In this document: positions 1-64,000 of the stretch, in pieces
Layout of the letters: the number at the start of each line of letters is the position of its first letter
Position numbering within the stretch: the first letter of the stretch is position 1
Program-made: the position numbers and the translations under genes
DNA from: Microvenator marinus
GTDB lineage: Bacteria > Myxococcota_A > Bradymonadia > Bradymonadales > Bradymonadaceae
Reading direction: 5' to 3'
Assembly: GCF_007993755.1 (NCBI RefSeq)
Contig: NZ_CP042467.1
Coordinates: 372,001-436,000, forward strand
Length of the DNA stretch: 64,000 bases
The notes under the pieces: generated by a model
Database searches by the model: none
Told to the model about the DNA's origin: nothing
What the model saw: the letters and a program-made list of their open reading frames with translations, nothing else

Positions 1-1030
1 AGTGTTGCCCCTTTTCCAAAAGCCTCTCTCCATCTTCCAAGAGATTTGCAGCGATGACTTCCTTGGCTACGGTGTCCTTAAGCTTCAAAGCTTCAGGATG
101 GTCGGGCACGAGCGCCAAGAGGTCATCCACACTCACCTGTGCAGCCTGAAAGTCGCGTTGCGCGATGTGTTTCTCGGCGGAGGTGAGAAGAGTTTGGGCG
201 CGCTGGTCGATCGTGTCTTCTGCGGCGACATTCTCGACCGCGGGGTCTTTGTCTTTCAGCGAGAAGAATCCGAACACCAAGACTGCGCCAACCGTGATTC
301 CGAGCAGGAGTAAAACGCCGAGTCCCAGAGTGACGAAAAACTTACTGGAGCCGGGGCGCGAAGCGTAGTCGGCAGGGTTGACTTGAGTCGAACCGGTGAC
401 GAAGACAAACTCGATATTCCCAAAGTGGATGCGGTCGCCTGGGTTAACCGGCGTGGGTTGCTTAATGAGCTTCCCGTTGACTCGAGTGCCGTTTGAGCTG
501 CCGAGGTCCTCAACGATATGGCTCTCCCCCTGACGCACGACCTTTGCGTGCATTCGAGAAATCGACGCGTCGGAGAGAAGAATGAAGTTCTCGTCAGTTC
601 GCCCGATTGTGTTCTCGACTTCACTTAATCCGAACTCTTCCCCGGCGAAGGAATCGTTGATGCGCACGATCTTGTGATGACCATCCGAGTCTTGGATGAA
701 GAGCGTTTGCAGCATGTTGGCACGGTTGCTCTCCTGCCTTTTGAATTCGAGATAGAGGTAGAAGTCTCCAATCTTGATTTGCGACGCGCTACCCAAATCA
801 CGTTGTTTCAGAACCCTTTGGCCATCCACAATGACGCCGTTTGAACTGCCCATGTCTTCAACAAAGCAACGTCCGTTGTCCACGAAGATCCGAGCGTGCT
901 GTCGGCTTACAGCCGTGGACGGGATCACGATATCGCAGCTCTCGTGTCGACCGACGATGTAGGAGCCGTGGTCAAACGTGAATCTGTGCGCAATCTGCCC
1001 GTTGGCATCTTCGATGGTAAGGGTGAACAT
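1..1030 (-). CDS. Membrane-anchored double-FHA protein (partial, C-terminus off the left edge)
   Basis: The reverse strand is open from an ATG at 1030 to the window edge, giving 343 residues without a stop. Two FHA domains are visible. The first has VGR at 26-28, SRQHA at 42-46 and GSSNG at 61-65. The second has IGR at 142-144, SRMHA at 158-162 and GSSNGT at 177-182. Both keep the Arg, Ser, His and Asn expected for phosphothreonine binding. A single membrane helix spans about 231-257, followed by a TPR-like helical region at about 280-343, so the FHA half is probably cytoplasmic. The start lies 3 nt after the stop of the FHA-CpaF gene, so the two are almost certainly cotranscribed. The ligand, presumably a phosphoprotein from one of the neighbouring kinases, is inferred. 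Confidence 0.88.
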   Translation of the reverse strand, partial: MFTLTIEDANGQIAHRFTFDHGSYIVGRHESCDIVIPSTAVSRQHARIFVDNGRCFVEDMGSSNGVIVDGQRVLKQRDLGSASQIKIGDFYLYLEFKRQESNRANMLQTLFIQDSDGHHKIVRINDSFAGEEFGLSEVENTIGRTDENFILLSDASISRMHAKVVRQGESHIVEDLGSSNGTRVNGKLIKQPTPVNPGDRIHFGNIEFVFVTGSTQVNPADYASRPGSSKFFVTLGLGVLLLLGITVGAVLVFGFFSLKDKDPAVENVAAEDTIDQRAQTLLTSAEKHIAQRDFQAAQVSVDDLLALVPDHPEALKLKDTVAKEVIAANLLEDGERLLEKGQH

Positions 1031-1033
1031 AGA

Positions 1034-2857
1034 TTATTCTCGGAAAATGCCGAAATCGACATCTACGCCAGAGTGCCTCAGGTCTTCGTAAAAGAGGGGG
1101 ACGTATCCAGTCGGGTGGAATTGTCCGTCTTGGCCTTCGACCCGGAAATAGAAGATGTCGTTGAGTCGGAACGCGTCGAGATCGACACCTTGGACCTCTG
1201 AGATCTGCTGAACCCTGAAACCCTGGTGCTTTACTCGACTCACGATGACCACGAGGTTGACCGCACGTGCGATCTGTTCACGAATGCCGCGCGGGCTTAA
1301 GTCCTGGCTCCCAAGAATACAAAGGCTTTCCAGACGTCCCATGACGTCGGCGGAACTGGTCCCGTGCATGGCGAGCATACTTCCTTCGGTCCCGCACGAT
1401 GCGGAAGTAACCCAGTCGTAGGCTTCGGGGCCACGGCATTCATCGAGCACAACTCTTTGTGGGTGCATGGAAAGTGCAGAACGAATGAGGAAGCGCGAAT
1501 CGTAGCCGAGAGCCGGATTTGCCTCGAGCCGCACTGCGTGGGCCGGCGCCATCATTTGAGAGTGATCTTCGATACACACGATTCGATGCGAACCGGGGAT
1601 CTCTTGCGCCAAGGCACCGAGCAAGGTGGACTTACCTGCACTCGTGGGCCCCCCAATCACGATAGAACGCCCGGCTTTGACAGCGCTAACCAGGAATTCC
1701 GCCATCGAGGCTGAGAGCACGTTTTGTTGAACCAACTCATCGAGCGATTGGTGGCGCAAGTTGGGTTTTCGAATCGTGATGACCGGTCCATCCACAGAGA
1801 GTGGCGGCATCATGATATGCACGCGGGTGCCATCACTGAATCGGACCTCGTCGGTCAATACGTCTACTTCTCGTGGGCCGAGCAAACGGTAGGCCACAAG
1901 ATGAAGAAGTTGCGGGTGGCTGAATGCACGTGCGGCTTGGACCAACTCCCCATCCCGACGGATATTCACGCGGTCAAATCGATTCACGTAGATATCTTGA
2001 ATCGAGGGGTCATCGAGGTATGCCTCCAGGCATCCGAGCCCAACCGCCTCCGCCGTGACGAGATTGACCAACTCTTCGTGGTCAACACGCGGCCCAACGG
2101 TGTTCACTGCTTGCCTCACAGCGTTGGTGAGTCGTTCGCGATCTTCGGGGCTAGGAGGATAGGTCAGCGGGAACTCGTGATAGGCGACCGTCTCGAAGAG
2201 AACGGTGGCGACGTCGTGTTGCGCAGCATGGAACTTAGGGTCGAACTCAGATCCAATCTCCTCGCTCATCATTACCGCTGAGCCAACTGTAGCAGCTGGC
2301 GTGCGCCCCAAACGGTCGCCCGGGCGGTCGACGGTCACGTCGTCGTTCTTCGGGTTCCATACCGGCTTTTCAACGGGCAGCGGGCTGAGCTCCACGTCCA
2401 TCACGGGCGGTTCAAGCGGCTGTGGGCCGGGGGTTCTCGACCGCGGCTCCGCGTCGAGGCGCTGTGGCGTTGCCATAGGCTCCACGTCTAGCTCGTCGTC
2501 AAGTTCAGGGATCAATTCTTCGAAATCCATTTCCGGAGGGCCGGGAGGAGGCGGAGGTGGGGCAGCATGCATGCTCTCGATCTGTAGGCTAAAGTCGCCT
2601 ATGAAAATCGTATCCCCAGAAATCACTGGTTTTTCTCCAGCGATTCGCTCGCCGTTGACATAGGTGCCATTCAGGCTTCCCAAGTCCGAGACCGCAAACC
2701 CATTGTCGCGTACCACAATAATGGAATGCTTCTTCGACACGTTCGCCTTTGGCAGAACAATGTCGTTCCCCTTCATACGGCCAATCGTTATCTCCGACTT
2801 GTTAAATTCGAAGGTGGATTGCTGTCCTCCCTTTTCACTTACTGTAACGGTGAACAT
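1034..2857 (-). CDS. FHA domain fused to CpaF/TadA-type secretion ATPase
   Basis: The 607-residue protein begins with an FHA domain (GR at 26-27, SKKH at 41-44, SLNGT at 61-65). A Pro/Asp-rich linker to about residue 200 follows. The rest is a CpaF-type ATPase of the type II/IV secretion superfamily with a Walker A GGPTSAGKST near residue 400, an Asp-box-like IEDHSQM, and RVVLDECRG at the Walker B position. Family members are hexameric cytoplasmic ATPases that power tight-adherence pili or related secretion. FHA-CpaF fusions are known in Myxococcota-like genomes and suggest control by Ser/Thr phosphorylation. No other tad/cpa gene is in the window. The start is ATG at 2857 with an AGGAGG ribosome site that can be folded into a small hairpin. 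Confidence 0.9.
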   Translation of the reverse strand: MFTVTVSEKGGQQSTFEFNKSEITIGRMKGNDIVLPKANVSKKHSIIVVRDNGFAVSDLGSLNGTYVNGERIAGEKPVISGDTIFIGDFSLQIESMHAAPPPPPPGPPEMDFEELIPELDDELDVEPMATPQRLDAEPRSRTPGPQPLEPPVMDVELSPLPVEKPVWNPKNDDVTVDRPGDRLGRTPAATVGSAVMMSEEIGSEFDPKFHAAQHDVATVLFETVAYHEFPLTYPPSPEDRERLTNAVRQAVNTVGPRVDHEELVNLVTAEAVGLGCLEAYLDDPSIQDIYVNRFDRVNIRRDGELVQAARAFSHPQLLHLVAYRLLGPREVDVLTDEVRFSDGTRVHIMMPPLSVDGPVITIRKPNLRHQSLDELVQQNVLSASMAEFLVSAVKAGRSIVIGGPTSAGKSTLLGALAQEIPGSHRIVCIEDHSQMMAPAHAVRLEANPALGYDSRFLIRSALSMHPQRVVLDECRGPEAYDWVTSASCGTEGSMLAMHGTSSADVMGRLESLCILGSQDLSPRGIREQIARAVNLVVIVSRVKHQGFRVQQISEVQGVDLDAFRLNDIFYFRVEGQDGQFHPTGYVPLFYEDLRHSGVDVDFGIFRE

Positions 2858-2859
2858 TC

Positions 2860-2871
2860 GGAGGGTCCTCC
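2860..2871 (-). promoter_or_regulatory. Short hairpin covering the ribosome site of the FHA-CpaF gene
   Basis: Read on the minus strand the sequence is GGAG-GACC-CTCC, a 4-bp GC-rich stem with a 4-nt loop that ends 2 nt before the ATG at 2857. Its 5' arm is part of the AGGAGG Shine-Dalgarno. It could weaken initiation when folded. The stem is short and the regulatory role is inference. Confidence 0.3.
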
Positions 2872-2932
2872 TGAGCGCAAATATTGAATCATCGAAACTG
2901 CGTGGGATGGTGACAGATGCATTGGAGACCTG

Positions 2933-4375
2933 TCAAGAATCTGCCTCGGGTTCTGACTCGAGTTCCGATTCGAGTCGCTCGGCGTCATCAGAGCGTCCCA
3001 AGTCTTTATAAAGCACAAGGAGCGTCTTCGTGAGCCTCGACTTCTCGGTCGAATCTTCGGTTCGGGCAATCAGAATTTCGAGAATACGAGCGACTTCGTC
3101 CCAATCCTCAAGTTCTTCAGCGATCTTGCGCTTGAGCCGCAGTTCCGCATCCTGAGTTTCTTCGGGTAGGGATTCAAAGAGGTCGTTTGCTTCTCGCGCG
3201 TGCCCGCGTTGTTCAACCAAATGGCGAACAAGCTCAAGGCAGACCTCGTCTCGCTCAACATCTGAGGCGTTTGCAAATTTGGCACGAAGCTCTTTTGTCG
3301 CCTTCTCTTGAGGCGTCTCTGCTGGCTGCAGTCCACTCTCTGGTACCGGACGTGGGAGCTTCTCGAACACCGTCAAATCTGCGGGTGCAAACTCCTTGTC
3401 GTAGAGATGACAGCGCACAAGATGTCCGGGCTCCAACTCCACCGTCTTCGGTTCGTGTTTGGAACATGGTGCAAAACACGCAGGGCATCGGGTGTGAAAC
3501 CGGCAGCCGCTTGGAGGGTTGATAGGGGAGGGGACATCACCCTTAAGAACCACACGAGCCTGTTTGACACCGGGTTTTGGGTGCGGGATCGCCGAGAGCA
3601 GAGCTTGTGTGTAAGGGTGCCGTGGCGTGTCAAAGAGGTTATCGCAGGTGGCCATCTCAACCATCTGCCCAAGATACATAACGGCGATTCGGTCGGAGAT
3701 ATGCTTCACAACGGAAAGGTCGTGGGCGATGAAGAGATAGCTCAGGTTGAATTCTTCCTGCAAATCCTGAAGAAGATTGATGACCTGTGCTTGGACCGAC
3801 ACATCGAGCGCACTGACCGCTTCGTCGCACACGATGAACTTCGGGTTCAGCGCAAGGGCCCTGGCAATGCCGAGTCGCTGGCGCTGGCCTCCCGAGAACT
3901 CGTGCGGATATCGCGTGATATACGATGGTTGGAGGCCGACCTTCACGAGTAGCTCCTCGACCATCTCACGGCGCCTATCGCCCTTTGCAATTTTGTGAAA
4001 CTCGAGGGCTTCCCCAATGATGCTCTCGATCGTCATCCTTGGGTTAAGACTTGAAAACGGGTCCTGGAAGATGATCTGCATGTTTCGGCGTGCAGCCCGC
4101 AATTCCTCGCGTTCAAGCTTAAAAACGTCCCGACCTTCAAAGAACGCTTCCCCTGAAGTTGGCTCAAGGAGTCGCAGCAGAGTGCGACCGGCCGTGGTCT
4201 TGCCACATCCCGACTCGCCCACCAGGCCGACAGTTTCGTTCGGCATAACTGTGAACGAGACATCATCCACGGCTTTGACATGCCCGACTGTCCTCGAGAG
4301 TAGCCCCTTTGTGATGGGGAAGTACTTCTTGAGGTTCTTGACCTCGAGCAAAGGCTTTGCTGCAGGCGAGTTCAT
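2933..4375 (-). CDS. oppF: Oligopeptide/dipeptide ABC transporter ATP-binding protein, OppF/DppF type, with C-terminal helical extension
   Basis: Residues 1-330 are a standard OppF/DppF ATPase: Walker [10 protein letters not shown] near residue 54-62, signature [10 protein letters not shown], Walker B FIVCDEA, and the C-terminal oligopeptide domain with a Cys-rich segment ([15 protein letters not shown]) that in this family may hold an Fe-S cluster. It couples ATP hydrolysis to peptide uptake with OppD. The protein is 480 residues, against roughly 320-350 usual. The extra residues after about 350 are highly charged amphipathic helices resembling TPRs. The start at 4375 overlaps the oppD stop by 4 nt (ATGA), so translation is probably coupled. 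Peptide specificity cannot be told from sequence, so the symbol could equally be dppF. Confidence 0.9.
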
Positions 4376-5379
4376 ATTTCTTCCTTGAGCTTTCCGCTCT
4401 GCACATCGTCAGCGAACCAACAAGCAACCAGATGGCCCGGCTCGATCTCTTCCGTGGGAGGCTGCGTCGAACACTTCTCTGTTGCGAATGGACAACGTGT
4501 CCGAAACCGGCAGCCCGTTGGAAAGTCTTGAGGACGCGGCACCATGCCAGGGATCACGTAGAGTCTCTTTCTCTGGATGGTCGAAGACTCGAAGCTCGGC
4601 AGCGAGTGGAAAAGTCCGTGTGTGTACGGATGGGCCGGGTTTTCGAAGATCGTCTCGACGTTTCCATATTCGACAATCTTGCCCGCGTACATCACCGCAA
4701 CCTGATCGCACGTCTCCGCAACGACCCCAAGGTCGTGGGTGATGAAGAGAATCGACATCCCAAACTCATCTTTGAGTTCGTTTAGAAGCTCGAGGATCTG
4801 CGCCTGAATGGTCACGTCGAGCGCCGTCGTGGGCTCGTCTGCAATCAAGAGTTTTGGTCGGCACGCAAGGGCCATAGCGATCATGACACGCTGCTTCATA
4901 CCGCCCGACATCTGGTGCGGGTATTCGTCGATCCTCTGGCGAGGAGATGGGATTCCCACGCGCTCGAGCATATTGATCGCCATCTCGCGCGCTTCCGGAT
5001 ACTCCACGTCTTGATGCAGAAGGATAGCCTCAACGATCTGGTCACCGACCGTAAAGACGGGATTGAGGCTCGTCATCGGCTCCTGGAAAATCATGGAAAT
5101 GTCATTTCCACGAAGCTGGCGCATCTCCTCTTCAGAGAACTTGGTGATATCTCTTCCTTCGAAAAGAATCTCGCCGCCCACGATTTTGCCCGGAGGGCTT
5201 GGAATCAATCTCAGAATGCTCAACGAGGTCACCGACTTTCCAGAGCCGGACTCGCCCACCACACCGAGTGTTTCTCCCTTCTTGATGGCGTACGAAACAC
5301 CATCAACGGATGGCAATACGCCATCATCAGTGAAGAAGTGAGTTTTCAGGTCTTTGATTTCGAGCAAATACTCGGACAT
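4372..5379 (-). CDS. oppD: Oligopeptide/dipeptide ABC transporter ATP-binding protein, OppD/DppD type
   Basis: A normal-length OppD ATPase: Walker A GESGSGKS, signature [15 protein letters not shown], Walker [14 protein letters not shown]-loop FITHDLG, and the C-terminal family domain with [16 protein letters not shown] chose the ATG at 5379 (MSEYLLEIK) rather than longer alternatives because it lies 4 nt after the oppC stop, has AGGAAA upstream, and matches where the family begins. It works with OppF as the cytoplasmic motor and sits in the order A-B-C-D-F. Confidence 0.92.
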
Positions 5380-5383
5380 ATGG

Positions 5384-6637
5384 CTATTTCCTGAGTTTGG
5401 GATCAAGTGCATCACGTGCACCTTCGCCCACAAGGTTCAGAAGCATGACGGTGACGAAAATCGCAAAACCCGGAGCGAGGGTGAGAACCATTCGGTTCGT
5501 CTCTCGACCTGCGGTAAGGATTTGACCCCAACTTGGTGCCGTGGCGGGACCGAGCCCGAGGAAGCTCAAAGAAGCCTCGATGAGAATCGCTCCAGCTACG
5601 CCAAACGTGGCCGCAACGAATACGGGTCCAAGGGCGTTGGGCATGACGTGGCGGAAGATAATGCGTCTCTGCGTGAGCCCGAGCGCGATAGCCGCCTGTA
5701 CGAAGTCTTGCTTCTTTAGACGGAGGAATTCGGCACGAACCAGGCGCGCGATGCCTGTCCAACCCGTGATTCCAATAATGAGCATGATGTGGAAGATGCT
5801 CGGGTCATCAATGAAGCCACGCAGCGTAAGAATCAAGAAGAAGGTTGGGAAACAAATCATGACCTCGATCAGCCTCAAAACCGCGAGGTCGACCCATTTT
5901 CCAAAATAACCTGCGAGGCCGCCTAGAATGACCCCGATAGCAGTGTAGATGCCCACGGCGACGACACCGATAGTTAGCGAGATACGTGTACCGTAGAGAA
6001 TACGTGTGAACACGTCGCGGCCCTCGCGATCTGTGCCTAACCAGTGCTTCCAGCTGGGATCCGCGACTACGGCCATGACGTCCACGTCACGGTAAGAGTA
6101 CTTGAGCGGAGGGAAAATTGAGCTCACACCTTCGAGCTCGGCGAGTCCAAGATAGTCGACGTAGGGTTGGCGATAATCGAGGAAATAGGCAGCTACGAAG
6201 ACGACCGTGTTGATGAGCGTGGCCCAGAGAACGAACTTCGTTCTGAACGCTGCGTAGACCCTGCGATTCGCGAACTTTCGAGTCTTCTTGATCCCGAACC
6301 ACGCCACGAGCGAAAGTGGGCACGTGAAGAGTAGGGTGTTGAAGAAGATGTCCAGACCATTCTCAAAGAAGTTCTGGTCAAAGAGCGAGGCAAACCAGGG
6401 GAAATGAAGCCCCTCGAGGTGAGCTGGCCCAACGCCGCTTGGAATCGAAATCATGAATGGCACGTTGAGCGCCATCATGGGTGCAAAAGTCGCGACCACA
6501 AAGAGCACCAAGACGCCGTACATGCTGTAAAAGCTCAGCGGGTACTTCTTGAACTGTGTCCAGACGATTTCCCCATAAGTCTTAAACTCTTGGTCCGCTT
6601 TCTGGCGAATCTCTTCGATAGCTTGTTCTTCACTCAT
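5384..6637 (-). CDS. oppC: Oligopeptide/dipeptide ABC transporter permease, OppC/DppC type (enlarged)
   Basis: The C-terminal half is a classic BPD-type permease with the [17 protein letters not shown] entry motif near the middle, several membrane helices, and the EAA loop region ([18 protein letters not shown]) that contacts the ATPases. At about 417 residues it is longer than the usual 280-320. The additional N-terminal half carries three predicted membrane segments with an extracytoplasmic stretch between the first two. Start: ATG at 6637 (MSEEQAIEE), 9 nt after the oppB stop. A TTG 12 nt earlier is less likely. Confidence 0.9.
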
Positions 6638-6645
6638 CTTGTGTC

Positions 6646-8172
6646 TCAATCGAAGCTGATTCGTGGGTCGACGACGGCGTAGCTAATATCTGAGAGCAGC
6701 AAGCCAACCAGGGTCAACACGGTGGAAATTAGTAGGACACCCATGATCGCGTTGTAGTCGCGTGCGAAGATGCTCTCGAACATGAAGAGTCCCATCCCGG
6801 GGATATTGAATACGTATTCGATGACCACGGAGCCACCGATAAGCGCGGGGAGCATGGTGCCGAGGAGCGTAAGCACAGGAATCATGCCGTTTCGCACAGC
6901 GTGCTTGATGACCACCATGGTTTCGCTCAAGCCTTTTGCGCGAGCGGTTCTGATGAAGTCGGCGCGAATGGTATCGAGGATTCCGGTACGTGCGTATCGT
7001 GAAAGCGAAGCAATACTTCCGTAGGTCAAACAGAACGCAGGCAGCATCAGGTGATAGGTCATGCTGGCGGTGTATTCCAGAACGGTCATGTCGTCGGTTG
7101 ATGCTATGCCAGGGCGTGGGCCGTACCAGTCTGGGAGTCGACCCGCGAAACCGCCTGTCGGGAACCAACCAAACGGGTCGCCATCGGCGAAGGTTTGCAA
7201 CAACAAGACGCCGACAAAGAAACTCGGAAGGCTGTAGAGGGCAAATAGAACGCCCGTGAGAACCCTGTCCGCGTTGGTGTTTTGCCTGTAGGCGCTCCAA
7301 ATTCCGAGCGGAATACTCAGAATATACGCGATGATAATCGAGACGAGATTGAGGACCAACGTATAGGGAAGGCGCTCCATGATCTTCTCAAGGACGGGGC
7401 GCTTGTCCACGTGGCTTACGCCGAAATCAAAGCGCATCAGGTTGCCCCAATACTTCGCGAAGCGAGTATCGATGAAGAAGATTTTGGTCTTGTCGGTAAA
7501 GCTCCACTCCCAACGCGCCTTGTTCTCCTCAAACCATGGATTCCAAGTCTCCTTGAGGAAGGCGTCCAATTCCTCTTTAGAGGCCGCCGAACTAGACCAC
7601 TGACTAATCATTTCGTTTTCGGAATTGATACGCTTGTTGTAGGCGCGCTCCTCGTCGGTTTGCTTTCGGCCGTATTCGTTGATGAGTCGTTGTTTAGCAT
7701 TTGTGGAGAGCCGATTTGTGGCTTGTAAGCGCACATCAAGCCTTTCGTGGTTGTTCGCGATGTCGATGAGCTGGGGAACGATATAGAGTCCCCAATCTTC
7801 GACAACATCCTGAGCCTTGATAATCTCGGCAGAAGACGGTCTGACACTCGCTTCAATACAGCCTTCAGGAGCGCCTTCTCCACACACCGGGCGGTTGAAG
7901 TCTGCGAGAGCCTCGAGCTCTTGATTCACATCGTTAACGGTCAGACTAAACCGTGTGTTGAACATCACCGGTTTGTCGAAGTTGAACTGCTCTTTGAAGA
8001 TTCTGTAGCTCTCGCGACCCTCGGCCGAACGCGCATCCTGAGCACCGTCGGAGCTCTGAGCTTGTCCGCCAGGCTGTCCAGGCGCGAAATTCAGCACCAC
8101 AAAGATGATTACCGCGATCGCAAAGAGCGTGGGAAACATCAGGAGGATGCGTTTGATGATATACGTGGTCAT
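6646..8172 (-). CDS. oppB: Oligopeptide/dipeptide ABC transporter permease, OppB/DppB type, with large periplasmic insert
   Basis: Residues 1-35 form the first membrane helix (MTTYIIKRILLMFPTLFAI), typical of OppB/DppB. The C-terminal 270 residues carry the remaining helices and the EAA motif (ARAKGLSETMVVIKHAVRNG). Between them lie about 200 hydrophilic, charged residues where the usual family member (about 310-340 residues in total) has around 60-70. The insert looks helical, with a HEAT-like feel around LIDIANNHERLDVRLQA, and should be periplasmic. The start ATG at 8172 is 24 nt after the oppA stop. Confidence 0.9.
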   Translation of the reverse strand: MTTYIIKRILLMFPTLFAIAVIIFVVLNFAPGQPGGQAQSSDGAQDARSAEGRESYRIFKEQFNFDKPVMFNTRFSLTVNDVNQELEALADFNRPVCGEGAPEGCIEASVRPSSAEIIKAQDVVEDWGLYIVPQLIDIANNHERLDVRLQATNRLSTNAKQRLINEYGRKQTDEERAYNKRINSENEMISQWSSSAASKEELDAFLKETWNPWFEENKARWEWSFTDKTKIFFIDTRFAKYWGNLMRFDFGVSHVDKRPVLEKIMERLPYTLVLNLVSIIIAYILSIPLGIWSAYRQNTNADRVLTGVLFALYSLPSFFVGVLLLQTFADGDPFGWFPTGGFAGRLPDWYGPRPGIASTDDMTVLEYTASMTYHLMLPAFCLTYGSIASLSRYARTGILDTIRADFIRTARAKGLSETMVVIKHAVRNGMIPVLTLLGTMLPALIGGSVVIEYVFNIPGMGLFMFESIFARDYNAIMGVLLISTVLTLVGLLLSDISYAVVDPRISFD

Positions 8173-8196
8173 GCCGCTTAGTGCCTCGCTGAAGTT

Positions 8197-10137
8197 CTAT
8201 TTTTGGTAGTCAGGATCGATCCACCAAGGGAGCGAGTACATCTGAGGCCGGGTCTGGTTGATAATCATGTTTTGTACACGTGGATTCCAAACCGCAGTGG
8301 CTCGTGGCGAGTAGAAGAACGTGTAGGGTTGCTCTTCGTGAAGGAGCTGGTGGAACTCATGGAACATCTTGAGGCGCTCTGCCTCGTCGAATGTCACGCG
8401 CAACTTCTCGATAATTTCGTCTGCTCTTTTGTTGCGGAAGCCGACACGGTTTGACCCCTTAGGCACATCGGCCTGAGATGAGTGCCAAATCTGGTAAGGG
8501 TCGATGACCCATGAGAGGCCCCAGCCGCCCGTGAATGCGTCGAAGTCTCCTTCATCCATCTTCTTCTGCATGGTCGGCCAGTCCACCGCGAGCTGAGTCA
8601 TGTTGATGCCGATCTTCCTCAAGTCTTCCTTGAAAACACTGAGGTAGGTTCGGACCTCTGGACGGTCGTAAGAGACGACGTTGAAGTCGAAGTTCACTTT
8701 GGTTCCGTTGATGACCTTGTCGCGGATACCGTCACCATCCGTGTCAATCCAACCTGCGTCTTCGAGAAGCTTCTTGGCTTCATCGAGATTGAAGGGGATA
8801 GGCTTGATGCTCGTGTCGTTAGCTGGGTGCTTGTAATAGAACGGACCGGTCTGAACGGTACCCAAGCCGAAGAATACGTTGTCGATGATTCCCTGTCGGT
8901 TGAGCGCCATGGTCATCGCCTTTCTGACTCGTTTGTCTTGGAAGAGCGGCTTATTCGCGTTCCATCCGATGTAGTAGTAGGCGAAGACGTCTACTAGGCG
9001 GTGATTGAGCTCGCCACGAGTGAACGCCGAATCTTTGGCGTCACGAATATCGTTCTTATAGTGATTTGGCGGAAGGCTTGGCAAAACGTCGATCTCGTCC
9101 GCCTTGATCTTAAGATATGCAGCTTCCGGGTCTTTGACGATGGAGTACTCAATTCGATCAATTGGGTATCGCGTTCCAAAGTACTTGTCGTTTCTCTCCA
9201 AAATCACGTGTTCGCTAGCCTTGGCTTCAACGAAACGGTAGGGGCCTGTTCCCAGGGCATACTTTGACGCCCAGTGATTGTTGAACTGCAGACCAAGGGT
9301 CTCAGCAGGAAGGTCCTCGCCGGTTTCGTCTTTGGTGTAGAGCCATTTTGGAAGAGGGTAGACTCCAATCGAGAAGTCCATCGAGTTGTAAGTCTTTTGC
9401 TTCCACTTAACCTTGAACGTGTACTTGTCGACGACAGTCGCACTCTCAAAGTCCTCGTAATAGTTCTTGAGAGCGCCGGCCTCAACTTGAGGGTTTTTGA
9501 CCATCTCAAAATAGAACACTGCGTCCTCTGCAGTCAGCTCGCGCTGCTCTTTGAGCCAGGCAAACTTCGGGTCCGAGAAGTCAACATTTGGAACGTGCCA
9601 GTAGACCCCTTCTCGCAAATGGATCGTGTACTCCAAAAAGTCGTCGGAAACTGTGACTTTGTAGGCGAGGTCTGGAACCCAACGGTCTGGGTTGGAGAAG
9701 TCACGACGTGCAAAAGCCGAGTGAATCAGGCTCTGAAGGTTGGACACGTCCACCGAATTCTCGGTCAACCAGTTGTAGCCTTTTGGAGTGTCACCGAGAT
9801 AATTTCGAAGCGTGCCCCCAAACTTTGCGTCCGCCGGCACTTTCAGGTCCTGAGCGGCCTCAAGGATATTGTCCGGGTCATTGAGCGCGTCCGCGTATTT
9901 TCCATTGTCCGCAGACCCACCAGCCGACGAGCCTCCCGTTCCCCCAGCGAGCGCCACGCCCGAATTGAGTTTCTGCAGGATTTGCTCATTTGAGGCATTC
10001 AACGACTCGACCTTCTTGGAGAGCTCCAGCGCCGCACGTTCTGCGGAATTGGTTTGCACAAGGTTCAGAATGGTCAAGAGCGAGAGGACGACGAGCGTCC
10101 CGATCAGGAAAAGTGTAGCTTTAAACGTACGAGGCAT
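8197..10137 (-). CDS. oppA: Peptide ABC transporter substrate-binding protein, OppA/DppA type, membrane-anchored
   Basis: This 646-residue SBP_bac_5 family protein has the usual two-lobe sequence with conserved stretches such as FAYYYIGWNANKPLFQDKRV and VRKAMTMALNRQGII. It should capture peptides in the periplasm and deliver them to OppBC. The N-terminus is odd. It has one strong hydrophobic helix (residues 8-28), no lipobox Cys and no clear cleavage site, then a heptad-like segment at about 35-60 and a Gly/Ser-rich linker. It therefore looks tethered to the inner membrane as an uncleaved anchor. ATG at 10137 was preferred to the GTG at 10146 because GGAG lies 9 nt upstream of it. It is the first gene of the operon. 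Confidence 0.9.
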   Translation of the reverse strand: MPRTFKATLFLIGTLVVLSLLTILNLVQTNSAERAALELSKKVESLNASNEQILQKLNSGVALAGGTGGSSAGGSADNGKYADALNDPDNILEAAQDLKVPADAKFGGTLRNYLGDTPKGYNWLTENSVDVSNLQSLIHSAFARRDFSNPDRWVPDLAYKVTVSDDFLEYTIHLREGVYWHVPNVDFSDPKFAWLKEQRELTAEDAVFYFEMVKNPQVEAGALKNYYEDFESATVVDKYTFKVKWKQKTYNSMDFSIGVYPLPKWLYTKDETGEDLPAETLGLQFNNHWASKYALGTGPYRFVEAKASEHVILERNDKYFGTRYPIDRIEYSIVKDPEAAYLKIKADEIDVLPSLPPNHYKNDIRDAKDSAFTRGELNHRLVDVFAYYYIGWNANKPLFQDKRVRKAMTMALNRQGIIDNVFFGLGTVQTGPFYYKHPANDTSIKPIPFNLDEAKKLLEDAGWIDTDGDGIRDKVINGTKVNFDFNVVSYDRPEVRTYLSVFKEDLRKIGINMTQLAVDWPTMQKKMDEGDFDAFTGGWGLSWVIDPYQIWHSSQADVPKGSNRVGFRNKRADEIIEKLRVTFDEAERLKMFHEFHQLLHEEQPYTFFYSPRATAVWNPRVQNMIINQTRPQMYSLPWWIDPDYQK

Positions 10138-10194
10138 TGAGAGCACTCCAGAAGAGTCGCCTATCTGCGACTAGGCTCGGAAAAAAGTCGGCGT

Positions 10195-10223
10195 AACATA
10201 TGGACGAGGCGCTAAGGTGTCAA
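10195..10223 (-). promoter_or_regulatory. Predicted sigma70-type promoter of oppABCDF
   Basis: On the minus strand there is a perfect -35 TTGACA (10223-10218), a 17-nt spacer, and a -10 TATGTT (10200-10195), 58 nt before the oppA ATG. It is one of the best promoter matches in the window and the only one I see for the five-gene transport operon. Confidence 0.65.
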
Positions 10224-10239
10224 CCCTCGGCGCAAGGGC

Positions 10240-12024
10240 TCATTCCTCTTCAAAGACGCCCACAACTTTAATGTGAAGCTCTTCGAGTTGCGCCGGGTCA
10301 ACGAGGTTTGGTGCGTCTGACATGGCGTCTGCCGCGCGCTGTGTTTTGGGGAATGCGATGACGTCACGGATGCTCTCAGCGCGAGAAAGCAGCATGATGA
10401 GTCGGTCCATTCCGAAGGCAATTCCGCCGTGCGGCGGCGTGCCGTAGGTCAAGGCATCAAGCAAGAAGCCGAATTTCTGCCGTGCCTCTTCCTTAGAAAG
10501 CCCAAGGAGTTCGAACACGCGGTTTTGCACGGTTTCCTGGTGGATACGAATTGAGCCACCGCCAATCTCACTGCCGTTGAGAACGAGGTCGTAGGCTTGC
10601 GCCTTAACTTCCTTGGGATTGGTATCGAGCAGCTCAACTTGGTCCGGACGAGGACTCGTGAATGGGTGGTGCATCGCGTAGTAGCGGCCTTCGGCCTCGT
10701 CGTATTCGAACATGGGGAAGTCCGTCACCCAACAAAACCTGAAGGCTTCTTTGTCGATGAGTCCGAGGTCGCCGCCGAGCTTCTTCCTCAGGTTTCCGAG
10801 CGCCGCGCAGGTGACGGATTCCTTGGCGGCAACCATCACAAGGAGGTCGCCAGGCTCAGCTTCAAAAGCAGTCTCAAACTTGGTGCGAACTTCGTCGTCG
10901 AAGAATTTGGAAACGCCGCCGGACCAACCATCCGAATTGACCTTTGCCCATGCAAGGCCTTTCGCACCGTAGATGCCTACGAACGGTTCGAGTTCGTCGA
11001 TCATTTTACGGCTAAACGTCTCTGACCCACCCGGAATTCTGATTCCACGAACAATGCCGCCTTCGCTGACAGTTTGTTCAAACACCTGGAATCCGCTCTG
11101 GCCAGCGATTTCTGTGACGTCTACGAGTTCAAGGCCGAATCGAAGGTCGGGTGCGTCGACACCGAAGCGACGCATCGCCTCATCGTAAGAGATGCGCTCA
11201 AAGGGCGGATTGATCTCAAAGCCAGCACAGGTGAAGATTGATTTCATCAACCCTTCGCAAATCCGCATGACGTCTTCGGTGGTGACAAAAGACATCTCCA
11301 TATCGATCTGCGTGAATTCGGGCTGGCGATCCGCGCGCAAATCCTCGTCGCGGAAACAGCGCACGATCTGGAAGTAACGGTCAAAGCCCGAAACCATGAG
11401 CAATTGCTTGAATATCTGCGGGGATTGAGGAAGCGCGTAAAACCGGCCTGGATTGACGCGAGAAGGGACGAGGTAGTCTCGCGCTCCTTCAGGCGTGGAC
11501 TTGGTCAAGTACGGGGTCTCGAGCTCTTCAAAGAGGTTCTGCGTAAGATAAGTGCGGGTCGCTTGATTGACCTTGCTTCGAAGGCGGAGAGCTCGTTGAA
11601 GAGGCTCTCTCCTCAGGTCAAGGTATCGATACTCCAAACGTAACATTTCATTCGCGTCCGTGTTTTCACGGATCTGAAATGGAGGTGTTTTCGACTTCGA
11701 AAACACTTCAAGTCGCTTACCGATGACCTCAACCTCTCCCGTTGGGAGGCGATCGTTGATGTTAGAGCCACGGCTTACAACCTGGCCAACAATGCCGATG
11801 CACCATTCGGACCTGAGTTGATTGGCTAGCTCGTAAGATTCCTCTGTGTCGGATTCAAATCGGACCTGCACGAGGCCCTCTTTATCCCTCATATCAATGA
11901 AAATGACGCCGCCGTGGTCTCGGGAGCTCGCGACCCAGCCGAAAAGAATGACCTCTTGACCGATATGCTCAGCTCTAAGGTCACCACAAAAATGCGATCG
12001 TTTAAATTCACTCAGGAAAGACAC
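10240..12024 (-). CDS. aspS: Aspartyl-tRNA synthetase (bacterial type)
   Basis: The 594-residue length matches bacterial AspRS. The N-terminal OB-fold anticodon domain (about 1-110) is followed by class II motif 2 (FQIVRCFRDEDLRADRQPEF), the bacterial GAD insertion in the middle, and motif 3 (GIAFGMDRLIMLLSRAESIR). It charges tRNA-Asp. Whether it also charges tRNA-Asn was not assessed. The start is GTG at 12024 with AGGAG 9 nt upstream. Its own promoter lies just before it, so it is probably transcribed separately from the kinase upstream. Confidence 0.97.
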   Translation of the reverse strand: MSFLSEFKRSHFCGDLRAEHIGQEVILFGWVASSRDHGGVIFIDMRDKEGLVQVRFESDTEESYELANQLRSEWCIGIVGQVVSRGSNINDRLPTGEVEVIGKRLEVFSKSKTPPFQIRENTDANEMLRLEYRYLDLRREPLQRALRLRSKVNQATRTYLTQNLFEELETPYLTKSTPEGARDYLVPSRVNPGRFYALPQSPQIFKQLLMVSGFDRYFQIVRCFRDEDLRADRQPEFTQIDMEMSFVTTEDVMRICEGLMKSIFTCAGFEINPPFERISYDEAMRRFGVDAPDLRFGLELVDVTEIAGQSGFQVFEQTVSEGGIVRGIRIPGGSETFSRKMIDELEPFVGIYGAKGLAWAKVNSDGWSGGVSKFFDDEVRTKFETAFEAEPGDLLVMVAAKESVTCAALGNLRKKLGGDLGLIDKEAFRFCWVTDFPMFEYDEAEGRYYAMHHPFTSPRPDQVELLDTNPKEVKAQAYDLVLNGSEIGGGSIRIHQETVQNRVFELLGLSKEEARQKFGFLLDALTYGTPPHGGIAFGMDRLIMLLSRAESIRDVIAFPKTQRAADAMSDAPNLVDPAQLEELHIKVVGVFEEE

Positions 12025-12059
12025 AATAGGCTCCTTCTCGTCTCAAGTAACGAAGGTGC

Positions 12060-12088
12060 CTTAAATCATGCTGTAAAGCGGGTGTCAA
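12060..12088 (-). promoter_or_regulatory. Predicted sigma70-type promoter of aspS
   Basis: The minus strand shows a perfect -35 TTGACA (12088-12083), a 17-nt spacer and a -10 TTTAAG (12065-12060), 35 nt before the GTG start. The -10 matches four of six consensus bases. Confidence 0.5.
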
Positions 12089-12093
12089 TCGGC

Positions 12094-13824
12094 TCAGTCT
12101 TTACCCAAAACCTCAGAGAGTTGAGGACGGATGCAAGAGTAACAATCGTTGCGCCCCAGGAATCCACATCCCCGTTTGGGTAAACCGTCCAAATATCTGA
12201 AGGATGGCAACATTTCTTCGCTACTCTCCTTGCGCGCCTCAGCTACTAGCGTCTCCAAGTCTTTACATTTCCTGTTGGTGCGCAACTCGAATTGAAGTTG
12301 TTCGGCGCGCCTCAGCTTTTCCCAAATGCCTGAGGCCCTCATCGTCTTTTCAGCCCGCTCTAGGACTTTGCGCTCAGAATCTACAAGCTTCATCAACTCA
12401 GTTTTAGCTTCAGTGGACCAATTTTTTTGGAGGTAGGCCGCGGAGGCTTTTGCTGCATCTTCGTCGGCGTTGAAAGCCTCGATCATCACCAACCTGACCG
12501 CCGAATCCTCTGAATAGAGCGGTTCAAGCTCAACTGCGCGCGAGAAACTATCGACCGCATCCTTGTAGCGCCCATCTTGTACAAGAGCGCTTCCGAGCAA
12601 AAAGTGAAAATGAGGGTTCTCCTCGTGGTTGAGCCTCGCACCGTTTAGACCCTCAATGGCGCGCGAGATATCCCCTGAGGCCTGGGCCTGAAGAGCCGCA
12701 GCAACGTCTGGCTCCTGCACAAATTTAGCGCGCTCTTCAGCTAGGGTTGACTGGCGAATGGAATCCACCTGGTCGGAAAAAACTTTGCCGGTCAAAGAGC
12801 CGATCGATACGAACACAAAAACGGCCGCCACAGCGAGTGCTCCCACGACCCCTAGAATACGAGGGTCCCTCAGCGACTTCTGCAACTCGGGTGCTTTCAA
12901 AGAGTTAGACAGGGCCACGGTCTCTTGCTGATTGGAAGGGGGCCTTGTCGAGATCGACGTCTCAGGCGGAGTCTCGATTTTGATGAGTGCTTCGACAAGA
13001 TCCCTCGCAGAGGCAGGCCGGTTCTCGGGGTTCTTGGAAAGGCAGCTCAAGATGAGCCGCTCAAGTTCAGGAGGAATCGCCTGATGCGAAACTTTTGAAG
13101 GCTGTGGCGGTGGCTCGGTTACGTGCGCGGCAAGGATCTGAGCTACACTACCCCCGGTGAAAGGCACACGCCCAGTGACCATCTCAAAAAGTACGATCCC
13201 CAACGCATAGATATCAGCCCTGTGATCGATCTCCTCGCCGGCCGCCTGTTCAGGAGCCATGTAGCTCGGGGTTCCATAGGTCATCCCGGCTTGCGTCAAC
13301 TTAGTCGCGTCAACACCAAGTCTGACTCTTGCCACCCCAAAATCCGTGACCTTTACGAAAAGCGGGTCGTTTTCCCTGGCCACTATCATAATATTGGCGG
13401 GTTTTAGGTCGCGATGAACAATCCCCAACTCATGCGCCTTTTCCAAGGCGAGCGCGATTTGCTTGGCGATATGGAGCGCAGAAGGGATGTCGAGGTCACG
13501 CTCGGCAAGTATCTCGTCCAAAGCCTTACCATCGAGCCATTCCATAACGAGGAAGAACGAGTTTTCCCCAAACTTTCCGAAGTCGGTGGCGTTGCAGACG
13601 TTGGGGTGGTCAATATGAGCGGCCGCCTGGGCCTCCCGTTGAAACCGTTCGACGACTTCTGGATTGTCCAGAAGTTGGGGATGCAGCATTTTGACTGCTA
13701 CATCCTTGTGCATGAAGGTGTGCTTGGCCTGATAAACAGACCCCATAGCCCCTTCACCCACACGCTTCACAAGCTGATATCGCTCGGAAAGCGTTGTTCC
13801 ACTCAGGTCTTTGTTGGGTTCCAT
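12094..13824 (-). CDS. Ser/Thr protein kinase with TPR-containing extracytoplasmic region
   Basis: Residues about 14-275 form a complete Hanks kinase domain: glycine loop GEGAMGSVY, VAVK lysine, HRDLKPANI catalytic loop, TDFGVAR metal site, GTPSYMAPEQ activation segment end. After a Pro/Ser linker, one membrane helix lies near 310-332, then TPR-like repeats (SGDISRAIEGLNGARLN, HFHFLLGSALVQDGRYKDA). The last 60 residues carry several cysteines, including GCGFLGRNDCYSC, which could bind metal or form disulfides outside the cytoplasm. It follows the membrane protein gene by 7 nt in a three-gene unit. The substrates are unknown; FHA proteins nearby are candidate readers. Confidence 0.93.
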   Translation of the reverse strand: MEPNKDLSGTTLSERYQLVKRVGEGAMGSVYQAKHTFMHKDVAVKMLHPQLLDNPEVVERFQREAQAAAHIDHPNVCNATDFGKFGENSFFLVMEWLDGKALDEILAERDLDIPSALHIAKQIALALEKAHELGIVHRDLKPANIMIVARENDPLFVKVTDFGVARVRLGVDATKLTQAGMTYGTPSYMAPEQAAGEEIDHRADIYALGIVLFEMVTGRVPFTGGSVAQILAAHVTEPPPQPSKVSHQAIPPELERLILSCLSKNPENRPASARDLVEALIKIETPPETSISTRPPSNQQETVALSNSLKAPELQKSLRDPRILGVVGALAVAAVFVFVSIGSLTGKVFSDQVDSIRQSTLAEERAKFVQEPDVAAALQAQASGDISRAIEGLNGARLNHEENPHFHFLLGSALVQDGRYKDAVDSFSRAVELEPLYSEDSAVRLVMIEAFNADEDAAKASAAYLQKNWSTEAKTELMKLVDSERKVLERAEKTMRASGIWEKLRRAEQLQFELRTNRKCKDLETLVAEARKESSEEMLPSFRYLDGLPKRGCGFLGRNDCYSCIRPQLSEVLGKD

Positions 13825-13831
13825 CTACTGC

Positions 13832-14419
13832 TCAAGATCTTCGGACACCCAAACCTACGTGGGTGATCTCATGACCGGTCCACTGTGACACAGCTCTGGC
13901 AGTGTTGAACACTGCATTTTTGTCCGGGCTCGCTTCAATGATAGGCAGGAGGTCGCCTTCGGGGGTGCGCACGAGCAGTGAAAATGCGTCAACTTTAACT
14001 TTCCGTTCGTTTTCGGCGATCGGGTACTTGACCATGGCGTAGACCAATTCATCGATCTCACTAAAGTCGAGTTGACCCTCGGCGCCTTTTACTTCGAGTT
14101 TGCGCTCCGCAAGGTTGAAGGTAGCGAGGTGGGTGTCTTCCATGGAGTCCATCGGCCCGAATCGTGCGGCCATCAGGGCAAATCCGAGCACGACAATAGC
14201 AACCATGACCGTGTTCCAGTCGTGAAAACCGCGCGCGCCCTCATAGGTAAAGAGTCCAAATGAACCCGCGGCCGCTGTCACAGCGCCCCAGAGGCCCCAT
14301 GGGCGCTTTTTAGGGTTCGCACGCTTCGCACTGAGTTCCACGAGATGGCCGGCACCGCGAAGGGTCGGTTTGTAGACTAGGAACTCATGCGAGGTCGAAA
14401 TTTTTCTAGGACGTTTCAC
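13832..14419 (-). CDS. Hypothetical membrane protein
   Basis: I do not recognise the family. About 195 residues: a basic N-terminus (VKRPRKISTSHEF), then a stretch with two close membrane helices (roughly 53-67 and 75-92 of the GTG-started form), and a soluble C-terminal domain that ends in LGVRRS. I prefer the GTG at 14419 because it overlaps the upstream lipoprotein stop (GTGA), as expected for coupled translation. An ATG at 14464 would add 15 residues that merely re-read the end of the lipoprotein gene. The N-terminal position suggests a small membrane-associated sensor or scaffold; this is speculative. Confidence 0.7.
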   Translation of the reverse strand: MKRPRKISTSHEFLVYKPTLRGAGHLVELSAKRANPKKRPWGLWGAVTAAAGSFGLFTYEGARGFHDWNTVMVAIVVLGFALMAARFGPMDSMEDTHLATFNLAERKLEVKGAEGQLDFSEIDELVYAMVKYPIAENERKVKVDAFSLLVRTPEGDLLPIIEASPDKNAVFNTARAVSQWTGHEITHVGLGVRRS

Positions 14420-14943
14420 TTGGAGCTCTGATCCAAGTCCAATCGTGTTCGATGCAATACCCATTTTCCGGACTCCTTGATGACCACGATTTTTGTTGCG
14501 CCCGAGTCGTGGATGGCGAAGATCTCTTTTCGTGTTGCCGTTTCCGATTCCTCCTCTCCATCCACGCTATCGACGAGTTGAGTGAGGTTCGGTGCGAGCA
14601 ACGTAAGCACTGGGTCAAAATCGACCAGACCGTTTTCTGTCGTGATTTTCCCTGCCGCCAAAACGTCTTGGACAGACGATTCGCTGTTGAGGGTAAGAAA
14701 ACTTTTTGTCTCTTGGGATAGGAGCCCCGAAGCTTCCTCGTAGCGCTGCTGCTGGAGCAGGCTGAAGAGCTGCACGATCGCTTGCCGCGCCTCGAGGTAC
14801 GCCTCTTGAGAGTCGTCTTGCTCAGCCGTCTGGACGGACACCCGCTCGGACTCAGGAGGAGGTGGTGGCAGCTCATATCGGGCCGCACAACCGGAAGAGG
14901 CGAGGGCAAGTCCCCAAAAAACAGAAGAAAAACGTAGTTTCAT
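14416..14943 (-). CDS. Hypothetical lipoprotein
   Basis: The ATG at 14943 gives MKLRFSSVFWGLALASSGC, a textbook lipoprotein signal with Cys at residue 19 and a GGAA ribosome site 8 nt upstream. The mature protein has a short Pro/Glu linker, then a helical region (QDDSQEAYLEARQAIVQLF) and a domain ending in a strand-rich segment (HDSGATKIVVIKESGKWVLH). This resembles small DUF-type domains with a final basic strand pair, as in the lipoprotein at 43874-44290. No function can be assigned. It is the first gene of the unit leading to the kinase at 12094-13824. Confidence 0.75.
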   Translation of the reverse strand: MKLRFSSVFWGLALASSGCAARYELPPPPPESERVSVQTAEQDDSQEAYLEARQAIVQLFSLLQQQRYEEASGLLSQETKSFLTLNSESSVQDVLAAGKITTENGLVDFDPVLTLLAPNLTQLVDSVDGEEESETATRKEIFAIHDSGATKIVVIKESGKWVLHRTRLDLDQSSK

Positions 14944-15090
14944 TGTACATTCCATATTAAAGTCGCGGCCAGATGATGTACCACGGTCAGGAAAAGATGA
15001 ATCCAGAATGGTCAAAGTTTCGCATGAGTAGTCTTACGAATACAATTGAGATACCATGCACGGCATTTGCAGTAGGTTCGAAGGGATTTC

Positions 15091-16407
15091 ATGGCTAAGT
15101 TTACACTAGAGTTTGAGACAGATCGCGGTCCATTGCGGCAGGAATACACATCCTCGAGCGTAAGTATCGGACGAGATCCCTCTTCGGATATCCATTTGGA
15201 TCATCCCACGGTATCGCGTCAACATGCCTTGATCATCGAGCATCCGCAGGGCTACACACTGGTTGTGCTGAGTCAAAACGGGCTAACTGCTATCAACGGC
15301 CAGCAGGTGACCAATCAGGCGGAACTCTCGAATGGTGTGACGCTTAATTTCGGTCAGGTCACGGCAATCTTTAGCTCCGCGCATGTGGCTGCCACTGCAC
15401 CCGTTGCCAGAATTCCGCACACCGAAGTCGCGACACAGCCGACGATTCAGCACGAGGCTCGCACCGAGGCGATTCCTGTGGTTCCCGGCCAATCTTTTGG
15501 CGCACCCGGTGGTTTTGGTCAGGGCACCGGTAATTTTGCGCAACCTTCATTCGGGGCGCCTCAGCAACCGGCGCAGAGTTTTGGTCAAGGAGCAATGGGC
15601 GGTACTGGAAACTTTGCCCAGCCGGCATTTGGCCAGGGAACTGGCAATTTTGCGCAGCCCAACGCTGGTGCTCAAGGGTTCGGTGTGCCAACCCCTGCAG
15701 CCGGTCCTCCCCCAGAAAAGACGGGGCAACCCCAGACCGGACACGGCATCATCTCCTGGGATCAGATTGCGGCGCAGGCTGATAGTGCGAAGGAGTCCAA
15801 AGAGGAGACCAACTACGAAAAGCTCCAGAATGCGTCGAAGAAGGGGCAGGGGGAGACCAATCCCATCGTTCTAATAGTCGGTGCAATCGGCTTGATTGGC
15901 ATGGGCTACTTTCTTTTCTTTTACGACGATAGCCCGGCTAGTTTCCAGGCGAACACGGGCGGAGGTGGCGAACAAGAGCGCGTGATCTACGAGCCTTTGG
16001 ATTTCGACTGCCCAACGCCAAAAGACTGTCTTGATAAGGCAGAGAATCGTTATGCGGTTGGGGCAGAAAACCTTCGACGAAAAGAAGTCGACGTCTCGAA
16101 CCTCTTCATGGCCTATCTAAACCTAGATATGGCGGACCGCTTCTATGAGGCTGCCGAGTCCAAGGAGCCTGCGGATCTGGATGCGAAACGAGAGGAAGCC
16201 GCGATTGAGCTCGACGATAAAGAGCGCGACCTAAAGGTGAGATTCCATCAGGCGCAACAGAAGAGCCAACACGAGGAGATGTACAAGGTTTTGGTGGAGG
16301 CCAAAGCGTTCTTCCCGGACAAGCGCTCACGTACAAATAAGTGGGCCGTCAGCAAAGAGACGATGATGAAAGTCAACGGCATCATGCCCAAACCTAAGAA
16401 AAGATAA
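15091..16407 (+). CDS. FHA protein with Gly/Phe/Gln-rich repeats and a membrane helix
   Basis: An N-terminal FHA domain (SIGRDPSSDIHL, then SRQHALI and LSQNGLTAING at residues about 25-70) is followed by a low-complexity linker with three copies of GTGNFAQP. A single membrane helix lies near residue 260-278 (IVLIVGAIGLIGMGYFLFF), and the charged extracytoplasmic part is mostly helical. The canonical FHA Asn is present (QNG), but the preceding Ser-Ser is Ser-Gln. The gene starts with ATG at 15091 and ends 4 nt before the membrane kinase gene, so it is a likely partner or substrate of that kinase. Confidence 0.85.
   Translation: MAKFTLEFETDRGPLRQEYTSSSVSIGRDPSSDIHLDHPTVSRQHALIIEHPQGYTLVVLSQNGLTAINGQQVTNQAELSNGVTLNFGQVTAIFSSAHVAATAPVARIPHTEVATQPTIQHEARTEAIPVVPGQSFGAPGGFGQGTGNFAQPSFGAPQQPAQSFGQGAMGGTGNFAQPAFGQGTGNFAQPNAGAQGFGVPTPAAGPPPEKTGQPQTGHGIISWDQIAAQADSAKESKEETNYEKLQNASKKGQGETNPIVLIVGAIGLIGMGYFLFFYDDSPASFQANTGGGGEQERVIYEPLDFDCPTPKDCLDKAENRYAVGAENLRRKEVDVSNLFMAYLNLDMADRFYEAAESKEPADLDAKREEAAIELDDKERDLKVRFHQAQQKSQHEEMYKVLVEAKAFFPDKRSRTNKWAVSKETMMKVNGIMPKPKKR
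15505..15690 (+). repeat. In-frame FGQGTGNFAQP-type coding repeat
   Basis: Within the FHA gene, three units encoding GTGNFAQP, spaced by Phe/Gly/Ala/Gln-rich segments, recur at roughly 15525-15545, 15601-15623 and 15638-15660. The copies differ at synonymous positions, so this is an old protein repeat and not a recent slippage tract. Confidence 0.7.
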
Positions 16408-16411
16408 GGCG

Positions 16412-17920
16412 ATGTCAGCAGCCCGCACGCTCGTTGTCACAAAGTCGCTTAGCGCTCAAAGCCTCAATCCATGGGGTATTTGGGTCTTTTGTCTGGCGAC
16501 TTGTGTTGCTGCGGTTGGTGCGCTTTTGATCACGGTCATTAACGTCGGTGTTCAAGAAAGTTCGACCAATATCGCCACACGAGCGACGATAAGCCTTGTT
16601 CAAGTAGGTTTGGCGATTGCCTATGCGATGGCCGTCCGGCACGAAAAGCGTTGGGTAGACGGAAAAGGGATTCTTGTCTTTTTGGCGTATGCCTTGATGG
16701 AGATCGCGTTCTGTCCGCTCGGAAGCGTGCCTTTCGTGATTTTCCCTCTCATCCTCTACCCGCTCGTTGAGGAACGGCGTCAAACCTTCGTACTTTTTGT
16801 AGCTGGCCTGCTTTTGATTTTGACGATATCGAGCGGCTATGTTTCAGAGATGTTGGGTTTCATCGCTGAGGTTCACCTGAGTGCGCTCGCAAGGCACTCA
16901 ATATTTTTTGGGATAGGCGGTGGACTTGCGTTGGGGCTAAATCGATACCTCATAGGCCTCAAACATGTGGTCGACGAGCTCGACCAGAACATCGCGGAGC
17001 TAGGCAGTTATGCACTCCTTGAAAAGCTTGGGACCGGGGGCATGGGGGAGGTCTGGCGCGCGGAACATCGACTCTTGAAGCGACCGGCGGCAGTGAAGTT
17101 GATTCGCAAGGAGCGATTGATTGGGGATGATGATAACCCCGAGCGCGAAAGAATTGCCGTGGCTCGATTCGAGCGCGAGGCTCAAATGACAGCCCGTCTT
17201 ACCTCGCCGCATACCGTCAAACTCTACGACTACGGACGCTCAGATTCCGACGGCCTCTACTATGCCATGGAGCTTTTGCACGGGATGGACCTCGAGAATC
17301 TGGTCACCAATTACGGGCGCCTGCCTCAAGAACGTGTCCGCCATCTCCTCATGCAGCTCTGCGACTCGCTCCATGAAGCCCATGCCCACGGTTTGATCCA
17401 TCGAGATATCAAGCCCGCGAATATCTATATCTGTCAGCAAGGGCTGAAACTCGACTTCGTAAAAGTCCTAGACTTTGGTCTTGCGATTGAGGAGCAAGAC
17501 TTTCAGTCCGGAGACCGTTTGACGGTGAAGGGGAAGATCACCGGGTCTCCTACCACAATGGCTCCAGAACAAGCGTTTGGAGAGTCGGTGGACGCTCGAG
17601 CCGATATCTACGCAATCGGTTGTGTGGCATTCTATGCGCTTACGGGTCGCCACGTTTTCCGGGCGGCGTCGCCTCGGGAAATGCTGATGAAGCACGTCAA
17701 GTCCCTGCCAGAACTTCCAAGTACCATGGCCGAGATCACCCCGGAGTTTGAGGCGTTGATCTTAAAGTGTCTGGCCAAAGAGCGCGCCGATCGGCCACAG
17801 AGTGCAAGTGAACTTCACGATGCCCTTGAGGCCTTGGTACTGCCAGGGACTTGGACGCAAAGCAGCGCAAGAGCCTGGTATAAAGAGAACAAGATCAAGA
17901 TCGTCGAAGACGCGAGCTGA
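16412..17920 (+). CDS. Ser/Thr protein kinase with N-terminal polytopic membrane domain
   Basis: The 502-residue protein starts with about 180 residues holding five or six hydrophobic helices (for example IWVFCLATCVAAVGALLITV and FVIFPLILYPLV). A complete Hanks kinase domain follows from about residue 198: GTGGMGEVW loop, AAVKLI lysine, HRDIKPANIY catalytic loop, LDFGLAI, and GSPTTMAPEQ. No extracytoplasmic C-terminal domain follows. The arrangement is the reverse of the usual one (kinase, helix, sensor). The membrane domain may itself be the sensor. It lies 4 nt downstream of the FHA gene. Confidence 0.92.
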   Translation: MSAARTLVVTKSLSAQSLNPWGIWVFCLATCVAAVGALLITVINVGVQESSTNIATRATISLVQVGLAIAYAMAVRHEKRWVDGKGILVFLAYALMEIAFCPLGSVPFVIFPLILYPLVEERRQTFVLFVAGLLLILTISSGYVSEMLGFIAEVHLSALARHSIFFGIGGGLALGLNRYLIGLKHVVDELDQNIAELGSYALLEKLGTGGMGEVWRAEHRLLKRPAAVKLIRKERLIGDDDNPERERIAVARFEREAQMTARLTSPHTVKLYDYGRSDSDGLYYAMELLHGMDLENLVTNYGRLPQERVRHLLMQLCDSLHEAHAHGLIHRDIKPANIYICQQGLKLDFVKVLDFGLAIEEQDFQSGDRLTVKGKITGSPTTMAPEQAFGESVDARADIYAIGCVAFYALTGRHVFRAASPREMLMKHVKSLPELPSTMAEITPEFEALILKCLAKERADRPQSASELHDALEALVLPGTWTQSSARAWYKENKIKIVEDAS

Positions 17921-17937
17921 ACCTCATAAGGTAGGCG

Positions 17938-17966
17938 TTGACTCTCAGGCGTGCAGTCGATATAGA
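17938..17966 (+). promoter_or_regulatory. Predicted sigma70-type promoter of sucCD
   Basis: TTGACT (17938-17943), a 17-nt spacer and TATAGA (17961-17966) lie 58 nt before the sucC start, in the gap after the kinase gene. Five of six bases match in each hexamer. Confidence 0.7.
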
Positions 17967-18024
17967 GGCGCTCGACTTTGAGTAAATTCTCGAAACTCTA
18001 AAAAGCCTGCGCATAAGGAATCAC

Positions 18025-19185
18025 ATGAATATTCACGAGTATCAGGGCAAAGCACTGTTTCGCTCCTATGGACTTAACGTGCCAGAAGGTATCCCCGCAT
18101 TTAGCGTTGATGAAGCGGTTGAGGCAGCCAAGAAATTGGGTGGTCCGCTTTGGGTCGTCAAGGCTCAGATCCACGCAGGTGGCCGCGGAAAAGCTGGCGG
18201 AGTGAAACTGGCGAAGAGCCTTGATGAAGTCCGTGAACATGCAAACGCAATCCTCGGTGCGACTTTGGTGACGCACCAAACGGGTCCAGAGGGCCAGCTC
18301 GTTCGCCGTCTTTACATCGAGAGTGGCTGCGACATCGCCAAGGAATTCTACCTTGGAATGGTTGTAGACCGTGCCACTGGTGGGATCGTCGTCATGGCGT
18401 CGACCGAAGGCGGAGTGGAGATCGAGCGAGTCGCCGAGGAAACTCCAGAGAAGATTCATTACGAGTCGGTCAATCCGCTCACTGGCTTCAGCGATTTCCA
18501 GGGACGAAAGCTTGCGTTCAAGCTCGGACTAGAAGGCAAGTCCGTTCATCATGCTGTGAAGTTAATGAAAGATCTCTATAAGGTCTTCGTAGAGAAAGAC
18601 TGCTCACTCGTTGAGATCAACCCTCTTGTCCTTACAAAGGGCGGCGAGGTCATCGCGCTCGATGCAAAGTTGAACTTCGACGACAACGCGCTCTTCCGCC
18701 ATCCTGATATTGAGGAATTGCGCGACGAGCAGGAAGAAGACGCGTCCGAGAACGAGGCCAAGAACCACCAGCTTAGCTACGTCAAACTCGACGGAAATAT
18801 TGGATGTATGGTCAACGGCGCTGGCCTTGCGATGGGCACGATGGACATCATCAAGCACTACGGCGGAGAGCCTGCCAACTTCCTCGATGTGGGCGGTTCA
18901 GCAGACGCAGCACGCGTGGCTGCAGCCTTCAAAATCATTACGTCTGATCCCAATGTTAAGGGCATCTTCATCAATATTTTCGGCGGTATCATGAAGTGTG
19001 ATGTCTTGGCTGATGGTGTTGTACAAGCCGCGAAAGAGGTTGGCTTGAGTGTCCCACTCGTCGTCAGACTTGAAGGCACGAACGTAGAAAAAGGTCGGCA
19101 GATTTTGGCCGAAAGTGGGCTCACTATTCTCAACGCAGAGTCGATGGGAGATGGAGCTAAGAAGATCATCGAGGCAGTGAACTAA
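18025..19185 (+). CDS. sucC: Succinyl-CoA ligase (ADP-forming) beta subunit
   Basis: The 386-residue length is exactly that of bacterial Suc[17 protein letters not shown] opens the ATP-grasp domain, with [20 protein letters not shown] for nucleotide binding, [10 protein letters not shown] for metal binding, and a CoA-ligase domain containing [14 protein letters not shown]. It makes succinate and ATP or GTP from succinyl-CoA in the TCA cycle, as a complex with SucD. AAGGAA lies 4 nt before the ATG. sucD follows 22 nt later. Confidence 0.98.
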
Positions 19186-19207
19186 GTTCAGCAGAAGGAA
19201 AAGTAAC

Positions 19208-20074
19208 ATGAGTATTCTTGTTGATAAAAATACGCGCCTGATCTGTCAGGGCATCACCGGTTCGGCCGGAAAATTTCACAGCCAGCAGATGATCGAATAC
19301 GGGACAAACCTCGTAGCGGGCGTGACACCGGGCAAAGGTGGCACATCGGTTTTGGATCGTCCGGTTTTCAACACCGTCTCAGACGCAGTGAACGAAACAG
19401 GCGCTAATGCTTCAGTAATCTACGTTCCACCTCCGTTTGCCGCGGATGCCATTCTTGAAGCGATCGACGCGGGTATCGAACTGATCGTGGCGATTACGGA
19501 GGGCATCCCTGTCATCGATATGATTCCGGTCAAGAAGGCCCTTCAAGGCTCTAAGTCTCGACTGATCGGTCCAAACTGCCCGGGCGTGATTAGCCCTGGA
19601 AAGTGCAAGATTGGAATCATGCCTGGCCATATCCACCGCGAAGGTAATATCGGGGTGGTCAGCCGTTCCGGTACATTGACTTATGAGGCAGTGGGCCAGC
19701 TTTCGGCTATCGGCCTTGGCCAATCCTCATGCGTGGGTATTGGTGGTGACCCAATCAACGGAACCAACTTCATCGACGTTCTCGCGCTCTTCAACGACGA
19801 CGATCAGACGGATGCTGTCATCATGATTGGCGAGATCGGCGGTTCCGCTGAAGAAGAAGCAGCAGCTTGGATCAAAGAGAACTTTAAGAAGCCAGTAGTC
19901 GGGTTCATTGCAGGACGCACAGCACCTCCGGGCAAGCGAATGGGCCATGCTGGCGCCATCATCGCAGGCGGAAAGGGCGGAGCCGAAGATAAGATCGCGG
20001 CGATGCAGGCTGCAGGAATTCACGTGGCACCTTCGCCCGCGGAAATGGCGTCCACGCTTCAAAAGATCCTCTAA
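19208..20074 (+). CDS. sucD: Succinyl-CoA ligase (ADP-forming) alpha subunit
   Basis: A standard 288-residue Suc[19 protein letters not shown] start, CoA-binding Rossmann fold, and the second half with the phosphorylated His in [17 protein letters not shown]. It carries the phosphohistidine intermediate and binds CoA, completing the enzyme with SucC. AAGGAAAAG precedes the ATG. Confidence 0.98.
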
Positions 20075-20093
20075 TTCTTGTGTTTTAAAACGG

Positions 20094-20135
20094 GGCCGTT
20101 TGCGCAGATTGATTTGCGTTTACGGCCTTGGTTTT
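20094..20135 (+). terminator. Possible terminator after sucD
   Basis: GGCCGT (20094-20099) pairs with ACGGCC (20122-20127), with an inner CGCA/TGCG helix separated by a small symmetric internal loop, followed by TTGGTTTT. This fits a weak intrinsic terminator, leaving ndk to its own promoter or to readthrough. The interrupted U-tract keeps confidence low. Confidence 0.4.
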
Positions 20136-20175
20136 CGTGAGACCATAAAATTAACGTTTGTTCAGGAGTACCAAA

Positions 20176-20589
20176 ATGGAAAGAACACTTAGCATTATCA
20201 AGCCAGACGCCGTTGAGCGTAACTTTGTAGGTCAAATCATCAGCCGCTTTGAAGCCCAGGGCCTTCGTCCAGTGGCCATGCGCATGATGCACTTGAGCCA
20301 AAAAGAAGCCGAAGGTTTTTACGCCGTACACAGCGAGCGACCTTTCTTCAAGGACCTTGTCTCTTTCATGACTCGTAGCCCTGTTGTGGTTATGGTTCTT
20401 GAAGGCGAAGGCGCAGTAGCTCGCAATCGTGAGATCATGGGCGCTACCAACCCAGAGAACGCTGCAGAAGGCACAATCCGCAAAGATTTCGCCAAGAATA
20501 TCGAGGAGAACTCGGTTCACGGCTCCGATTCACCTGAGAATGCGGCAATCGAAATCGCCTATTTCTTCCGAAGCACGGAGATCTGCTAG
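20176..20589 (+). CDS. ndk: Nucleoside diphosphate kinase
   Basis: The 137-residue protein has the family start [16 protein letters not shown], active-site region [17 protein letters not shown], and C-terminal [16 protein letters not shown]. The catalytic His is in NSVHGSD. It equilibrates NTP pools using ATP. Start ATG 20176 has AGGAG 7 nt upstream; an in-frame extension to 20158 lacks one. Confidence 0.97.
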
Positions 20590-20619
20590 TCTCAAGAGCG
20601 AGATTAGCCGAGGTATGTG

Positions 20620-21774
20620 ATGGCACGAAAAGACCCCCCATTTGAACTGGCGATGAAGGCTTTCACCGAAGATGGTGAAGTTGAGGCGCCGGTCGACCTA
20701 AAGAATTTCACAAAGGGGGAGCTGCAAGCCCTGGTTCAAGACGGACTTGGAGAGAAGGCTTTTCGTGCGTCACAGCTCTATGAGTGGCTCTATAAGCATC
20801 GTGCTGTTGAACTCTCCGAGATGACAAACCTTTCTAAACACCTTCGTGCGAAGCTCGAAGGTGTGGCTAGAGTGTGCGCACTCAAGCAGGAAGGTGCTTA
20901 TGAAGCCGCTGATGGGACGACCAAGCTGACATTTCGATGTGACGACGGTGCGGTCATCGAATCGGTCTTCATTCCCTTTGAGTCCCATAACTCACTTTGC
21001 ATTTCGAGCCAGGTGGGATGCGCCATGGGTTGTACGTTTTGCTTCACAGCAAAAATGGGACTATCCCGACATCTGAGTACTGCTGAAATCGTAGACCAGG
21101 TGGTTCAAGCTCGAAATTGGGCTGAAACGAAAGGCGAGACGATTTCGAATATCGTCTTCATGGGCATGGGTGAGCCGTTGCATAACCTAGAGAACGTTCT
21201 CAAGGCATGTGATATTTTGATTGAAGAATCGGGGCTTAACTTTTCTCGCCGCAAAGTAACGGTTTCAACATCCGGTTTGGTGCCAGCGATTGAACGATTG
21301 ATGGACGAGTCGAAGGTACAGCTGGCAGTGAGCCTCAACGCCACCACGGATGTGCAGCGGAGCAAGATCATGCCGGTTAATGACCGCTACGACCTTGAGA
21401 CCCTGATGGGATCGCTCCGCGGCCTTGACCTCGAAAAGAGGCAGCGAATCACGTTCGAATACGTGTTGCTAAAAGACTTCAATGATTCGTTGGAAGATGC
21501 AGCGCGTATCGTGGAGTTGGTGAAGGGAATTCCTAGCAAGATCAATATCATTCCATTCAATCCTCATCCGGAAACACCATTTGATATTCCGGCGGAGAAG
21601 ACGATCTCTCGCTTCCAGGAGTATCTGGTGGCTCATAACGTGAGTTGTTTTCGCCGCAAGACTAGAGGCCGTGATTCCATGGCAGCCTGTGGACAGTTGG
21701 GCGAGCCAGTCCCGGGCAAAGAGCCGCGTCATCTTCGGCGGCGGCTAGAAAGTTTGCACAAAGAACTTGGTTAG
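20620..21774 (+). CDS. rlmN: Dual-specificity rRNA/tRNA (adenine-C2) methyltransferase RlmN
   Basis: A radical SAM enzyme with the CAMGCTFCFTAKMG cluster motif (CxxxCxxC) near residue 135, the MGMGEPL motif, and a C-terminal catalytic Cys in FRRKTRGRDSMAACGQLG, all typical of RlmN. It methylates A2503 of 23S rRNA and A37 of some tRNAs. At 384 residues it is of normal length. ATG 20620 directly follows a GTG; AGG lies 6 nt upstream. Confidence 0.96.
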   Translation: MARKDPPFELAMKAFTEDGEVEAPVDLKNFTKGELQALVQDGLGEKAFRASQLYEWLYKHRAVELSEMTNLSKHLRAKLEGVARVCALKQEGAYEAADGTTKLTFRCDDGAVIESVFIPFESHNSLCISSQVGCAMGCTFCFTAKMGLSRHLSTAEIVDQVVQARNWAETKGETISNIVFMGMGEPLHNLENVLKACDILIEESGLNFSRRKVTVSTSGLVPAIERLMDESKVQLAVSLNATTDVQRSKIMPVNDRYDLETLMGSLRGLDLEKRQRITFEYVLLKDFNDSLEDAARIVELVKGIPSKINIIPFNPHPETPFDIPAEKTISRFQEYLVAHNVSCFRRKTRGRDSMAACGQLGEPVPGKEPRHLRRRLESLHKELG

Positions 21775-21794
21775 AATCTGAATACGGAAGGCAC

Positions 21795-22721
21795 ATGAGT
21801 TTATTAGTGGTTGGTTCCGTGGCGTTTGACTCTGTAAAAACGCCGTTCGGGGATGTCGAAGATGTGTTGGGCGGCTCAGCCTTATATTTTTCGACCTCAG
21901 CAAGCTATTTTACCGATGTAAGTCTAGTGGCCGTTGTCGGCGATGACTTTCCAGAGGAACCGGTAGAGTTTCTGAAGTCTCGCAAGGTTGACGTCAAGGG
22001 CCTTCACCGGGCCGAGGGGAAGACCTTTAGGTGGAAGGGTGAATACGGCTTCGATCTCAATGAGGCTCATACGTTGGACACACAGCTCAATGTATTCAGC
22101 GACTTTAAACCAGAGCTTTCCGATGCTCAGAAGGATGCGAAGTTCATCTTCTTGGCGAATATCGACCCTGAACTGCAACTCGAAGTCTTGAATCAGGTAC
22201 GAAACCCTGAGTTCGTCGCATGCGATACGATGAATTTCTGGATCAATGGCAAGCCCGCCGAGCTTCGGCGTACCCTTGAGCGTGTCAATATGCTCGTTAT
22301 CAACGAGTCTGAGGCGCGAGCGTTGGCCGGCGAATCCAATATCGTGAAGGCAGCACAGGCGATTCGAGCTATGGGCCCCCAATACCTCGTGGTTAAACGA
22401 GGTGAGTATGGTGCGCTCGTGTTCTCGGACAAGGAGACATTCTTCGCCCCCGCTTATCCGTTGGAATCTGTCTACGACCCAACTGGCGCTGGAGACACCT
22501 TTGCGGGCGGGTTGATGGGTTATATTGCCAGCCGTGGCCGTGTGGATGACGAGACACTTCGCTTAGGAACCGTGATCGGTTGCGTGATGGCGAGTTTTGA
22601 CGTGGAGCAGTTCAGTTTTGATGCGCTTCGCGACCTGAAAGCGGCTCAGATTTTGGAACGATTTAAACGTTTCCATTCTCTTGTGAATTTTGAGACCCTG
22701 ACGGAGCTACCGGCGCGTTGA
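21795..22721 (+). CDS. PfkB/ribokinase-family sugar kinase
   Basis: The 308-residue protein has the N-terminal glycine-rich GGSALYFSTSASYF region, the central NESEARAL motif, and the C-terminal DPTGAGDTFAGGLMGY anion-hole and catalytic-base signature. It phosphorylates a sugar or nucleoside; the substrate is not readable. It sits 38 nt before the lipoprotein that leads the vertex-protein/aldolase cluster, so a role in making a phosphosugar for that aldolase is possible but unproven. Confidence 0.9.
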   Translation: MSLLVVGSVAFDSVKTPFGDVEDVLGGSALYFSTSASYFTDVSLVAVVGDDFPEEPVEFLKSRKVDVKGLHRAEGKTFRWKGEYGFDLNEAHTLDTQLNVFSDFKPELSDAQKDAKFIFLANIDPELQLEVLNQVRNPEFVACDTMNFWINGKPAELRRTLERVNMLVINESEARALAGESNIVKAAQAIRAMGPQYLVVKRGEYGALVFSDKETFFAPAYPLESVYDPTGAGDTFAGGLMGYIASRGRVDDETLRLGTVIGCVMASFDVEQFSFDALRDLKAAQILERFKRFHSLVNFETLTELPAR

Positions 22722-22758
22722 CGTCCGGTCCTAACCTGCAATTTGTTTGGAGACGAAA

Positions 22759-23565
22759 ATGAAGAAGCTTTGTTTGGTTGCTGCCCTGGCGCTGATGATT
22801 GGGTGTGGAGAGGATGAGAGCCCTTCGAATAACGCCAACAACACGTCATCGAACAACGGTCAGACCACTGAAACCAACAACTCGACTACCAATAACGGCG
22901 ACTCAGGGGTTGATAACAGCGGCATTACCTATCAAGACTCTTATCAACTCATCTTCGACACGATGGCCTTCGACGAAGATTCGCTCGCCAAGAGTCTGAA
23001 TGGGCTTCTTGCGCAAAACTTCGACCAAAGCCTTGAGTTTCCGATCATCGTATTGGTGGACCTGAAGTCCATCGACCCAGACGGTGGGACTCTAGAAATC
23101 CGAGGTGGTTCTGGCCTAAAGACAGAGACCGACGGCGAGTATATCTGGGATCCGGAAGGCGACGATTCCTATGACGCTGGGACCCTAGGCTCAGCAAATG
23201 GCCGCGTGGAAGGCGTGCTTCAGACGCTCAACTTTGTGGCAACTTTAGTCACAGAAACGGGAACCACAAAAATGCCAATTCCGATTCGTCAGCTGGAGTT
23301 CTCTGGCAACATGCAACTCAGCGAAGACGGAAGTACCGGAAGCATTGCCAATGGGCGTATGTCTGGCTATCTGACCAAGGAGGATGGCGACGCAGCACAA
23401 GTTGTTATTGTCCCTGGGGGGACGCCGATTTCGATTACGGACCTGTTCAAAGAGGATAAGCTCAACTACGATTCCGCTTCAGGTGAGTTAGTGGCGGCAG
23501 GTGAGGGCGATTCGTGGTTGCTCAATGCCAGCTTTACAGCCAAACCAGTGGTGATTGTGGAGTAA
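22759..23565 (+). CDS. Hypothetical lipoprotein with Asn/Ser/Thr-rich linker
   Basis: The ATG at 22759 gives MKKLCLVAALALMIGC, a clear lipobox (Cys 16). A linker of about 35 residues rich in Asn, Ser and Thr follows, then a 210-residue mostly beta domain (SIDPDGGTLEIRGGSGLKTE). GGAG lies upstream. No family is recognised. It ends 2 nt before the first vertex-protein gene, so it is cotranscribed with the microcompartment-like genes although it should be outside the cytoplasm. Confidence 0.8.
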   Translation: MKKLCLVAALALMIGCGEDESPSNNANNTSSNNGQTTETNNSTTNNGDSGVDNSGITYQDSYQLIFDTMAFDEDSLAKSLNGLLAQNFDQSLEFPIIVLVDLKSIDPDGGTLEIRGGSGLKTETDGEYIWDPEGDDSYDAGTLGSANGRVEGVLQTLNFVATLVTETGTTKMPIPIRQLEFSGNMQLSEDGSTGSIANGRMSGYLTKEDGDAAQVVIVPGGTPISITDLFKEDKLNYDSASGELVAAGEGDSWLLNASFTAKPVVIVE

Positions 23566-23567
23566 AC

Positions 23568-23861
23568 ATGAAGTTGGGCCGAGTGATCGGGACAGTAGTC
23601 TCGTCTACAATTTATGCCGGTTTGGATGGGATTAGGTTTCTGGTCGTCCAGCCTTTGAACTCCAAGTTGGAAAATGACGGCCCCGACATGGTCATGGCTG
23701 ATACGGTTCAATCGGGACCTGGCGATATCATCTTTTGGGTTGGAAGTCGGGAAGCAGCTTTGGGCATGCCCGAAACGTTCGTCCCGGTTGATGCCGCGAT
23801 CGTTGGTCATGTGGACCGAGTCGGGCCCGTGGATGCCACGCCCGCCTATGAGGAGCGCTAA
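23568..23861 (+). CDS. EutN/CcmL-family microcompartment vertex protein (BMC-P), first copy
   Basis: The 97-residue protein matches the pentameric vertex family: MKLGRVIGTVVSST, then LVVQPLN, and VQSGPGDIIFWVGSREA in the place of the family's GAGvGexVL-GsxAR loop, ending in a strand VDAAIVGHVDRV. Such proteins cap the corners of bacterial microcompartment shells. The loop is altered (PGDII instead of xGExVL), so whether it still forms vertices is uncertain. It lies between the lipoprotein and a second EutN-like gene; no hexameric BMC shell gene is visible. Confidence 0.85.
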   Translation: MKLGRVIGTVVSSTIYAGLDGIRFLVVQPLNSKLENDGPDMVMADTVQSGPGDIIFWVGSREAALGMPETFVPVDAAIVGHVDRVGPVDATPAYEER

Positions 23862-23863
23862 GT

Positions 23864-24130
23864 ATGAAACTCGCCCGAGTCTTGGAACCCGTAGTTTCAA
23901 CTGTGAAGCATCCAGCCTACGAAGGCCTGACGCTTTATTGTGTGGCGGAGCTCGATGATAAGCTCGAAGAAACAGGCAAGGAACTCGTGGTAGTCGACCG
24001 CGTGCAGGCGGGGCCGGGTGATGTTGTTTTGGTGATGCAAGAGGGCAATGGTGTGCGGCAACTCTTCAAGCAAGAGCGCTTTCCTATTCGCTCCATCATC
24101 GTTGGAATTGTGGATACGGTGGACAAATAG
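23864..24130 (+). CDS. EutN/CcmL-family microcompartment vertex protein (BMC-P), second copy
   Basis: The 88-residue protein has the same plan as its neighbour: MKLARVLEPVVSTVKH, LYCVAELDDK, VQAGPGDVVLVMQEGNGVR, and a final IIVGIVDTVDK strand. The two differ enough not to be a recent duplication. The start is 2 nt after the previous stop and its stop directly abuts the aldolase ATG, so the module is one operon. Two vertex paralogues next to an aldolase recall PVM/Haliangium-type microcompartment loci, which carry several BMC-P genes. Confidence 0.87.
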   Translation: MKLARVLEPVVSTVKHPAYEGLTLYCVAELDDKLEETGKELVVVDRVQAGPGDVVLVMQEGNGVRQLFKQERFPIRSIIVGIVDTVDK

Positions 24131-24841
24131 ATGCCAGGTGTAAGGGATTCTAGAGAGTCGATTCTCCATTATTCGCAACTGATTTATCAGAAGGGGTGGG
24201 TGGCCAATCACGAAGGCAACCTGACGTGCAGGCTTGGAACCGAGCGGTTTCTCAGCACGCCCACTGCCTTTTCAAAGGCGGATATCGCCGAGCGCGACCT
24301 GATTGAGATCGACCGCGACCGTACCGTTCTACGCGGATTTCGAAGACCTTTCTCTGAGTTCCAGCTCCATCGAGCCATTTACGATACGCGTCCCGACGTC
24401 AACGCGGTCATCCACGCACATCCACTCAATGCGACCGCGTTCTCGGTTCTTGGCCGCGGTTTAGACCGAGCGATCATTGCGGAGTCGGTGGTCAGCATTG
24501 GCCCAGGTATTCCGTGTGTACCGTTCGCGATGCCCGGTAGCGCAGAAGAGCGAGACATCGTCTCTCGTTTTGCCACGCGTTACGATGTCCTGATCTTGGG
24601 GAACCACGGGGTAATTGCGTTTGGAGACGACCTTGAACAGGCCTTTTTGAGGCTCGAATATTGCGAGCACCTAGCTCAGATCGAACGGATGGCCATGAGT
24701 ATGGGCAGCGTTCGCTATCTTGGCTGGCGCGATGTGGAAGTCCTCTTAGACCGAAGAAAGGCTGCAGGACTAGGCCCTGAGGCTCGTGGAATGAGTCGTG
24801 AAGAGGCCTACGGACTTGCGAGGAAGTACTACGAGTTGTGA
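24131..24841 (+). CDS. Class II aldolase (L-fuculose-phosphate aldolase-like)
   Basis: The 236-residue protein has the expected metal and catalytic residues: Glu in PFSEFQLH, the HAHP zinc ligands, and the third His in ILGNHGVIA. Family members cleave 1-phosphate ketoses such as fuculose-1-P or rhamnulose-1-P into DHAP and an aldehyde. Such aldolases are core enzymes of fucose/rhamnose microcompartments in other phyla. The C-terminus extends about 20 residues beyond the typical fold, with a helical tail (SREEAYGLARKYYEL) that could be an encapsulation-type helix; this is inference. Confidence 0.9.
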   Translation: MPGVRDSRESILHYSQLIYQKGWVANHEGNLTCRLGTERFLSTPTAFSKADIAERDLIEIDRDRTVLRGFRRPFSEFQLHRAIYDTRPDVNAVIHAHPLNATAFSVLGRGLDRAIIAESVVSIGPGIPCVPFAMPGSAEERDIVSRFATRYDVLILGNHGVIAFGDDLEQAFLRLEYCEHLAQIERMAMSMGSVRYLGWRDVEVLLDRRKAAGLGPEARGMSREEAYGLARKYYEL

Positions 24842-26835
24842 AACTTCTGCTCGTTTCAGTTTTGCTCCTCTTGTCGTACTCGTGTTCCGATCCCGAGACG
24901 AATCCAACAAATCCAGCATTTCGACTTTGTGAAGTTAGCGAAGACTGCCGCGTTTCGGAGGTTTGTATCGTAGGGCGGTGTGTGCTCCAGAGCATAGACC
25001 CGGAAACTGACATGGGTGCGCCGGATCTCTCTCAGGACATCGGTGTCGACCTTCCTGAAGATATGGCGCCGTTGGATACGGACTCAGACGGCGTTCTGGA
25101 TGGGGACGATAACTGCCCCGAAGTCTCAAATCCTTCCCAACTCGATACAGACTTGGATGGTGTCGGAGACGCTTGTGATAACTGCCCCGACATCGCAAAT
25201 GCTAGCCAGACTGACAGGGATTTGGACCAGATCGGGGACGCCTGTGACGAGTGCCCGTCGATTCCAGGTAGCGGGAATGAATGCAACGACACAACGCGCG
25301 ATTCCGACGGGGATGGAATTCCAGATGTGAGGGATGTTTGTCCGGTGGACTTTGATCCCCTGCAAATCGATACCGATGGCGACGGAGTAGGGGACCTTTG
25401 TGATAATTGTCCCTCTGCTTCCAACGCAAGTCAGGTGGACCGCAACCAGAACGGAAGGGGGGACCACTGTGAGCGCCGTGAGGGGCTTCCCGTTGCGTCC
25501 CCGCTATTGGACAGCGATTCAGACGGATGGATCGATGCGATTGACCCATGCCCAGGAACTCCACAGGACACCCTGGTGGACTCGGATGGAGATGGCCTTG
25601 GAGACGCTTGCGACCCTTGTCCGACCATTTCCGGTGACGCAAACGGTGCCTGTGCCTTCCAAGGCGATGCTGATGGGGATGGTGTTCCGAATGCCGTGGA
25701 TAACTGTCCTGCCGTGTTTAATCCCGGGCAGCTTGACTGGGATGGTGACAAGATTGGAGACCTGTGTTCGGAGGCTGCCTGGAGATTGGATCGCGATGGA
25801 GATGGCACCATCGATATGTTGGACAATTGTCCGTTTGTAGCGAATCAGTCTCAATTGGACGATGATTTTGATGGGGTTGGCAATGCGTGTGAGTACCCGA
25901 ACGAAGATGTAGACGGTGATGGAATTTCAAACTCAGTGGATAACTGTCCGTGGCGACAAAATCCGATGCAAGAAGACTTGGATGGCGACGGTTTGGGTGA
26001 TATCTGCGATCCCTGCCCATTCCATAGTGTTGTGACTGAGCCCAGTGCCGGCCTCCCGGCCGCTTGTGCACTGGACTTCGATAACGATCTCGTGCCGGAC
26101 TCCGTGGATAATTGCCGCTTTGTGCCGAACTCTGACCAGGTAGACTCTGATGCAGACGGAATCGGTGACGCGTGCGCGACCTCGGATGACACCATCAAAG
26201 GTGGGGATGAAGACAATGATGGCGTGTTGGATGCTGACGATAATTGTGTGCGTGTTTCAAATCCTGAGCAGCTAGACTCGGACTCAGACGGGGTAGGAGA
26301 TGCGTGTGATGTGTGTCCGGGCTTGGTCGATCCGTGGAATCTTTTATCCGCAAGCGGCGGCATCTGTGCATTTGATCTAGATGGCGATGGAATTCCTGAC
26401 TCGCGAGACAATTGTCCTGATGTCCACAACCCCTATCAGTCCGATCTAGACGGCGATGGAACCGGTGATTTTTGTGATCCGTGTCCCATGGTCGCTGACG
26501 CATTGAGGGCAACGCCTGACGATGATAGTGCATGTCGCGCGGATTTTGACGGAGATGGTGTTTCGGACGCCACCGACAATTGTCCAACGGCGCCAAATCC
26601 GGACCAGAGAGATTCCAACCTGAATGGTATTGGAGATCGATGCGAGAATGACCGGGATGGTGATGGCGTCTTGGACGTGTTTGACAATTGTCCGGGAACG
26701 CCCAATCCCGACCAGCTCGATTCCGATTCAGATGGTGTTGGAGACGTGTGTTCTCGGGACCGAGATCGAGATGGAATCGACGACCGATTGGATCCGTGCC
26801 CAGACCTTCATCTTCTTTTCGGATGTGACACTTAG
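24838..26835 (+). CDS. Thrombospondin type-3 repeat lipoprotein (Ca2+-binding)
   Basis: The start is GTG at 24838, overlapping the aldolase stop (GTGA) and giving MKLLLVSVLLLLSYSC, a lipobox with Cys at 16. The rest is tandem thrombospondin-3 repeats of the form DSDGDGxGDxCDNCPxxxNPxQ from about residue 80 to the end, with some units interrupted. Each repeat supplies Asp ligands for Ca2+ and paired Cys for disulfides. No OmpA or enzyme domain follows, so it is a pure repeat rod on the outer membrane. It overlaps the convergent gene by 4 nt. Confidence 0.92.
   Translation: MKLLLVSVLLLLSYSCSDPETNPTNPAFRLCEVSEDCRVSEVCIVGRCVLQSIDPETDMGAPDLSQDIGVDLPEDMAPLDTDSDGVLDGDDNCPEVSNPSQLDTDLDGVGDACDNCPDIANASQTDRDLDQIGDACDECPSIPGSGNECNDTTRDSDGDGIPDVRDVCPVDFDPLQIDTDGDGVGDLCDNCPSASNASQVDRNQNGRGDHCERREGLPVASPLLDSDSDGWIDAIDPCPGTPQDTLVDSDGDGLGDACDPCPTISGDANGACAFQGDADGDGVPNAVDNCPAVFNPGQLDWDGDKIGDLCSEAAWRLDRDGDGTIDMLDNCPFVANQSQLDDDFDGVGNACEYPNEDVDGDGISNSVDNCPWRQNPMQEDLDGDGLGDICDPCPFHSVVTEPSAGLPAACALDFDNDLVPDSVDNCRFVPNSDQVDSDADGIGDACATSDDTIKGGDEDNDGVLDADDNCVRVSNPEQLDSDSDGVGDACDVCPGLVDPWNLLSASGGICAFDLDGDGIPDSRDNCPDVHNPYQSDLDGDGTGDFCDPCPMVADALRATPDDDSACRADFDGDGVSDATDNCPTAPNPDQRDSNLNGIGDRCENDRDGDGVLDVFDNCPGTPNPDQLDSDSDGVGDVCSRDRDRDGIDDRLDPCPDLHLLFGCDT
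25078..26822 (+). repeat. Tandem thrombospondin-3 coding repeats
   Basis: Roughly 20 units of about 36-75 nt sharing the core that encodes DGDGxGDxCDxCP recur through the lipoprotein gene. Spacing and codon use vary, so this is a degenerate protein repeat and not a recent tandem duplication. It accounts for the many long antisense open frames here. Confidence 0.85.
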
Positions 26836-27317
26836 AGAGGTTTTAGGACGTAAGTCTTTTCACCAAAGTCTAGAACGTAGCCACGCTCGTCTTGGTCGAG
26901 ATACTGCATGACCGTGTTGTACGCGCTTCGAAGGAAACGGGCACGATAGCCATTGGGTAGATCGATATAGAGCCGGTCGGGTTCCTCGAAGACAAGGCCT
27001 GCGGCGTCTAGTTCGAGCCTTGTTTCTCCTAAGAGATCCAACTCCAACATGTTGCCATCCACCGAAACTCGCTCAACAAAGAAGCCTACGTCTTCGACTT
27101 CGATTGGGTAAGTGTAGGGCGCCATATGGATGACCCACGTGCCGCCTTGCGTACGGTCGATATGGCGGTGAAACGCCTTAGCCACGTTTCGGTTTTCAAT
27201 GGGCGATCCCTCGTGGGTCCACCTTCCGTTGGCATGCAACGTAATGTTCTCAAGTTTTGCGCCCTTTCTCAGAAAGTTCTTTACGACTTCCGGGAGGGTT
27301 TCATCGATCTCTTTCAA
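26832..27317 (-). CDS. DUF1285-like protein
   Basis: The 161-residue protein contains the DUF1285 signature region HANGRWTHEGSPIENRN and then TWVIHMAPYTYPIEVEDV, ending in a strand (LDFGEKTYVLKPL). The family is conserved but of unknown function in proteobacteria. It overlaps the upstream gene by 4 nt (ATGA). Soluble, no signal peptide. Confidence 0.7.
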   Translation of the reverse strand: MKEIDETLPEVVKNFLRKGAKLENITLHANGRWTHEGSPIENRNVAKAFHRHIDRTQGGTWVIHMAPYTYPIEVEDVGFFVERVSVDGNMLELDLLGETRLELDAAGLVFEEPDRLYIDLPNGYRARFLRSAYNTVMQYLDQDERGYVLDFGEKTYVLKPL

Positions 27318-28063
27318 TGTTCTGCCTCGCGTAGACCATCCCCGTGCAAGGCAAATATCGCTGGCGTCAATGGCGCATTTGCGGATTCGTAGACGGAAAG
27401 TGCGGCTGCTTTGAGGGCGTCGATCGAGCTCTCGTCCTTGATGAAAAGGAAGTGGTCCGTAGAAGGGATCGCGATGCGGAAGCTATCCGACGTGTCTCCG
27501 AAGAACGCATCCTGAAACACGATTCCTCGCGCAGAGTCTAAGCCATCGCCGGCACGGAGCGAAAACACCTGGCCATCAAAATGATTCCATTCAAGTCCAC
27601 GCGTGCGATGAAAGAGCATGCTCCGGGCGGCGGCCTCTACTCGCCCAAGCTTGACCCCCCACTTCTGAAATTGTTGAAGTGGTAGAACCCTGCGCCCGCG
27701 GTCGGTCTCTATCACAAAGACAAAGGCCAGACGATCGGTTGAGGTCACAGTGAGTGCCTCCTCACCGGCATGTTTAAAGGCATCTACAAATCCCTGATGT
27801 TCGAGAACGGGGAAGAGAACGCCAGCGGCTTGTTCGAAAGAGTACTTTCGCGCTGGACTTCGCGCAGGCTCGCTCACCAACGAACGTATTCCTCGTGCGA
27901 AAGCTCGTTGGTAGACGGGGCCCTTCGCCTCAAATCCATCAGGTAGACTGAAGTTGATCTTGTTTTCGTTGAGGCCTTCGCCAAAAGAAGCGTTCCAGGT
28001 CCCCTCAAATGCCTCGTAACGGATTTTGTGGCTTTCTAGATACTCGAAGATAGATGTGGTCAT
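27314..28063 (-). CDS. Hypothetical soluble protein, weakly DUF1444-like
   Basis: The 249-residue protein begins MTTSIFEYLESHKIRYEAF and has a central GVKLGRVEAAARSMLF segment and a late RIAIPSTDHFLFIKD strand. These resemble the layout of DUF1444/YtpQ proteins (an eel-e.A..N helix, then a conserved IPxxDxLxx strand). The assignment is only by pattern and is tentative. It sits between two other cytosolic genes in the operon that runs from 33592 to 26832. Confidence 0.6.
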   Translation of the reverse strand: MTTSIFEYLESHKIRYEAFEGTWNASFGEGLNENKINFSLPDGFEAKGPVYQRAFARGIRSLVSEPARSPARKYSFEQAAGVLFPVLEHQGFVDAFKHAGEEALTVTSTDRLAFVFVIETDRGRRVLPLQQFQKWGVKLGRVEAAARSMLFHRTRGLEWNHFDGQVFSLRAGDGLDSARGIVFQDAFFGDTSDSFRIAIPSTDHFLFIKDESSIDALKAAALSVYESANAPLTPAIFALHGDGLREAEH

Positions 28064-28081
28064 AGAAACTCTCCTTGGTGC

Positions 28082-28951
28082 CTACGATGCTTCAATGCGG
28101 AGATTAGTCTCAGATTTAGTGGGAAATTCCGGCTGGGTCCAAGCATCCGACGTAAGTTCAATCCCCGTACTGGAAAGGGAGAGAATCCCTGAAAAGAACG
28201 GAAGGTCAGCGCGACGCCAGATGCTCAGTGCTTCGGTCATCATCTCCAGCTTTAGGTCTTCCCGCTGAGGATCGCTAGGCTCGGCCACGAGTAATGTGTC
28301 CCATGATGGAACGGCAGCCCAGCCAGCCTCACGAGAGGCGTCGAAGTCAAAATCCGGAAGCAAAAGTAAGCGTGAGGCACCGATTCCGTCCGAACTCTGG
28401 TACTCGCGGATTCGTCCGTGGCGAGTCTTATGAACTTTGGGTCGCGGTCGATAGGAGCCCGGCTCATGGAAGAGTGCGGAGCGTGAAATTTCCTCTAGTT
28501 TGCCCGGTTTGTAGTGTCGTCCTGCCTGAGAGTCGGTAATTGCATGGATACGCTTCCCGATATCGCGCAGATAGATCACCTTGGCGTGTGGGAGAATTGA
28601 ATCTGTAGAAAAGAGCGACTGCCCGGAAATGCGTTCGCAAACATCGATAGCGAGGCGGCTCGCAAGCCGAGGCAGCCTTTCGCCGAATGGGCTAGCCGCG
28701 AGATTCTTGTTGGTGCCGGGAACAGGTTTTGCGGGGGGCTCGTCCTCAGGAAATTCTTCGGAACTTAAGAGGTCTATGCCGAGTCTGATTCCCAGCAAAT
28801 GATTCCATGCTACCCATCGACGAAGAGGCGTATCCGTAGGAAGAACGCGGTCGAGATGGACGTGTCGATTATTTCGAGTGACCTTTTGAGACTCGGGGGA
28901 GTGCAGGATTTCCAGTGAAAATCGGGATGCAATTTTTTCAAACCAATACAC
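28082..28951 (-). CDS. Hypothetical soluble protein
   Basis: No family recognised. I use the GTG at 28951 (VYWFEKIASRF) because it lies just inside the end of the metallophosphoesterase gene (overlap 14 nt) with AAGGAGG upstream. A longer reading to 29113 would overlap that gene by 176 nt and looks like antisense-frame extension. The 289 residues include a Pro-rich segment (EFPEDEPPAKPVPGT), Arg-rich helices and a C-terminal DAWTQPEFPTKSETNLR stretch. Its middle (AAVPSWDTLLVAEPSDP) recalls the IPSTDHFLFIKD strand of the neighbouring 27314-28063 protein, so the two may be distant relatives. Confidence 0.65.
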   Translation of the reverse strand: MYWFEKIASRFSLEILHSPESQKVTRNNRHVHLDRVLPTDTPLRRWVAWNHLLGIRLGIDLLSSEEFPEDEPPAKPVPGTNKNLAASPFGERLPRLASRLAIDVCERISGQSLFSTDSILPHAKVIYLRDIGKRIHAITDSQAGRHYKPGKLEEISRSALFHEPGSYRPRPKVHKTRHGRIREYQSSDGIGASRLLLLPDFDFDASREAGWAAVPSWDTLLVAEPSDPQREDLKLEMMTEALSIWRRADLPFFSGILSLSSTGIELTSDAWTQPEFPTKSETNLRIEAS

Positions 28952-29861
28952 GGCGAAACACTTCCTCCTTCCAATGAACGAAGGTGTCTTCGAAGCCATC
29001 ATAGATATGCGTTTCGATGGAGACGAGCTCACGGTCTTCGATCTCGAAAATATTAAACGAGCCAGCAAACTCAGGCAGAGAGTTCGCGCGGTTCGAGGTG
29101 CTACCTGCTTCACAGATATAGAGATCTCCAGACCCGTTTAGGTGCGGAAGTTTATTCACAGAGAAGTGATGGTTGTGTCCATGAATGGCGAGGTCGACCT
29201 GATGTTCTCGGAGAATCTTTAAAACATCAGTGGCATTTACGAGGTGCCTCGATTCCTGGACTTTGGCGTATTGGAACGGCAGCAATGGATGATGGATCAT
29301 AAAGACTTTGAAACAGTCTTTAAGTTTCGGGTCGCTCAAGAGCGCGTCCAGCGCGCGCAGCTCATTCTCCGCAACTTTACCCCATGCCATCAATGGAGGC
29401 GTAGGCACACCAGAATTGATTCCGATGATGGCTACGTCCTCGCGGAAATGAACGAAGGGATATCCCGTCGATTCCTGATAGGCCGGGAGATCTGAGTGTA
29501 GATACGGCTGGAAGTGCTGCTCAAAACGCCGTTCTCGAGCCGCACCGCGGGTGTAATAGTCGTGATTGCCAGGAACTACGGACACCCTCGTTTCCGCATC
29601 AGGAATTTCAGCGACTAGCTTGCTTGCAGCCCTGAATTCACTGGGCAAAGCGAGATTGGTCATATCTCCTGAGATGCAGATATGGTCGACGTCCAACTCG
29701 GAAAGACGAGCAAGCGCGTGCCTTGCGACCTCAACCGAATGTGCATCTGCCCGGTGCCGCAGCAAATTGATGCCGCCGACCAATCGCTTCGAAGCAAAAT
29801 CCAACGGATTGACATCTTCGAGGTGAAGAACATGAAGGTCAGAAATGTGTCCGATTCGCAT
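28938..29861 (-). CDS. Calcineurin-like metallophosphoesterase
   Basis: The 307-residue protein has the full set of metallophosphatase motifs: DLHVLH near the N-terminus (D-x-H), GDMTNLAL (GDxxN-like), VPGNHDYY (GNHD), and the C-terminal IHGHNHHF (GHxH). It should hydrolyse a phosphoester with two metals; members include nucleotide and phospholipid phosphatases, so the substrate is open. The start follows the CARDB gene by 2 nt. It has no signal peptide, so it is cytosolic even though the upstream gene encodes an exported lipoprotein. Confidence 0.92.
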   Translation of the reverse strand: MRIGHISDLHVLHLEDVNPLDFASKRLVGGINLLRHRADAHSVEVARHALARLSELDVDHICISGDMTNLALPSEFRAASKLVAEIPDAETRVSVVPGNHDYYTRGAARERRFEQHFQPYLHSDLPAYQESTGYPFVHFREDVAIIGINSGVPTPPLMAWGKVAENELRALDALLSDPKLKDCFKVFMIHHPLLPFQYAKVQESRHLVNATDVLKILREHQVDLAIHGHNHHFSVNKLPHLNGSGDLYICEAGSTSNRANSLPEFAGSFNIFEIEDRELVSIETHIYDGFEDTFVHWKEEVFRRVLV

Positions 29862-29863
29862 GA

Positions 29864-32800
29864 CTACTGGATCGTAATGGGAAGCGAGATGATGTTGTTG
29901 GTCAAGTTTGCATCTTGAAGCACGTCCGCGGGGTCCACGTTGATGTGTAGATAGCGTGTACCTGCCGTAGCCCCCGATGGCACGTTGACGCGAACGTCAA
30001 CTGGGGTAGTGGATGTCGCTGGAACATCAGCCGAGTTGAAGTCTCCGAGGACATCATCGTTCGCGGGGTCGGGAGTTGAACTCAACCCAAAGCTCACACG
30101 GTAGGGTGGGGCGGTCGCATCTAGAACGCCGAGATTTCTCAGGTCAAAGCCGAGTCGAACTTCCTCGCCTGGGACATACGAACCGGGCCCAATCACAGGG
30201 TTTTCAGGGCGCAAGTCCACGCCTGAGAGGCCGCTCGCCTCCACCCGATACGTCACATTTCGCTGTGCCCCACTTACAGTGACCTGAACGAAGTATCTTC
30301 CGCTCGTTGGAGGCAAGTAGTCTAGCTCTGCCCGCGGAACGCCGGGAGCTGTTTCAATGTTGGGCCCGGGTGTTCGATTCGGAAGGAAGACTTGGAGTCG
30401 AAGAGTTCCCTGCTGGCCAGCTGGGTCAAACTCACCACTCAAGTTGACCTCTTGGCCCGAGGTTAGGTCCACAAAATAGTAGTCCACATCGGTGGTCGGA
30501 CAACGGTCCATCGCGAACGTCTGCCCTTGAGCAGCTAGGAGTGATGACGCCGTATTGAACGAGTCGTTTGGCTCAAAGCTCGACTGACAAACGAGCGCTG
30601 GGTCAACGTCTTCAACGTCGACATCCATGGAATACGTGTTTTCAACGTTCTGCCCCGGCAAGGCGATGACTACCACACGAGCGTAGTAACATTGATTGCC
30701 GTTGACATAGCTGACGTCCACTTGCTCCACATCTGCAGCGCTGGCGGACGAGTCGATGAGCTGAAGGTTTTCGTTGAACAATTCGAGATCGATATCGCCG
30801 AGCGCGGAATCGAAGGTCGTTGTGATCGTGAAACGTTTGCCCTCGCTCAGGCATAACCGATAGTAATCGGGCGCCGAGGTACAGGCGACGAGATTCGCAT
30901 ACGTTCCATCGGTGACATCACGCGAACCTTGGAAACTATCGTTTGGCTCCAGCGCATCAAAGCACTCGGTGTTCACGTTGAATTCTCGAGAAATGGAGGT
31001 GTTATTCGAGATATCTGTTTCGACCAGCTGAGTTCCTGGATCCAGGATGATTCCCAGACGGTAGTCCCCGTCACTAAGTGTAAGTGGGAGTGTCACCGGA
31101 AGGGTTTCATCGCGGAAGGTACCTGCGCCGAGACTTGAAATCTGGACGCTCGTCACCGGGATATCGTCCGCATCACCGATGATATCATTTTCGCTCACGA
31201 CCACTTCTGCATCAAAGGCTCCCGAAGGACTTAAGCCAATATTGTAGATTCGGGCGCTCAAATTGATGGTCGAGCCAATGGTGAAGGTTGCCCCGGATGG
31301 AATCGTGATGTCTCGCGCCAATACGTCGATCCCCGGAGATTGAGCAAAGACATCAAGGCTCGTGGAGTAAAGGTTTCTCTGTCCAGCGAGACCACAAACG
31401 CTAAACACATAGTCGCCCGCAGCGGGGACGATAAAGCCGGCCACCTCTTGCTCGTTCTCAGCGCTACTTTGATCGATGATTTGCACGCCATCTGGATTGT
31501 AGAGCGTGGTTCGGAGGTTTCCGCGCGAAGAATCGAGCGTCGTTCTCAAGATGACGCTGTCGGCAGCATTCAAGGAAACCTTGTAGAAATCGCAAGAGCC
31601 GGCTGCACAAATTGCTGCATCGACCGGACCTGTTGTTACAGAAGTCGCGTCGACCACACGATCGTTTGGCTCGAAGCCATCTTCGATACATGCGCAGTAT
31701 TGACCGGTGTAAGCAATGGATTGAGAGCTGAATCGGTTATTCGTCTCATCCAGCTCAGGGAGCACGGAACCCGTGTCCACTTCCACACCGATTCGGTAGT
31801 TTTCGACGAAATTCGCACAACGCGCGTCGAGCTCGACCTCAATGAACTCGCAATCCCCTGGGTTGATATTGGGAACGTTCACCGTGACCAAGGGGTCGAG
31901 AGTGAAGTTGACGGTGCTTCCGGAGCTCACCCAAACCTCCATTTGTGTGGCCCCCGAGGAATTGGTTCCGGCAACACAGACCTCGATCTCAGCGGTGTAG
32001 GTGTCGCCGTCGAGGATGTCTTCCGGCGTGACGATTGACGCGACGTAGAGGTCGACGTCCGCCTCATCAGTCACCGTGATGGGGCCCGGATTGAGCTGAG
32101 CATTGTTACTTCGAAACGGCTCTTGAAGGGCATTTTCCGGGTCACAGACGATGTAGAGATAGTACACGCCGGGATCGTAGAGGCCTGGCACCGTGATGTT
32201 GCGCACAAACACTTCCTCGGCTCCGCTCGCGAGGCTTGGTACGTTGATGTTGTCGAGCCTCGGGTCCATAATCGTATTGATTCGCGGTTGAGAGCCCAGA
32301 TAAATGCCGCAAAAGAACGAGCCTACGTCCTGGGTACCTTCATTTGCGATGGTGGTTTCGACCTGAAGGCTACCGTTCAAGAAGGTGCGGTCAGGGGAAA
32401 CCGCGAAACTCTTTACAACCAAATCTGGGCCTTCGACCGGCTGGTCCGTAACCACGATCACCGGGCTTACAATGGTGTTGTTCTCAAGATCGGACTCAGA
32501 CACTACGTCGGTGATCTCCGCTACAACAATCAGGTAGACCTCTTCCTCTTGTCCTGCGTCGGGAATGATGGCCTGGTCCAGAACAATTGCGTCGGGACCA
32601 ACATCTACGCTTGACTGAGCGGCGAGGTCTTGAGGGTCTGATTCAGAAATCAGGATGTCTTCATCATCGAGCGTGTCGTCGCCAACCGAGAGGTAAGTTC
32701 GATGCACTACGTCAAACGCATCAATGTTGGCGGTGTTTCGAAGAGTGAAGCCCCGCGTGACGGTATTGAGCTCTGGAAACGCACGATCTGGAATGACATA

Positions 32801-33592
32801 GACGTCGCTGACTTCCACATCAGGCGCACTATCTGACGTGTTTTCAATACGAACGATGCCCGCGCTCACGCTCAGATTATTTGCGCGATCCGTGTCGCCG
32901 ATCACGCGACCCGAGTCGATATGTGCGACAAGGAAGTAGTCTCCGGATGGGATCTCGGGGACGGCGGCGGTAAAACCAACATCACGACCGTCTGCAGGGA
33001 CCGAAGCAGCGTCAGGGCCAGCGCCCTCAACCCTAAACTCTCCGAACACTTCCAAATCTTCGAGCGTATCTTCGTTTACGTTTCCAGAGGTTGAAAAGTA
33101 GACCGTCATATCAAATGGAGGGATGACGTCAGATTGCAACGTATTCGAAAGCTCGGCGGAAACGGTCAACATGCCGCCCGTCTGCACGTTTGCGGGGGCT
33201 CCTCGCACACTTTCCACGAGGAGGTCGACCGGGGCGAGCACGCGATACTCAGTGGTTGTACTTCCAACGCGGGCACCGTCGAAAAGCGCGCTCGCCGTAA
33301 CGCTGTACGTTCCTGGTGAGGTGAAAGAGTGGGTGGGGGCGGCGCTCACACCTTGACCGCTTGTCTGCACGCCGTCTCCAAAATCGAGTTGCCACTCCAT
33401 ATTTTCGGCGTTTGTGTTCTCGCCGGGTACGATCTCGATTTCGAACGTAGTTTCGACGTCCGAATAGCCGAGCTCAGGAGTGATAGCGATAAAGGTGATC
33501 TCGGCTGATCCTTCAAAACTCTCGTCGTCGCAGCCTGAGCAAGCGGAGTTCAAGAGAAGGAAAAGAATCAGGAAAGGGCGTAACCAGGTCAT
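29864..33592 (-). CDS. Giant lipoprotein with PKD, CARDB and pre-peptidase C-terminal domains
   Basis: The ATG at 33592 (GGAG 8 nt upstream) gives MTWLRPFLILFLLLNSAC, a lipoprotein signal with the Cys at about 18, followed by SGCDDE. The 1242-residue mature protein holds a PKD-like domain near the N-terminus (WQLDFGDGVQTSGQG). Several CARDB domains follow (PDLVVKSFAVSPDRTF, VDLYVASIVTPEDI, and a last one starting VDLRPENPVIGPGSY), with three PPC domains between them (for example DFYKVSLNAADSVILRTTLD). These build a long surface or periplasmic beta rod for adhesion or polysaccharide/protein contact. Residues upstream of 33592 are not coding. Confidence 0.88.
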   Translation of the reverse strand: MTWLRPFLILFLLLNSACSGCDDESFEGSAEITFIAITPELGYSDVETTFEIEIVPGENTNAENMEWQLDFGDGVQTSGQGVSAAPTHSFTSPGTYSVTASALFDGARVGSTTTEYRVLAPVDLLVESVRGAPANVQTGGMLTVSAELSNTLQSDVIPPFDMTVYFSTSGNVNEDTLEDLEVFGEFRVEGAGPDAASVPADGRDVGFTAAVPEIPSGDYFLVAHIDSGRVIGDTDRANNLSVSAGIVRIENTSDSAPDVEVSDVYVIPDRAFPELNTVTRGFTLRNTANIDAFDVVHRTYLSVGDDTLDDEDILISESDPQDLAAQSSVDVGPDAIVLDQAIIPDAGQEEEVYLIVVAEITDVVSESDLENNTIVSPVIVVTDQPVEGPDLVVKSFAVSPDRTFLNGSLQVETTIANEGTQDVGSFFCGIYLGSQPRINTIMDPRLDNINVPSLASGAEEVFVRNITVPGLYDPGVYYLYIVCDPENALQEPFRSNNAQLNPGPITVTDEADVDLYVASIVTPEDILDGDTYTAEIEVCVAGTNSSGATQMEVWVSSGSTVNFTLDPLVTVNVPNINPGDCEFIEVELDARCANFVENYRIGVEVDTGSVLPELDETNNRFSSQSIAYTGQYCACIEDGFEPNDRVVDATSVTTGPVDAAICAAGSCDFYKVSLNAADSVILRTTLDSSRGNLRTTLYNPDGVQIIDQSSAENEQEVAGFIVPAAGDYVFSVCGLAGQRNLYSTSLDVFAQSPGIDVLARDITIPSGATFTIGSTINLSARIYNIGLSPSGAFDAEVVVSENDIIGDADDIPVTSVQISSLGAGTFRDETLPVTLPLTLSDGDYRLGIILDPGTQLVETDISNNTSISREFNVNTECFDALEPNDSFQGSRDVTDGTYANLVACTSAPDYYRLCLSEGKRFTITTTFDSALGDIDLELFNENLQLIDSSASAADVEQVDVSYVNGNQCYYARVVVIALPGQNVENTYSMDVDVEDVDPALVCQSSFEPNDSFNTASSLLAAQGQTFAMDRCPTTDVDYYFVDLTSGQEVNLSGEFDPAGQQGTLRLQVFLPNRTPGPNIETAPGVPRAELDYLPPTSGRYFVQVTVSGAQRNVTYRVEASGLSGVDLRPENPVIGPGSYVPGEEVRLGFDLRNLGVLDATAPPYRVSFGLSSTPDPANDDVLGDFNSADVPATSTTPVDVRVNVPSGATAGTRYLHINVDPADVLQDANLTNNIISLPITIQ

Positions 33593-33681
33593 TCGTTTTG
33601 CTCCAGAATAGTCGAGCGTTCTTACAAGGCGCACATCTTTGCCGAGAGAGCATTGAATTGCAAGGAGCCGTAGTTGCACGC

Positions 33682-33711
33682 TTGACGAGTTTTTCCTAGT
33701 CGAGATAGCCT
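33682..33711 (+). promoter_or_regulatory. Predicted promoter of the 33791 gene
   Basis: TTGACG (33682-33687), an 18-nt spacer and TAGCCT (33706-33711). The -35 matches five of six bases, the -10 only three. It lies 80 nt before the TTG start in the divergent gap. Confidence 0.35.
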
Positions 33712-33720
33712 GTATGCAAG

Positions 33721-33736
33721 CGTATGACGTCATGCG
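33721..33736. promoter_or_regulatory. Imperfect palindrome with an ATGACGTCAT core
   Basis: CGTATGACGTCATGCG is a 16-bp inverted repeat with one mismatched pair and a perfect 10-bp core. It sits about 10-25 nt downstream of the predicted -10, in the only gap between the divergent CARDB lipoprotein and the proline-rich membrane protein genes. That is a natural place for an operator. No regulator is identified. Confidence 0.35.
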
Positions 33737-33790
33737 AAGAAAGTGTAAACGCGCCCGAGAGGCGTGGGTCATCGGTTCAAGGAGGACCTC

Positions 33791-35029
33791 TTGACAGAGA
33801 AGAAACCAGATCTGTCCGATTTGAAAGCCCGTTTGGGACTCAATAAACCCGGTGCTGCACCGCCCCCAGGGGCTACGCCACCCGCAGGCTCGCCAAGTGT
33901 CGGTCCTCAAGGCTCAACCTCACCGGCACCGAATGTCACGCCATCTCAAGGTTTGGCTGCCATTCCGGGTGCTCCCCAAGGGCCGAGCAACCAAGTTCCA
34001 GTAAGCGGTCTACCGCCCGGACTCGGTGCACCAGGTCAGGCTCAGCCGGCCGCGCCTCCACAGGCACAGGCTCCACCTCAGGCTCAGATGCCGCCGCAGG
34101 CGCAGGCGCCTCCTCAAGGTTTCGGGCCACCACCCGGTGCTGCACCTCCTACGGCCGCACCTCGTCCGGCGCCAGCTCCTAAGAAGGCCGCTCCGGTACC
34201 GTCCCCGTCCAATCTTTCTGCGGATATCTCAATCGGCAACGATATCGACGCAGCTCCCGTGTTTTCGAAAGGAACACTGGTGCTCTTCGCGATCTGTTTG
34301 GTGGTGGGAAGTGTGTTCGGTTACGCTGCGTCCACAACCATGTACACCAACGAAATCAACAGTGCGCGAAGTGACGATGCACAGAAGATCCTCGACGTGG
34401 TCAAGCCAAAGGTCGATGCGTTTCGGGAAGCCATTCCTAAGATTTCTTCGCTCAGCGAAACGGCTCCGGATTTTGAGGCCACCAAGGCAATCGGCACAGA
34501 GTTCGCTCTTGACGGAAGCCCGCTCGGCGGACCTCGCGTCCTGATTGGCCAAGCAGCCATCGACTCGGTGATGACCTACGCGATCGAGTCTCAAATGCTC
34601 GCCGCAATGTTGAAAGAGCATGAGCGTCTTACGAATGCTGACCGCGAGGAGATCGAGCAGTTGGCGAAAGATAATGAGATTTTGGAGAATCAGTTCTTCG
34701 GAGTCACATTTGATTACGTACACGCGCTAAAGAACGGTGGTGAGGCCAATTACGTACCCAAGGAAGGCCGTCTCGTAATCGGTCGCGGACCGGTCGAAGG
34801 CGACCCATCCAAGGTCAAGATTGAGCTCCCTGGAAGTGGGCAAGAGTCTGAGGTTGCAATCCAGGGGTACATCCCGATTGGTAAGCAGCAAATCATGCGC
34901 TCCGCAGGCCAGAATGCTCTGACCCGCTATCAATCACGAGTTCGCCAGATCAAATTCCAATCTCAAAAGATTGAAAAGGCACTCGAAGGCGTTACCGCCT
35001 CCCTTCAGGCTGTTGTCGAAGGCGCCTGA
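33791..35029 (+). CDS. Proline-rich single-pass membrane protein
   Basis: No family recognised. I choose the TTG at 33791 (MTEKKPDLSDLKARLGLNKP) because AAGGAGG lies 5 nt upstream; longer readings are unlikely. The ribosome site can fold with neighbouring bases into a weak hairpin. Residues about 20-140 are a Pro/Ala/Gln-rich cytoplasmic linker (PPQAQAPPQAQMPPQAQ). One membrane helix follows at about 162-180 (TLVLFAICLVVGSVFGYA) and then an extracytoplasmic helical domain. It ends 8 nt before the acyl ligase gene. Confidence 0.8.
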   Translation: MTEKKPDLSDLKARLGLNKPGAAPPPGATPPAGSPSVGPQGSTSPAPNVTPSQGLAAIPGAPQGPSNQVPVSGLPPGLGAPGQAQPAAPPQAQAPPQAQMPPQAQAPPQGFGPPPGAAPPTAAPRPAPAPKKAAPVPSPSNLSADISIGNDIDAAPVFSKGTLVLFAICLVVGSVFGYAASTTMYTNEINSARSDDAQKILDVVKPKVDAFREAIPKISSLSETAPDFEATKAIGTEFALDGSPLGGPRVLIGQAAIDSVMTYAIESQMLAAMLKEHERLTNADREEIEQLAKDNEILENQFFGVTFDYVHALKNGGEANYVPKEGRLVIGRGPVEGDPSKVKIELPGSGQESEVAIQGYIPIGKQQIMRSAGQNALTRYQSRVRQIKFQSQKIEKALEGVTASLQAVVEGA

Positions 35030-35037
35030 GATTCCCC

Positions 35038-36717
35038 ATGAAAACTATCGTTTCCCTTCTTGAAGAAAGGGTGAACGACTCACCCAACGCCGTCGCCCTG
35101 TCCTATAAGGGCGAGAGGACGTGGGAGTCGATTTCTTGGGCTACTTGGTGGGAGCGCTCTGAGCGGCTTGCCGCGTATCTGATTCAGGAAGGCCTCAAGC
35201 CAGGTGATCGCGTACTCATTCTCTCTCGAACCCGTGTAGAATGGTTGATCGCCGACATTGGAATCATGATGGCCGGCGGGGCAAGCGTGCCGGTTTTCCC
35301 AAGCCTTTTGAGCGACGCATGTATTGAGATTGCCCAGGATTCTGGGGTCTCATTTCTGATTCTTGAAGACCGGGCACAGGCTGAAAAGCTTAAAGACCTC
35401 GATGCATCGATTCCGAGAATTGGATTCGAGCTAGATGCAACATCAACCACGCTTTCAGCGGCCGAGATGCGAGGACAGGCGGTTCTTTCAGACGAACCCG
35501 AAATGGTCTCTTCAAGGCGCAGAAGGCTCAGTGCCTCGGATTTGGCGAGCATTGTTTATACGAGTGGGACAAGTCGACGCCCTCTCGGAGTACCGCTCAC
35601 CCACGGCAATTTCGCTCATGAGGTTGAGGCTATCTCAAAGCTAGGGATTGCGCGGTCGAACGACGTTCAGCTGCTCTTCCTGCCGCTGGCTCACATCTTC
35701 GCGAGGGTGCTCTATCTGTGCAGTATCGGGCTCGGAATGCGTACCGTTGTGGAGGGCGATCCCCAGAAACTGATTCAAACGTGTGTGGAGGCCCGGCCGA
35801 CTTTTTTCGCAGGGGTGCCACATATCTTTGAGATATTGCGACGTCGCATCAGCACGGAGCTCGAGAAGAGTCCGTTGAGAGGCAAAGTGATGGGGGCCTT
35901 GCCGGCCTTTGTGACTTCGAGTTCGATGAATCCCATTCGCGCGAGATTTGGTGGTCGACTTCGGTTCATGATCTCCGGTGGCGCACGTCTGTCTCCGGAT
36001 ACGTCTGAGTATTTTGAGACGTTGGGCATCCCACTTCTTGAGGGTTATGGACTAACCGAAGCAAGTGGCGTGGCGACGGTCAATGTTCCAGATGAACGTA
36101 GAATCGGAAGTGTAGGGCGGCCAATTCCAGGAACTCAAGTGGCCATCGAAGAAGACGGAGAAATCCTGGTCCGTGGTCCTTCCTGCATGCATGGCTATTG
36201 GGGAGCGGCTGAGGAGATTTCAGTCGTCGATGAGCAGGGCTGGTTGCGAACAGGGGATTTGGGCTTCTATGACCGAGACGGGTTCCTTTTCATCACCGGG
36301 CGAAAAAAGGATATTTTGGTCACTTCGGGCGGGAAAAATATCGCGCCGTCTTGGATTGAAGCAGAACTGAAGACGAGAGCAAGCATCGCCGAGGCCATTT
36401 TGGTGGGTGACGGATTGCCCTTTATCGGAGCTTTGCTCGTGCCAGATTGGGAGCATCTCGAGTCCGTGTTGAACCGCAAAATCACAGAGGAAGAACGAAG
36501 TGGCGCTTTGCCGACGCGAGACGTGTTGTCGGTCGTGGAAAATGACGTGCAGAGCGTGAATGAAGGCCTTCCACCACACGAGCGTGTCAAACGTTTTGTG
36601 TTCATCACGGCCCTCGATTTGGCTCTTGATTATACGCCTACGCTAAAGCTCAAAAGAGACCGTGTCGTCGAACTTCATCGACCTCAGATAGATTCACTTT
36701 ATCGTCGCGAAAGATGA
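35038..36717 (+). CDS. AMP-forming acyl-CoA synthetase / AMP-ligase (long-chain type)
   Basis: The 559-residue protein has the ANL adenylate-forming fold: nucleotide loop IVYTSGTSRRPLGV, GYGLTEASG, WLRTGDLGF, and the C-terminal FITGRKKDILVTSGGKNIAPSWIE hinge, ending with YTPTLKLKRD, which carries the catalytic-Lys-like segment of FadD-type enzymes. It should activate a fatty acid with ATP. The nucleotide loop departs from the usual YTSGTTGxPKGV at the Gly and Lys positions. It follows the proline-rich membrane protein by 8 nt. Confidence 0.9.
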   Translation: MKTIVSLLEERVNDSPNAVALSYKGERTWESISWATWWERSERLAAYLIQEGLKPGDRVLILSRTRVEWLIADIGIMMAGGASVPVFPSLLSDACIEIAQDSGVSFLILEDRAQAEKLKDLDASIPRIGFELDATSTTLSAAEMRGQAVLSDEPEMVSSRRRRLSASDLASIVYTSGTSRRPLGVPLTHGNFAHEVEAISKLGIARSNDVQLLFLPLAHIFARVLYLCSIGLGMRTVVEGDPQKLIQTCVEARPTFFAGVPHIFEILRRRISTELEKSPLRGKVMGALPAFVTSSSMNPIRARFGGRLRFMISGGARLSPDTSEYFETLGIPLLEGYGLTEASGVATVNVPDERRIGSVGRPIPGTQVAIEEDGEILVRGPSCMHGYWGAAEEISVVDEQGWLRTGDLGFYDRDGFLFITGRKKDILVTSGGKNIAPSWIEAELKTRASIAEAILVGDGLPFIGALLVPDWEHLESVLNRKITEEERSGALPTRDVLSVVENDVQSVNEGLPPHERVKRFVFITALDLALDYTPTLKLKRDRVVELHRPQIDSLYRRER

Positions 36718-36846
36718 CTCTCAAATCAGATCCTCCGGTTTGGGGGATTTGATCGTAACTCGTCGGTTGTGGGCGGAAATGAAATGGGTCGGGTGAGGCT
36801 GATGCCCGCTGAACGAACAATTCGCAAAAAATTTGCAAAAGTTTTT
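36718..36846. other. Intergenic segment with hairpin at 36730-36748
   Basis: No gene is visible. Just after the ligase stop, ATCCTCC (36730-36736) pairs with GGGGGAT (36742-36748), allowing one G-U pair, around a GGTTT loop. There is no U-tract, so this is at best a weak terminator. AT-rich sequence (TTTGCAAAAG) follows, up to the predicted promoter of the PilZ gene. Confidence 0.4.
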
Positions 36847-36874
36847 TTGACGCGGTCCACGGTGGTTGTACGGT
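36847..36874 (+). promoter_or_regulatory. Predicted promoter of the PilZ-dapF unit
   Basis: TTGACG (36847-36852), a 16-nt spacer and TACGGT (36869-36874), preceded by an A/T-rich tract. Transcription would start near 36882 and give a leader of about 165 nt before the PilZ start at 37049. Confidence 0.4.
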
Positions 36875-36970
36875 GGATGTAGGTGGAGCGCTGCAAGGCA
36901 CTCACCTGACCTAACTGCACGAGGGCGCAGTAAGGAATTTGCATCGCAGGACCTGTCACGGATGACTACT

Positions 36971-37045
36971 GGCACAAGGATGTGCCGCCTGAGATGCCCG
37001 CATTCACGAATGGCCAAGGATGGCCTCCAACATGTGCAGGAGCAC
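36971..37045 (+). promoter_or_regulatory. Three tandem leader hairpins with GGA loops, candidate CsrA/RsmA target
   Basis: Hairpin 1 is GGCAC-AAGGAT-GTGCC (36971-36986), hairpin 2 is GGCC-AAGGAT-GGCC (37012-37025), and hairpin 3 is GTGC-AGGA-GCAC (37034-37045). Each shows GGA in the loop. ACAAGGATGT across hairpin 1 (36974-36983) matches the last ten bases of the CsrA SELEX consensus RUACARGGAUGU exactly. Hairpin 3 holds the Shine-Dalgarno CAGGAG of the PilZ gene, whose ATG is at 37049. This is the layout of CsrA-repressed leaders. Seen: the hairpins and motif; inferred: CsrA control. Confidence 0.55.
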
Positions 37046-37048
37046 CAG

Positions 37049-37441
37049 ATGAATGTAGACACGTTGATCCGAAGAAGTCCGAAAGCGAAGCCAATGTTTG
37101 GTGGGTTTCGTCGATTCAATCGACACGACCTTAAGACGTCGGTCGTAGTTCAGGACGAAGAGGGCTGGGAGATTCCATTGGATTCTGTGAACTTGAGCCC
37201 AACCGGCATGTTCGTTGAGTCCGACTTTCTATTCGAAGTTGGCGACCGCCACATTTTGATTTTTGAGGCGCCTGATAGTGGGGCGTGGATTCGCGTCGAG
37301 GCCAAGGTTATCCGAGTGGATAGCGGCGAAGTCGACACTCGCGTAAGCCCTCCAGAATCCATGCCATCGGGTATGGCTTACGAGTTCGAAGCGATTGAGG
37401 ACGCCTCTTGGAGCGAACTCTGCCGGATTCTCGAGGCGTAA
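37049..37441 (+). CDS. PilZ domain protein (predicted c-di-GMP binding)
   Basis: The 130-residue protein has an RRFNR (RxxxR) near residue 20 and NLSPTGMF (D/NxSxxG) near residue 50, the two halves of the PilZ c-di-GMP site, in the expected order. No other domain is present, so it is a stand-alone receptor. I use the ATG at 37049 because CAGGAG lies 6 nt upstream. An in-frame ATG at 37010 would add 13 residues and lacks a ribosome site, but cannot be excluded. dapF begins 2 nt after its stop. Confidence 0.85.
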   Translation: MNVDTLIRRSPKAKPMFGGFRRFNRHDLKTSVVVQDEEGWEIPLDSVNLSPTGMFVESDFLFEVGDRHILIFEAPDSGAWIRVEAKVIRVDSGEVDTRVSPPESMPSGMAYEFEAIEDASWSELCRILEA

Positions 37442-37443
37442 TC

Positions 37444-38223
37444 ATGTCCCTTGAGTTTGTGAAGATGCACGGGCTCGGGAATGATTTTGTGCTGGTCCAA
37501 GGCAAGCGAAGCGACTTCAGTTTGGAGTGGGTGAAAAGGGTGTGTGAGCCGCATTTCGGTGTGGGTGCCGATGGTGTTCTATTCTACTCGGTCGAAACCC
37601 CGCGAATGGAAGTGGTTAATGCCGATGGATCCACGCCAGAGATGTGCGGAAATGGCCTTCGGTGTGTGGCGCGGTGGCTCAACCATCATCACGGCTTACC
37701 GGGGACGTTTGTGATTCAGACGGATGCTGGAGCAAAGCTCTGCACCGTTAATCCAGATGGTCAGGTGCGAATCGAGATGGGAGAGGCGAAAATTCGCGAA
37801 CTAAGAACACACGTGGGCGAAGTGAGTTTGAAGGGGATCTTTGTGGACATGGGGAACCCCCATTTCGTGGTCTTTTCTCCCGATGGCGATCTTGTTGAAT
37901 TGGGAAAAGCAGTCAATGACGGTCACAAGGACTTTCCCAACGGAGTGAATCTCGAGTTCGTAGATAGCGAGTCTCCGGAACGACTTGTAGTGAGGGTTTG
38001 GGAACGCGGGGTTGGGCTTACGCTCGCCTGTGGCACGGGTGCTTGCGCGAGTGCGGCCGCTGCGTGGCATCTGCGAGGGGAATCGACGCCGCTCGAAGTT
38101 CAACTTCCCGGTGGAATTCTTCAAATTGAACACTCAGAAGGGCAAGTCCTGATGACAGGTCCCACACAGATAGTGTACACGGGGGCGCTTTCGGCGTCTT
38201 TCAACGAGGAAGTAGAGGAGTAG
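37444..38223 (+). CDS. dapF: Diaminopimelate epimerase
   Basis: The 259-residue protein has the two catalytic Cys sites, NADGSTPEMCGNGLRC and LACGTGACASAAA, and the family opening KMHGLGNDFVLV. It interconverts LL- and meso-diaminopimelate for lysine and peptidoglycan synthesis without cofactor. ATG 37444 is 2 nt after the PilZ stop, so its expression may be tied to the structured leader upstream. Confidence 0.96.
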   Translation: MSLEFVKMHGLGNDFVLVQGKRSDFSLEWVKRVCEPHFGVGADGVLFYSVETPRMEVVNADGSTPEMCGNGLRCVARWLNHHHGLPGTFVIQTDAGAKLCTVNPDGQVRIEMGEAKIRELRTHVGEVSLKGIFVDMGNPHFVVFSPDGDLVELGKAVNDGHKDFPNGVNLEFVDSESPERLVVRVWERGVGLTLACGTGACASAAAAWHLRGESTPLEVQLPGGILQIEHSEGQVLMTGPTQIVYTGALSASFNEEVEE

Positions 38224-38225
38224 AA

Positions 38226-38372
38226 ATGACACGGTTGTATCCATGGATGGTAGTGTTTGGCGGCCTCGTTAGCGGGTGTAGTGGAGATGTCATCATGGCC
38301 GGGAACTTGGCCGTAGCTGCGGTACCTTGTGTGCTCGTGGTCTTGACGATGAATCTGAAGCGGATTCGTTAA
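38226..38372 (+). CDS. Small lipoprotein-like membrane peptide (48 aa)
   Basis: ATG 38226 opens a 48-residue frame that starts 2 nt after the dapF stop and ends with TAA overlapping the next gene's ATG (TAATG), so it is tightly embedded in the operon. The N-terminus MTRLYPWMVVFGGLVSGCSG has a lipobox-type Cys at residue 18. A second hydrophobic stretch (AGNLAVAAVPCVLVVLTMNL) follows, then a basic end (KRIR). It could be a very small lipoprotein or a two-helix membrane peptide. The function is unknown. Confidence 0.6.
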   Translation: MTRLYPWMVVFGGLVSGCSGDVIMAGNLAVAAVPCVLVVLTMNLKRIR

Positions 38373-38986
38373 TGGAGAGTTTCAGCAAAGTTTTTGAAGG
38401 GGCCAGCCTTAAAGATGCAATTGAGGTCGTTGGGCCGAAGGCACACGAGGCGAGACGCGCAGACTTCAAAACGTTCTGCGAAGTTGGGCTGATCATCTGC
38501 TTCAAAATGCTGGACACCAAAGAGGTTTGGACTATCGAGTTCGACTCCAAACGGTATTCGTTTGAGCGTGGCGAGGCCGTGGACTTTCCGCTGGTGACCA
38601 TTGAGGGAAAGGCCGCCAATTGGCCTATCTTTCGCGCACACCTCTTGGAGTTGGCGGATCTTCTCGAAGGGCAGAAGGAGCGAGCCAAAGGGCGCAAATG
38701 GACGCGCGCTCTACATGATGTTTTCGAGTCTTTCGACGGCAGCATCGACCTGAGCTTTGTGGACGACACCTATCCGCATCCCATCGATATTCGAATCATT
38801 TTGAACAATTATGAAGATTCGTTTTTCGACAAGTTCTCAGCTACCATTCCAGTAGCGTTACTTTTCGACGTGGCCCGGGGACAGGTTTCACCACGCAGCG
38901 CCGCAAAGACGCTGAAGATCGGTGGTTCTCTAGGTTTTGCGATTGAGCTCGGCGGCTTCTTCGCCACGCATTTCGAAAAAACCTGA
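38372..38986 (+). CDS. Hypothetical soluble protein, possibly SCP2-like
   Basis: The 204-residue start ATG at 38372 overlaps the stop of the small lipoprotein (TAATG). No signal peptide. The N-terminal part has an alpha/beta pattern with WTIEFDSKRYSFERGE and FPLVTIEGKAANW, reminiscent of SCP2 sterol-carrier folds. The C-terminal part has hydrophobic helices (FDKFSATIPVALLFDVARG). The SCP2 suggestion is by pattern only. Confidence 0.65.
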   Translation: MESFSKVFEGASLKDAIEVVGPKAHEARRADFKTFCEVGLIICFKMLDTKEVWTIEFDSKRYSFERGEAVDFPLVTIEGKAANWPIFRAHLLELADLLEGQKERAKGRKWTRALHDVFESFDGSIDLSFVDDTYPHPIDIRIILNNYEDSFFDKFSATIPVALLFDVARGQVSPRSAAKTLKIGGSLGFAIELGGFFATHFEKT

Positions 38987-39062
38987 TCGATTCAAGTGCA
39001 CACTTGCGCGCTGGGTTCTCGCTCGTTACAAGTCAGGACGCTGGCGAATCCCCTGAGTGCAT

Positions 39063-39626
39063 ATGTTCATTCCTCCTAAAGATATTGGTTGGGTCGAAGT
39101 CATCTGTGGCCCCATGTTTTCGGGCAAGACCGAAGAATTGATTCGACGAATCCGCCGCGCAAGCTTTGCAAAACAACGGGTTCAAGTCTTCAAGCCCAAG
39201 ATCGATGATCGCTACGACGCGAACGCGATCGTGAGCCACAATCAAGAGAGAGTAGAGGGGATTCCCGTTTCCGATCTCAAAGAGATGCGGCAAAAGCTCG
39301 ATCCTCATGTCGAAGTTGTTGGAATCGACGAAATTCAATTCTTCGACCAAGGTGTCGTGGATTTCTGCGACGAACTCGCCAACAAGGGTTGCAGGGTCAT
39401 CGTTGCAGGTCTCGATCTCGACTACTTGGGAGAACCCTTTGGTCCTCTTCCGAGGTTGATCTGTCAGGCCGAGTATGTCAGCAAACTACTCGCGATCTGT
39501 GTGCGATGCGGAAATCCTGCCCACCACAGTTACAGACTTTCTACGGACCCGCAGCAAGTCCTTGTGGGTAGCACGGATCAATACGAAGCCATTTGCCGTC
39601 GATGTTTTAAAGTAGGCCAAGACTAG
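39063..39626 (+). CDS. tdk: Thymidine kinase
   Basis: The 187-residue protein has the P-loop GPMFSGKTEELIRR, the Asp/Glu catalytic region (DEIQFFDQG), the lasso region ending in STDQYEAICRRCF, and four zinc Cys (CVRC and CRRC) typical of type II TK. It phosphorylates thymidine with ATP for nucleotide salvage. Start ATG 39063 was chosen over a GTG 6 nt upstream. hpt follows 8 nt later, another salvage gene. Confidence 0.96.
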   Translation: MFIPPKDIGWVEVICGPMFSGKTEELIRRIRRASFAKQRVQVFKPKIDDRYDANAIVSHNQERVEGIPVSDLKEMRQKLDPHVEVVGIDEIQFFDQGVVDFCDELANKGCRVIVAGLDLDYLGEPFGPLPRLICQAEYVSKLLAICVRCGNPAHHSYRLSTDPQQVLVGSTDQYEAICRRCFKVGQD

Positions 39627-39634
39627 GAGCTGCA

Positions 39635-40171
39635 ATGATCGAGCGAGACGATTTGGACGTTCTTCTTTCAACAGAAGAAATCAACACACGCACCAAGGAA
39701 CTTGCTGCGCTGATTACCGAAGAGTTCAAAGCGGATAACGACCTTCACGTCATCTGCGTATTGAAGGGAAGCTTTCTTTTCTTTGCCGACCTGGTTCGCG
39801 AGATTGAGCTCGACCTCACAGTCGACTTTCTCGGACTCTCGAGCTACGGCGACAGCACTGAATCAAGCGGTGTTGTTCGGCTCACACAAGACCTCTCAAA
39901 ACCCATCAAGGGTCGAAACGTCCTCATTGTAGAGGATATCATCGACACCGGCTTAACCATGAAATACCTGGTTGAGAACTTGAGCACGCGCGGTCCAAAG
40001 TGCGTCAAAGTGTGTACACTTTTGCACAAGCCTGACAATCGAACTGTGGAAGTACAGATGGATTATATCGGATTCGAAATTCCCAACGAGTTCGTGATCG
40101 GCTACGGATTGGATTACGCAGAGAAATTTAGAAATCTCCCGTTCATTGGTGTGGTTCGCAAACGGGGCTAA
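39635..40171 (+). CDS. hpt: Hypoxanthine phosphoribosyltransferase
   Basis: The 178-residue protein has the PRPP-binding motif VLIVEDIIDTGLTM and the flexible-loop region (LSSYGDSTESSGVV), with the family N-terminus (TEEINTRTKELAALITEEF). It makes IMP (and often GMP) from the free base and PRPP. It pairs with tdk as a purine/pyrimidine salvage unit. Confidence 0.96.
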   Translation: MIERDDLDVLLSTEEINTRTKELAALITEEFKADNDLHVICVLKGSFLFFADLVREIELDLTVDFLGLSSYGDSTESSGVVRLTQDLSKPIKGRNVLIVEDIIDTGLTMKYLVENLSTRGPKCVKVCTLLHKPDNRTVEVQMDYIGFEIPNEFVIGYGLDYAEKFRNLPFIGVVRKRG

Positions 40172-40188
40172 ACCTTCAAGGAGAAAGA

Positions 40189-41904
40189 ATGAAACGCAAA
40201 ATTATTGGTGCTTCGATTTGCCTGGCAGCTATTGCCTTTAGTGGATGTGAGGCTCCGAACTGGGAGGACCCAGCATACGTCTCGAAACAATTGACTGAAG
40301 GCGACTCGGCTCAACAGGCCCTTGCCATGGAGCGCATTTCACAGATGCCCGAAGACAAGCAGAAGGAGATGACTCCTGCGCTTGCCGCCGTATATATGCA
40401 AGGTGGTGGAAGCCAAAAAGACGCGATGCAGTACCTTGTACAGTTCCGCGATGCGCGCGCCAAAGATGCCTATCTGGCCGAGCTCAAGTCGAACTCTGCC
40501 GGTTACGCGGCAGCAGCAGCTACAGCGCTAGGTGAACTCAAGCTCGAGGAAACCATTGCGCCGATGCTAGAAGTCTTGGCGTCTACGGACAAGAATGACA
40601 CCAAGCTCGGCATTGTTCAGGCCTTTGCGTTCATGCCGTCTCCACAACTTGTGGCCCCCCTCACAGAGCTATTGAAGCTGGATGTGGATAATAATCCCAT
40701 CGCGCTCCACTCGTACTCATGCGACGTTATCGGAGAGATCGCGCTCGCGCATCCTGACGCGATCACCGATGAGGTGGTTAAACAGGTCACGCTTGCGATG
40801 TTCTACGGCAACAGAGCCGGGCAGACGGTGGACCGTGAGTGCGGACTCGCCGTGCAGAAAATGGGGTCAAAGGCGACGCCAGAGCTCTTGAAGATCTTCA
40901 GATTGGAGAGGGAGGATGTTCAAGCGCTGATGATGAAGTACGACTCCACGGATTCGCCATTCCCTCAGAATCATCCGAAGCTTATCGCTTCAAAGCGTCT
41001 CGCAAGTCTGCACGCAAAGGAAGCGGCTGAGCCCATGATTGCGGACCTCAAAGGTGTCAAAGAAGCACCTAAGACATTGGCTGGTCAACAGGCGGTCAAC
41101 TGGCGCCTAAAGGAGGGGCAGACCACCAGCGAAATCATGTACGCCCTTGGAGATATTGGAGATCCGGCGGCCGTTGAAGTTCTTAGTGATGTTGTGACCA
41201 ACAAGATTGCGGAGAACTGGGACGATATCACCGATGGTCTTATCGAACTCCAACTTCGTCAGGATGCTGCTTCAGCTCTTAATCGCATTGGGGACCGGAA
41301 GGCATTGGCTCCTCTCTTGGAGATGGCCGAGAAAGGCGTGGTTCTGGACTTTGAGCGACGTGCAGCCATGTTGGAGAAGGGTGGCAACCCGGTTAAAGAG
41401 ATTGAGCGATATCAGTTCAATTGGATGGTGGCTGCAGAATACGCGTACCTTGCGACATCTGCGGAAAAGCCAGCATTCGAGAAACTGGTGGAGACCACCA
41501 AAGGAAAGTACCCAGAGCTTGGTGCAAAGATGGGCAGCTATCTTGTGGCATTTGATGTGCACGCCGAGTGCTCCGCAAAAGGAGATGAGGCAGCGCAGGC
41601 AAAATGCTATGGATCCAAGGTCAATGATGAAAACGAGATCATCCGGGCCAAAGCAGCTTGGGAGTTGAGCCGGCTTAGCGGTGATGCAGCGAGAGCCGAG
41701 CTGGTGACGGCCCTTGGTACAACGCATCTCAACACACGCGAGATTCTGACGTTCGCTGGTTACCGAAATCCCGGCAAGGAATTGGTTGGCAAGCTCGATG
41801 AGCTTATCAAGGCACATGAGGGCGCAAACGCTGTTGAAAAGCGCCTCGATAGCCTGAGACTCCAGCTGCTTCGTGGTTGGTTGTTGGCCAACGGCCACAA
41901 ATAG
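40189..41904 (+). CDS. HEAT-repeat lipoprotein
   Basis: MKRKIIGASICLAAIAFSGC is a clear lipoprotein signal (Cys 20), with AAGGAG 7 nt upstream of ATG 40189. The 571 residues are helical, with repeated Ala-rich HEAT-like units, such as YAAAAATALGELKLEETIAPML and ALGDIGDPAAVEVLSDVVTN. Such proteins act as curved protein-binding scaffolds in the periplasm or at a membrane. Partners are unknown. The gene is followed by a new promoter. Confidence 0.85.
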   Translation: MKRKIIGASICLAAIAFSGCEAPNWEDPAYVSKQLTEGDSAQQALAMERISQMPEDKQKEMTPALAAVYMQGGGSQKDAMQYLVQFRDARAKDAYLAELKSNSAGYAAAAATALGELKLEETIAPMLEVLASTDKNDTKLGIVQAFAFMPSPQLVAPLTELLKLDVDNNPIALHSYSCDVIGEIALAHPDAITDEVVKQVTLAMFYGNRAGQTVDRECGLAVQKMGSKATPELLKIFRLEREDVQALMMKYDSTDSPFPQNHPKLIASKRLASLHAKEAAEPMIADLKGVKEAPKTLAGQQAVNWRLKEGQTTSEIMYALGDIGDPAAVEVLSDVVTNKIAENWDDITDGLIELQLRQDAASALNRIGDRKALAPLLEMAEKGVVLDFERRAAMLEKGGNPVKEIERYQFNWMVAAEYAYLATSAEKPAFEKLVETTKGKYPELGAKMGSYLVAFDVHAECSAKGDEAAQAKCYGSKVNDENEIIRAKAAWELSRLSGDAARAELVTALGTTHLNTREILTFAGYRNPGKELVGKLDELIKAHEGANAVEKRLDSLRLQLLRGWLLANGHK

Positions 41905-41917
41905 TCTTCTATTCGTT

Positions 41918-41945
41918 TTGACTCTTGCTCTCGCTACCGTAAACT
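41918..41945 (+). promoter_or_regulatory. Predicted sigma70-type promoter of the 41965 unit
   Basis: TTGACT (41918-41923), a 16-nt spacer and TAAACT (41940-41945). It is placed 20 nt before the ATG at 41965, so the leader would be about 12 nt. Confidence 0.45.
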
Positions 41946-41964
41946 AGCCGCAACGGAGAAGTTT

Positions 41965-43833
41965 ATGAGTGTAGCTAGAGGCACCATCGAGTTGTTTCAG
42001 GGGAACGAGACTGTTCGTCGTCTTACCAGCGCCGCCCTCAAGCGCGCCGGCTTTGACGTGCGTTCCGAGACGAATTCCTCAACGGCCGACCTGCTTATTA
42101 TCGATGTAAGTTCAGGCAAGGAGCTTCCGACGGAGCTTCGCGAAAAGTATGCCGAAGCTGAGAAGCCAATTTTGTTCTGTGGGGTTCGCGGAGATCGCGA
42201 GGACTACCTGGAAGAAACGTGGATCGACCGGCCGTACGCTCAAAACACCATCATCTCGATGTGCGCGAAACTTGTGGGCCCTGCCGATCTACCTGGGAAA
42301 TTGGTTGCTGACGACGACCCGATCACGAGAGAGATGCAATACGAAGAGGCCATCGAACTTGAAGCCCAGCTTGGGCTTAACAGCGGTGCACTCGCCGATC
42401 CTCCTCCCATGGACATTGTGGATGATGCAGAAGATGACGTGTTGAGTCTGGACGAACACGGCAGCTCCATCATTGCGGTCGAAGAACTTTCAAGCCTGGT
42501 GGCTGGTGGGAAGCTCATGGGGGCGGTGAAGAAACGCGCTGTAGACTCCCAAGAGTTGAGCATCGTCGAAGACGTGCCGTTGAAACTGAGCGTGCGCAAT
42601 CCAACGTTCAATCAGACCATGCCGGATTCCCCGATGGCGCTCGGAAACGACACACTCGAGACCGGAACTCAGACGGCGCCGAGCATTGTCCCACCGCCAC
42701 CTGATGACGTGATCTCTGGGGCTGCAACTGAGGTTGGTCAACAGGTCAAATCAGTTGCCAAGATGTTGGCTGAGTCGTGGAATCGAATTGCCGGATCTGC
42801 TCGAGTTGAGGACCGCGCGGATCATATCGAGCGCGTGTTGATGGCCATGATCCAACAGGGGACGCGTGGAGCCGCAAGCGAACTACGACGCATTCCTGGA
42901 ATCACGGGCTTCGCGGGCGACCTGCAGGTCTTGGGTGTCATCGACCTTTTGCGCACCATTCGAGACAGGCGCATGAGGGGGCGACTCGAACTCTCGGTGA
43001 ACGACGGCACGTACGTACTCTATCTTGAAGGTGGAGAGTTGGCCGACGTGGAAACACTCTCGGGGTCTATGGATTTGCTCCTTTTGGACACCTTGAGGGG
43101 CATGGGTAAACTCGATGAGCCTGTGCATTCCGAACTCTCACAAGCTTACGCCACGGGCGCGTTCCTTGAACCCGTAGAGCTTAAACTTCGAAGGGATGGC
43201 CTCGTTGACGAGATGACCTTGCGCGACGCGAGGACCAATCGAGTCAAAGCTACGTTCGCGTATCTTTGCGGCGTGCGACGTGGCGAATTCGCGTTTCTTC
43301 CCGTGCAACCGAACGACGGACTGCCGTGGCCTCCGCGTGGGCTGAGGCTTTCGGTCGACGCGCTCTTGCTCGAGATCTTGCGCGAAAGCAGCCTCGATAC
43401 CGGTGACTCACAAGCAACAGCGCGCACCAGACTTGTGCTCGACGCGGCGAGAACGTCTACGATTCACCCGTCAATGCTGACCGAAGAAGAGATCGCGGTT
43501 TTGAAGTACTTCAGGGACGGCGAGACCGTCGGAAACGTTCTAGAACAACTCTCGTTGGTTGAAGTGGATAAGATCGTTCATCGTTTGAAGTCGATGGAAC
43601 TCCTAAAGCGTTCCAATCCATTCATTCAAACACCTGATCTGGAAGTCGCTGACTCCACAGTCGTTAGCCGGGTTTCGGACTCTATCTCGCGACATGAGAG
43701 AAAGTCGGAGAAACGTGATGACCAAACAACACACCTAAAGGAGTCGTTTGCCATCGGCCCAGAAGTCGTGGACGAGTCGTTTGAAGATCTCGAGGATGCT
43801 CAGACAGACATTGTGAAGGGTGAAGGGGAGTGA
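41965..43833 (+). CDS. DUF4388 protein with degenerate receiver-like N-terminus
   Basis: The 622-residue protein has an N-terminal alpha/beta domain (1-105) like a response-regulator receiver (IELFQGNETVRRLTSAALKR, LLIIDVSSGKELP) whose fold is suggested by the pattern only. A disordered acidic linker follows. A DUF4388/PatA-like domain (LQVLGVIDLLRTIRDRRM, then GRLELSVNDGTYVLYLEGG) lies at about 314-380, and a helical C-terminal part near 500-560 includes a second predicted wHTH-like unit (EEEIAVLKYFRDGETV). DUF4388 proteins work in gliding and polarity systems of Myxococcota. It heads the unit that runs to the FHA-sigma54 activator. Confidence 0.82.
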   Translation: MSVARGTIELFQGNETVRRLTSAALKRAGFDVRSETNSSTADLLIIDVSSGKELPTELREKYAEAEKPILFCGVRGDREDYLEETWIDRPYAQNTIISMCAKLVGPADLPGKLVADDDPITREMQYEEAIELEAQLGLNSGALADPPPMDIVDDAEDDVLSLDEHGSSIIAVEELSSLVAGGKLMGAVKKRAVDSQELSIVEDVPLKLSVRNPTFNQTMPDSPMALGNDTLETGTQTAPSIVPPPPDDVISGAATEVGQQVKSVAKMLAESWNRIAGSARVEDRADHIERVLMAMIQQGTRGAASELRRIPGITGFAGDLQVLGVIDLLRTIRDRRMRGRLELSVNDGTYVLYLEGGELADVETLSGSMDLLLLDTLRGMGKLDEPVHSELSQAYATGAFLEPVELKLRRDGLVDEMTLRDARTNRVKATFAYLCGVRRGEFAFLPVQPNDGLPWPPRGLRLSVDALLLEILRESSLDTGDSQATARTRLVLDAARTSTIHPSMLTEEEIAVLKYFRDGETVGNVLEQLSLVEVDKIVHRLKSMELLKRSNPFIQTPDLEVADSTVVSRVSDSISRHERKSEKRDDQTTHLKESFAIGPEVVDESFEDLEDAQTDIVKGEGE

Positions 43834-43873
43834 GCGCTTGACGCTTACTTGTAATGAACGTTACTCTTCCACT

Positions 43874-44290
43874 GTGAAACAACTCTTAATTTCATTGATT
43901 TTGTCGGGCGCTTTGGTCGGATGTGCCTCAGAGGATCCTTGGTCAGACCCGGGTCCCAAGGGCGCATTCGAGGCCTACCTCATGGACATGTTCCGAGGTG
44001 ACGTTGACCTCGCGTATCAACGGATACTTCCGGAGGACCGCGCGGTGCTCGCCAAGGCGCTTGAAGGCCTAGATTTGCCTGAAGAGGAAGCCCTTCAAGA
44101 GCACGAAGCCCTTGTGGTTGCGGGTGCTGATACGCCTTATGATGTTCGCAAAATTGAACACGACCCCATCGACGCTGAGCCTAAAGCGGGCCAGAGCATC
44201 GTGATGAAGTTGGAGTACCATGACGGGCGCAATGGCGAAGTCGTGATGGTGTGGCAGGATGGCCGCTGGTTTGTAGATCTCCCCCTCTAG
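43874..44290 (+). CDS. Small lipoprotein
   Basis: GTG 43874 gives MKQLLISLILSGALVGC, a clear lipobox (Cys 17). There is no strong ribosome site. A longer reading to 43820 would put the signal at residue 19 and is unlikely. The short mature domain ends in strands (EVVMVWQDGRWFVDLPL), like the small lipoprotein at 14416-14943. No function assigned. It is followed by the pseudokinase gene after 10 nt. Confidence 0.75.
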   Translation: MKQLLISLILSGALVGCASEDPWSDPGPKGAFEAYLMDMFRGDVDLAYQRILPEDRAVLAKALEGLDLPEEEALQEHEALVVAGADTPYDVRKIEHDPIDAEPKAGQSIVMKLEYHDGRNGEVVMVWQDGRWFVDLPL

Positions 44291-44300
44291 GTTAGAGCCC

Positions 44301-46253
44301 ATGAGCGATTCAGAAGAAATTCCGTCTGGCGTTAAACAATCTCCCGGACGTGCCTTGCAACGCACCGCACCCGGCGTGTTTGGCGCTCGAGAACTCCCGA
44401 CCCAACATTCAAGTACAGCACTTGCGACCGGGGATGTGGTCGGCGGTCGATTCGAGGTCCAGCGATATCTTGGGGCGTCTGGCGGCGGTATCTCGTATCT
44501 GTGCTTAGATAAGAGCAACTCTGAAGAGGTCGTGATCAAGGTTTTGGCCATGCCACCGCCGGCAAAGCCAAAGTTTGATGAGATGTACGAAGAGGTTCGG
44601 CTCGCGTCTTCGATCTCTCATAAGAATCTCACGGCTATTCTCGGAATGGGTAGGACTCCGAGCGGCGAGGCTTTCGTCGCAATGGAGTTCGTCAAGGGCG
44701 CCACACTCTCCTCATTGATCTCGAAGAGAAGGGAAGAGGGCGGTGTCATCAGCTTGCGCGACACCTTTACGGTCATCGCGCATATCGCGAACGCGCTAGA
44801 TGCCGTGCACGAGAAGCGCACGGCTCACTACGTTTTGACCCCTTATAACGTGTACCTCGACCGGCGCGGCGTGATTCGAGTCGGCAACCTTGCCTTCGGT
44901 AAATTAGCTGCAGACATGCTCTTTGAGCAAGGCGAAGGGCCATATGTGGACTCAATCTACGTGGCCCCCGAAGTTGCCGAGAACCCGGAAGTGGCGAACG
45001 ACTCGGCCGACCTCTACAGCCTTGGCATGCTCACCGCAGAGATGCTCTCTCCAAAGGGCTTGCCTGCAGACCGCGACGAAGCCAAAGTTCAAGTCGTTTC
45101 GGTGCTTTCGACATACCCACCGAAGCTCACACAATTGGTGATGAAGGCTCTCGGTGAGGACCTCGCCGGTCGTCCCCGGAGCGCGGGCGCTTACCGTGAC
45201 GCTTTGAAGCAAATTTGCGAAGCGGAAGGAATTCAACTGACGGGGCCCCCTCTAACCGGCGGCCTTCCGGTTGAACCCGCGGTGCAAGACGCGACTTCCG
45301 AATCCGATATTTTTGATATTCCTGAGCTGGCCGGTCTCGGCGCTGAACCATCGGACGCCGCCAACGAACGCTATTTGGTCCAGAAGGGCGGATTGGACTA
45401 CGGTCCTTTCTCACCTGAGATGGTCTTGGAGCAACTGCACAAAGACGAGATCGACGAATTCTCCCTGGTACTCGATCGCGTGACCCAGAAGCGCATTGCG
45501 CTCGGCGAAATGGAGCGATTCAAAGCTGAGGTGCAGCGCTACATTCCAGTTCGCGAAGAACGACGTAGAATCGAGGCTCAGCAGCGGGCTGAATTCGAAA
45601 GAAAGGTCAAGAAAGGCGGTGTGTTTGGCCTTGTCGTGTCGATCATTGCCGGCCTGGCAACGCTCGGAACCATGGCTGTGCTCTATGCATTGCAACCCGA
45701 CCCGGTGCCGCTTCCAATGGATCGCGCTTTCGCCCAACTCGACTATAAATTCATGCCTCCACCTAAGGACTTCCAAACCCTCGCCGTGGATACCAATCTG
45801 CTCAATAGCCTTTTCAACCCGCAAGCGAGCGAGGAAGAGATTCAAAAGGCTCTAAAGGGGCGCGCTACCAAGCGTAAGCGCCCGGCACGCACCGGCGCCA
45901 AACGTCCGACCCGTGCTGAGGATGGTACCGAAGCGCAGACGCTTGATTTGGCGGCCGATGGTGGGAGCGACCACATCCTGACGGATCAAGACGTCAATGA
46001 CGTGATCTTGGCCAACTTCGGTGCATTGCGCTCCTGCGTGATCAAGGAGATCCAGTCGGATCCGCGTTTCAAAGGCGTGACCGTCCAGTTCTTCATTCGT
46101 CCTACGGGAACCACCGGTGGCGTAAAGATTAAAGAAGCAGCATTCAGAGATCGTCCGGTCGCGGATTGCTTGACGTCTAGATTCCGAAGTATGACGTTCC
46201 CTGAGCACGGCGGTTTGAATCGCGGTGTCGAATTCCCACTACTCGTTCAATGA
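44301..46253 (+). CDS. Hanks-type pseudokinase with GYF_2 and AgmX/TonB-like C-terminal domains
   Basis: Residues about 48-310 fold like a Hanks kinase but lack catalytic residues. The VAIK lysine is kept (VVIKVLAM), but the catalytic loop reads HYVLTPYNVYL where HRDLKPENVLL is expected, and the metal site is VGNLAFGK instead of DFG. Both catalytic Asp residues are therefore absent. After the kinase fold comes a GYF_2 domain (RYLVQKGGLDYGPFSPEMVLEQL), a charged helix, one membrane helix (about 436-458), a basic linker, and a C-terminal AgmX/PglI-like domain (DQDVNDVILANFGALRSC, FFIRPTGTTGGVKI). It is likely a scaffold that reaches the periplasm. It sits 10 nt after a lipoprotein. Confidence 0.88.
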   Translation: MSDSEEIPSGVKQSPGRALQRTAPGVFGARELPTQHSSTALATGDVVGGRFEVQRYLGASGGGISYLCLDKSNSEEVVIKVLAMPPPAKPKFDEMYEEVRLASSISHKNLTAILGMGRTPSGEAFVAMEFVKGATLSSLISKRREEGGVISLRDTFTVIAHIANALDAVHEKRTAHYVLTPYNVYLDRRGVIRVGNLAFGKLAADMLFEQGEGPYVDSIYVAPEVAENPEVANDSADLYSLGMLTAEMLSPKGLPADRDEAKVQVVSVLSTYPPKLTQLVMKALGEDLAGRPRSAGAYRDALKQICEAEGIQLTGPPLTGGLPVEPAVQDATSESDIFDIPELAGLGAEPSDAANERYLVQKGGLDYGPFSPEMVLEQLHKDEIDEFSLVLDRVTQKRIALGEMERFKAEVQRYIPVREERRRIEAQQRAEFERKVKKGGVFGLVVSIIAGLATLGTMAVLYALQPDPVPLPMDRAFAQLDYKFMPPPKDFQTLAVDTNLLNSLFNPQASEEEIQKALKGRATKRKRPARTGAKRPTRAEDGTEAQTLDLAADGGSDHILTDQDVNDVILANFGALRSCVIKEIQSDPRFKGVTVQFFIRPTGTTGGVKIKEAAFRDRPVADCLTSRFRSMTFPEHGGLNRGVEFPLLVQ

Positions 46254-46260
46254 GCGTCAC

Positions 46261-46533
46261 ATGACTCCTGATTTGCTTAGACATATTCTCACTCACGAAC
46301 TGCAGGCCGAGCGAAAAGAGGACATCTACACGCTTGCGGACAAGGCGAATGTCTTGCTTTCTGGGTCGGAAAACGTGCTCACAGTGGCGAAGGTTACCGA
46401 GGTGGGTTTTAAGGACGGCTACATCGTTTTGAACTCCGAGGACGGGACGTTCTATTGCGCCGACGACAAAATCTTTGGTATCCGTGCCGAACCGAGCACC
46501 TCTCGAACCGACAAACGTCCAGGTTTCCACTGA
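46261..46533 (+). CDS. Hypothetical small protein
   Basis: ATG 46261 lies 7 nt after the pseudokinase stop and the frame ends exactly where tsaE begins (46534). The 90 residues start with a helix (MTPDLLRHILTHELQAERKE), then a beta-rich part (VTEVGFKDGYIVLNSEDGTF). I do not recognise a family. Embedded position supports a real gene. Confidence 0.7.
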   Translation: MTPDLLRHILTHELQAERKEDIYTLADKANVLLSGSENVLTVAKVTEVGFKDGYIVLNSEDGTFYCADDKIFGIRAEPSTSRTDKRPGFH

Positions 46534-47007
46534 ATGTTGGAGAGCTTGAACCTCCTGGGCCAAACGTCATTAGCGGGGGAGAAGGCCACCGAAGATTTCG
46601 GCGCCCGCGTGGGCAGCGTTTTGAAGGCTGGTGACTGGATCGGTCTCGTCGGGCAACTCGGAGCTGGCAAGACCACTCTGGTGCGTGGGGTGCTGCAATC
46701 CTTTGGACTCCAAGATGTTCAGAGCCCTACGTATACGCTCATCAACCAGTATCAAACCAACCCAAAAGTCAACCATCTGGACCTATACCGCCTAGAGAAC
46801 GCCGAGGACCTTGAGTCCATCGGTTATTGGGATCTTGAAGAGGACGCCATCACCGTCGTGGAATGGATTGATAAAATCGAGGAAGCATGGAATGGTGACG
46901 GGCTCATTTTGAAATTGGAGTACGCATCGGACTCCCGCATCATTTCGGGATACGGAGCCGGAGATTGGTCGAAGCGTTTGCATGAGTTGTGGCAGGTTAA
47001 GGAATGA
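46534..47007 (+). CDS. tsaE: tRNA threonylcarbamoyladenosine biosynthesis ATPase TsaE
   Basis: The 157-residue protein has the Walker A GQLGAGKTTLVRGVL, the SPTYTLINQY motif, HLDLYRLE, and VVEWIDKI, the full TsaE set. It binds TsaB-TsaD and hydrolyses ATP in t6A synthesis. Start ATG directly abuts the upstream gene; its stop overlaps the FHA-sigma54 activator start by 4 nt. Confidence 0.95.
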   Translation: MLESLNLLGQTSLAGEKATEDFGARVGSVLKAGDWIGLVGQLGAGKTTLVRGVLQSFGLQDVQSPTYTLINQYQTNPKVNHLDLYRLENAEDLESIGYWDLEEDAITVVEWIDKIEEAWNGDGLILKLEYASDSRIISGYGAGDWSKRLHELWQVKE

Positions 47008-48497
47008 CCAAGGAATCGATGCCAAAGATTGGGGGCCCGAGAAAGACCGTGGAGTTTCAGCGACCGACGGTCGAGGTTGAGGGGCACCCTCTTTCTGAGG
47101 GCTTTCCCCTCCACAAGGTCCAACTTGAGGTCCAAACTGGCTCAGACAAAGGAAAGACCGAGACTTTCGAAAAGCCAGTGATTCGTCTCGGGGCTGACCC
47201 GCTTTGCGATCTCGTGATGACGGACCCAACTGTTTCGCGCATGCACGCGGAGATCCGGCGCAAAGGTGACCACTTCGAGCTCATCGACCTCGATAGCACC
47301 AACGGCACATTTTTTGACGGAGAACGGATCAAGTCCGTTGAGCTGGCTCCGGGCGATGGGTTTCAGGTTGGTCGTTCTCTCGTGGCCTTTAGTGTCACCA
47401 CAGAGCAGATTGCCGTTCCTGTCACGGACCGCACGCGATACGGCAGCATCATCGGGCAGAGTCAGGCTCTGCGAGAAATCTTTAGTATCCTTGATCGGGT
47501 GGCTCCTTCGGATTTGAGCGTCGTTATTGAAGGCGAGACAGGTTCAGGAAAAGAACTGATTGCGGCTGCAATTCACGAGCATAGTTCGCGAGCCTCCAAA
47601 CCGTTTGTAGTCTTCGACTGTTCGGCTTTTCCGCCCACGCTTCTTGAAAGCGAGTTGTTCGGGCACGAAAAGGGGGCGTTTTCTGGCGCTTCTCAACGTC
47701 ATCGGGGTGTTTTTGAGAGGGCTGATGGAGGAACCATCTTCTTCGACGAGCTCGGCGAGATGGATATCGAGTTCCAGGCCAAGTTCCTAAGGGTCCTCGA
47801 AACCGGTGATGTGCGCCGTGTTGGTGGGGAATCCAGTTTTACCGTGGACGTCAGGGTGGTCGCGGCAACCAACCGAGATCTGGAAGACTTGGTCAAAGAG
47901 CGAAAGTTTCGCCAAGATCTTTACTACCGACTGGCAAAAGTCCGTTTTAACCTTCCTCCGCTGAGAGACCGTCCAGAGGACATCCCGCTTTTGGCGGATC
48001 ACTTCCTCAATATCCTCGCTGGGGAGGAAAATGCGCGCCCGTTGATGACTGAGGACGCACTGAGAACGCTCCAGGCGTACGCGTGGCCCGGAAACATCCG
48101 TCAGCTTAGAAACGTCATCGAAAAGGCTGTAGCGATGTGTAGAGGCGGTGCCATTACCGCCGAATACCTCCGCAAGGAACTCAACTTTGCAGGGTTTCCG
48201 TCGCAACAACCCAGAACCGAATCAGTGGCGCTACCGGCGGAGCCCCAGCAAACCCTTGGTCTGAGTGCCAATGGACGGCTGGTGACGGTCGGGACCGAGA
48301 TCGAGGATTCAGAAGGTGAACCCATCGCGTTCAGGGACGCCAAAGACACTTTGGTAGATAAGTTTGAGCGTATTTATCTGGAAAACCTTCTTGAACGAAA
48401 CAAGCAGAATGTCTCGGCGACAGCCAGAGATGCCCAGATCGACCGGCGCCATCTCTACCGGTTGCTGAAGAAACACGGCCTGATGGCCGACGACTGA
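47004..48497 (+). CDS. FHA-domain sigma54 transcription activator
   Basis: The 497-residue protein carries an N-terminal FHA domain (RLGADPLCDLVM, SRMHAEIRR, DSTNGTFF, about residues 52-115), a central AAA+ domain (Walker A GETGSGKE, RADGGTIFFDELGEM Walker B, and the GAFSGA loop), and a C-terminal Fis-type HTH (ATARDAQIDRRHLYRLLKKH). It should use ATP hydrolysis to open sigma54 promoters, with phosphothreonine binding by FHA as the control. The loop contacting sigma54 is GAFSGA instead of the usual GAFTGA. Start ATG overlaps the tsaE stop (ATGA). Confidence 0.93.
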   Translation: MTKESMPKIGGPRKTVEFQRPTVEVEGHPLSEGFPLHKVQLEVQTGSDKGKTETFEKPVIRLGADPLCDLVMTDPTVSRMHAEIRRKGDHFELIDLDSTNGTFFDGERIKSVELAPGDGFQVGRSLVAFSVTTEQIAVPVTDRTRYGSIIGQSQALREIFSILDRVAPSDLSVVIEGETGSGKELIAAAIHEHSSRASKPFVVFDCSAFPPTLLESELFGHEKGAFSGASQRHRGVFERADGGTIFFDELGEMDIEFQAKFLRVLETGDVRRVGGESSFTVDVRVVAATNRDLEDLVKERKFRQDLYYRLAKVRFNLPPLRDRPEDIPLLADHFLNILAGEENARPLMTEDALRTLQAYAWPGNIRQLRNVIEKAVAMCRGGAITAEYLRKELNFAGFPSQQPRTESVALPAEPQQTLGLSANGRLVTVGTEIEDSEGEPIAFRDAKDTLVDKFERIYLENLLERNKQNVSATARDAQIDRRHLYRLLKKHGLMADD

Positions 48498-48500
48498 AAT

Positions 48501-49649
48501 CTAGTCTTCGTAAATTTCTTCGAGTTCTCGAAAGATATCCGCCAGACCATCATCTTTCTTTTGAGGAGCGATAGGCTCGACGTTGGCGGGAATCGTTTTG
48601 CGTCTCAACGGCTTGGGCATTGGCTCTGCAACCGGAGTCGTATCGCGATCCGTATAGGCTCGGGTGTCGATGACCTGCGTGCCCTCGGCGAGATGGTCCA
48701 TCAAGAACTCACGCTCACCCTCCCAGTAACTCTGAAGAATCTCTGAGCAACGTGCGGCGAAATGGGGCTCCTCGTAGCCCGGGGCAATGCGCCTTAAAAG
48801 TTCGATGAACACTTGAGCCAACGAACCCGCATCTTTGGGCCGAGCCCCTGGGTTGACGTCGAGCATTTGATGGACAAGTTGGTCGAGCTCCGGCGGCACA
48901 TCGACCAGTTCCCCAAGCCGTTGGATCCTTGGCCTTCGCGCCCTTTGTAGTGCCGTATCTGGGTCACCGGCCAGCGGGTTGATTCCGGTGAGTACCGAGT
49001 AGAACACAAGACCTGCTGAGTAGATATCCGTGGTCACATCAATATGAGGCGAGGCGCTCGCTTGTTCTGGCGAAAGGTACTCGAGCTTGCCTTTCACCAC
49101 GTGCATTCGAGTGCTTCTGGGATTGATGCTTGAGAGTGCAATCCCAAAGTCGACCAGTCGAACCTGCCCATCAAACGAGATGAGTATATTTTCCGGAGAA
49201 ATATCTCGATGGATGACGTTGAGAAGACGGCCTTTTTCGTCTCTCATATGATGCGCGTAGTTGAGCGCGAAAAGCACTCGCGAGCCGAGCCAGAGTAGGC
49301 CAGGGACATCAAAAGCGCCGTCCACCTCACGTAGCACCGAAGCGAGGGACCGTCCTGAGACGTAGGGCATGACCGAATAGAGAATCTCGTGATCTTGGTC
49401 TTCTCCTAAATCCGTGACAGCGACCAAATTTGGGTGGTCAAACTGCGCCATAAGTCGAGCTTCCGCGAAGAAGTTCTTACGCGCAACGTCGTCAAGGGAA
49501 GTTGGAGGTAGTACGAGCTTGAGTGCACATCGGCGGCGAAACCCTCCTGGACCGCGGCGCACCGCAAGCCAAACTTCCGATTGTCCGCCGACAGCCAACT
49601 TTCCCTTGAGTTGGTAGGCCCCAAGACTCTGTGGTACTGAACCGCTCAA
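48501..49649 (-). CDS. Soluble Ser/Thr protein kinase
   Basis: The 382-residue protein has a complete Hanks kinase domain at about 12-280: GKLAVGGQSEVW loop (the last glycine is Ser), CALKLV lysine, HRDISPENILI catalytic loop, VDFGIAL, and GKLEYLSPEQ. No membrane helix follows; the C-terminal 100 residues are basic and Pro-rich with an acidic helical end. It is probably cytosolic. The start is TTG at 49649, with its own promoter upstream. It converges with the FHA-sigma54 activator 3 nt away. Confidence 0.92.
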   Translation of the reverse strand: MSGSVPQSLGAYQLKGKLAVGGQSEVWLAVRRGPGGFRRRCALKLVLPPTSLDDVARKNFFAEARLMAQFDHPNLVAVTDLGEDQDHEILYSVMPYVSGRSLASVLREVDGAFDVPGLLWLGSRVLFALNYAHHMRDEKGRLLNVIHRDISPENILISFDGQVRLVDFGIALSSINPRSTRMHVVKGKLEYLSPEQASASPHIDVTTDIYSAGLVFYSVLTGINPLAGDPDTALQRARRPRIQRLGELVDVPPELDQLVHQMLDVNPGARPKDAGSLAQVFIELLRRIAPGYEEPHFAARCSEILQSYWEGEREFLMDHLAEGTQVIDTRAYTDRDTTPVAEPMPKPLRRKTIPANVEPIAPQKKDDGLADIFRELEEIYED

Positions 49650-49678
49650 TTTGCTCTGCCTCGTTGTAGAGTGCGCCG

Positions 49679-49707
49679 ATTATACGGGTGTGGCGCAATT
49701 GTCACAA
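49679..49707 (-). promoter_or_regulatory. Predicted sigma70-type promoter of the soluble kinase
   Basis: Minus strand -35 TTGTGA (49707-49702), 17-nt spacer, perfect -10 TATAAT (49684-49679). The TTG start at 49649 lies 30 nt downstream. It is in the divergent gap with the 49726 gene. Confidence 0.6.
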
Positions 49708-49725
49708 GTTGAACAAAGGTGATGT

Positions 49726-50175
49726 ATGTCAGATAGCACCAAAGAAAATGGCAGAAAGATCAATGAAGCCTTAATCGCGAAGTATGGCGCCTATTTACGG
49801 CCCGGAGAGGCTATGGCCGCCGTTTTGGATATCACCGAAGAGTACGCGTTGGTCAGAGTTGTATTGGCTGCGACCGACGAAAGCTTTCGGTTTGAGATTG
49901 CGGGAGCGCTCGAATTCGAAGTCGAGCACAAGGCCGAAGTCGATGAAGCTGAAGCCTGGAGCGTGGTTCTAGACTTCTTGGACCTGCAACTTGAAGAATT
50001 CTTCGAATCCGATCGCGTGCTCGTGACTCACGAGGATTGGAGAGTGTATGAGTATCTGGGATACTCACTAAAGTTTCAGGGAATTCATCGTAAACCTGAG
50101 CTTGAGAAACTCGCAGACCAGTGGCTTCGCGATGCTGGTGTAGGTCTTGATGGCCTGCCTGAAGAAGAAGAATGA
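49726..50175 (+). CDS. Hypothetical soluble protein
   Basis: The 149-residue acidic protein has helices at both ends (NGRKINEALIAKYGAYL, KLADQWLRDAGV) around a beta region (ALVRVVLAATDESFRF). No family is recognised. It begins the small plus-strand unit that continues with a CPBP protease and a membrane protein; its stop overlaps the next start by 4 nt. Confidence 0.75.
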   Translation: MSDSTKENGRKINEALIAKYGAYLRPGEAMAAVLDITEEYALVRVVLAATDESFRFEIAGALEFEVEHKAEVDEAEAWSVVLDFLDLQLEEFFESDRVLVTHEDWRVYEYLGYSLKFQGIHRKPELEKLADQWLRDAGVGLDGLPEEEE

Positions 50176-50720
50176 CGAAGGTTGCGTTCTATTTTTACGG
50201 GGTGATGTTCTTGGTGGCCGCGCTAGGAGCGTGGTTTTTCGAACTCGATCTTTTCGGATTCACCCGTGTAAATTGGGGACGTGACTTGGGGTTAGGGCTC
50301 GCGGTTGGGCTAGGTACCGTGGGGTTGAGCCGAGTTCTCGACCATGTGTTTTCATGGGCACGAGAGCTCACCCAAGGTTTCCGAGAGATTCTGGGGCCTG
50401 GCAATGCTCAGAAGGCGCTGATACTCGCGGGTTTAAGCTCGCTTGGAGAGGAGGCGTTTTTCCGGGGGTTCCTGCAAAACGGTCTCAATGAGTGGCTCGG
50501 TGCTCTCCCGGCACTGCTTGTTGCCTCAACAATTTTCGGTTTGATTCATATCGGACCGGATGCAAAACGGTTCCTTCCCTGGACCATCATGGCCCTCGTC
50601 ATGGGTTTTGTACTCGGTGGGATGTGGCTGTGGACTGAGAATTTAGTCGCTGTGATTCTGGCCCATTTCCTGGTCAATTTCATCAATCTCACCCTGATTT
50701 TTCGCCAGGACGCGCCCTAA
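50172..50720 (+). CDS. CPBP (CAAX-type) intramembrane metalloprotease
   Basis: The 182-residue protein has the family motifs GEEAFFRGF (EExxxR), IFGLIH (FxxxH), and HFLVNFIN (HxxxN) within several membrane helices. Family members cleave prenylated or membrane proteins, or serve in bacteriocin self-immunity. Start ATG overlaps the upstream stop (ATGA) and its stop abuts the next start. Confidence 0.92.
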   Translation: MTKVAFYFYGVMFLVAALGAWFFELDLFGFTRVNWGRDLGLGLAVGLGTVGLSRVLDHVFSWARELTQGFREILGPGNAQKALILAGLSSLGEEAFFRGFLQNGLNEWLGALPALLVASTIFGLIHIGPDAKRFLPWTIMALVMGFVLGGMWLWTENLVAVILAHFLVNFINLTLIFRQDAP

Positions 50721-50986
50721 TGGAACGATGGACTCAACCTCTAGCAATCATCACCACGGTTCAGCCTTTTCTGCTCTTTTGGACCATGGCGATTGCGTTC
50801 TTCCTTACCCTGACTTTTGTGGCAGTGATTTCAAAGGGCCGAACGTGGAAGGAAATCGGTGCTATCTTTGCACTTTCTTACCTGGTGGTGGTGCTTCTGA
50901 CTCTCTTTACGTCGGAAGTCATCGTCGGTGTTGATATCCTGCGATTTGAGTCGGTCACGTACAACCCGTATCAAACGGTCGAGTAA
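50720..50986 (+). CDS. Small membrane protein
   Basis: The 88-residue protein has two predicted helices (VQPFLLFWTMAIAFFLTLTF and EIGAIFALSYLVVVLLTLF). ATG 50720 overlaps the CPBP stop by one base (TAATG), so it probably works with the protease. It overlaps the convergent TIGR02757 gene by 16 nt at the 3' ends. No family recognised. Confidence 0.75.
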   Translation: MERWTQPLAIITTVQPFLLFWTMAIAFFLTLTFVAVISKGRTWKEIGAIFALSYLVVVLLTLFTSEVIVGVDILRFESVTYNPYQTVE

Positions 50987-51840
50987 ACCGAGCACACGCT
51001 CTTTGCCGGACAGACCTCGCAGCGCGGTGGGTCAAAACGGTGAATGCACTTCGAAGAAATGGCCAGATGACAGAGGGGAAAGTCGAAGCGCAATGGGTCA
51101 ACTGGGTCCATTTTGCTCAGAGACTCTGTGATTTCGAGCGCGGTTTTAAGGTCATTGCTCTTGCGATTCGTCAAACCAAGATGGCGAGCGAATTGAGCGA
51201 TATGGGTGTCCACGGGGATGATCAGCGAAGCGGGAGAAACTCGTGTCCAAAGTCCAAAGTCTACGGGCGGGGCAGGGCGGACCATCCAACGAAGATAGAG
51301 ATGAAGCCGCTTCGTGGTACTTCCTAACGCCGGGTCCGGCATAAGATAGGCAAATCCTCGACCTAAATTCTCACGGATCCTCGCACTTCTTACGCGGTTG
51401 ACGAAGGCTGAAGCGCGCTCCAGATGGGTCAGCCCCTCACCCTCTAGGTATGCGTCTTCCAGCGACCCCGTCTCTGCGATCACCCGAGAAGCTCCAACGA
51501 TCAGGTCCGCCAAATCGTCGCCTTTGGTCATCCGGTACACAAATCCCTGGAGTCTTTTCGCAATCTCGTCAGGTTCCGCACTTGCAAGCGCAAGAGGCCG
51601 CCATTCAAGGCGCTCAAAGACGTCTTCGATGGCTTTTCGCAACACATCTACTCGCCCGTAGGCAAGACCACTGGCAATCAATCCACCGAGCTCCCTCTCA
51701 GACTCAGGAAGTTCCCATACAAGCCCAACCGGATCGTTGTTCAGATTCGATTCGAGATCAGTGTTGATCTCTATGATTTCCAGAATCTCTTGAATTTTGC
51801 GAATTCCCGAGACACTGCTTTGTGTCGTATTTTCATTCAC
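50971..51840 (-). CDS. TIGR02757 (DUF2400) family protein
   Basis: The 289-residue protein has the family segment LHLYLRWMVR, then LIIPVDTHIAQFARHLGL and PLRFDFPLCHLAIS. The C-terminus has four Cys as C-x7-C-x2-C-x4-C, close to the Fe-S pattern of endonuclease III relatives. A helix-hairpin-helix glycosylase-like role is suggested by the family but not shown. The start is GTG at 51840; no clear ribosome site is visible. Confidence 0.85.
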   Translation of the reverse strand: MNENTTQSSVSGIRKIQEILEIIEINTDLESNLNNDPVGLVWELPESERELGGLIASGLAYGRVDVLRKAIEDVFERLEWRPLALASAEPDEIAKRLQGFVYRMTKGDDLADLIVGASRVIAETGSLEDAYLEGEGLTHLERASAFVNRVRSARIRENLGRGFAYLMPDPALGSTTKRLHLYLRWMVRPAPPVDFGLWTRVSPASLIIPVDTHIAQFARHLGLTNRKSNDLKTALEITESLSKMDPVDPLRFDFPLCHLAISSKCIHRFDPPRCEVCPAKSVCSVYSTV

Positions 51841-51887
51841 TTAACGACTGGCCTTAAAGTAATTTGTAGAAAATAGCGCCTTATTTT

Positions 51888-51930
51888 TTGACCGCCGATT
51901 GGGGCTGGCTATCTTATACCTACATGTAGG
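51888..51930 (+). promoter_or_regulatory. Promoter and palindromic operator of the ribbon-helix-helix gene
   Basis: TTGACC (51888-51893), a 16-nt spacer and TATCTT (51910-51915) form a plausible promoter. The perfect 12-bp palindrome CCTACATGTAGG at 51919-51930 covers the expected transcription start. An operator placed there in front of a ribbon-helix-helix gene fits autorepression, which is inference. Confidence 0.5.
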
Positions 51931-51974
51931 ACAAAGAACTACAGCTCACATCAATCTCCACGGAAGGAAACACG

Positions 51975-52163
51975 ATGGCAGCAAAAAAGAAACTTACTCT
52001 CTATTTTTCCGAAGATCTTCTTGAAGACGCTCGCATTGAGGCTGAGCGCCAAGACCGTTCAATTAGTTGGGTTCTCGAACAAGCGTGGAAAATGGCGCGT
52101 GAACGGATGAAAGACGTTCCCGGCGTTGAAGACCTTCACCTAAGCCTTGAACCTCGAAATTAA
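51975..52163 (+). CDS. TIGR04563-like ribbon-helix-helix protein
   Basis: The 62-residue protein starts with a basic end and the RHH strand KKLTLYF, then helix SEDLLEDARIEAERQDRS and helix SWVLEQAWKMARERM. This matches small TIGR04563-type RHH proteins of delta-proteobacteria-like genomes. RHH dimers bind palindromic operators, and one lies 45 nt upstream. AAGGAA sits 7 nt before the ATG. No toxin gene follows, so this is not an obvious toxin-antitoxin pair. Confidence 0.85.
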   Translation: MAAKKKLTLYFSEDLLEDARIEAERQDRSISWVLEQAWKMARERMKDVPGVEDLHLSLEPRN

Positions 52164-52202
52164 AGTTATCGTTTAACTAATAGCTCCCAAACAAGTTTAG
52201 AA

Positions 52203-52251
52203 TTTTTGCTGAGTCGTCCAACCGACGCACAAGTCCCTCGTGCAGCAAAAA
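52203..52251 (+). ncRNA. Structured intergenic RNA candidate
   Basis: The arms TTTTTGCTG (52203-52211) and CAGCAAAAA (52243-52251) pair perfectly over 9 bp. Inside lie two further hairpins: CGTC-CAACC-GACG (52215-52227) and a GCACAAG/CTCGTGC stem with one mismatch (52227-52243). The result is a three-way-junction-like fold. A longer hairpin follows at once (52254-52295). It is in a 161-nt gap and may be part of the mRNA leader of the next gene or a small RNA. The folding is by eye, without an energy calculation. Confidence 0.35.
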
Positions 52252-52253
52252 AC

Positions 52254-52297
52254 CGACAAAGACCGCTCTGTCTCACAGGTGTCGGTCTTTTGTCGTT
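52254..52297 (+). terminator. Strong hairpin, possible terminator of the RHH gene
   Basis: CGACAAAGACCG (52254-52265) pairs with CGGTCTTTTGTCG (52283-52295), with one bulged T. The loop contains a further CTGT-CTC-ACAG hairpin. An alternative pairing, ACCGAC (52252-52257) with GTCGGT (52281-52286), would leave CTTTTG as a U-tract and look like an intrinsic terminator. Either form could end the RHH transcript. Confidence 0.45.
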
Positions 52298-52324
52298 GCA
52301 CGGCAATCAAAGAGAATGTAGGCC

Positions 52325-52690
52325 ATGGCCATGAACGCTGGTCCTCCAAATCCTTATGCTCGTATCCGAAAAGTAGGAATTTTCATACTTCTCGGGCTCA
52401 TGCTTTTCCTCGTCGTTCCGATGTTTATCGGCGCGTACAACGGGATTAAAACGGGCGATGTTTGGGACCCTATCACCGGCGACAAAGTTCTATCTCTGAG
52501 CGAAGGGGAAAGTTGTCTCACGCAGGCCGAGTCCCTGATCCGCGAAGCTGGAAAGCTTCAGAAGCTCGAGGCGAAGTGGGAAGAGAAACGCCGAGAGTGG
52601 ACCGTAAAATGTAGAACGTCTCATCCAGAAACGTGGGACATGCTCAATATCACCCGCCGAAATCTCAGGGGCGACGTCAGCGAAGAGTGA
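52325..52690 (+). CDS. Small single-pass membrane protein
   Basis: The 121-residue protein has one membrane helix (VGIFILLGLMLFLVVPMFI, about 17-35) and a helical extracytoplasmic part (KLQKLEAKWEEKRREW) with two Cys (SCLTQ, KCRTSH) that could pair. ATG 52325 and ATG 52331 are both possible; AGG is close before the first. No family is recognised. It converges with the lipoprotein gene at 52677 with a 14-nt overlap. Confidence 0.7.
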   Translation: MAMNAGPPNPYARIRKVGIFILLGLMLFLVVPMFIGAYNGIKTGDVWDPITGDKVLSLSEGESCLTQAESLIREAGKLQKLEAKWEEKRREWTVKCRTSHPETWDMLNITRRNLRGDVSEE

Positions 52691-54245
52691 TAGGCGCCGC
52701 AGGAACGAGCATGCGGAAGTAGCCATCGGCTCGCGTGTTTGCCTCTCCGACGGTGAGCTGTTCTCCAGAGAGCTCCTGAGTGGCTTGAACCGTGACGTCT
52801 GCTGAACCCACCCAATCATTATCGGACGAGGGCGCCTCAAGCACGTAACCCCATATAGCAGCCCCTAGAGGTACTTCGATCTCCGTAGCAGCCTCGAGCT
52901 CTGCGCTGGACGCGACAAGGAGAGAACGGGGGAGGTCGGAGGTGCCTGGAGTCACGAGAATTCGATAGTTGGACGCCTCATCAAGCAATAACTCAAGCTC
53001 CCCATTATCATCGGTCGTAAGCACGATGGATTCTGCCTCGTTTTGAGTCTTCCTGACTTCGACTCGCGCACCGGCAAGTGGCATCTCAGACGAGACAAGC
53101 CGAAGCTGGGCCCCTATCCGGGGATTCGGCTCCAGGTCATGAATTGCACTATCTGGGGAGACGTCGATAAGAGATTCAAGAGCCGATAGCCCCGAATCCT
53201 GTGTGGGTCTCAGGGTTGCCTGCCAACTGCCGAGAGGAAGCAGAAACTCCAGCCTCGCCGAGTTGGTCACTTGAACGCGTTGGTTGATGCTTCCCCATGA
53301 GAAGTCGGCCTGGAGTTCAAGTGTTGCCCCTCGTAAATCTTCGAGGTCGCCCACTAACTCGATCTGGGTGGCGATTCTCTCACCGAGAAGAGATTCCAAC
53401 TGAACTAGGAATTGGTCGTCCGCCCCAAGGAGATTTCTGCACCGTGAGATATCGCATTCGAGTGCCCGTTCGATATCGATCGTTGTCCCGACGTTCTCAG
53501 TGGTACTGACGCGCAACCCATAGGTTTTTTCTGCGGGAGTAATCTGGATCTGAAAGTTACCGGAATCGTCCGTGCTGTCGCTGGTGGACGCAGTTCCGTC
53601 CTCCGCCACGGCCACGACCGAAGCGGTCGCAAGTCCCGCGGACCTCAATGGAAGCCCAGCATCCAAAATGGTTCCGGAAACGGTAATCTGCCTGGCTGGA
53701 ACAGTTAGTTGAGGATCTGTGTCCAGTGAGAGTTCGAGATCTCTCCAAGTTCTAGGTGGAGTCTGCGGGTCGTCCGGCACGAAGTTAACTTGATAGGTGC
53801 CGGGTAGTAGCAACACATCATAACGACTATCGGAGTCGAGCCGGACCTGTTTTGAAGGTGTAGAGATTCCAGAGGTTTTTCTGAACGAGAGGATCCCAAG
53901 GGGACCGTCAGAACGCACTTGGTTTTGGTCATTAACGAAGAGCACGCGTCCCGATGCTCTCACACTTGGAGTCAACGCAATGGAAACTGGCTCATCATTA
54001 GTAACAGGGCTTGTCGGCAAGGTTTGGGGTTGAAGAGGTGAGTCGTTTGATGGAATCAAGCGAAACCCTAGGTCGAAGGTCTTGGTCTCGGCCAGCGCGC
54101 AAAAGGCTTGGCGACACACGAGGTCGGACTCGCAATCGGAGTCAGAGGCGCAGGAGGCGCCGACGGAATCGACGCCCGTGGCGGTACACGAGACCGCAAA
54201 TCCAGAGAGCCCAAATAAGAGGAGCAATTTAGCAAGACGAATCAT
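52677..54245 (-). CDS. Lipoprotein with carboxypeptidase-regulatory-like beta domains
   Basis: ATG 54245 overlaps the upstream stop (ATGA) and gives MIRLAKLLLLFGLSGFAVSC, a lipobox (Cys 20). The 522-residue protein holds a short Cys-rich region (CASDSDCESDLVCRQAFC) and several Ig-like/carboxypeptidase regulatory-like domains with phrases such as YDVLLLPGTYQVNF and TTDDNGELELLLDEASNY. Such domains are surface- or periplasm-exposed and often bind carbohydrate or protein. No catalytic site is visible. Confidence 0.85.
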   Translation of the reverse strand: MIRLAKLLLLFGLSGFAVSCTATGVDSVGASCASDSDCESDLVCRQAFCALAETKTFDLGFRLIPSNDSPLQPQTLPTSPVTNDEPVSIALTPSVRASGRVLFVNDQNQVRSDGPLGILSFRKTSGISTPSKQVRLDSDSRYDVLLLPGTYQVNFVPDDPQTPPRTWRDLELSLDTDPQLTVPARQITVSGTILDAGLPLRSAGLATASVVAVAEDGTASTSDSTDDSGNFQIQITPAEKTYGLRVSTTENVGTTIDIERALECDISRCRNLLGADDQFLVQLESLLGERIATQIELVGDLEDLRGATLELQADFSWGSINQRVQVTNSARLEFLLPLGSWQATLRPTQDSGLSALESLIDVSPDSAIHDLEPNPRIGAQLRLVSSEMPLAGARVEVRKTQNEAESIVLTTDDNGELELLLDEASNYRILVTPGTSDLPRSLLVASSAELEAATEIEVPLGAAIWGYVLEAPSSDNDWVGSADVTVQATQELSGEQLTVGEANTRADGYFRMLVPAAPITLR

Positions 54246-54811
54246 TGCGTACACGCTCCTGGTTGTATCTGAAAGACCCACGCCCAAACTTCAAGATAGG
54301 CCCCTTCTTCGAGTGTGACGGTCGTGTTTGTGACCTCCACAAAGGAGCGATCTGAGACGTAGAGAAAAATCGTTTCGCTGGATTTGTCGCGCACGTTCGG
54401 GTTGCAAGGGTTGAACTGAAGCGAGATGCCATCGAATCGGTAGTACAAATCGCGATGCAGGTCTCCCTGATCCGCGGAAAGCGACGTACGAGCGTTCTGA
54501 GCGAGCCATCCACCTTCCGCAATCCACGCGTAGAACAAAAACGGTTCCGCATTGGGGTCGAAAAGCTGACTCGCCTCAAGAGTGATCTCCTCACCGGAGG
54601 TCACTGTGATGATTTCTTCGCCAGGTAAGATACGGTCGGGATCGATATACGGCGGTTGGTTGATCTCCGGTGGAACGGGCTCAATCGGTGGACTCATAAG
54701 ACAACCACTTAAGAAGACGGCACACGAAACTACTATCGCTGCCGAATGCACACTCCCAAGGTGCATTGTACGTGCCAGTCGTGACTCACGCTTGTCAAAG
54801 GCAGGTTTCAT
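54242..54811 (-). CDS. Hypothetical lipoprotein
   Basis: From ATG 54811 the protein is 189 residues with a basic n-region (MKPAFDKRESRLARTM), a hydrophobic stretch and a lipobox LSGC (Cys 37). A shorter start at 54766 keeps the lipobox but has no basic residues. A Pro-rich linker (PPIEPVPPEINQPPYI) leads to a beta-rich domain (ITLEASQLFDPNAEPFLFYAW) reminiscent of PKD-type folds. It directly precedes the larger lipoprotein gene with a 4-nt overlap. Confidence 0.75.
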   Translation of the reverse strand: MKPAFDKRESRLARTMHLGSVHSAAIVVSCAVFLSGCLMSPPIEPVPPEINQPPYIDPDRILPGEEIITVTSGEEITLEASQLFDPNAEPFLFYAWIAEGGWLAQNARTSLSADQGDLHRDLYYRFDGISLQFNPCNPNVRDKSSETIFLYVSDRSFVEVTNTTVTLEEGAYLEVWAWVFQIQPGACTQ

Positions 54812-54870
54812 AGGTGGTTGGTCAACTTCGGGATCATCTTTAGAGCGCAAACACTGACAAATTTTTCCGA

Positions 54871-56643
54871 TCAATTCTCGGTGTCTTTTTCCAAATAGCG
54901 AAAAATCGTCCTTGGATCGACGTCGAGGTCTCTCGCCGTCTGAGTTCGATTCCCGTTGTTGCGCTCAAGTACCTCCAGAATATACCGAAGAGCAAAAGCT
55001 TCCTTTGCGTCCGAGAGAGGAACCACATCCGTGAGCATTTCCGGGGGAAGGTCGAGATCTTCTGCGCTCAACATCGAACGGTCAGACAGGACAACGGCCT
55101 TCTTCAGCCGGTTCTCAAGCTGTCGGATATTTCCCGGCCAGGGGTACTTCTGCATAGCGAGTATTGCGTCCGGAGCGAAATCCTTAACCCCGACATTCAT
55201 TTCACGGCAAATCTCTTGGACGAGATATCTCGCGATTAGAACTACGTCTCCAGCTCGCTCTCGGAGCGGTGGAAGACGAAGCATCACCACGTTGAGCCGA
55301 TAAAAGAGATCCTCGCGGAACTCGTTCTTCTCAACCGCTTCTTCAAGGTCTCGGTTTGTGGCTGCGATGACGCGGATGTCCACGACTTCGGATTGGCTTG
55401 AGCCTACCTTCGTGATGGTACGTTCTTGAAGAACCCGCAGAAGTTTTACCTGAAGATTGAGGGGCATTTCCCCGATTTCGTCGAGGAAAATTGTCCCTTT
55501 ATGAGCCGACTGAAACTTTCCTTCACGGGTAGCGTGTGCACCTGTAAATGCGCCTTTGACGTGTCCAAAAAGCTCGCTCTCCAAGAGAGACTCCGGAATG
55601 GCTCCGCAGTTGATGGTTACGAAAGGCCCAGCCGACCGACCGCTGCGTTGATGGATTTCGTGAGCGATCAATTCTTTGCCGGTACCGGTTTCTCCCAGAA
55701 CCAAGACGTTCACGCTCGTGGGAGCAACTTTCTCCACGGTTCGGAAAACCGATTTCATAGCGTCACAGGCACCGATGATACTTCCGAATCTTTTCTCATG
55801 AAGTTGTTGAGAAAGAGACCGGTTATTCAACCGTAGATTGTTGACCAACATGGCGTTGGCCACAATCAGACTTGCCTGACCAGCAAAGGCCACGAGCATG
55901 TCCAGGTCTCGCTGAGTGAAGAGCTGAGCGATGCTGTCATTCCCCACGTAGATCACGCCGATCAACGTGCCCTTATCCATCAGCGGCACGCACAAAACAC
56001 TTGAGAGATTGAGGTTGATAACGCTTAGCGACGAGTTGAACTCTTCGTCGTTGATAGCATCGCTGACGATAATCGGCTTCTTGGAGGCAATCGCTTTTTC
56101 GACGATCGAGTCCGAAAGCTGATTTTCGGCGTCGAGAATAGTCTGCCGGTCCACATTTCGTGCCACAGCGATATTGAAGTCTTCCCCATCCACCAGAATC
56201 AAAAAGCCCTTTTGCGCATGCGTGAGCTCCACCACCGAGTCCATCAAAGTGTCGAGGAGTTCGGGTAGATCGTAGTTCGAAAGAAGCTTCTCTGAGAGCC
56301 TATGCAGGGTTTGAAAGCCCTTGAGCACCATCTCGTCTGGGTTGACGCTCGGCGCGCTGGGCTGAGGCTTCGCCAGTATGATGAAACGCAAAGAATCGCC
56401 ACCGATCTCGATCTGATCGTCATGAGCGAGCGTGGCCTTTCGTTTGGACTTTCCGTTTAGCGAAAAGTCGAGCTTTCGATCCGTGGTTTGGAGGATGAAC
56501 TCTTTGCCGTCAAAGCTTAAGAGCGCATGTGTATCGGCAGAGTCGCTGCCCTTGAGACAAACATCCGCATCTCGTGACGCCCCTATCGATGTGAGGCGTT
56601 TAGTGATGAAGAATTTGTTTCCGGCGTATTCGAGATATGGCAT
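54871..56643 (-). CDS. FHA-GAF sigma54 transcription activator
   Basis: The 590-residue protein has an N-terminal FHA-like domain (about 1-95), although its conserved residues are weak (RLTSIGASRDADVCL lacks the second GR). A GAF domain (about 115-260; GFLILVDGEDFNIAVARN, SVLCVPLMDKGTLIGVIYVGN) follows, then the AAA+ core (Walker A GETGTGKE, GHVKGAFTGAHATREG, FLDEIGEMP) and a Fis HTH (GNRTQTARDLDVDPRTIFRYLEK). The GAFTGA loop is intact. GAF may sense a small molecule or redox signal. ATG 56643 is preferred over TTG 56649. It follows the secreted protein gene by 14 nt. Confidence 0.92.
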   Translation of the reverse strand: MPYLEYAGNKFFITKRLTSIGASRDADVCLKGSDSADTHALLSFDGKEFILQTTDRKLDFSLNGKSKRKATLAHDDQIEIGGDSLRFIILAKPQPSAPSVNPDEMVLKGFQTLHRLSEKLLSNYDLPELLDTLMDSVVELTHAQKGFLILVDGEDFNIAVARNVDRQTILDAENQLSDSIVEKAIASKKPIIVSDAINDEEFNSSLSVINLNLSSVLCVPLMDKGTLIGVIYVGNDSIAQLFTQRDLDMLVAFAGQASLIVANAMLVNNLRLNNRSLSQQLHEKRFGSIIGACDAMKSVFRTVEKVAPTSVNVLVLGETGTGKELIAHEIHQRSGRSAGPFVTINCGAIPESLLESELFGHVKGAFTGAHATREGKFQSAHKGTIFLDEIGEMPLNLQVKLLRVLQERTITKVGSSQSEVVDIRVIAATNRDLEEAVEKNEFREDLFYRLNVVMLRLPPLRERAGDVVLIARYLVQEICREMNVGVKDFAPDAILAMQKYPWPGNIRQLENRLKKAVVLSDRSMLSAEDLDLPPEMLTDVVPLSDAKEAFALRYILEVLERNNGNRTQTARDLDVDPRTIFRYLEKDTEN

Positions 56644-56657
56644 GGACAATCAATACA

Positions 56658-57563
56658 TCAGAAAGGAAAAACAAGCTCCCATCCTATAGGAGCCCCTGTC
56701 CAAAGACTAGACCCTTCACGGGGCGGAAGTAATTCAGGAGGAGGGGCATCAAGCGCTCGGATCGTGATGTCGGTTTCCTCGAAGTTTATGACTCCGTCTA
56801 TAATCGAAGCGGCCCAGAGGGTTACGAATGTAATCGCTGACCCGTACATGACATTGCGCCAGGCCAAAGCATCCTGAAAGTCACCACTTCTGCGGTCCGG
56901 CCCGGGATTGTAGTACCCATCTTCGCCTCGTAGACTCTCGATGATGATGTAGCTCGTGATGTTGAGGCCGAGTGCCAGTGCCTGTGTCACTCCAAAAAAC
57001 GTGGCCTTTACCTCCTGATTGTTTTGCCACTGGCCGAGGCCAAATGGCGCAAAATTCAGGGCAAAATTGCGGGACTCAACACGTCTCTCAACGTAGAAGG
57101 TCTGTACGGACGTCTCTTGAGTCTGCCCGTCGGTATTAGGGCGTAAATTGTCGAGTTCAGCCTTATTTTCCGCACGTACTCTTTCGAACAACTCTGCCAC
57201 GCTCGCGGGGTAGAGCATCTGGTCGAGCTGATGGTCTGGACTTTCGCGTAAGAGTTCCAAAAACTGGTACTTTGCGGCTACGACGAGCTCTTCTTTTTGT
57301 AGCGGAGTAGTTGCCTCTTGGGCCTCGTAAAAATAGGCCACGCCTAAGAGCTGTCGCGCTTCAATCCTAGCTTCCCGCGATTCGATGGTTGGCTCGGGAA
57401 CAAGCAGAGGCTCGATATAGGAGCGGATCTGATTAAAATCGCCGGTCCGAAACGCAACTTGTGCGAGCTCAAGGCGCTCCTCAGGAGTAATCGCGGTCTC
57501 GGGCGCCTCTTGAGCATTCACGCTGAGCGAGAAAAAGAGGGCGAATATGACAAGGAATCTCAT
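56658..57563 (-). CDS. Secreted hypothetical protein
   Basis: The 301-residue protein has a Sec signal (MRFLVIFALFFSLSVNAQ, cleavage after NAQ), a helical N-terminal domain (about 20-125; RLELAQVAFRTGDFNQIRSY has TPR character) and a C-terminal hydrophobic part with two possible membrane segments (FGVTQALALGLNITSYIII, ITFVTLWAASIIDGVI). It overlaps the kinase stop by 4 nt, so it is cotranscribed and possibly a partner of that kinase. No family recognised. Confidence 0.78.
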   Translation of the reverse strand: MRFLVIFALFFSLSVNAQEAPETAITPEERLELAQVAFRTGDFNQIRSYIEPLLVPEPTIESREARIEARQLLGVAYFYEAQEATTPLQKEELVVAAKYQFLELLRESPDHQLDQMLYPASVAELFERVRAENKAELDNLRPNTDGQTQETSVQTFYVERRVESRNFALNFAPFGLGQWQNNQEVKATFFGVTQALALGLNITSYIIIESLRGEDGYYNPGPDRRSGDFQDALAWRNVMYGSAITFVTLWAASIIDGVINFEETDITIRALDAPPPELLPPREGSSLWTGAPIGWELVFPF

Positions 57564-59437
57564 CGATTTTGACCAAATGCCACGTTGAGCGTTTCGGTCG
57601 TGCCGGGGCGTAGAGTAACCGAATACGTCTTTCGACGAGTCATATCACTGGCTGGCGCGATGTGAAAGGCGACCCTTTGGAGGTTGTCTTGGTCAGCATT
57701 GCCAAAGGGAAATCTGAAAGTGGTCGATTTTCTCGCGAGCACTTTGCGAGATACATTTCGGGTGTCGTCCCCAAGAAAAATCACAGCGTCAACGTCGGCC
57801 GAGACATTGACCACCCCATCTTCCCATTCCAACACGATGTCTTCTCGACCGCTTTGAGGCCCCGAGACGTCGTAAACTTCGCGGAAACCCTTGCAGCCTC
57901 GGGAGCTCACGGATACCAGGTGTTTTCCCTCCGGCAACTCGATGCCTCTAGCGGCTTCGATTGATGAGAAGGTTCGTCCAAGGACGCTTAGCTCGGCTGC
58001 TGGCGGCGAGACTCTAAACTGATAGAGAAACGTTTTATCGACCTCTTCAATCTCTTCGGGGGGCTCCTCAATCACGGTTGGATTCTGCGTGAGAACCACG
58101 GGCTCGACGATAGGCCGAACGGTGACAGGCCGGGGTGCATTGGTGATGATTATGGCATGCTCCGCCACGTCCTTGGCGTACCGACTGGCGATTTCGGCAG
58201 TATCAGCCAAAACGTCTTCTTCGGGCTCGATTGGCTCTGGTTCAACCGTTTTGGGCTCAGATGGGGTGCTTACGACAACTTCAGTCGGCGTGGGCTCGGG
58301 TGAAGGAGCCGAATTGATCCACATCACGATCAGGCCGACTGTAAGGGTCGCAAAAACCAAAAGTGCGAGGGCTATCATCGTGCCTCGGGCACTAAATCTC
58401 CGGCTGATTCTTTCAATCAGCCTCTGGACCTCTTCATTGTCGGGTTCATAGGCGAGAATGCGATTCAAATAGCCTAAGGCTTTGAGAAAATCTGAGTTCT
58501 CAATCGCGTCCTTTCCAAGGGTCAAGAGCCGTGGCATGAGCAGCGTGACAAACTCTTCGGTCCACTTCTCCGGAGATTTCAGATAACGCCGCAGTTCGGT
58601 ATCGGGATCTTCGATTCCCGACTCTTCCAAAAAACTCGTCAGGACGCGAATGACCTCATCGATCTTGGAGTACCGATTTTGCGGCTCATGGGCCATGCAC
58701 CGTTCAATAATCGCAGCAAGTTGTGCCCCGGTTTTCGGCTCTCGCTCCGAAATTCGCTCGTGCTCCCCGGCAAGGACCTTTTTGAGAACCTGAGGGGTGT
58801 TGGCACCGTCGTAGGGGAGGGTGCCCGAGACCAGCCAATAGAGCACGGTTCCTAAGGCAAAAATATCCGCGCGTTCATCAGCTTTCTCACCCTCGATCAT
58901 CTCCGGGGCCATGTGCGCCGGACTCCCGAGCAGACTGCCGGTCTGTGTCATCGTCTCGGCATCGATGACGTGGGCAATTCCAAAGTCCATCAACTTGAGT
59001 TCACCATGCTTCGACACCATGACGTTCTCAGGCTTCAAATCACGATGGATGATCCCATGTTGATGGGCGCACTGCAGGGCACGTGCGAGGGCCAGTCCGA
59101 CAAGTGCTGAGGCTTCCGGAGCAGCTTTGATGTGTTGCCCCAAAAATTCTCTAAGATTTACGCCCTCAATGTACTCCATCACGATATAGGATTGTTCAGC
59201 ATCTGCGCTTGAATAATCGTAAATCGAAAGAATGTTAGGGTGCTTGAGGCGCGCGATTGCCTTGGCTTCTCGATGAAATCGTTGGCGACTTTCGGCTCGT
59301 TTGGCGAGGTGATTATGGAGGACTTTGACGGCTACATCTCGCTCAAGAGATGAGTCCACTCCTCGATAAACCACGGACATCCCACCATGGCCGAGTTCCT
59401 CGACGATTTTATATCGGTCGACGGATGTCCCAATCAT
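57560..59437 (-). CDS. Ser/Thr protein kinase with TPR-like linker and PEGA-like extracytoplasmic domain
   Basis: Residues 9-270 are a complete kinase: GHGGMSVVY loop, VAVKVL lysine, HRDLKPENVM, MDFGIAH, GSPAHMAPEM. A helical segment (EFVTLLMPRLLTLGKDAIEN) follows, one membrane helix at about 353-373, a Pro/Glu/Thr-rich linker, and a C-terminal beta domain that resembles PEGA (LPEGKHLVSVSSRGCKGF). It is preceded by the large lipoprotein gene 70 nt away and followed by the secreted protein gene with 4-nt overlap. Confidence 0.92.
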   Translation of the reverse strand: MIGTSVDRYKIVEELGHGGMSVVYRGVDSSLERDVAVKVLHNHLAKRAESRQRFHREAKAIARLKHPNILSIYDYSSADAEQSYIVMEYIEGVNLREFLGQHIKAAPEASALVGLALARALQCAHQHGIIHRDLKPENVMVSKHGELKLMDFGIAHVIDAETMTQTGSLLGSPAHMAPEMIEGEKADERADIFALGTVLYWLVSGTLPYDGANTPQVLKKVLAGEHERISEREPKTGAQLAAIIERCMAHEPQNRYSKIDEVIRVLTSFLEESGIEDPDTELRRYLKSPEKWTEEFVTLLMPRLLTLGKDAIENSDFLKALGYLNRILAYEPDNEEVQRLIERISRRFSARGTMIALALLVFATLTVGLIVMWINSAPSPEPTPTEVVVSTPSEPKTVEPEPIEPEEDVLADTAEIASRYAKDVAEHAIIITNAPRPVTVRPIVEPVVLTQNPTVIEEPPEEIEEVDKTFLYQFRVSPPAAELSVLGRTFSSIEAARGIELPEGKHLVSVSSRGCKGFREVYDVSGPQSGREDIVLEWEDGVVNVSADVDAVIFLGDDTRNVSRKVLARKSTTFRFPFGNADQDNLQRVAFHIAPASDMTRRKTYSVTLRPGTTETLNVAFGQNR

Positions 59438-59507
59438 TCGATTCTTCTCTGGTCTGATCCAACGCTGCCGCGAAGTCTAAAGTCCCAAGAACATCTAGTA
59501 AAGCCTC

Positions 59508-62030
59508 CTATTCAAGTATCGGAGGACCGTCCCGTTTACTCTGAGGCAAAGTACATAACACCTGATTCATCGGAAGTGTTTCATCCGCCTGCTCAAAGCC
59601 TTTGGTGCGTATCGCATCGAGTTGTTCACGCTCTGCCGCACTGAGTTTCCTCAGTGAAGTCTTGTCCCCATGGGCCTGAAGAAACCGCACACGAGCAATG
59701 CCCGATTGATGGCCGAGGTTCGCAAAGGTCTTCTCTAAGGCGTCCAATGCCTTCAATTGCTCGTCTTCATAAGGGCTACCGAGTTGGGCTCGGAGCGATT
59801 CCAATTCGCCCCCTGCCTCAGCGAGCATGGTTGCGGCATCCTGAAGAATCTCACCCTTAGCCTTAATCGAGGTCGAAGGAACGAGTGTTTGCACTTCCGT
59901 GGGGATCAACGCTTGAAGGTCGTACTCCAAAGGCTTCTTCCCGACGCATCCTTCGTAAGCGTCTTGGCCCAAAACGGCCTGCACAGCCGAGGTCAGCTTT
60001 GAATCTCCCATCACGGTCAGTCGCAGGGTTTGCATGAAATCCACGAGGAGACGCAGCTGCGTTGCAGCATCCTCCAGGGAACGCGTAGAACACTGCTGGT
60101 AGAGCCCAAGCGAGTCTGTGGCGTCTTGAAACTCCCCGTCCGCAGCGAACCTAAACGCGTCTGCCAAAGTCCATTGTTCGCAAACTTCTCCGGGGGTTTT
60201 GGCGAAGTCGACGAGCGTTGCGTAGCTCTCGACCTTGATTTTTCCTTCCTGAACGAGGCGCATCAAGATGGAATAAAACACCCTGGCATCCTCATCGGGC
60301 GGACTCATTTCTAGAATTCGAGTATCGGATGAACATGCAGCCGGTAAAGCATCGGAAACAAGCCAGAATGACTGATCGTCGGTACTCTCTTTGTGGAGCG
60401 CTAGTGCTTGGAGTCGGCCAATTTCTTCACACTCAACTTTAAGTCCAACTTCAAAGAACCTGGAGAGGTCTACTTCTTGGCCAAACTTTCTAGCCATCAA
60501 AGCACCAGCGAGACTATCAGGCGTTTCAAACGGGACTCGCCACGCGGAGTAGCCCACTCGCCCTAGCTTTTCAGCAGTCGCCCCCGAAAAACTCCGGCCG
60601 TAGACATCGAGAGCTCGGCTTTGCTTGGCATCCGGAACGGCAGCCTTCCAACGCTCTCTATCGCTAAAGGAGGACTGAGTCTGGTCAAGGATTGCTGGGT
60701 CCTTGGTCAGTCCGATGTAGACCGCCATAGCCATTTCCCAATCTGCGCCAATCTTGGACGCACTGAGCGCCAAATTTTCTCTGGATCCGTGCGTTCCCTT
60801 TTGTTCGGTGTTCAGAAATTCCGTCCAGAGAACCCAGCCCATTGAGCTTGGCTGGTCGCCGGCCTTAATCATCTCCGGAATCTTCATCCATAGGCGTGTT
60901 GCTTCTCCCGTATTGTCCAGCCATCCGTGAATTCTTGAGTGCGCCAGTGTCCACCCTACGCTTTGCTCGGGATTCCATGCGCCCTGAGTGGCTGAATCCG
61001 AGAGAAAAAGTGCGAGGTCAATATCTCGTACCGATGCCGGGATCTCCGCTCCACGTTCAAGGATTTCGTTAAGTTTGGTGTCTAAGGTTCCCAAGATAAA
61101 GGTCGCGACTTGATGGTCCCCAGCACCGAGTGCAGCCGCGAGCTCTGCGACCTCTCGAACGTAGATGTCTGGCGCGCTCAGGGGTTGAGCTGCAAGATAG
61201 GGAGGGGAGCGACGGGTGCTTTGTTCATCATAGAGAGACGCTCTGAGGATGAAAGGGATGTGGGCGACCACTTTTCCCGATTCACACTTTAAAAGCGCAT
61301 CCACGCCGGCCTCAAAGGCCAGCTCTTCAACTTTTAGTGGGGTCAGTGTGTTGGGCACTTCAAAAGGCACGACATCGAGGTTTGCCCTCGTCAGATCGCA
61401 ACCATCACTGGCCACTCTTGATTCTCTAAACGCTGGTACAAACCCGGCAGGAAGAGCGATCCAATCCGCGGCGATAGTGCCTCGAAATGAGAGTGGATCA
61501 CCGGCCCTAAAGACCGCACTCGGCTTGGCAAATCCACTAAGTTCCGGGGTAAAAACTCGGAACAAGGTGCCGTCTGGATACGCATCAACACACGGGCTCT
61601 GAGTAATAGGTCCACTTCCCTGACAAATCCTCCAGCGGTCCGCGCTAGCAGGATCGAGCCGCGCCGGCAGAGGAACAATATTTCCAGATATCTTGGGGCG
61701 TAGCGGATCGGTGTCCAGACGGCGCACAAACGCTCCCCACGACGTGGGCTCGACCACCTGAAATACATGTCTGAAGGATTGGTCGAGGTCACCTAGGGCA
61801 ACGAGTTGACCGGCGCCAAGGTCCACCGCTTGAGCATCCGGCGCCCACATCAGGGCCCAGCGTCCGTCCTTCATGAGCTCGAGCGCACCCAACGGGCGTT
61901 TAAAAACTGGTGCTTCGAGTCCGATTGCGTGCCCAAAAAGCTCGTTTGAGGTGGGCTTGACACTCCCACAACCCACGAGGGCGTTGGCGAGTAAAAGCAC
62001 CCCTAGAACTAGGAAAGTTCTACTTTTCAA
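59508..62030 (-). CDS. Large hypothetical lipoprotein
   Basis: I choose the TTG at 62030 (LKSRTFLVLGVLLLANALVGC), which overlaps the FHA gene by 11 nt and gives a clean lipobox signal. A longer reading to an ATG at 62111 would add 27 residues that re-read the FHA gene's end, but it has the advantage of an ATG. The roughly 840-residue protein is beta-rich at first, then largely helical. No family recognised. It lies between the degenerate FHA protein and the PEGA-like kinase. Confidence 0.8.
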   Translation of the reverse strand: MKSRTFLVLGVLLLANALVGCGSVKPTSNELFGHAIGLEAPVFKRPLGALELMKDGRWALMWAPDAQAVDLGAGQLVALGDLDQSFRHVFQVVEPTSWGAFVRRLDTDPLRPKISGNIVPLPARLDPASADRWRICQGSGPITQSPCVDAYPDGTLFRVFTPELSGFAKPSAVFRAGDPLSFRGTIAADWIALPAGFVPAFRESRVASDGCDLTRANLDVVPFEVPNTLTPLKVEELAFEAGVDALLKCESGKVVAHIPFILRASLYDEQSTRRSPPYLAAQPLSAPDIYVREVAELAAALGAGDHQVATFILGTLDTKLNEILERGAEIPASVRDIDLALFLSDSATQGAWNPEQSVGWTLAHSRIHGWLDNTGEATRLWMKIPEMIKAGDQPSSMGWVLWTEFLNTEQKGTHGSRENLALSASKIGADWEMAMAVYIGLTKDPAILDQTQSSFSDRERWKAAVPDAKQSRALDVYGRSFSGATAEKLGRVGYSAWRVPFETPDSLAGALMARKFGQEVDLSRFFEVGLKVECEEIGRLQALALHKESTDDQSFWLVSDALPAACSSDTRILEMSPPDEDARVFYSILMRLVQEGKIKVESYATLVDFAKTPGEVCEQWTLADAFRFAADGEFQDATDSLGLYQQCSTRSLEDAATQLRLLVDFMQTLRLTVMGDSKLTSAVQAVLGQDAYEGCVGKKPLEYDLQALIPTEVQTLVPSTSIKAKGEILQDAATMLAEAGGELESLRAQLGSPYEDEQLKALDALEKTFANLGHQSGIARVRFLQAHGDKTSLRKLSAAEREQLDAIRTKGFEQADETLPMNQVLCTLPQSKRDGPPILE

Positions 62031-62805
62031 GGCGGATATAGGCGCGCCCAACGATGAAACAATCACCGTCGATAAGCTCGACAGGGTCGTGGATTCTGAT
62101 GAATGTGCCATAATCGCTTCGAAGGTCCTTGATGAAGTATTGGTTTCCTCGACGTTCGATCTGGGCGTGTCTCGCGCTCAGCATCGGGTCTTGGGAGATC
62201 GGGTAGGATCCATGTGTTCCAATCTGCAAGGTATCTTCTACCTGCCAAACTGACGCAATATTCCCGTTCGCAAAGTATCGAATCAGACGTGCAGGCGAGC
62301 CCGGCGGTTGGGCGCCAGGATTTGGCGTGGTTGCTGGACCGCTCGGAGCTGAGTCCCAAGTACTCCTGAAGACAAAACGCTGGTGACCCACAACGATCTC
62401 GTCAAAATCTTCGAGGGAGAGCTCATCAGCAATTCTCAAAAAGATCCCAGAGCTCGACATATCGTCGAGCATCAACCGACCCGCACTTAGCCGTAATTGT
62501 GCATGAAGCGCATTGATGAAAGGCGACTCGAGCTGCAAATCTCCGTGCAGGCTGCCGATCTGGAACGGCGAATGGTCTACATCGATCCGTAGTTCGCGAT
62601 TCTCGATCGTCACCACCAATGAGCAAAGCCTCTTTCGAGTAGACTCTTGAGGGGTGACCGGTTCCATCGCGGGTGTGATCATTGGAAGCCCCTGAGACGG
62701 GGTCATCCGTGCTTCGGGGATTCCAACACTCGTGAGGACGTCTTCGTCTTCGTCATCAGGAATGGCAAAAGGCACGTTTGCTGATTTATTTTCGGAATCA
62801 CTCAT
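62020..62805 (-). CDS. Degenerate double-FHA protein
   Basis: ATG 62805 gives a 261-residue soluble protein with an acidic N-terminal tail (PFAIPDDEDEDVLTSVGI). The first FHA-like domain (SLVVTIENRELRIDV) has FQIGSLHGD in place of GR, INALHAQ in place of SxxH, and DMSSSGIFL in place of SxNGT. The second has LQIGTHGS, LSARHAQIE and DLRSDYGTF. Both lack the Arg and Asn used for phosphothreonine binding, so they may be structural modules. The gene precedes the large lipoprotein by an overlap. Confidence 0.82.
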   Translation of the reverse strand: MSDSENKSANVPFAIPDDEDEDVLTSVGIPEARMTPSQGLPMITPAMEPVTPQESTRKRLCSLVVTIENRELRIDVDHSPFQIGSLHGDLQLESPFINALHAQLRLSAGRLMLDDMSSSGIFLRIADELSLEDFDEIVVGHQRFVFRSTWDSAPSGPATTPNPGAQPPGSPARLIRYFANGNIASVWQVEDTLQIGTHGSYPISQDPMLSARHAQIERRGNQYFIKDLRSDYGTFIRIHDPVELIDGDCFIVGRAYIRLEK

Positions 62806-62908
62806 TGAATAACCGTGTTTTGATGGTGCGAAGTGTAGCACAAGTGTCCAAGGTGGCCAGCACACATCGCTATGCTATGTTGTGTCGATACGGCACGGAG
62901 TTGAAAAA

Positions 62909-63343
62909 ATGCGAAGTCGAATATGTGTTCTAGTTATTGCCGCAGCGGGTCTTTTGGCATCCTGCGAAAAGGAATCAGCCCCCGCGAGAAGCGCCCAAGC
63001 AAATGACGTCCTCTATACCGTTGAGCCCATCGTGGTCAGCGGCAAGTCTGGCGAAGATGTGGAAGTCCCCGTGGTGATTCGGTCGAACCCCGGATTTAAG
63101 ATCAACAAAGACTTCCCCTGGAAAATCAAAGTTCCTTCGAGTGAAGCACTGCTCGCCGAGAGTGCCGAACTCGACGCGAGTTCCATCGAACTCGGTGAGA
63201 CCAAGGCGCGCGGCGTGGTACGCGTAAAGCCGACTGCTGGAACGCATCAGGGCAAAGTGATCGCTGATTTCTCCATTTGCAATGATGATGTCTGCAAGTT
63301 CTATAGGGACACGGAAATCGCCTACACCTTGAAAGCGGAGTGA
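62909..63343 (+). CDS. Lipoprotein with DsbC/DsbD-N-like beta domain (tentative)
   Basis: ATG 62909 (GGAG 8 nt upstream) gives MRSRICVLVIAAAGLLASC, a lipobox (Cys 19). The mature 125 residues form a beta-sandwich-like domain (VPVVIRSNPGFKINKDFPWK) ending with a two-Cys segment FSICNDDVCKFYRDTEIAYT. This spacing recalls the N-terminal domain of DsbD or the disulfide-corrector fold. The assignment is by pattern only. It is followed by the PrkA-like kinase gene after 2 nt. Confidence 0.8.
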   Translation: MRSRICVLVIAAAGLLASCEKESAPARSAQANDVLYTVEPIVVSGKSGEDVEVPVVIRSNPGFKINKDFPWKIKVPSSEALLAESAELDASSIELGETKARGVVRVKPTAGTHQGKVIADFSICNDDVCKFYRDTEIAYTLKAE

Positions 63344-63345
63344 GA

Positions 63346-64000
63346 ATGTCGACAAAGTTTTCTGTGGATTCAATCGCTAAAAAGATCGGCGAAGAGTTCA
63401 AACGGGATAAACCCATTCTCTCTTACTCGGGTTTTCTTGAGCTCGTGCTCGAACACCCTGAGCTACACACGCGGACCAGCGCGCAGTACACGAAGGATTG
63501 TTTCGAGTATTTTGGAACGAGCCAGATCGACGGATTTTTAGGTGAGTTTCAACGCTATAACTTGTTTGACGCGCCATTCGACGAAGGTCGCAATTCCGTC
63601 ATCGGACATCATCGAGTCCAAGAGCGCGTCTTCAATCTAGTCGAAGCTTTTGTGCGTCAGGGGCGCGTGAACAAGCTGATCGTGCTTCACGGGCCTAATG
63701 GGAGCGCAAAGTCGACCTTTGTCGACACGATCATGCGCGCGCTCGAGGCGTATTCGAAGACAGATCAGGGCGCTCTCTATCGCTTCAATTGGATCTTTCC
63801 GAACGAACGAAAGACCACGGGTGCGGCGATTGGATTCGGCGGGAGCCGCGCGGTCGACCCCGATCAGCTCGAGACCTACGCATTTCTGGAAGCTGAGCAG
63901 ATTGACGCCCGTCTAAAGGGCGAACTCAATGATCACCCGCTGCTTCTGATTCCACAGAAACAACGCGAAGAATTGCTCGCGCCGCTTATCGATTCGGGCC
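63346..64000 (+). CDS. PrkA-type serine protein kinase (partial, C-terminus off the right edge)
   Basis: ATG 63346 opens a frame that runs to the window end without a stop (218 residues). The sequence KLIVLHGPNGSAKST is the PrkA AAA-domain Walker A, and the N-terminal SYSGFLELVLEHPELHTRTS and CFEYFGTSQIDGFLGEFQRY are typical. Full PrkA proteins have about 640 residues, so the rest, including the kinase-like C-terminus, lies outside. In E. coli and Bacillus PrkA acts as a stress and sporulation/stationary-phase kinase. Confidence 0.93.
   Translation, partial: MSTKFSVDSIAKKIGEEFKRDKPILSYSGFLELVLEHPELHTRTSAQYTKDCFEYFGTSQIDGFLGEFQRYNLFDAPFDEGRNSVIGHHRVQERVFNLVEAFVRQGRVNKLIVLHGPNGSAKSTFVDTIMRALEAYSKTDQGALYRFNWIFPNERKTTGAAIGFGGSRAVDPDQLETYAFLEAEQIDARLKGELNDHPLLLIPQKQREELLAPLIDSG

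What the first reader, a model, noticed from the sequence alone, without database searches (positions are those of the whole stretch)
21795..24841. Vertex-protein pair plus class II aldolase with no visible hexameric shell gene
Seen: two EutN/CcmL-like genes (23568, 23864) abutting a class II aldolase, all in one operon with a lipoprotein, and a PfkB sugar kinase just upstream. Knowledge: BMC-P pentamers normally close shells made of BMC-H hexamers; PVM-type and Haliangium compartments carry several BMC-P and often a fucose/rhamnose aldolase. Inference: a satellite locus of a microcompartment, or a shell-free use of the pentamers with the aldolase. The altered loop (GPGD in place of the usual glycine-glutamate motif) in both suggests divergence.
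Basis: partly seen in the sequence, partly recalled or inferred. Interest (0 to 1): 0.7.

Follow-up and report, generated by a model that had tools for sequence, protein, structure and literature searches.

The report
Satellite genes of Haliangium-type microcompartment
Two genes for the corner pieces of a bacterial protein organelle sit next to an aldolase gene in a small outlying cluster, while the rest of the organelle is encoded elsewhere in the same genome, an arrangement already described for Haliangium-type microcompartments.

Summary
In detail: two BMC-P (EutN/CcmL, PF03319) genes abut a class II aldolase (PF00596), and the window holds no BMC-H. The hexamer is not missing. The same chromosome carries a main locus about 31 kb upstream (BMC-Tdp, BMC-H, BMC-P, acylating aldehyde dehydrogenase, BMC-Ts) and, far away, an EutB/EutC/EutL module. 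This matches the published 'type I HO' (Haliangium ochraceum-type) layout: a satellite of two BMC-P plus aldolase, with an optional EUT-module satellite (Sutter et al. 2021, PMC8217296). The pair and aldolase recur as a detached module in about 20 further loci, mostly Myxococcota. The three BMC-P form three paralogous groups (the 'BMC-P triplet'). In the host's order, BMC-P and the BMC aldehyde dehydrogenase occur in exactly the same 7 of 26 genomes. GPGD is the commonest loop form in both groups, so it is not a sign of divergence. The PfkB kinase and lipoprotein are lineage-specific neighbours. Less expected: this aldolase lacks the C-terminal encapsulation peptide of many homologues, and HO-type aldolases have replaced a fuculose-aldolase phosphate-binding serine by phenylalanine, so the fucose/rhamnose idea is weak. 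New member of a known kind.

The parts
23568..23861 (+). BMC-P vertex protein 'a', first satellite member of the BMC-P triplet
   Evidence: PF03319 6.8e-22; best solved relative 4i7a GrpN pentamer; model matches pentamer chains, Foldseek E 8.6e-9, although pLDDT is only 72; groups with 54 other 'a' copies
23864..24130 (+). BMC-P vertex protein 'b', second satellite member of the BMC-P triplet
   Evidence: PF03319 2.9e-24; model pLDDT 87, Foldseek E 2.3e-8 to 4i7a, also 5v74 HO shell; groups with all 54 other 'b' copies
24131..24841 (+). class II aldolase, HO-type satellite aldolase, without a recognisable C-terminal encapsulation peptide
   Evidence: PF00596 1.6e-42; closest solved relatives FucA; adjacent to the BMC-P pair in about 20 detached loci; tail analysis; catalytic Glu76, His95, His97, His159 present
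22759..23565 (+). lipoprotein-like gene just upstream; local neighbour, probably not part of the microcompartment
   Evidence: no Pfam hit; conserved at this place only in the close relative L011
21795..22721 (+). PfkB-family sugar kinase upstream; lineage-specific neighbour, role uncertain
   Evidence: PF00294 8.3e-28; no NCBIfam equivalog cut-off reached; conserved next to the pair only in L011

Best explanation
The locus is the satellite of a type I HO (Haliangium ochraceum-type) metabolosome. The two BMC-P proteins would form pentamers that, with a third BMC-P from the main locus, cap the twelve vertices of a shell. The facets would be built from the BMC-H, BMC-Tdp and BMC-Ts encoded about 31 kb upstream. 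Inside, enzymes that release an aldehyde feed the acylating aldehyde dehydrogenase (aldehyde + CoA + NAD+ to acyl-CoA). The aldehyde sources would be the satellite class II aldolase, and ethanolamine ammonia-lyase EutBC entering with EutL. Acyl-CoA could leave to the order-wide PduL/acetate kinase fusion or to central metabolism. Shown: gene content, homology, co-occurrence, conserved adjacency, pentamer-type fold by model. Inferred: co-assembly, encapsulation, aldehyde chemistry, substrate identity.
For: Main locus in own genome: BMC-Tdp (best solved match HO-5816 of 5v74, 319 bits), BMC-H, BMC-P (best match the HO shell BMC-P in 5v74, 105 bits), AldDh (PRK15398, 634 bits over a 403 cut-off), BMC-Ts. 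EutB, EutC and EutL module elsewhere. Literature describes exactly this: type I HO satellites with two BMC-P and an aldolase, HO satellites resembling EUT modules, and a BMC-P triplet in all HO loci. Pa-Pb-aldolase is a detached module in about 20 loci, and is inside the main locus in L031, L033 and L043. Three paralogous BMC-P groups. Order-wide co-occurrence of BMC-P and AldDh 7/7 versus 0/19, Fisher p 1.5e-6; EutB only in BMC-positive genomes, p 0.002. AldDh N-terminus is a short amphipathic helix plus linker.
Against: The window's aldolase has only a 21-residue tail without the linker-plus-helix seen in many homologues, so its encapsulation is not supported by an encapsulation peptide. EutA was not found as a full gene: only a 31-bit match over 50 of 475 positions, although published EUT modules list EutA/B/C. 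No BMC-dedicated phosphotransacylase was found: the only PduL is fused to acetate kinase, and PduL is present in 23 of 26 genomes whether or not they carry a BMC. No assembly, expression or activity data exist here.
Confidence: 0.93

Rival explanations
1. Shell-free use of the pentamers: the two BMC-P proteins act with the aldolase as a stand-alone complex or scaffold, outside any compartment.
For: The pair is physically separate from the BMC-H genes and in one operon-like array with the aldolase. The aldolase lacks an obvious encapsulation peptide here.
Against: Complete shell locus in the same genome. In the order no genome has BMC-P without the BMC AldDh. In other phyla the same two paralogues sit inside the main shell locus.
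Confidence: 0.03
2. A PVM-type fucose/rhamnose compartment in which PfkB phosphorylates the sugar and the class II aldolase splits it to lactaldehyde and dihydroxyacetone phosphate.
For: Closest solved relatives of the aldolase are L-fuculose-phosphate aldolases; a PfkB kinase lies upstream.
Against: Best solved matches of the main-locus BMC-P and BMC-Tdp are HO shell proteins. PfkB is absent next to the pair in nearly all homologous loci. FucA phosphate-site residue Ser71 is Phe in all 28 HO-type copies, Gly44 is Ala or Ser, and in 14 copies the third metal-ligand His is Asn. No NCBIfam FucA or RhaD equivalog cut-off was reached.
Confidence: 0.07
3. A variant of the best explanation: the compartment is primarily an ethanolamine-utilising metabolosome and the aldolase satellite is a secondary or decaying attachment.
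For: EutB, EutC and EutL present in own genome and two close relatives with high identity; many HO-type aldolases have lost the third metal-ligand His.
Against: EutB is missing from 3 of the 7 BMC-positive genomes in the order, which keep the AldDh, though some of these assemblies are incomplete. The pair plus aldolase is far more widespread. The window's aldolase keeps all four catalytic residues.
Confidence: 0.2

Closest known systems
HO BMC, type I (Haliangium ochraceum-type; Sutter et al. 2021, PMC8217296)
   Same: Main locus with BMC-H, BMC-Tdp, BMC-Ts, BMC-P and AldDh; satellite with two BMC-P and an aldolase; EUT-module-like satellite; BMC-P triplet
   Different: The aldolase tail lacks a recognisable encapsulation peptide; no clear EutA; PfkB and a lipoprotein gene precede the satellite in this lineage
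HO BMC, type II
   Same: Same BMC-P pair and aldolase families
   Different: There they lie in the main locus; here they are about 31 kb away from it
PVM and PVM-like BMCs (fucose/rhamnose)
   Same: Class II (PF00596) aldolase, several BMC-P
   Different: Shell proteins closest to HO among solved structures; aldolase phosphate-site residues changed; no lactate/malate-dehydrogenase-type or DeoR gene seen in the main locus or satellite
ACI BMC of Acidobacteria
   Same: BMC-P triplet and PF00596 aldolase, AldDh in a different locus from the aldolase
   Different: There the aldolase has a C-terminal encapsulation peptide and a hydroxyacid dehydrogenase partner; none found here beside the pair

Membership tests
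HO-type BMC, type I | BMC-P triplet: three paralogues from three different groups | tested here: met
   Three PF03319 genes in the genome, one in each of three groups; supports 98 (with one stray row), 82 and 92. The published grey/orange clade names were not assigned.
HO-type BMC, type I | Two BMC-P plus aldolase in a satellite locus | tested here: met
   window 23568-24841; recurs detached in about 20 loci
HO-type BMC, type I | Main locus with BMC-H, BMC-P and AldDh | tested here: met
   L009 9096-12389, contig 361096-364389
HO-type BMC, type I | BMC-Tdp of the HO kind | tested here: met
   Best solved match HO-5816, 1.2e-94
HO-type BMC, type I | AldDh close to those of SPU5/SPU7 | not tested
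   Identified as PRK15398 subfamily only; no reference tree was built
HO-type BMC, type I | EUT-module satellite EutA/B/C + EutL (optional) | tested here: inconclusive
   EutB, EutC and EutL found; EutA only as a 31-bit partial match
HO-type BMC, type I | Shell assembles from these proteins | not testable with these tools
   Monomer models show the pentamer-subunit fold only
PVM-type BMC | Fuculose/rhamnulose-phosphate aldolase activity | tested here: inconclusive
   Catalytic Glu and three His kept, phosphate-site Ser71 and Gly44 replaced; activity not testable
Encapsulated cargo (aldolase) | Linker plus amphipathic helix at a terminus | tested here: not met
   21-residue tail without linker; many homologues have 34-67-residue tails ending in an LIRxELxxAL-like helix

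The most novel reading that the evidence does not exclude
The HO-type satellite aldolase is not a fuculose- or rhamnulose-phosphate aldolase but a subfamily with an altered phosphate site (Ser71 to Phe) acting on a different substrate, and in this lineage it works without an encapsulation peptide, either outside the shell or held by the adjacent BMC-P pair.
Probability: 0.3. Interest if true: 0.4.

Novelty: new member of a known kind. Interest (0 to 1): 0.18.

Why it matters
It adds a single-contig genome example of a type I HO microcompartment with all three pieces (main locus, BMC-P/aldolase satellite, EUT module). The function of HO compartments is still called enigmatic in the literature (PMC8217296). 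The altered aldolase phosphate site and the missing encapsulation peptide are concrete, testable hints about that open question.

Tried and rejected
Considered and rejected: a BMC without hexamers (BMC-H found); a divergent non-pentameric pair (both models match pentamer chains); GPGD as an unusual motif (commonest form in both groups); PfkB as a conserved partner (only in L011); a BMC-dedicated PduL (PduL is order-wide and here fused to acetate kinase); a DeoC with EP-like extension as in some HO genomes (the strong PF01791 hit lies in a 364-aa ORF that I take from its length and sequence to be a class I fructose-bisphosphate aldolase; the second hit is weak and was not examined). No Rfam RNA in the main or EUT loci. 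The search for papers naming the Haliangium gene tags gave one paper that was not useful.

Full report
Observation. The window encodes, on the + strand, PfkB (21795-22721), a lipoprotein-like protein (to 23565), two BMC-P proteins (23568-23861 and 23864-24130) and a class II aldolase (24131-24841). Pfam confirms PF00294, PF03319 twice and PF00596, with E-values between about 1e-21 and 1e-42. Gaps from the lipoprotein to the aldolase are 0-2 bases, so they are probably co-transcribed (inference; the promoter scan was empty). The window itself has no PF00936 gene.

Where the hexamers are. A search of the window's own genome (5.85 Mb, one contig, window = 372001-436000) found PF00936 domains at 361.5-364.0 kb and at 5.679 Mb, and a third PF03319 gene at 362.1 kb. 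The cluster at 361096-364389 reads BMC-Tdp (CcmP-like), BMC-H (EutM-like), BMC-P, acylating aldehyde dehydrogenase, BMC-Ts (PduT-like). The best solved relatives of its BMC-P and BMC-Tdp are the Haliangium ochraceum shell proteins of 5v74. At 5.676-5.679 Mb lie EutB, EutC and EutL. So 'no visible hexameric shell gene' is a window-edge effect: the main locus ends about 31 kb before the pair, just outside the window.

Known arrangement. Sutter et al. 2021 (PMC8217296) state that type I HO BMCs have a satellite locus with two BMC-P and an aldolase, which in type II HO BMCs are in the main locus; that some HO satellites resemble EUT modules with EutA/B/C and EutL; and that all HO loci encode the BMC-P triplet. 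Axen et al. [quoted passage not shown] ochraceum. The genome here has that pattern.

Comparative evidence. Of 55 related loci from other genomes, about 20, mostly labelled Myxococcota, Myxococcales or Deltaproteobacteria, have Pa-Pb-aldolase with no other shell gene in the fetched flanks (flanks differ in length). Loci of Bdellovibrionales and some others have Pa-Pb within a full shell locus, several with the aldolase. In G009 the main locus is on the same contig, about 50 kb away. A tree of 143 BMC-P sequences splits into three groups corresponding to P1, Pa and Pb (supports 92, 98 and 82; one stray row), with few columns, so fine branching is unresolved. In 26 genomes of the order, BMC-P matches occur in 7 and the BMC AldDh in exactly the same 7; EutB occurs in 4 of these 7 and in none of the other 19 (Fisher p 1.5e-6 and 0.002). 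Genomes of one order are related, so these p-values overstate independence. In two of the seven (G005, G022) only a weaker, P1-like match was found, so their satellite may be missing or unassembled.

Structure. AlphaFold models of Pb (pLDDT 87) and Pa (pLDDT 72, C-terminus low) match pentameric shell proteins (4i7a, EutN, CcmL, 5v74) with Foldseek E down to about 1e-8. Only monomers were modelled. The GPGD loop is the most frequent form in both groups.

Aldolase. Alignment to FucA (1dzw) and to the related loci places Glu76, His95, His97 and His159 at FucA Glu73, His92, His94 and His155, all kept. FucA's phosphate-site Ser71 is Phe in 28 of 32 aligned copies; judging from the alignment the four with Ser are L038, L054, L060 and L064, which lie outside the HO satellite group (inferred from alignment and neighbourhood). 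In 14 copies the third metal-ligand His is Asn, but not in the window. Residue roles in FucA are from established knowledge, not tested here. The tail is 21 residues, against 34-67 with a linker and amphipathic helix in many homologues; L011 and L012 are also short. The AldDh N-terminus does look like an encapsulation peptide.

Mechanism. Most likely the satellite supplies two of three vertex proteins and an aldehyde-forming enzyme to an HO-type metabolosome whose core is the acylating AldDh; the EUT module would let it also use ethanolamine. This is inference from gene content and literature. The only PduL found in the genome is an acetate kinase-PduL fusion, and PduL is shared by nearly the whole order irrespective of BMC, so CoA recycling would be by general metabolism.

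Verdict. Real, and an ordinary new member of a known kind.

Noticed in passing
L067:292-2121 (own genome, contig about 3312.7-3314.5 kb): A 609-aa fusion of acetate kinase and PduL-type phosphotransacylase; PduL matches in open frames of about 600-700 aa occur in most of the 26 genomes of the order, whether or not they carry a microcompartment.
   Followed up: partly
L015, L016, L017, L018, L021, L023, L031, L033, L043 and others: In 14 of 32 aligned aldolases the third metal-ligand histidine (NHG motif) is asparagine (GNG), suggesting altered metal binding or loss of activity.
   Followed up: partly
window 24838-26835; L011 11035; L102 17129 (G006): A 665-aa protein with 13 thrombospondin type 3 repeats overlaps the aldolase stop by 4 bases; TSP3-like matches also follow the aldolase in L011 and in G006.
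   Followed up: no
L102 11369 (G006): In the relative G006 a BMC-Tdp gene lies about 6 kb from the BMC-P/aldolase satellite, a second Tdp beside the one in its main locus.
   Followed up: no

Follow-up and report, generated by a model that had tools for sequence, protein, structure and literature searches.

The analyzed window is a stretch of 64,000 nucleotides from the genome of Microvenator marinus (now Allomicrovenator marinus, order Bradymonadales, according to the taxonomy), which consists of one contig of 5,847,748 bases. Bradymonadales such as this species prey on other bacteria and have type IV pili (PMC7460792, in part). The locus studied here comprises a PilZ-domain gene, the diaminopimelate epimerase gene that follows it, and an upstream region with a row of hairpins carrying GGA in their loops. 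Its features, in window positions, are as follows.

36847..36874, + strand: promoter-like boxes TTGACG and TACGGT separated by 16 nt; boxes with the same spacing occur in 16 of 18 orthologous leaders
36881..37048, + strand: 5' leader of about 168 nt with seven GGAs, predicted from the boxes
36955..36966, + strand: hairpin 1, GTCA-CGGA-TGAC, absent from the original prediction
36971..36986, + strand: hairpin 2, GGCAC-AAGGAT-GTGCC, holding the SELEX-like ACAAGGATGT; it has a counterpart in genomes G004, G010 and G007
37012..37025, + strand: hairpin 3, GGCC-AAGGAT-GGCC, partner of the hairpin at the Shine-Dalgarno (SD) sequence; its GGA lies 21 nt upstream of the GGA of the latter
37034..37045, + strand: hairpin 4, GTGC-AGGA-GCAC, over the SD of pilZ; retained, on altered stems, by 17 of 18 orthologues
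37049..37441, + strand: pilZ, PilZ-domain protein of 130 aa (Pfam PF07238, E 1.9e-9)
37444..38223, + strand: dapF, diaminopimelate epimerase (Pfam PF01678, E 2.5e-50), beginning two bases past the pilZ stop

Leader hairpins

The original prediction, made from the sequence of this region, had described three GGA-loop hairpins in a row and at least six GGAs in the likely leader, and had suggested control of pilZ by CsrA. The three hairpins are indeed present, the last one covering the SD that precedes the ATG at 37049, while a fourth one at 36955-36966 had been overlooked; GGA occurs seven times between approximately 36881 and this ATG. The transcription start at about 36881 is predicted from the promoter-like boxes, the pattern of which was fitted by eye to the alignment of orthologous leaders, and a generic consensus scan listed no promoter at 36847-36874.

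The loop GGAs of hairpins 1-4 start at positions 36960, 36978, 37018 and 37039, with spacings of 18, 40 and 21 nt, and all four are located in loops of the predicted minimum-energy fold of the leader. The stability of the whole-leader fold is not unusual (z -1.06, with 31 of 200 shuffles being as good). The SD hairpin of M. marinus can be drawn either as a CAGGAG loop on three pairs or as AGGA on four pairs, and in this respect belongs to a less typical class. As had been proposed, ACAAGGATGT agrees from its third base on with the CsrA SELEX consensus, for which RUACARGGAUGU was taken from PMC7652899 (in part).

Start of pilZ and gene order

The pilZ frame is open upstream as far as 36866, and the CsrA proposal had been made dependent on the start not lying at 37010, where the hairpins would be coding. 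The start at 37010 is ruled out both by the alignment of 18 family proteins, the homology of which begins at the ATG at 37049, and by the position of the SD GGA, which lies at -10 of the pilZ start in 15 of 18 orthologues and at -9, -8 and -11 in the remaining three. The motifs RxxxR and (D/N)xSxxG are characteristic of c-di-GMP-binding PilZ proteins. Both patterns are recognized in the product of this gene, with R21 and R25 invariant in all 18 proteins and NLSPTG in positions 48-53 in M. marinus, and the protein is thus predicted to belong to the c-di-GMP-binding class.

The gene dapF is downstream of pilZ in all 18 family loci. As measured from match ends, it starts no more than about 40 nt from the pilZ stop in 16 of them and about 140 and 160 nt away in G010 and G007, respectively. 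Translational coupling from pilZ to dapF may be inferred from this arrangement; it would be weakened in G010 and G007, because of the longer distance there. The AMP-binding gene upstream of pilZ is retained in 14 of 18 loci. A proline-rich gene, the second one upstream of pilZ, has a hairpin GGTTC-AAGGA-GGACC of its own (window 33770-33795), resembling the pilZ SD hairpin of relatives; its GGA would be at -10 if translation began with the TTG at 33791, the GTG at 33764 being also open.

Genomes compared

The comparison set consisted of 57 genomes, of which 21 belong to the same family as M. marinus (its own genome, the source of the window, is G000) and five to the sister family. The search for PilZ relatives was positive in 26 of the 57 genomes, and orthologues are present in 18 of the 21 own-family genomes, with no match in G001, G012 and G015; all orthologue counts out of 18 below refer to own-family pilZ loci. 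With the single PilZ protein as a query against the named relatives, none was confirmed, while the PilZ alignment as a query yielded 11 loci. Near the start of the G006 contig there is a string that we take to resemble a sequencing adapter (L017:1-60), and the upstream part of this locus may be unreliable.

Conservation of the SD hairpin

Conservation in relatives had been named as a check on the hairpins, and it holds for the SD hairpin, which is retained through compensatory changes. In particular, the SD GGA lies in a loop of 4-6 nt closed by at least four pairs in 17 of 18 family orthologues, the sole exception being G006. The inner four pairs occur in nine forms, namely GTGC/GCAC, TGCC/GGCA, GGAT/GTCC, GGAT/ATCC, CTCC/GGAG, GTCC/GGAC, AATT/GATT, AACC/GGTT and AGCA/TGCT.

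The same rule selects 17 of 18 pilZ starts, compared with 20 of 207 other starts with GGA at the SD distance; when G-U pairs are discounted, the SD-GGA hairpin is found at 16 of 18 pilZ starts and at 10 of 207 ordinary gene starts. The 207 control starts were chosen mechanically, a choice that left out pilZ itself. They supersede a rough earlier control, in which each gene was represented by the best among several of its starts and GGAs and 7 of 42 genes in the window were positive, pilZ among them. At the dapF starts of the same loci the SD-GGA hairpin is found in 0 of 18 cases, and only five of these starts have any GGA at the SD distance.

Exchange of flanks between genera, with the register re-optimised, yields a hairpin in 64 of 280 combinations, and in 42 of 258 when three genera sharing one stem are not exchanged among themselves. 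In the covariation test, which covers 6 of the 16 distinct sequences, those sharing the hexaloop register, each of the four pairs varies on both sides, and 95.8% of the cells are paired, compared with 58.3% in shuffles (none of 500 shuffles reaches the observed value) and no more than 58.3% when the partners are slid. A permutation analysis gave 46 of 48 paired and 0 of 100,000 permutations as good, but it is biased, as the arms had been pre-chosen by the best register, and the flank swaps and the 207-start control are fairer.

The presence of the SD within a hairpin in nearly all orthologues would also fit hairpins acting without CsrA, by structure that slows initiation, by temperature sensing or through another RNA-binding protein, the more so since CsrA binding to this leader is itself a prediction. 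However, the SD stays in the loop and not in the stem, the NGGA/ANGGA form of the loop is kept in all 17 cases, and the same loops recur in hairpins distant from the SD; an action of this kind is considered decidedly unlikely.

Architecture of the leaders in relatives

Four hairpins are present in each of M. marinus, G004, G010 and G007, the first two being separated by 18-20 nt from GGA to GGA. This tandem upstream pair is mostly kept in letters, and its covariation is weak. In eight further genomes the SD hairpin has a single partner, located at -36 or -37 in G011 and G019, at -47 in G003, and at +15, within the first codons, in G008, G002, G014, G020 and G017. The SD hairpin occurs without a second one in 5 of 18 leaders (G005, G009, G013, G016, G018), and in G006 no such hairpin is present. 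In total, a partner hairpin is found 20-42 nt from the SD hairpin in 12 of 18 leaders and, by the rule used, in none of the other six. The SD site is therefore the constant one, while the partner site moves among relatives.

Of the three sister-family relatives examined, G025 and G023 combine an upstream ANGGAX hairpin with a hairpin of three pairs at the SD, and G022 lacks a clear SD hairpin. In the short loci of these three genomes dapF was not found.

In the 18 leaders, 37 of 83 GGAs on the sense strand lie in hairpins, compared with 3 of 40 on the antisense strand (40 nt of coding sequence being included, and a leader of 150 nt being assumed for the two loci without recognized boxes). This sense-strand bias points to RNA. 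It also bears on the explanation that the inverted repeats serve a transcription factor as DNA operators, or are mere chance, which is suggested by hairpins 2 and 3 being near-palindromes. Operators would be oddly placed here, as the hairpins lie approximately 70-160 nt inside the predicted transcript, and their asymmetric loop GGA prefers the sense strand; moreover, the stems differ among genera while the loop is kept, the opposite of what is expected of an operator. We regard this explanation as most improbable.

Chance expectation in the genome

In 464 kb of the genome scanned on both strands, 506 of 15,086 GGAs (3.4%) are in such hairpins when G-U pairs are discounted. The pilZ leader is the only place there with four GGA hairpins within 100 nt, and clusters of three occur at two other places.

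The sequence motifs behave differently. ACAAGGATGT has 13 copies in the genome, compared with two for the backwards pattern, and 9 of the 12 copies other than the pilZ one are within a same-strand open frame; the pilZ copy is the only one with a 7-pair stem and adjacent hairpins. Three close ANGGA motifs are found 55 times in the genome and 65 times in the reversed control, that is, with no genome-wide enrichment. A stricter ANGGA pattern gives four versus one, and it skipped the pilZ leader, whose gap exceeds the pattern by one base. The signal thus resides in the hairpins, their position and their conservation, while the motif ACAAGGATGT and ANGGA clustering by themselves carry no weight.

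CsrA, FliW and flagellin

The proposal also presupposed a csrA gene in the organism. One copy was found in the M. marinus genome, with L4 and R44, the residues critical for RNA binding (PMC7652899, in part), both present. In the whole set csrA is found in 46 of 57 genomes, including 19 of 21 in the family, and the two family genomes lacking it have a completeness of 87 and 77%; the latter, G019, has the SD hairpin at pilZ. In 7 of the 19 family genomes (L031, L032, L039-L042, L047) the SD region of csrA itself has the form CACTC-(A/G)TGGA(A/G)AG-GAGTG, with GGA in an 8-nt loop, which is a possible autoregulation site.

The CsrA antagonist FliW was searched for in all 57 genomes and found in 18, including four of five in the sister family and none of the 21 in the family of M. 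marinus. Residue 55 of CsrA, which is N in FliW-bound CsrA and contacts FliW (PMC11934962, in part), was scored in 30 of the 46 csrA-bearing genomes (loci L001, L029-L057). All seven scored genomes that have FliW carry N at this position, and none of the 21 alignable genomes that lack FliW does (19 from the family, G021 and G031). In M. marinus this residue is D, and N is seen in none of the 19 family CsrAs; in the four further FliW-less genomes it is D in one, R in one, and unalignable in two. Of 15 family genomes tested for flagellin, four were positive. M. marinus is one of them, with three flagellin-domain genes at G000:C1:3778439-3807627, though FliW was not found in its genome, and none of these three genes has an SD-GGA hairpin. 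Hence csrA persists in the family without FliW and often without flagellin.

The absence of FliW from all 21 family genomes, together with the four sites in each of M. marinus, G004, G010 and G007, could indicate that the leader also, or even mainly, titrates CsrA, pulling it away from other messages during pilZ transcription and so replacing FliW. No competing sponge RNA emerged from the searches: Rfam gave no match over the 64-kb window, and a tandem-hairpin model built from four genomes (R1) scored only the pilZ leader (E 1e-7, the next one having E 2.3) among the 150 of 2022 candidates that were scored, a fraction that leaves room for a separate sponge RNA. Still, the remaining 14 of 18 leaders have at most two such hairpins, and the most conserved site covers the SD, as it would in a target. 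Titration as the additional or main role of the leader seems unlikely.

Proposed mechanism

In the standard mode of repression, a CsrA dimer at the SD is anchored by a partner site. From the computed hairpins, their conservation through changed letters, the strand bias, the csrA gene with its key residues, and the gene order, we infer CsrA binding at the leader, repression as its effect, and coupling to dapF. The pilZ-dapF leader is, with good confidence, predicted to be a multi-site CsrA target, where CsrA would repress pilZ and, by coupling, dapF. A genuine switch of the known CsrA type is very probable, because relatives keep such hairpins although the letters have changed. The original interpretation of CsrA control is supported by these sequence comparisons, and none of the findings it had named as speaking against it was obtained.

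One CsrA dimer may occupy the SD hairpin of pilZ and the partner hairpin about 20 nt upstream, and a second dimer could hold the upstream pair. Bound CsrA would block the ribosome at pilZ, and dapF would be lowered as well, because it begins two bases after the pilZ stop. When free CsrA drops, the c-di-GMP receptor and diaminopimelate epimerase would rise together. CsrA bridges sites that are 10-63 nt apart, best above 18 (PMC7652899, in part), and ANGGAX hexaloops and AAGGA/AGGGA pentaloops on a stem have high affinity in the case of RsmE (PMC4005645, in part). The leader loops fall into these classes, and the hairpin spacings suit bridging by one dimer.

Bound CsrA might instead activate or stabilise the pilZ message, as it activates ymdA (PMC7492729, in part) and motD and 15040 in Acidithiobacillus caldus (PMC13029372, in part). 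The best conserved site is, however, over the SD, the usual place of repression, and activation is deemed very unlikely.

Comparison with known CsrA systems

In the literature searched, no paper joining CsrA with Bradymonadales was found, and a search for CsrA with Myxococcota gave nothing on the topic, judging by titles. The matches listed for CsrA or RsmA with PilZ contain no pilZ-dapF case in their titles and the beginnings of their abstracts.

CsrB/RsmZ sponge RNAs are similar in having several ANGGA hairpins in a row, but the array described here is in an mRNA leader, ends in the conserved SD of pilZ, and lies in a window without Rfam matches. The CsrA-FliW-flagellin system of Bacillus and Campylobacter is alike in that CsrA occludes the SD (PMC7652899, in part), which is predicted here; the family differs from this system in FliW (0/21), N55 (0/19), flagellin (4/15), and the lack of an SD-GGA hairpin at the flagellin-domain genes. 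The loss of FliW may surprise a specialist more than the pilZ leader. One could imagine a bradymonadal CsrA freed from FliW and mostly from flagellin, and retained for other tasks, with pilZ-dapF (c-di-GMP reception plus the supply of cell-wall precursors) as a family-wide core target among them and the four-site leaders doubling as titrators that replace FliW, but this broader scenario is improbable. Because the family has csrA without FliW and without N55, the FliW-contact residue, the CsrA antagonist in this lineage becomes a clear question.

The closest case by gene type is the PilZ-domain gene 07035 of A. caldus, where CsrA binds the leader and lowers reporter expression (PMC13029372, in part). 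Likened by description, the two share the type of a CsrA-bound leader of a PilZ gene, the CsrA site in the pilZ-dapF leader being only predicted. The A. caldus gene had been chosen as lying near csrA among flagellar genes, while pilZ of M. marinus lies far away from csrA, in front of dapF.

The closest in architecture are the CsrA/RsmE leaders of glgC in E. coli and hcnA in Pseudomonas, which have GGA in the loop of an SD hairpin and partners at bridging distance (PMC7652899 and PMC4005645, both in part). In M. marinus, too, a further site lies at the bridging distance of CsrA (10-63 nt), namely the GGA 21 nt upstream of the SD site. Unlike in these two systems, the predicted CsrA site belongs to pilZ-dapF, the organism has no FliW, and the partner moves upstream or into codons 5-9 among relatives. 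CsrA-bound leaders are thus already known as a kind, to which the pilZ leader as a CsrA target is a well-supported addition, while the operon, the organism group and the conservation appear to be new. This addition names a conserved and testable candidate target of CsrA in an order of predatory bacteria, where Csr has hardly been studied, and, if true, it would tie the Csr system, c-di-GMP and diaminopimelate synthesis together in one transcript.
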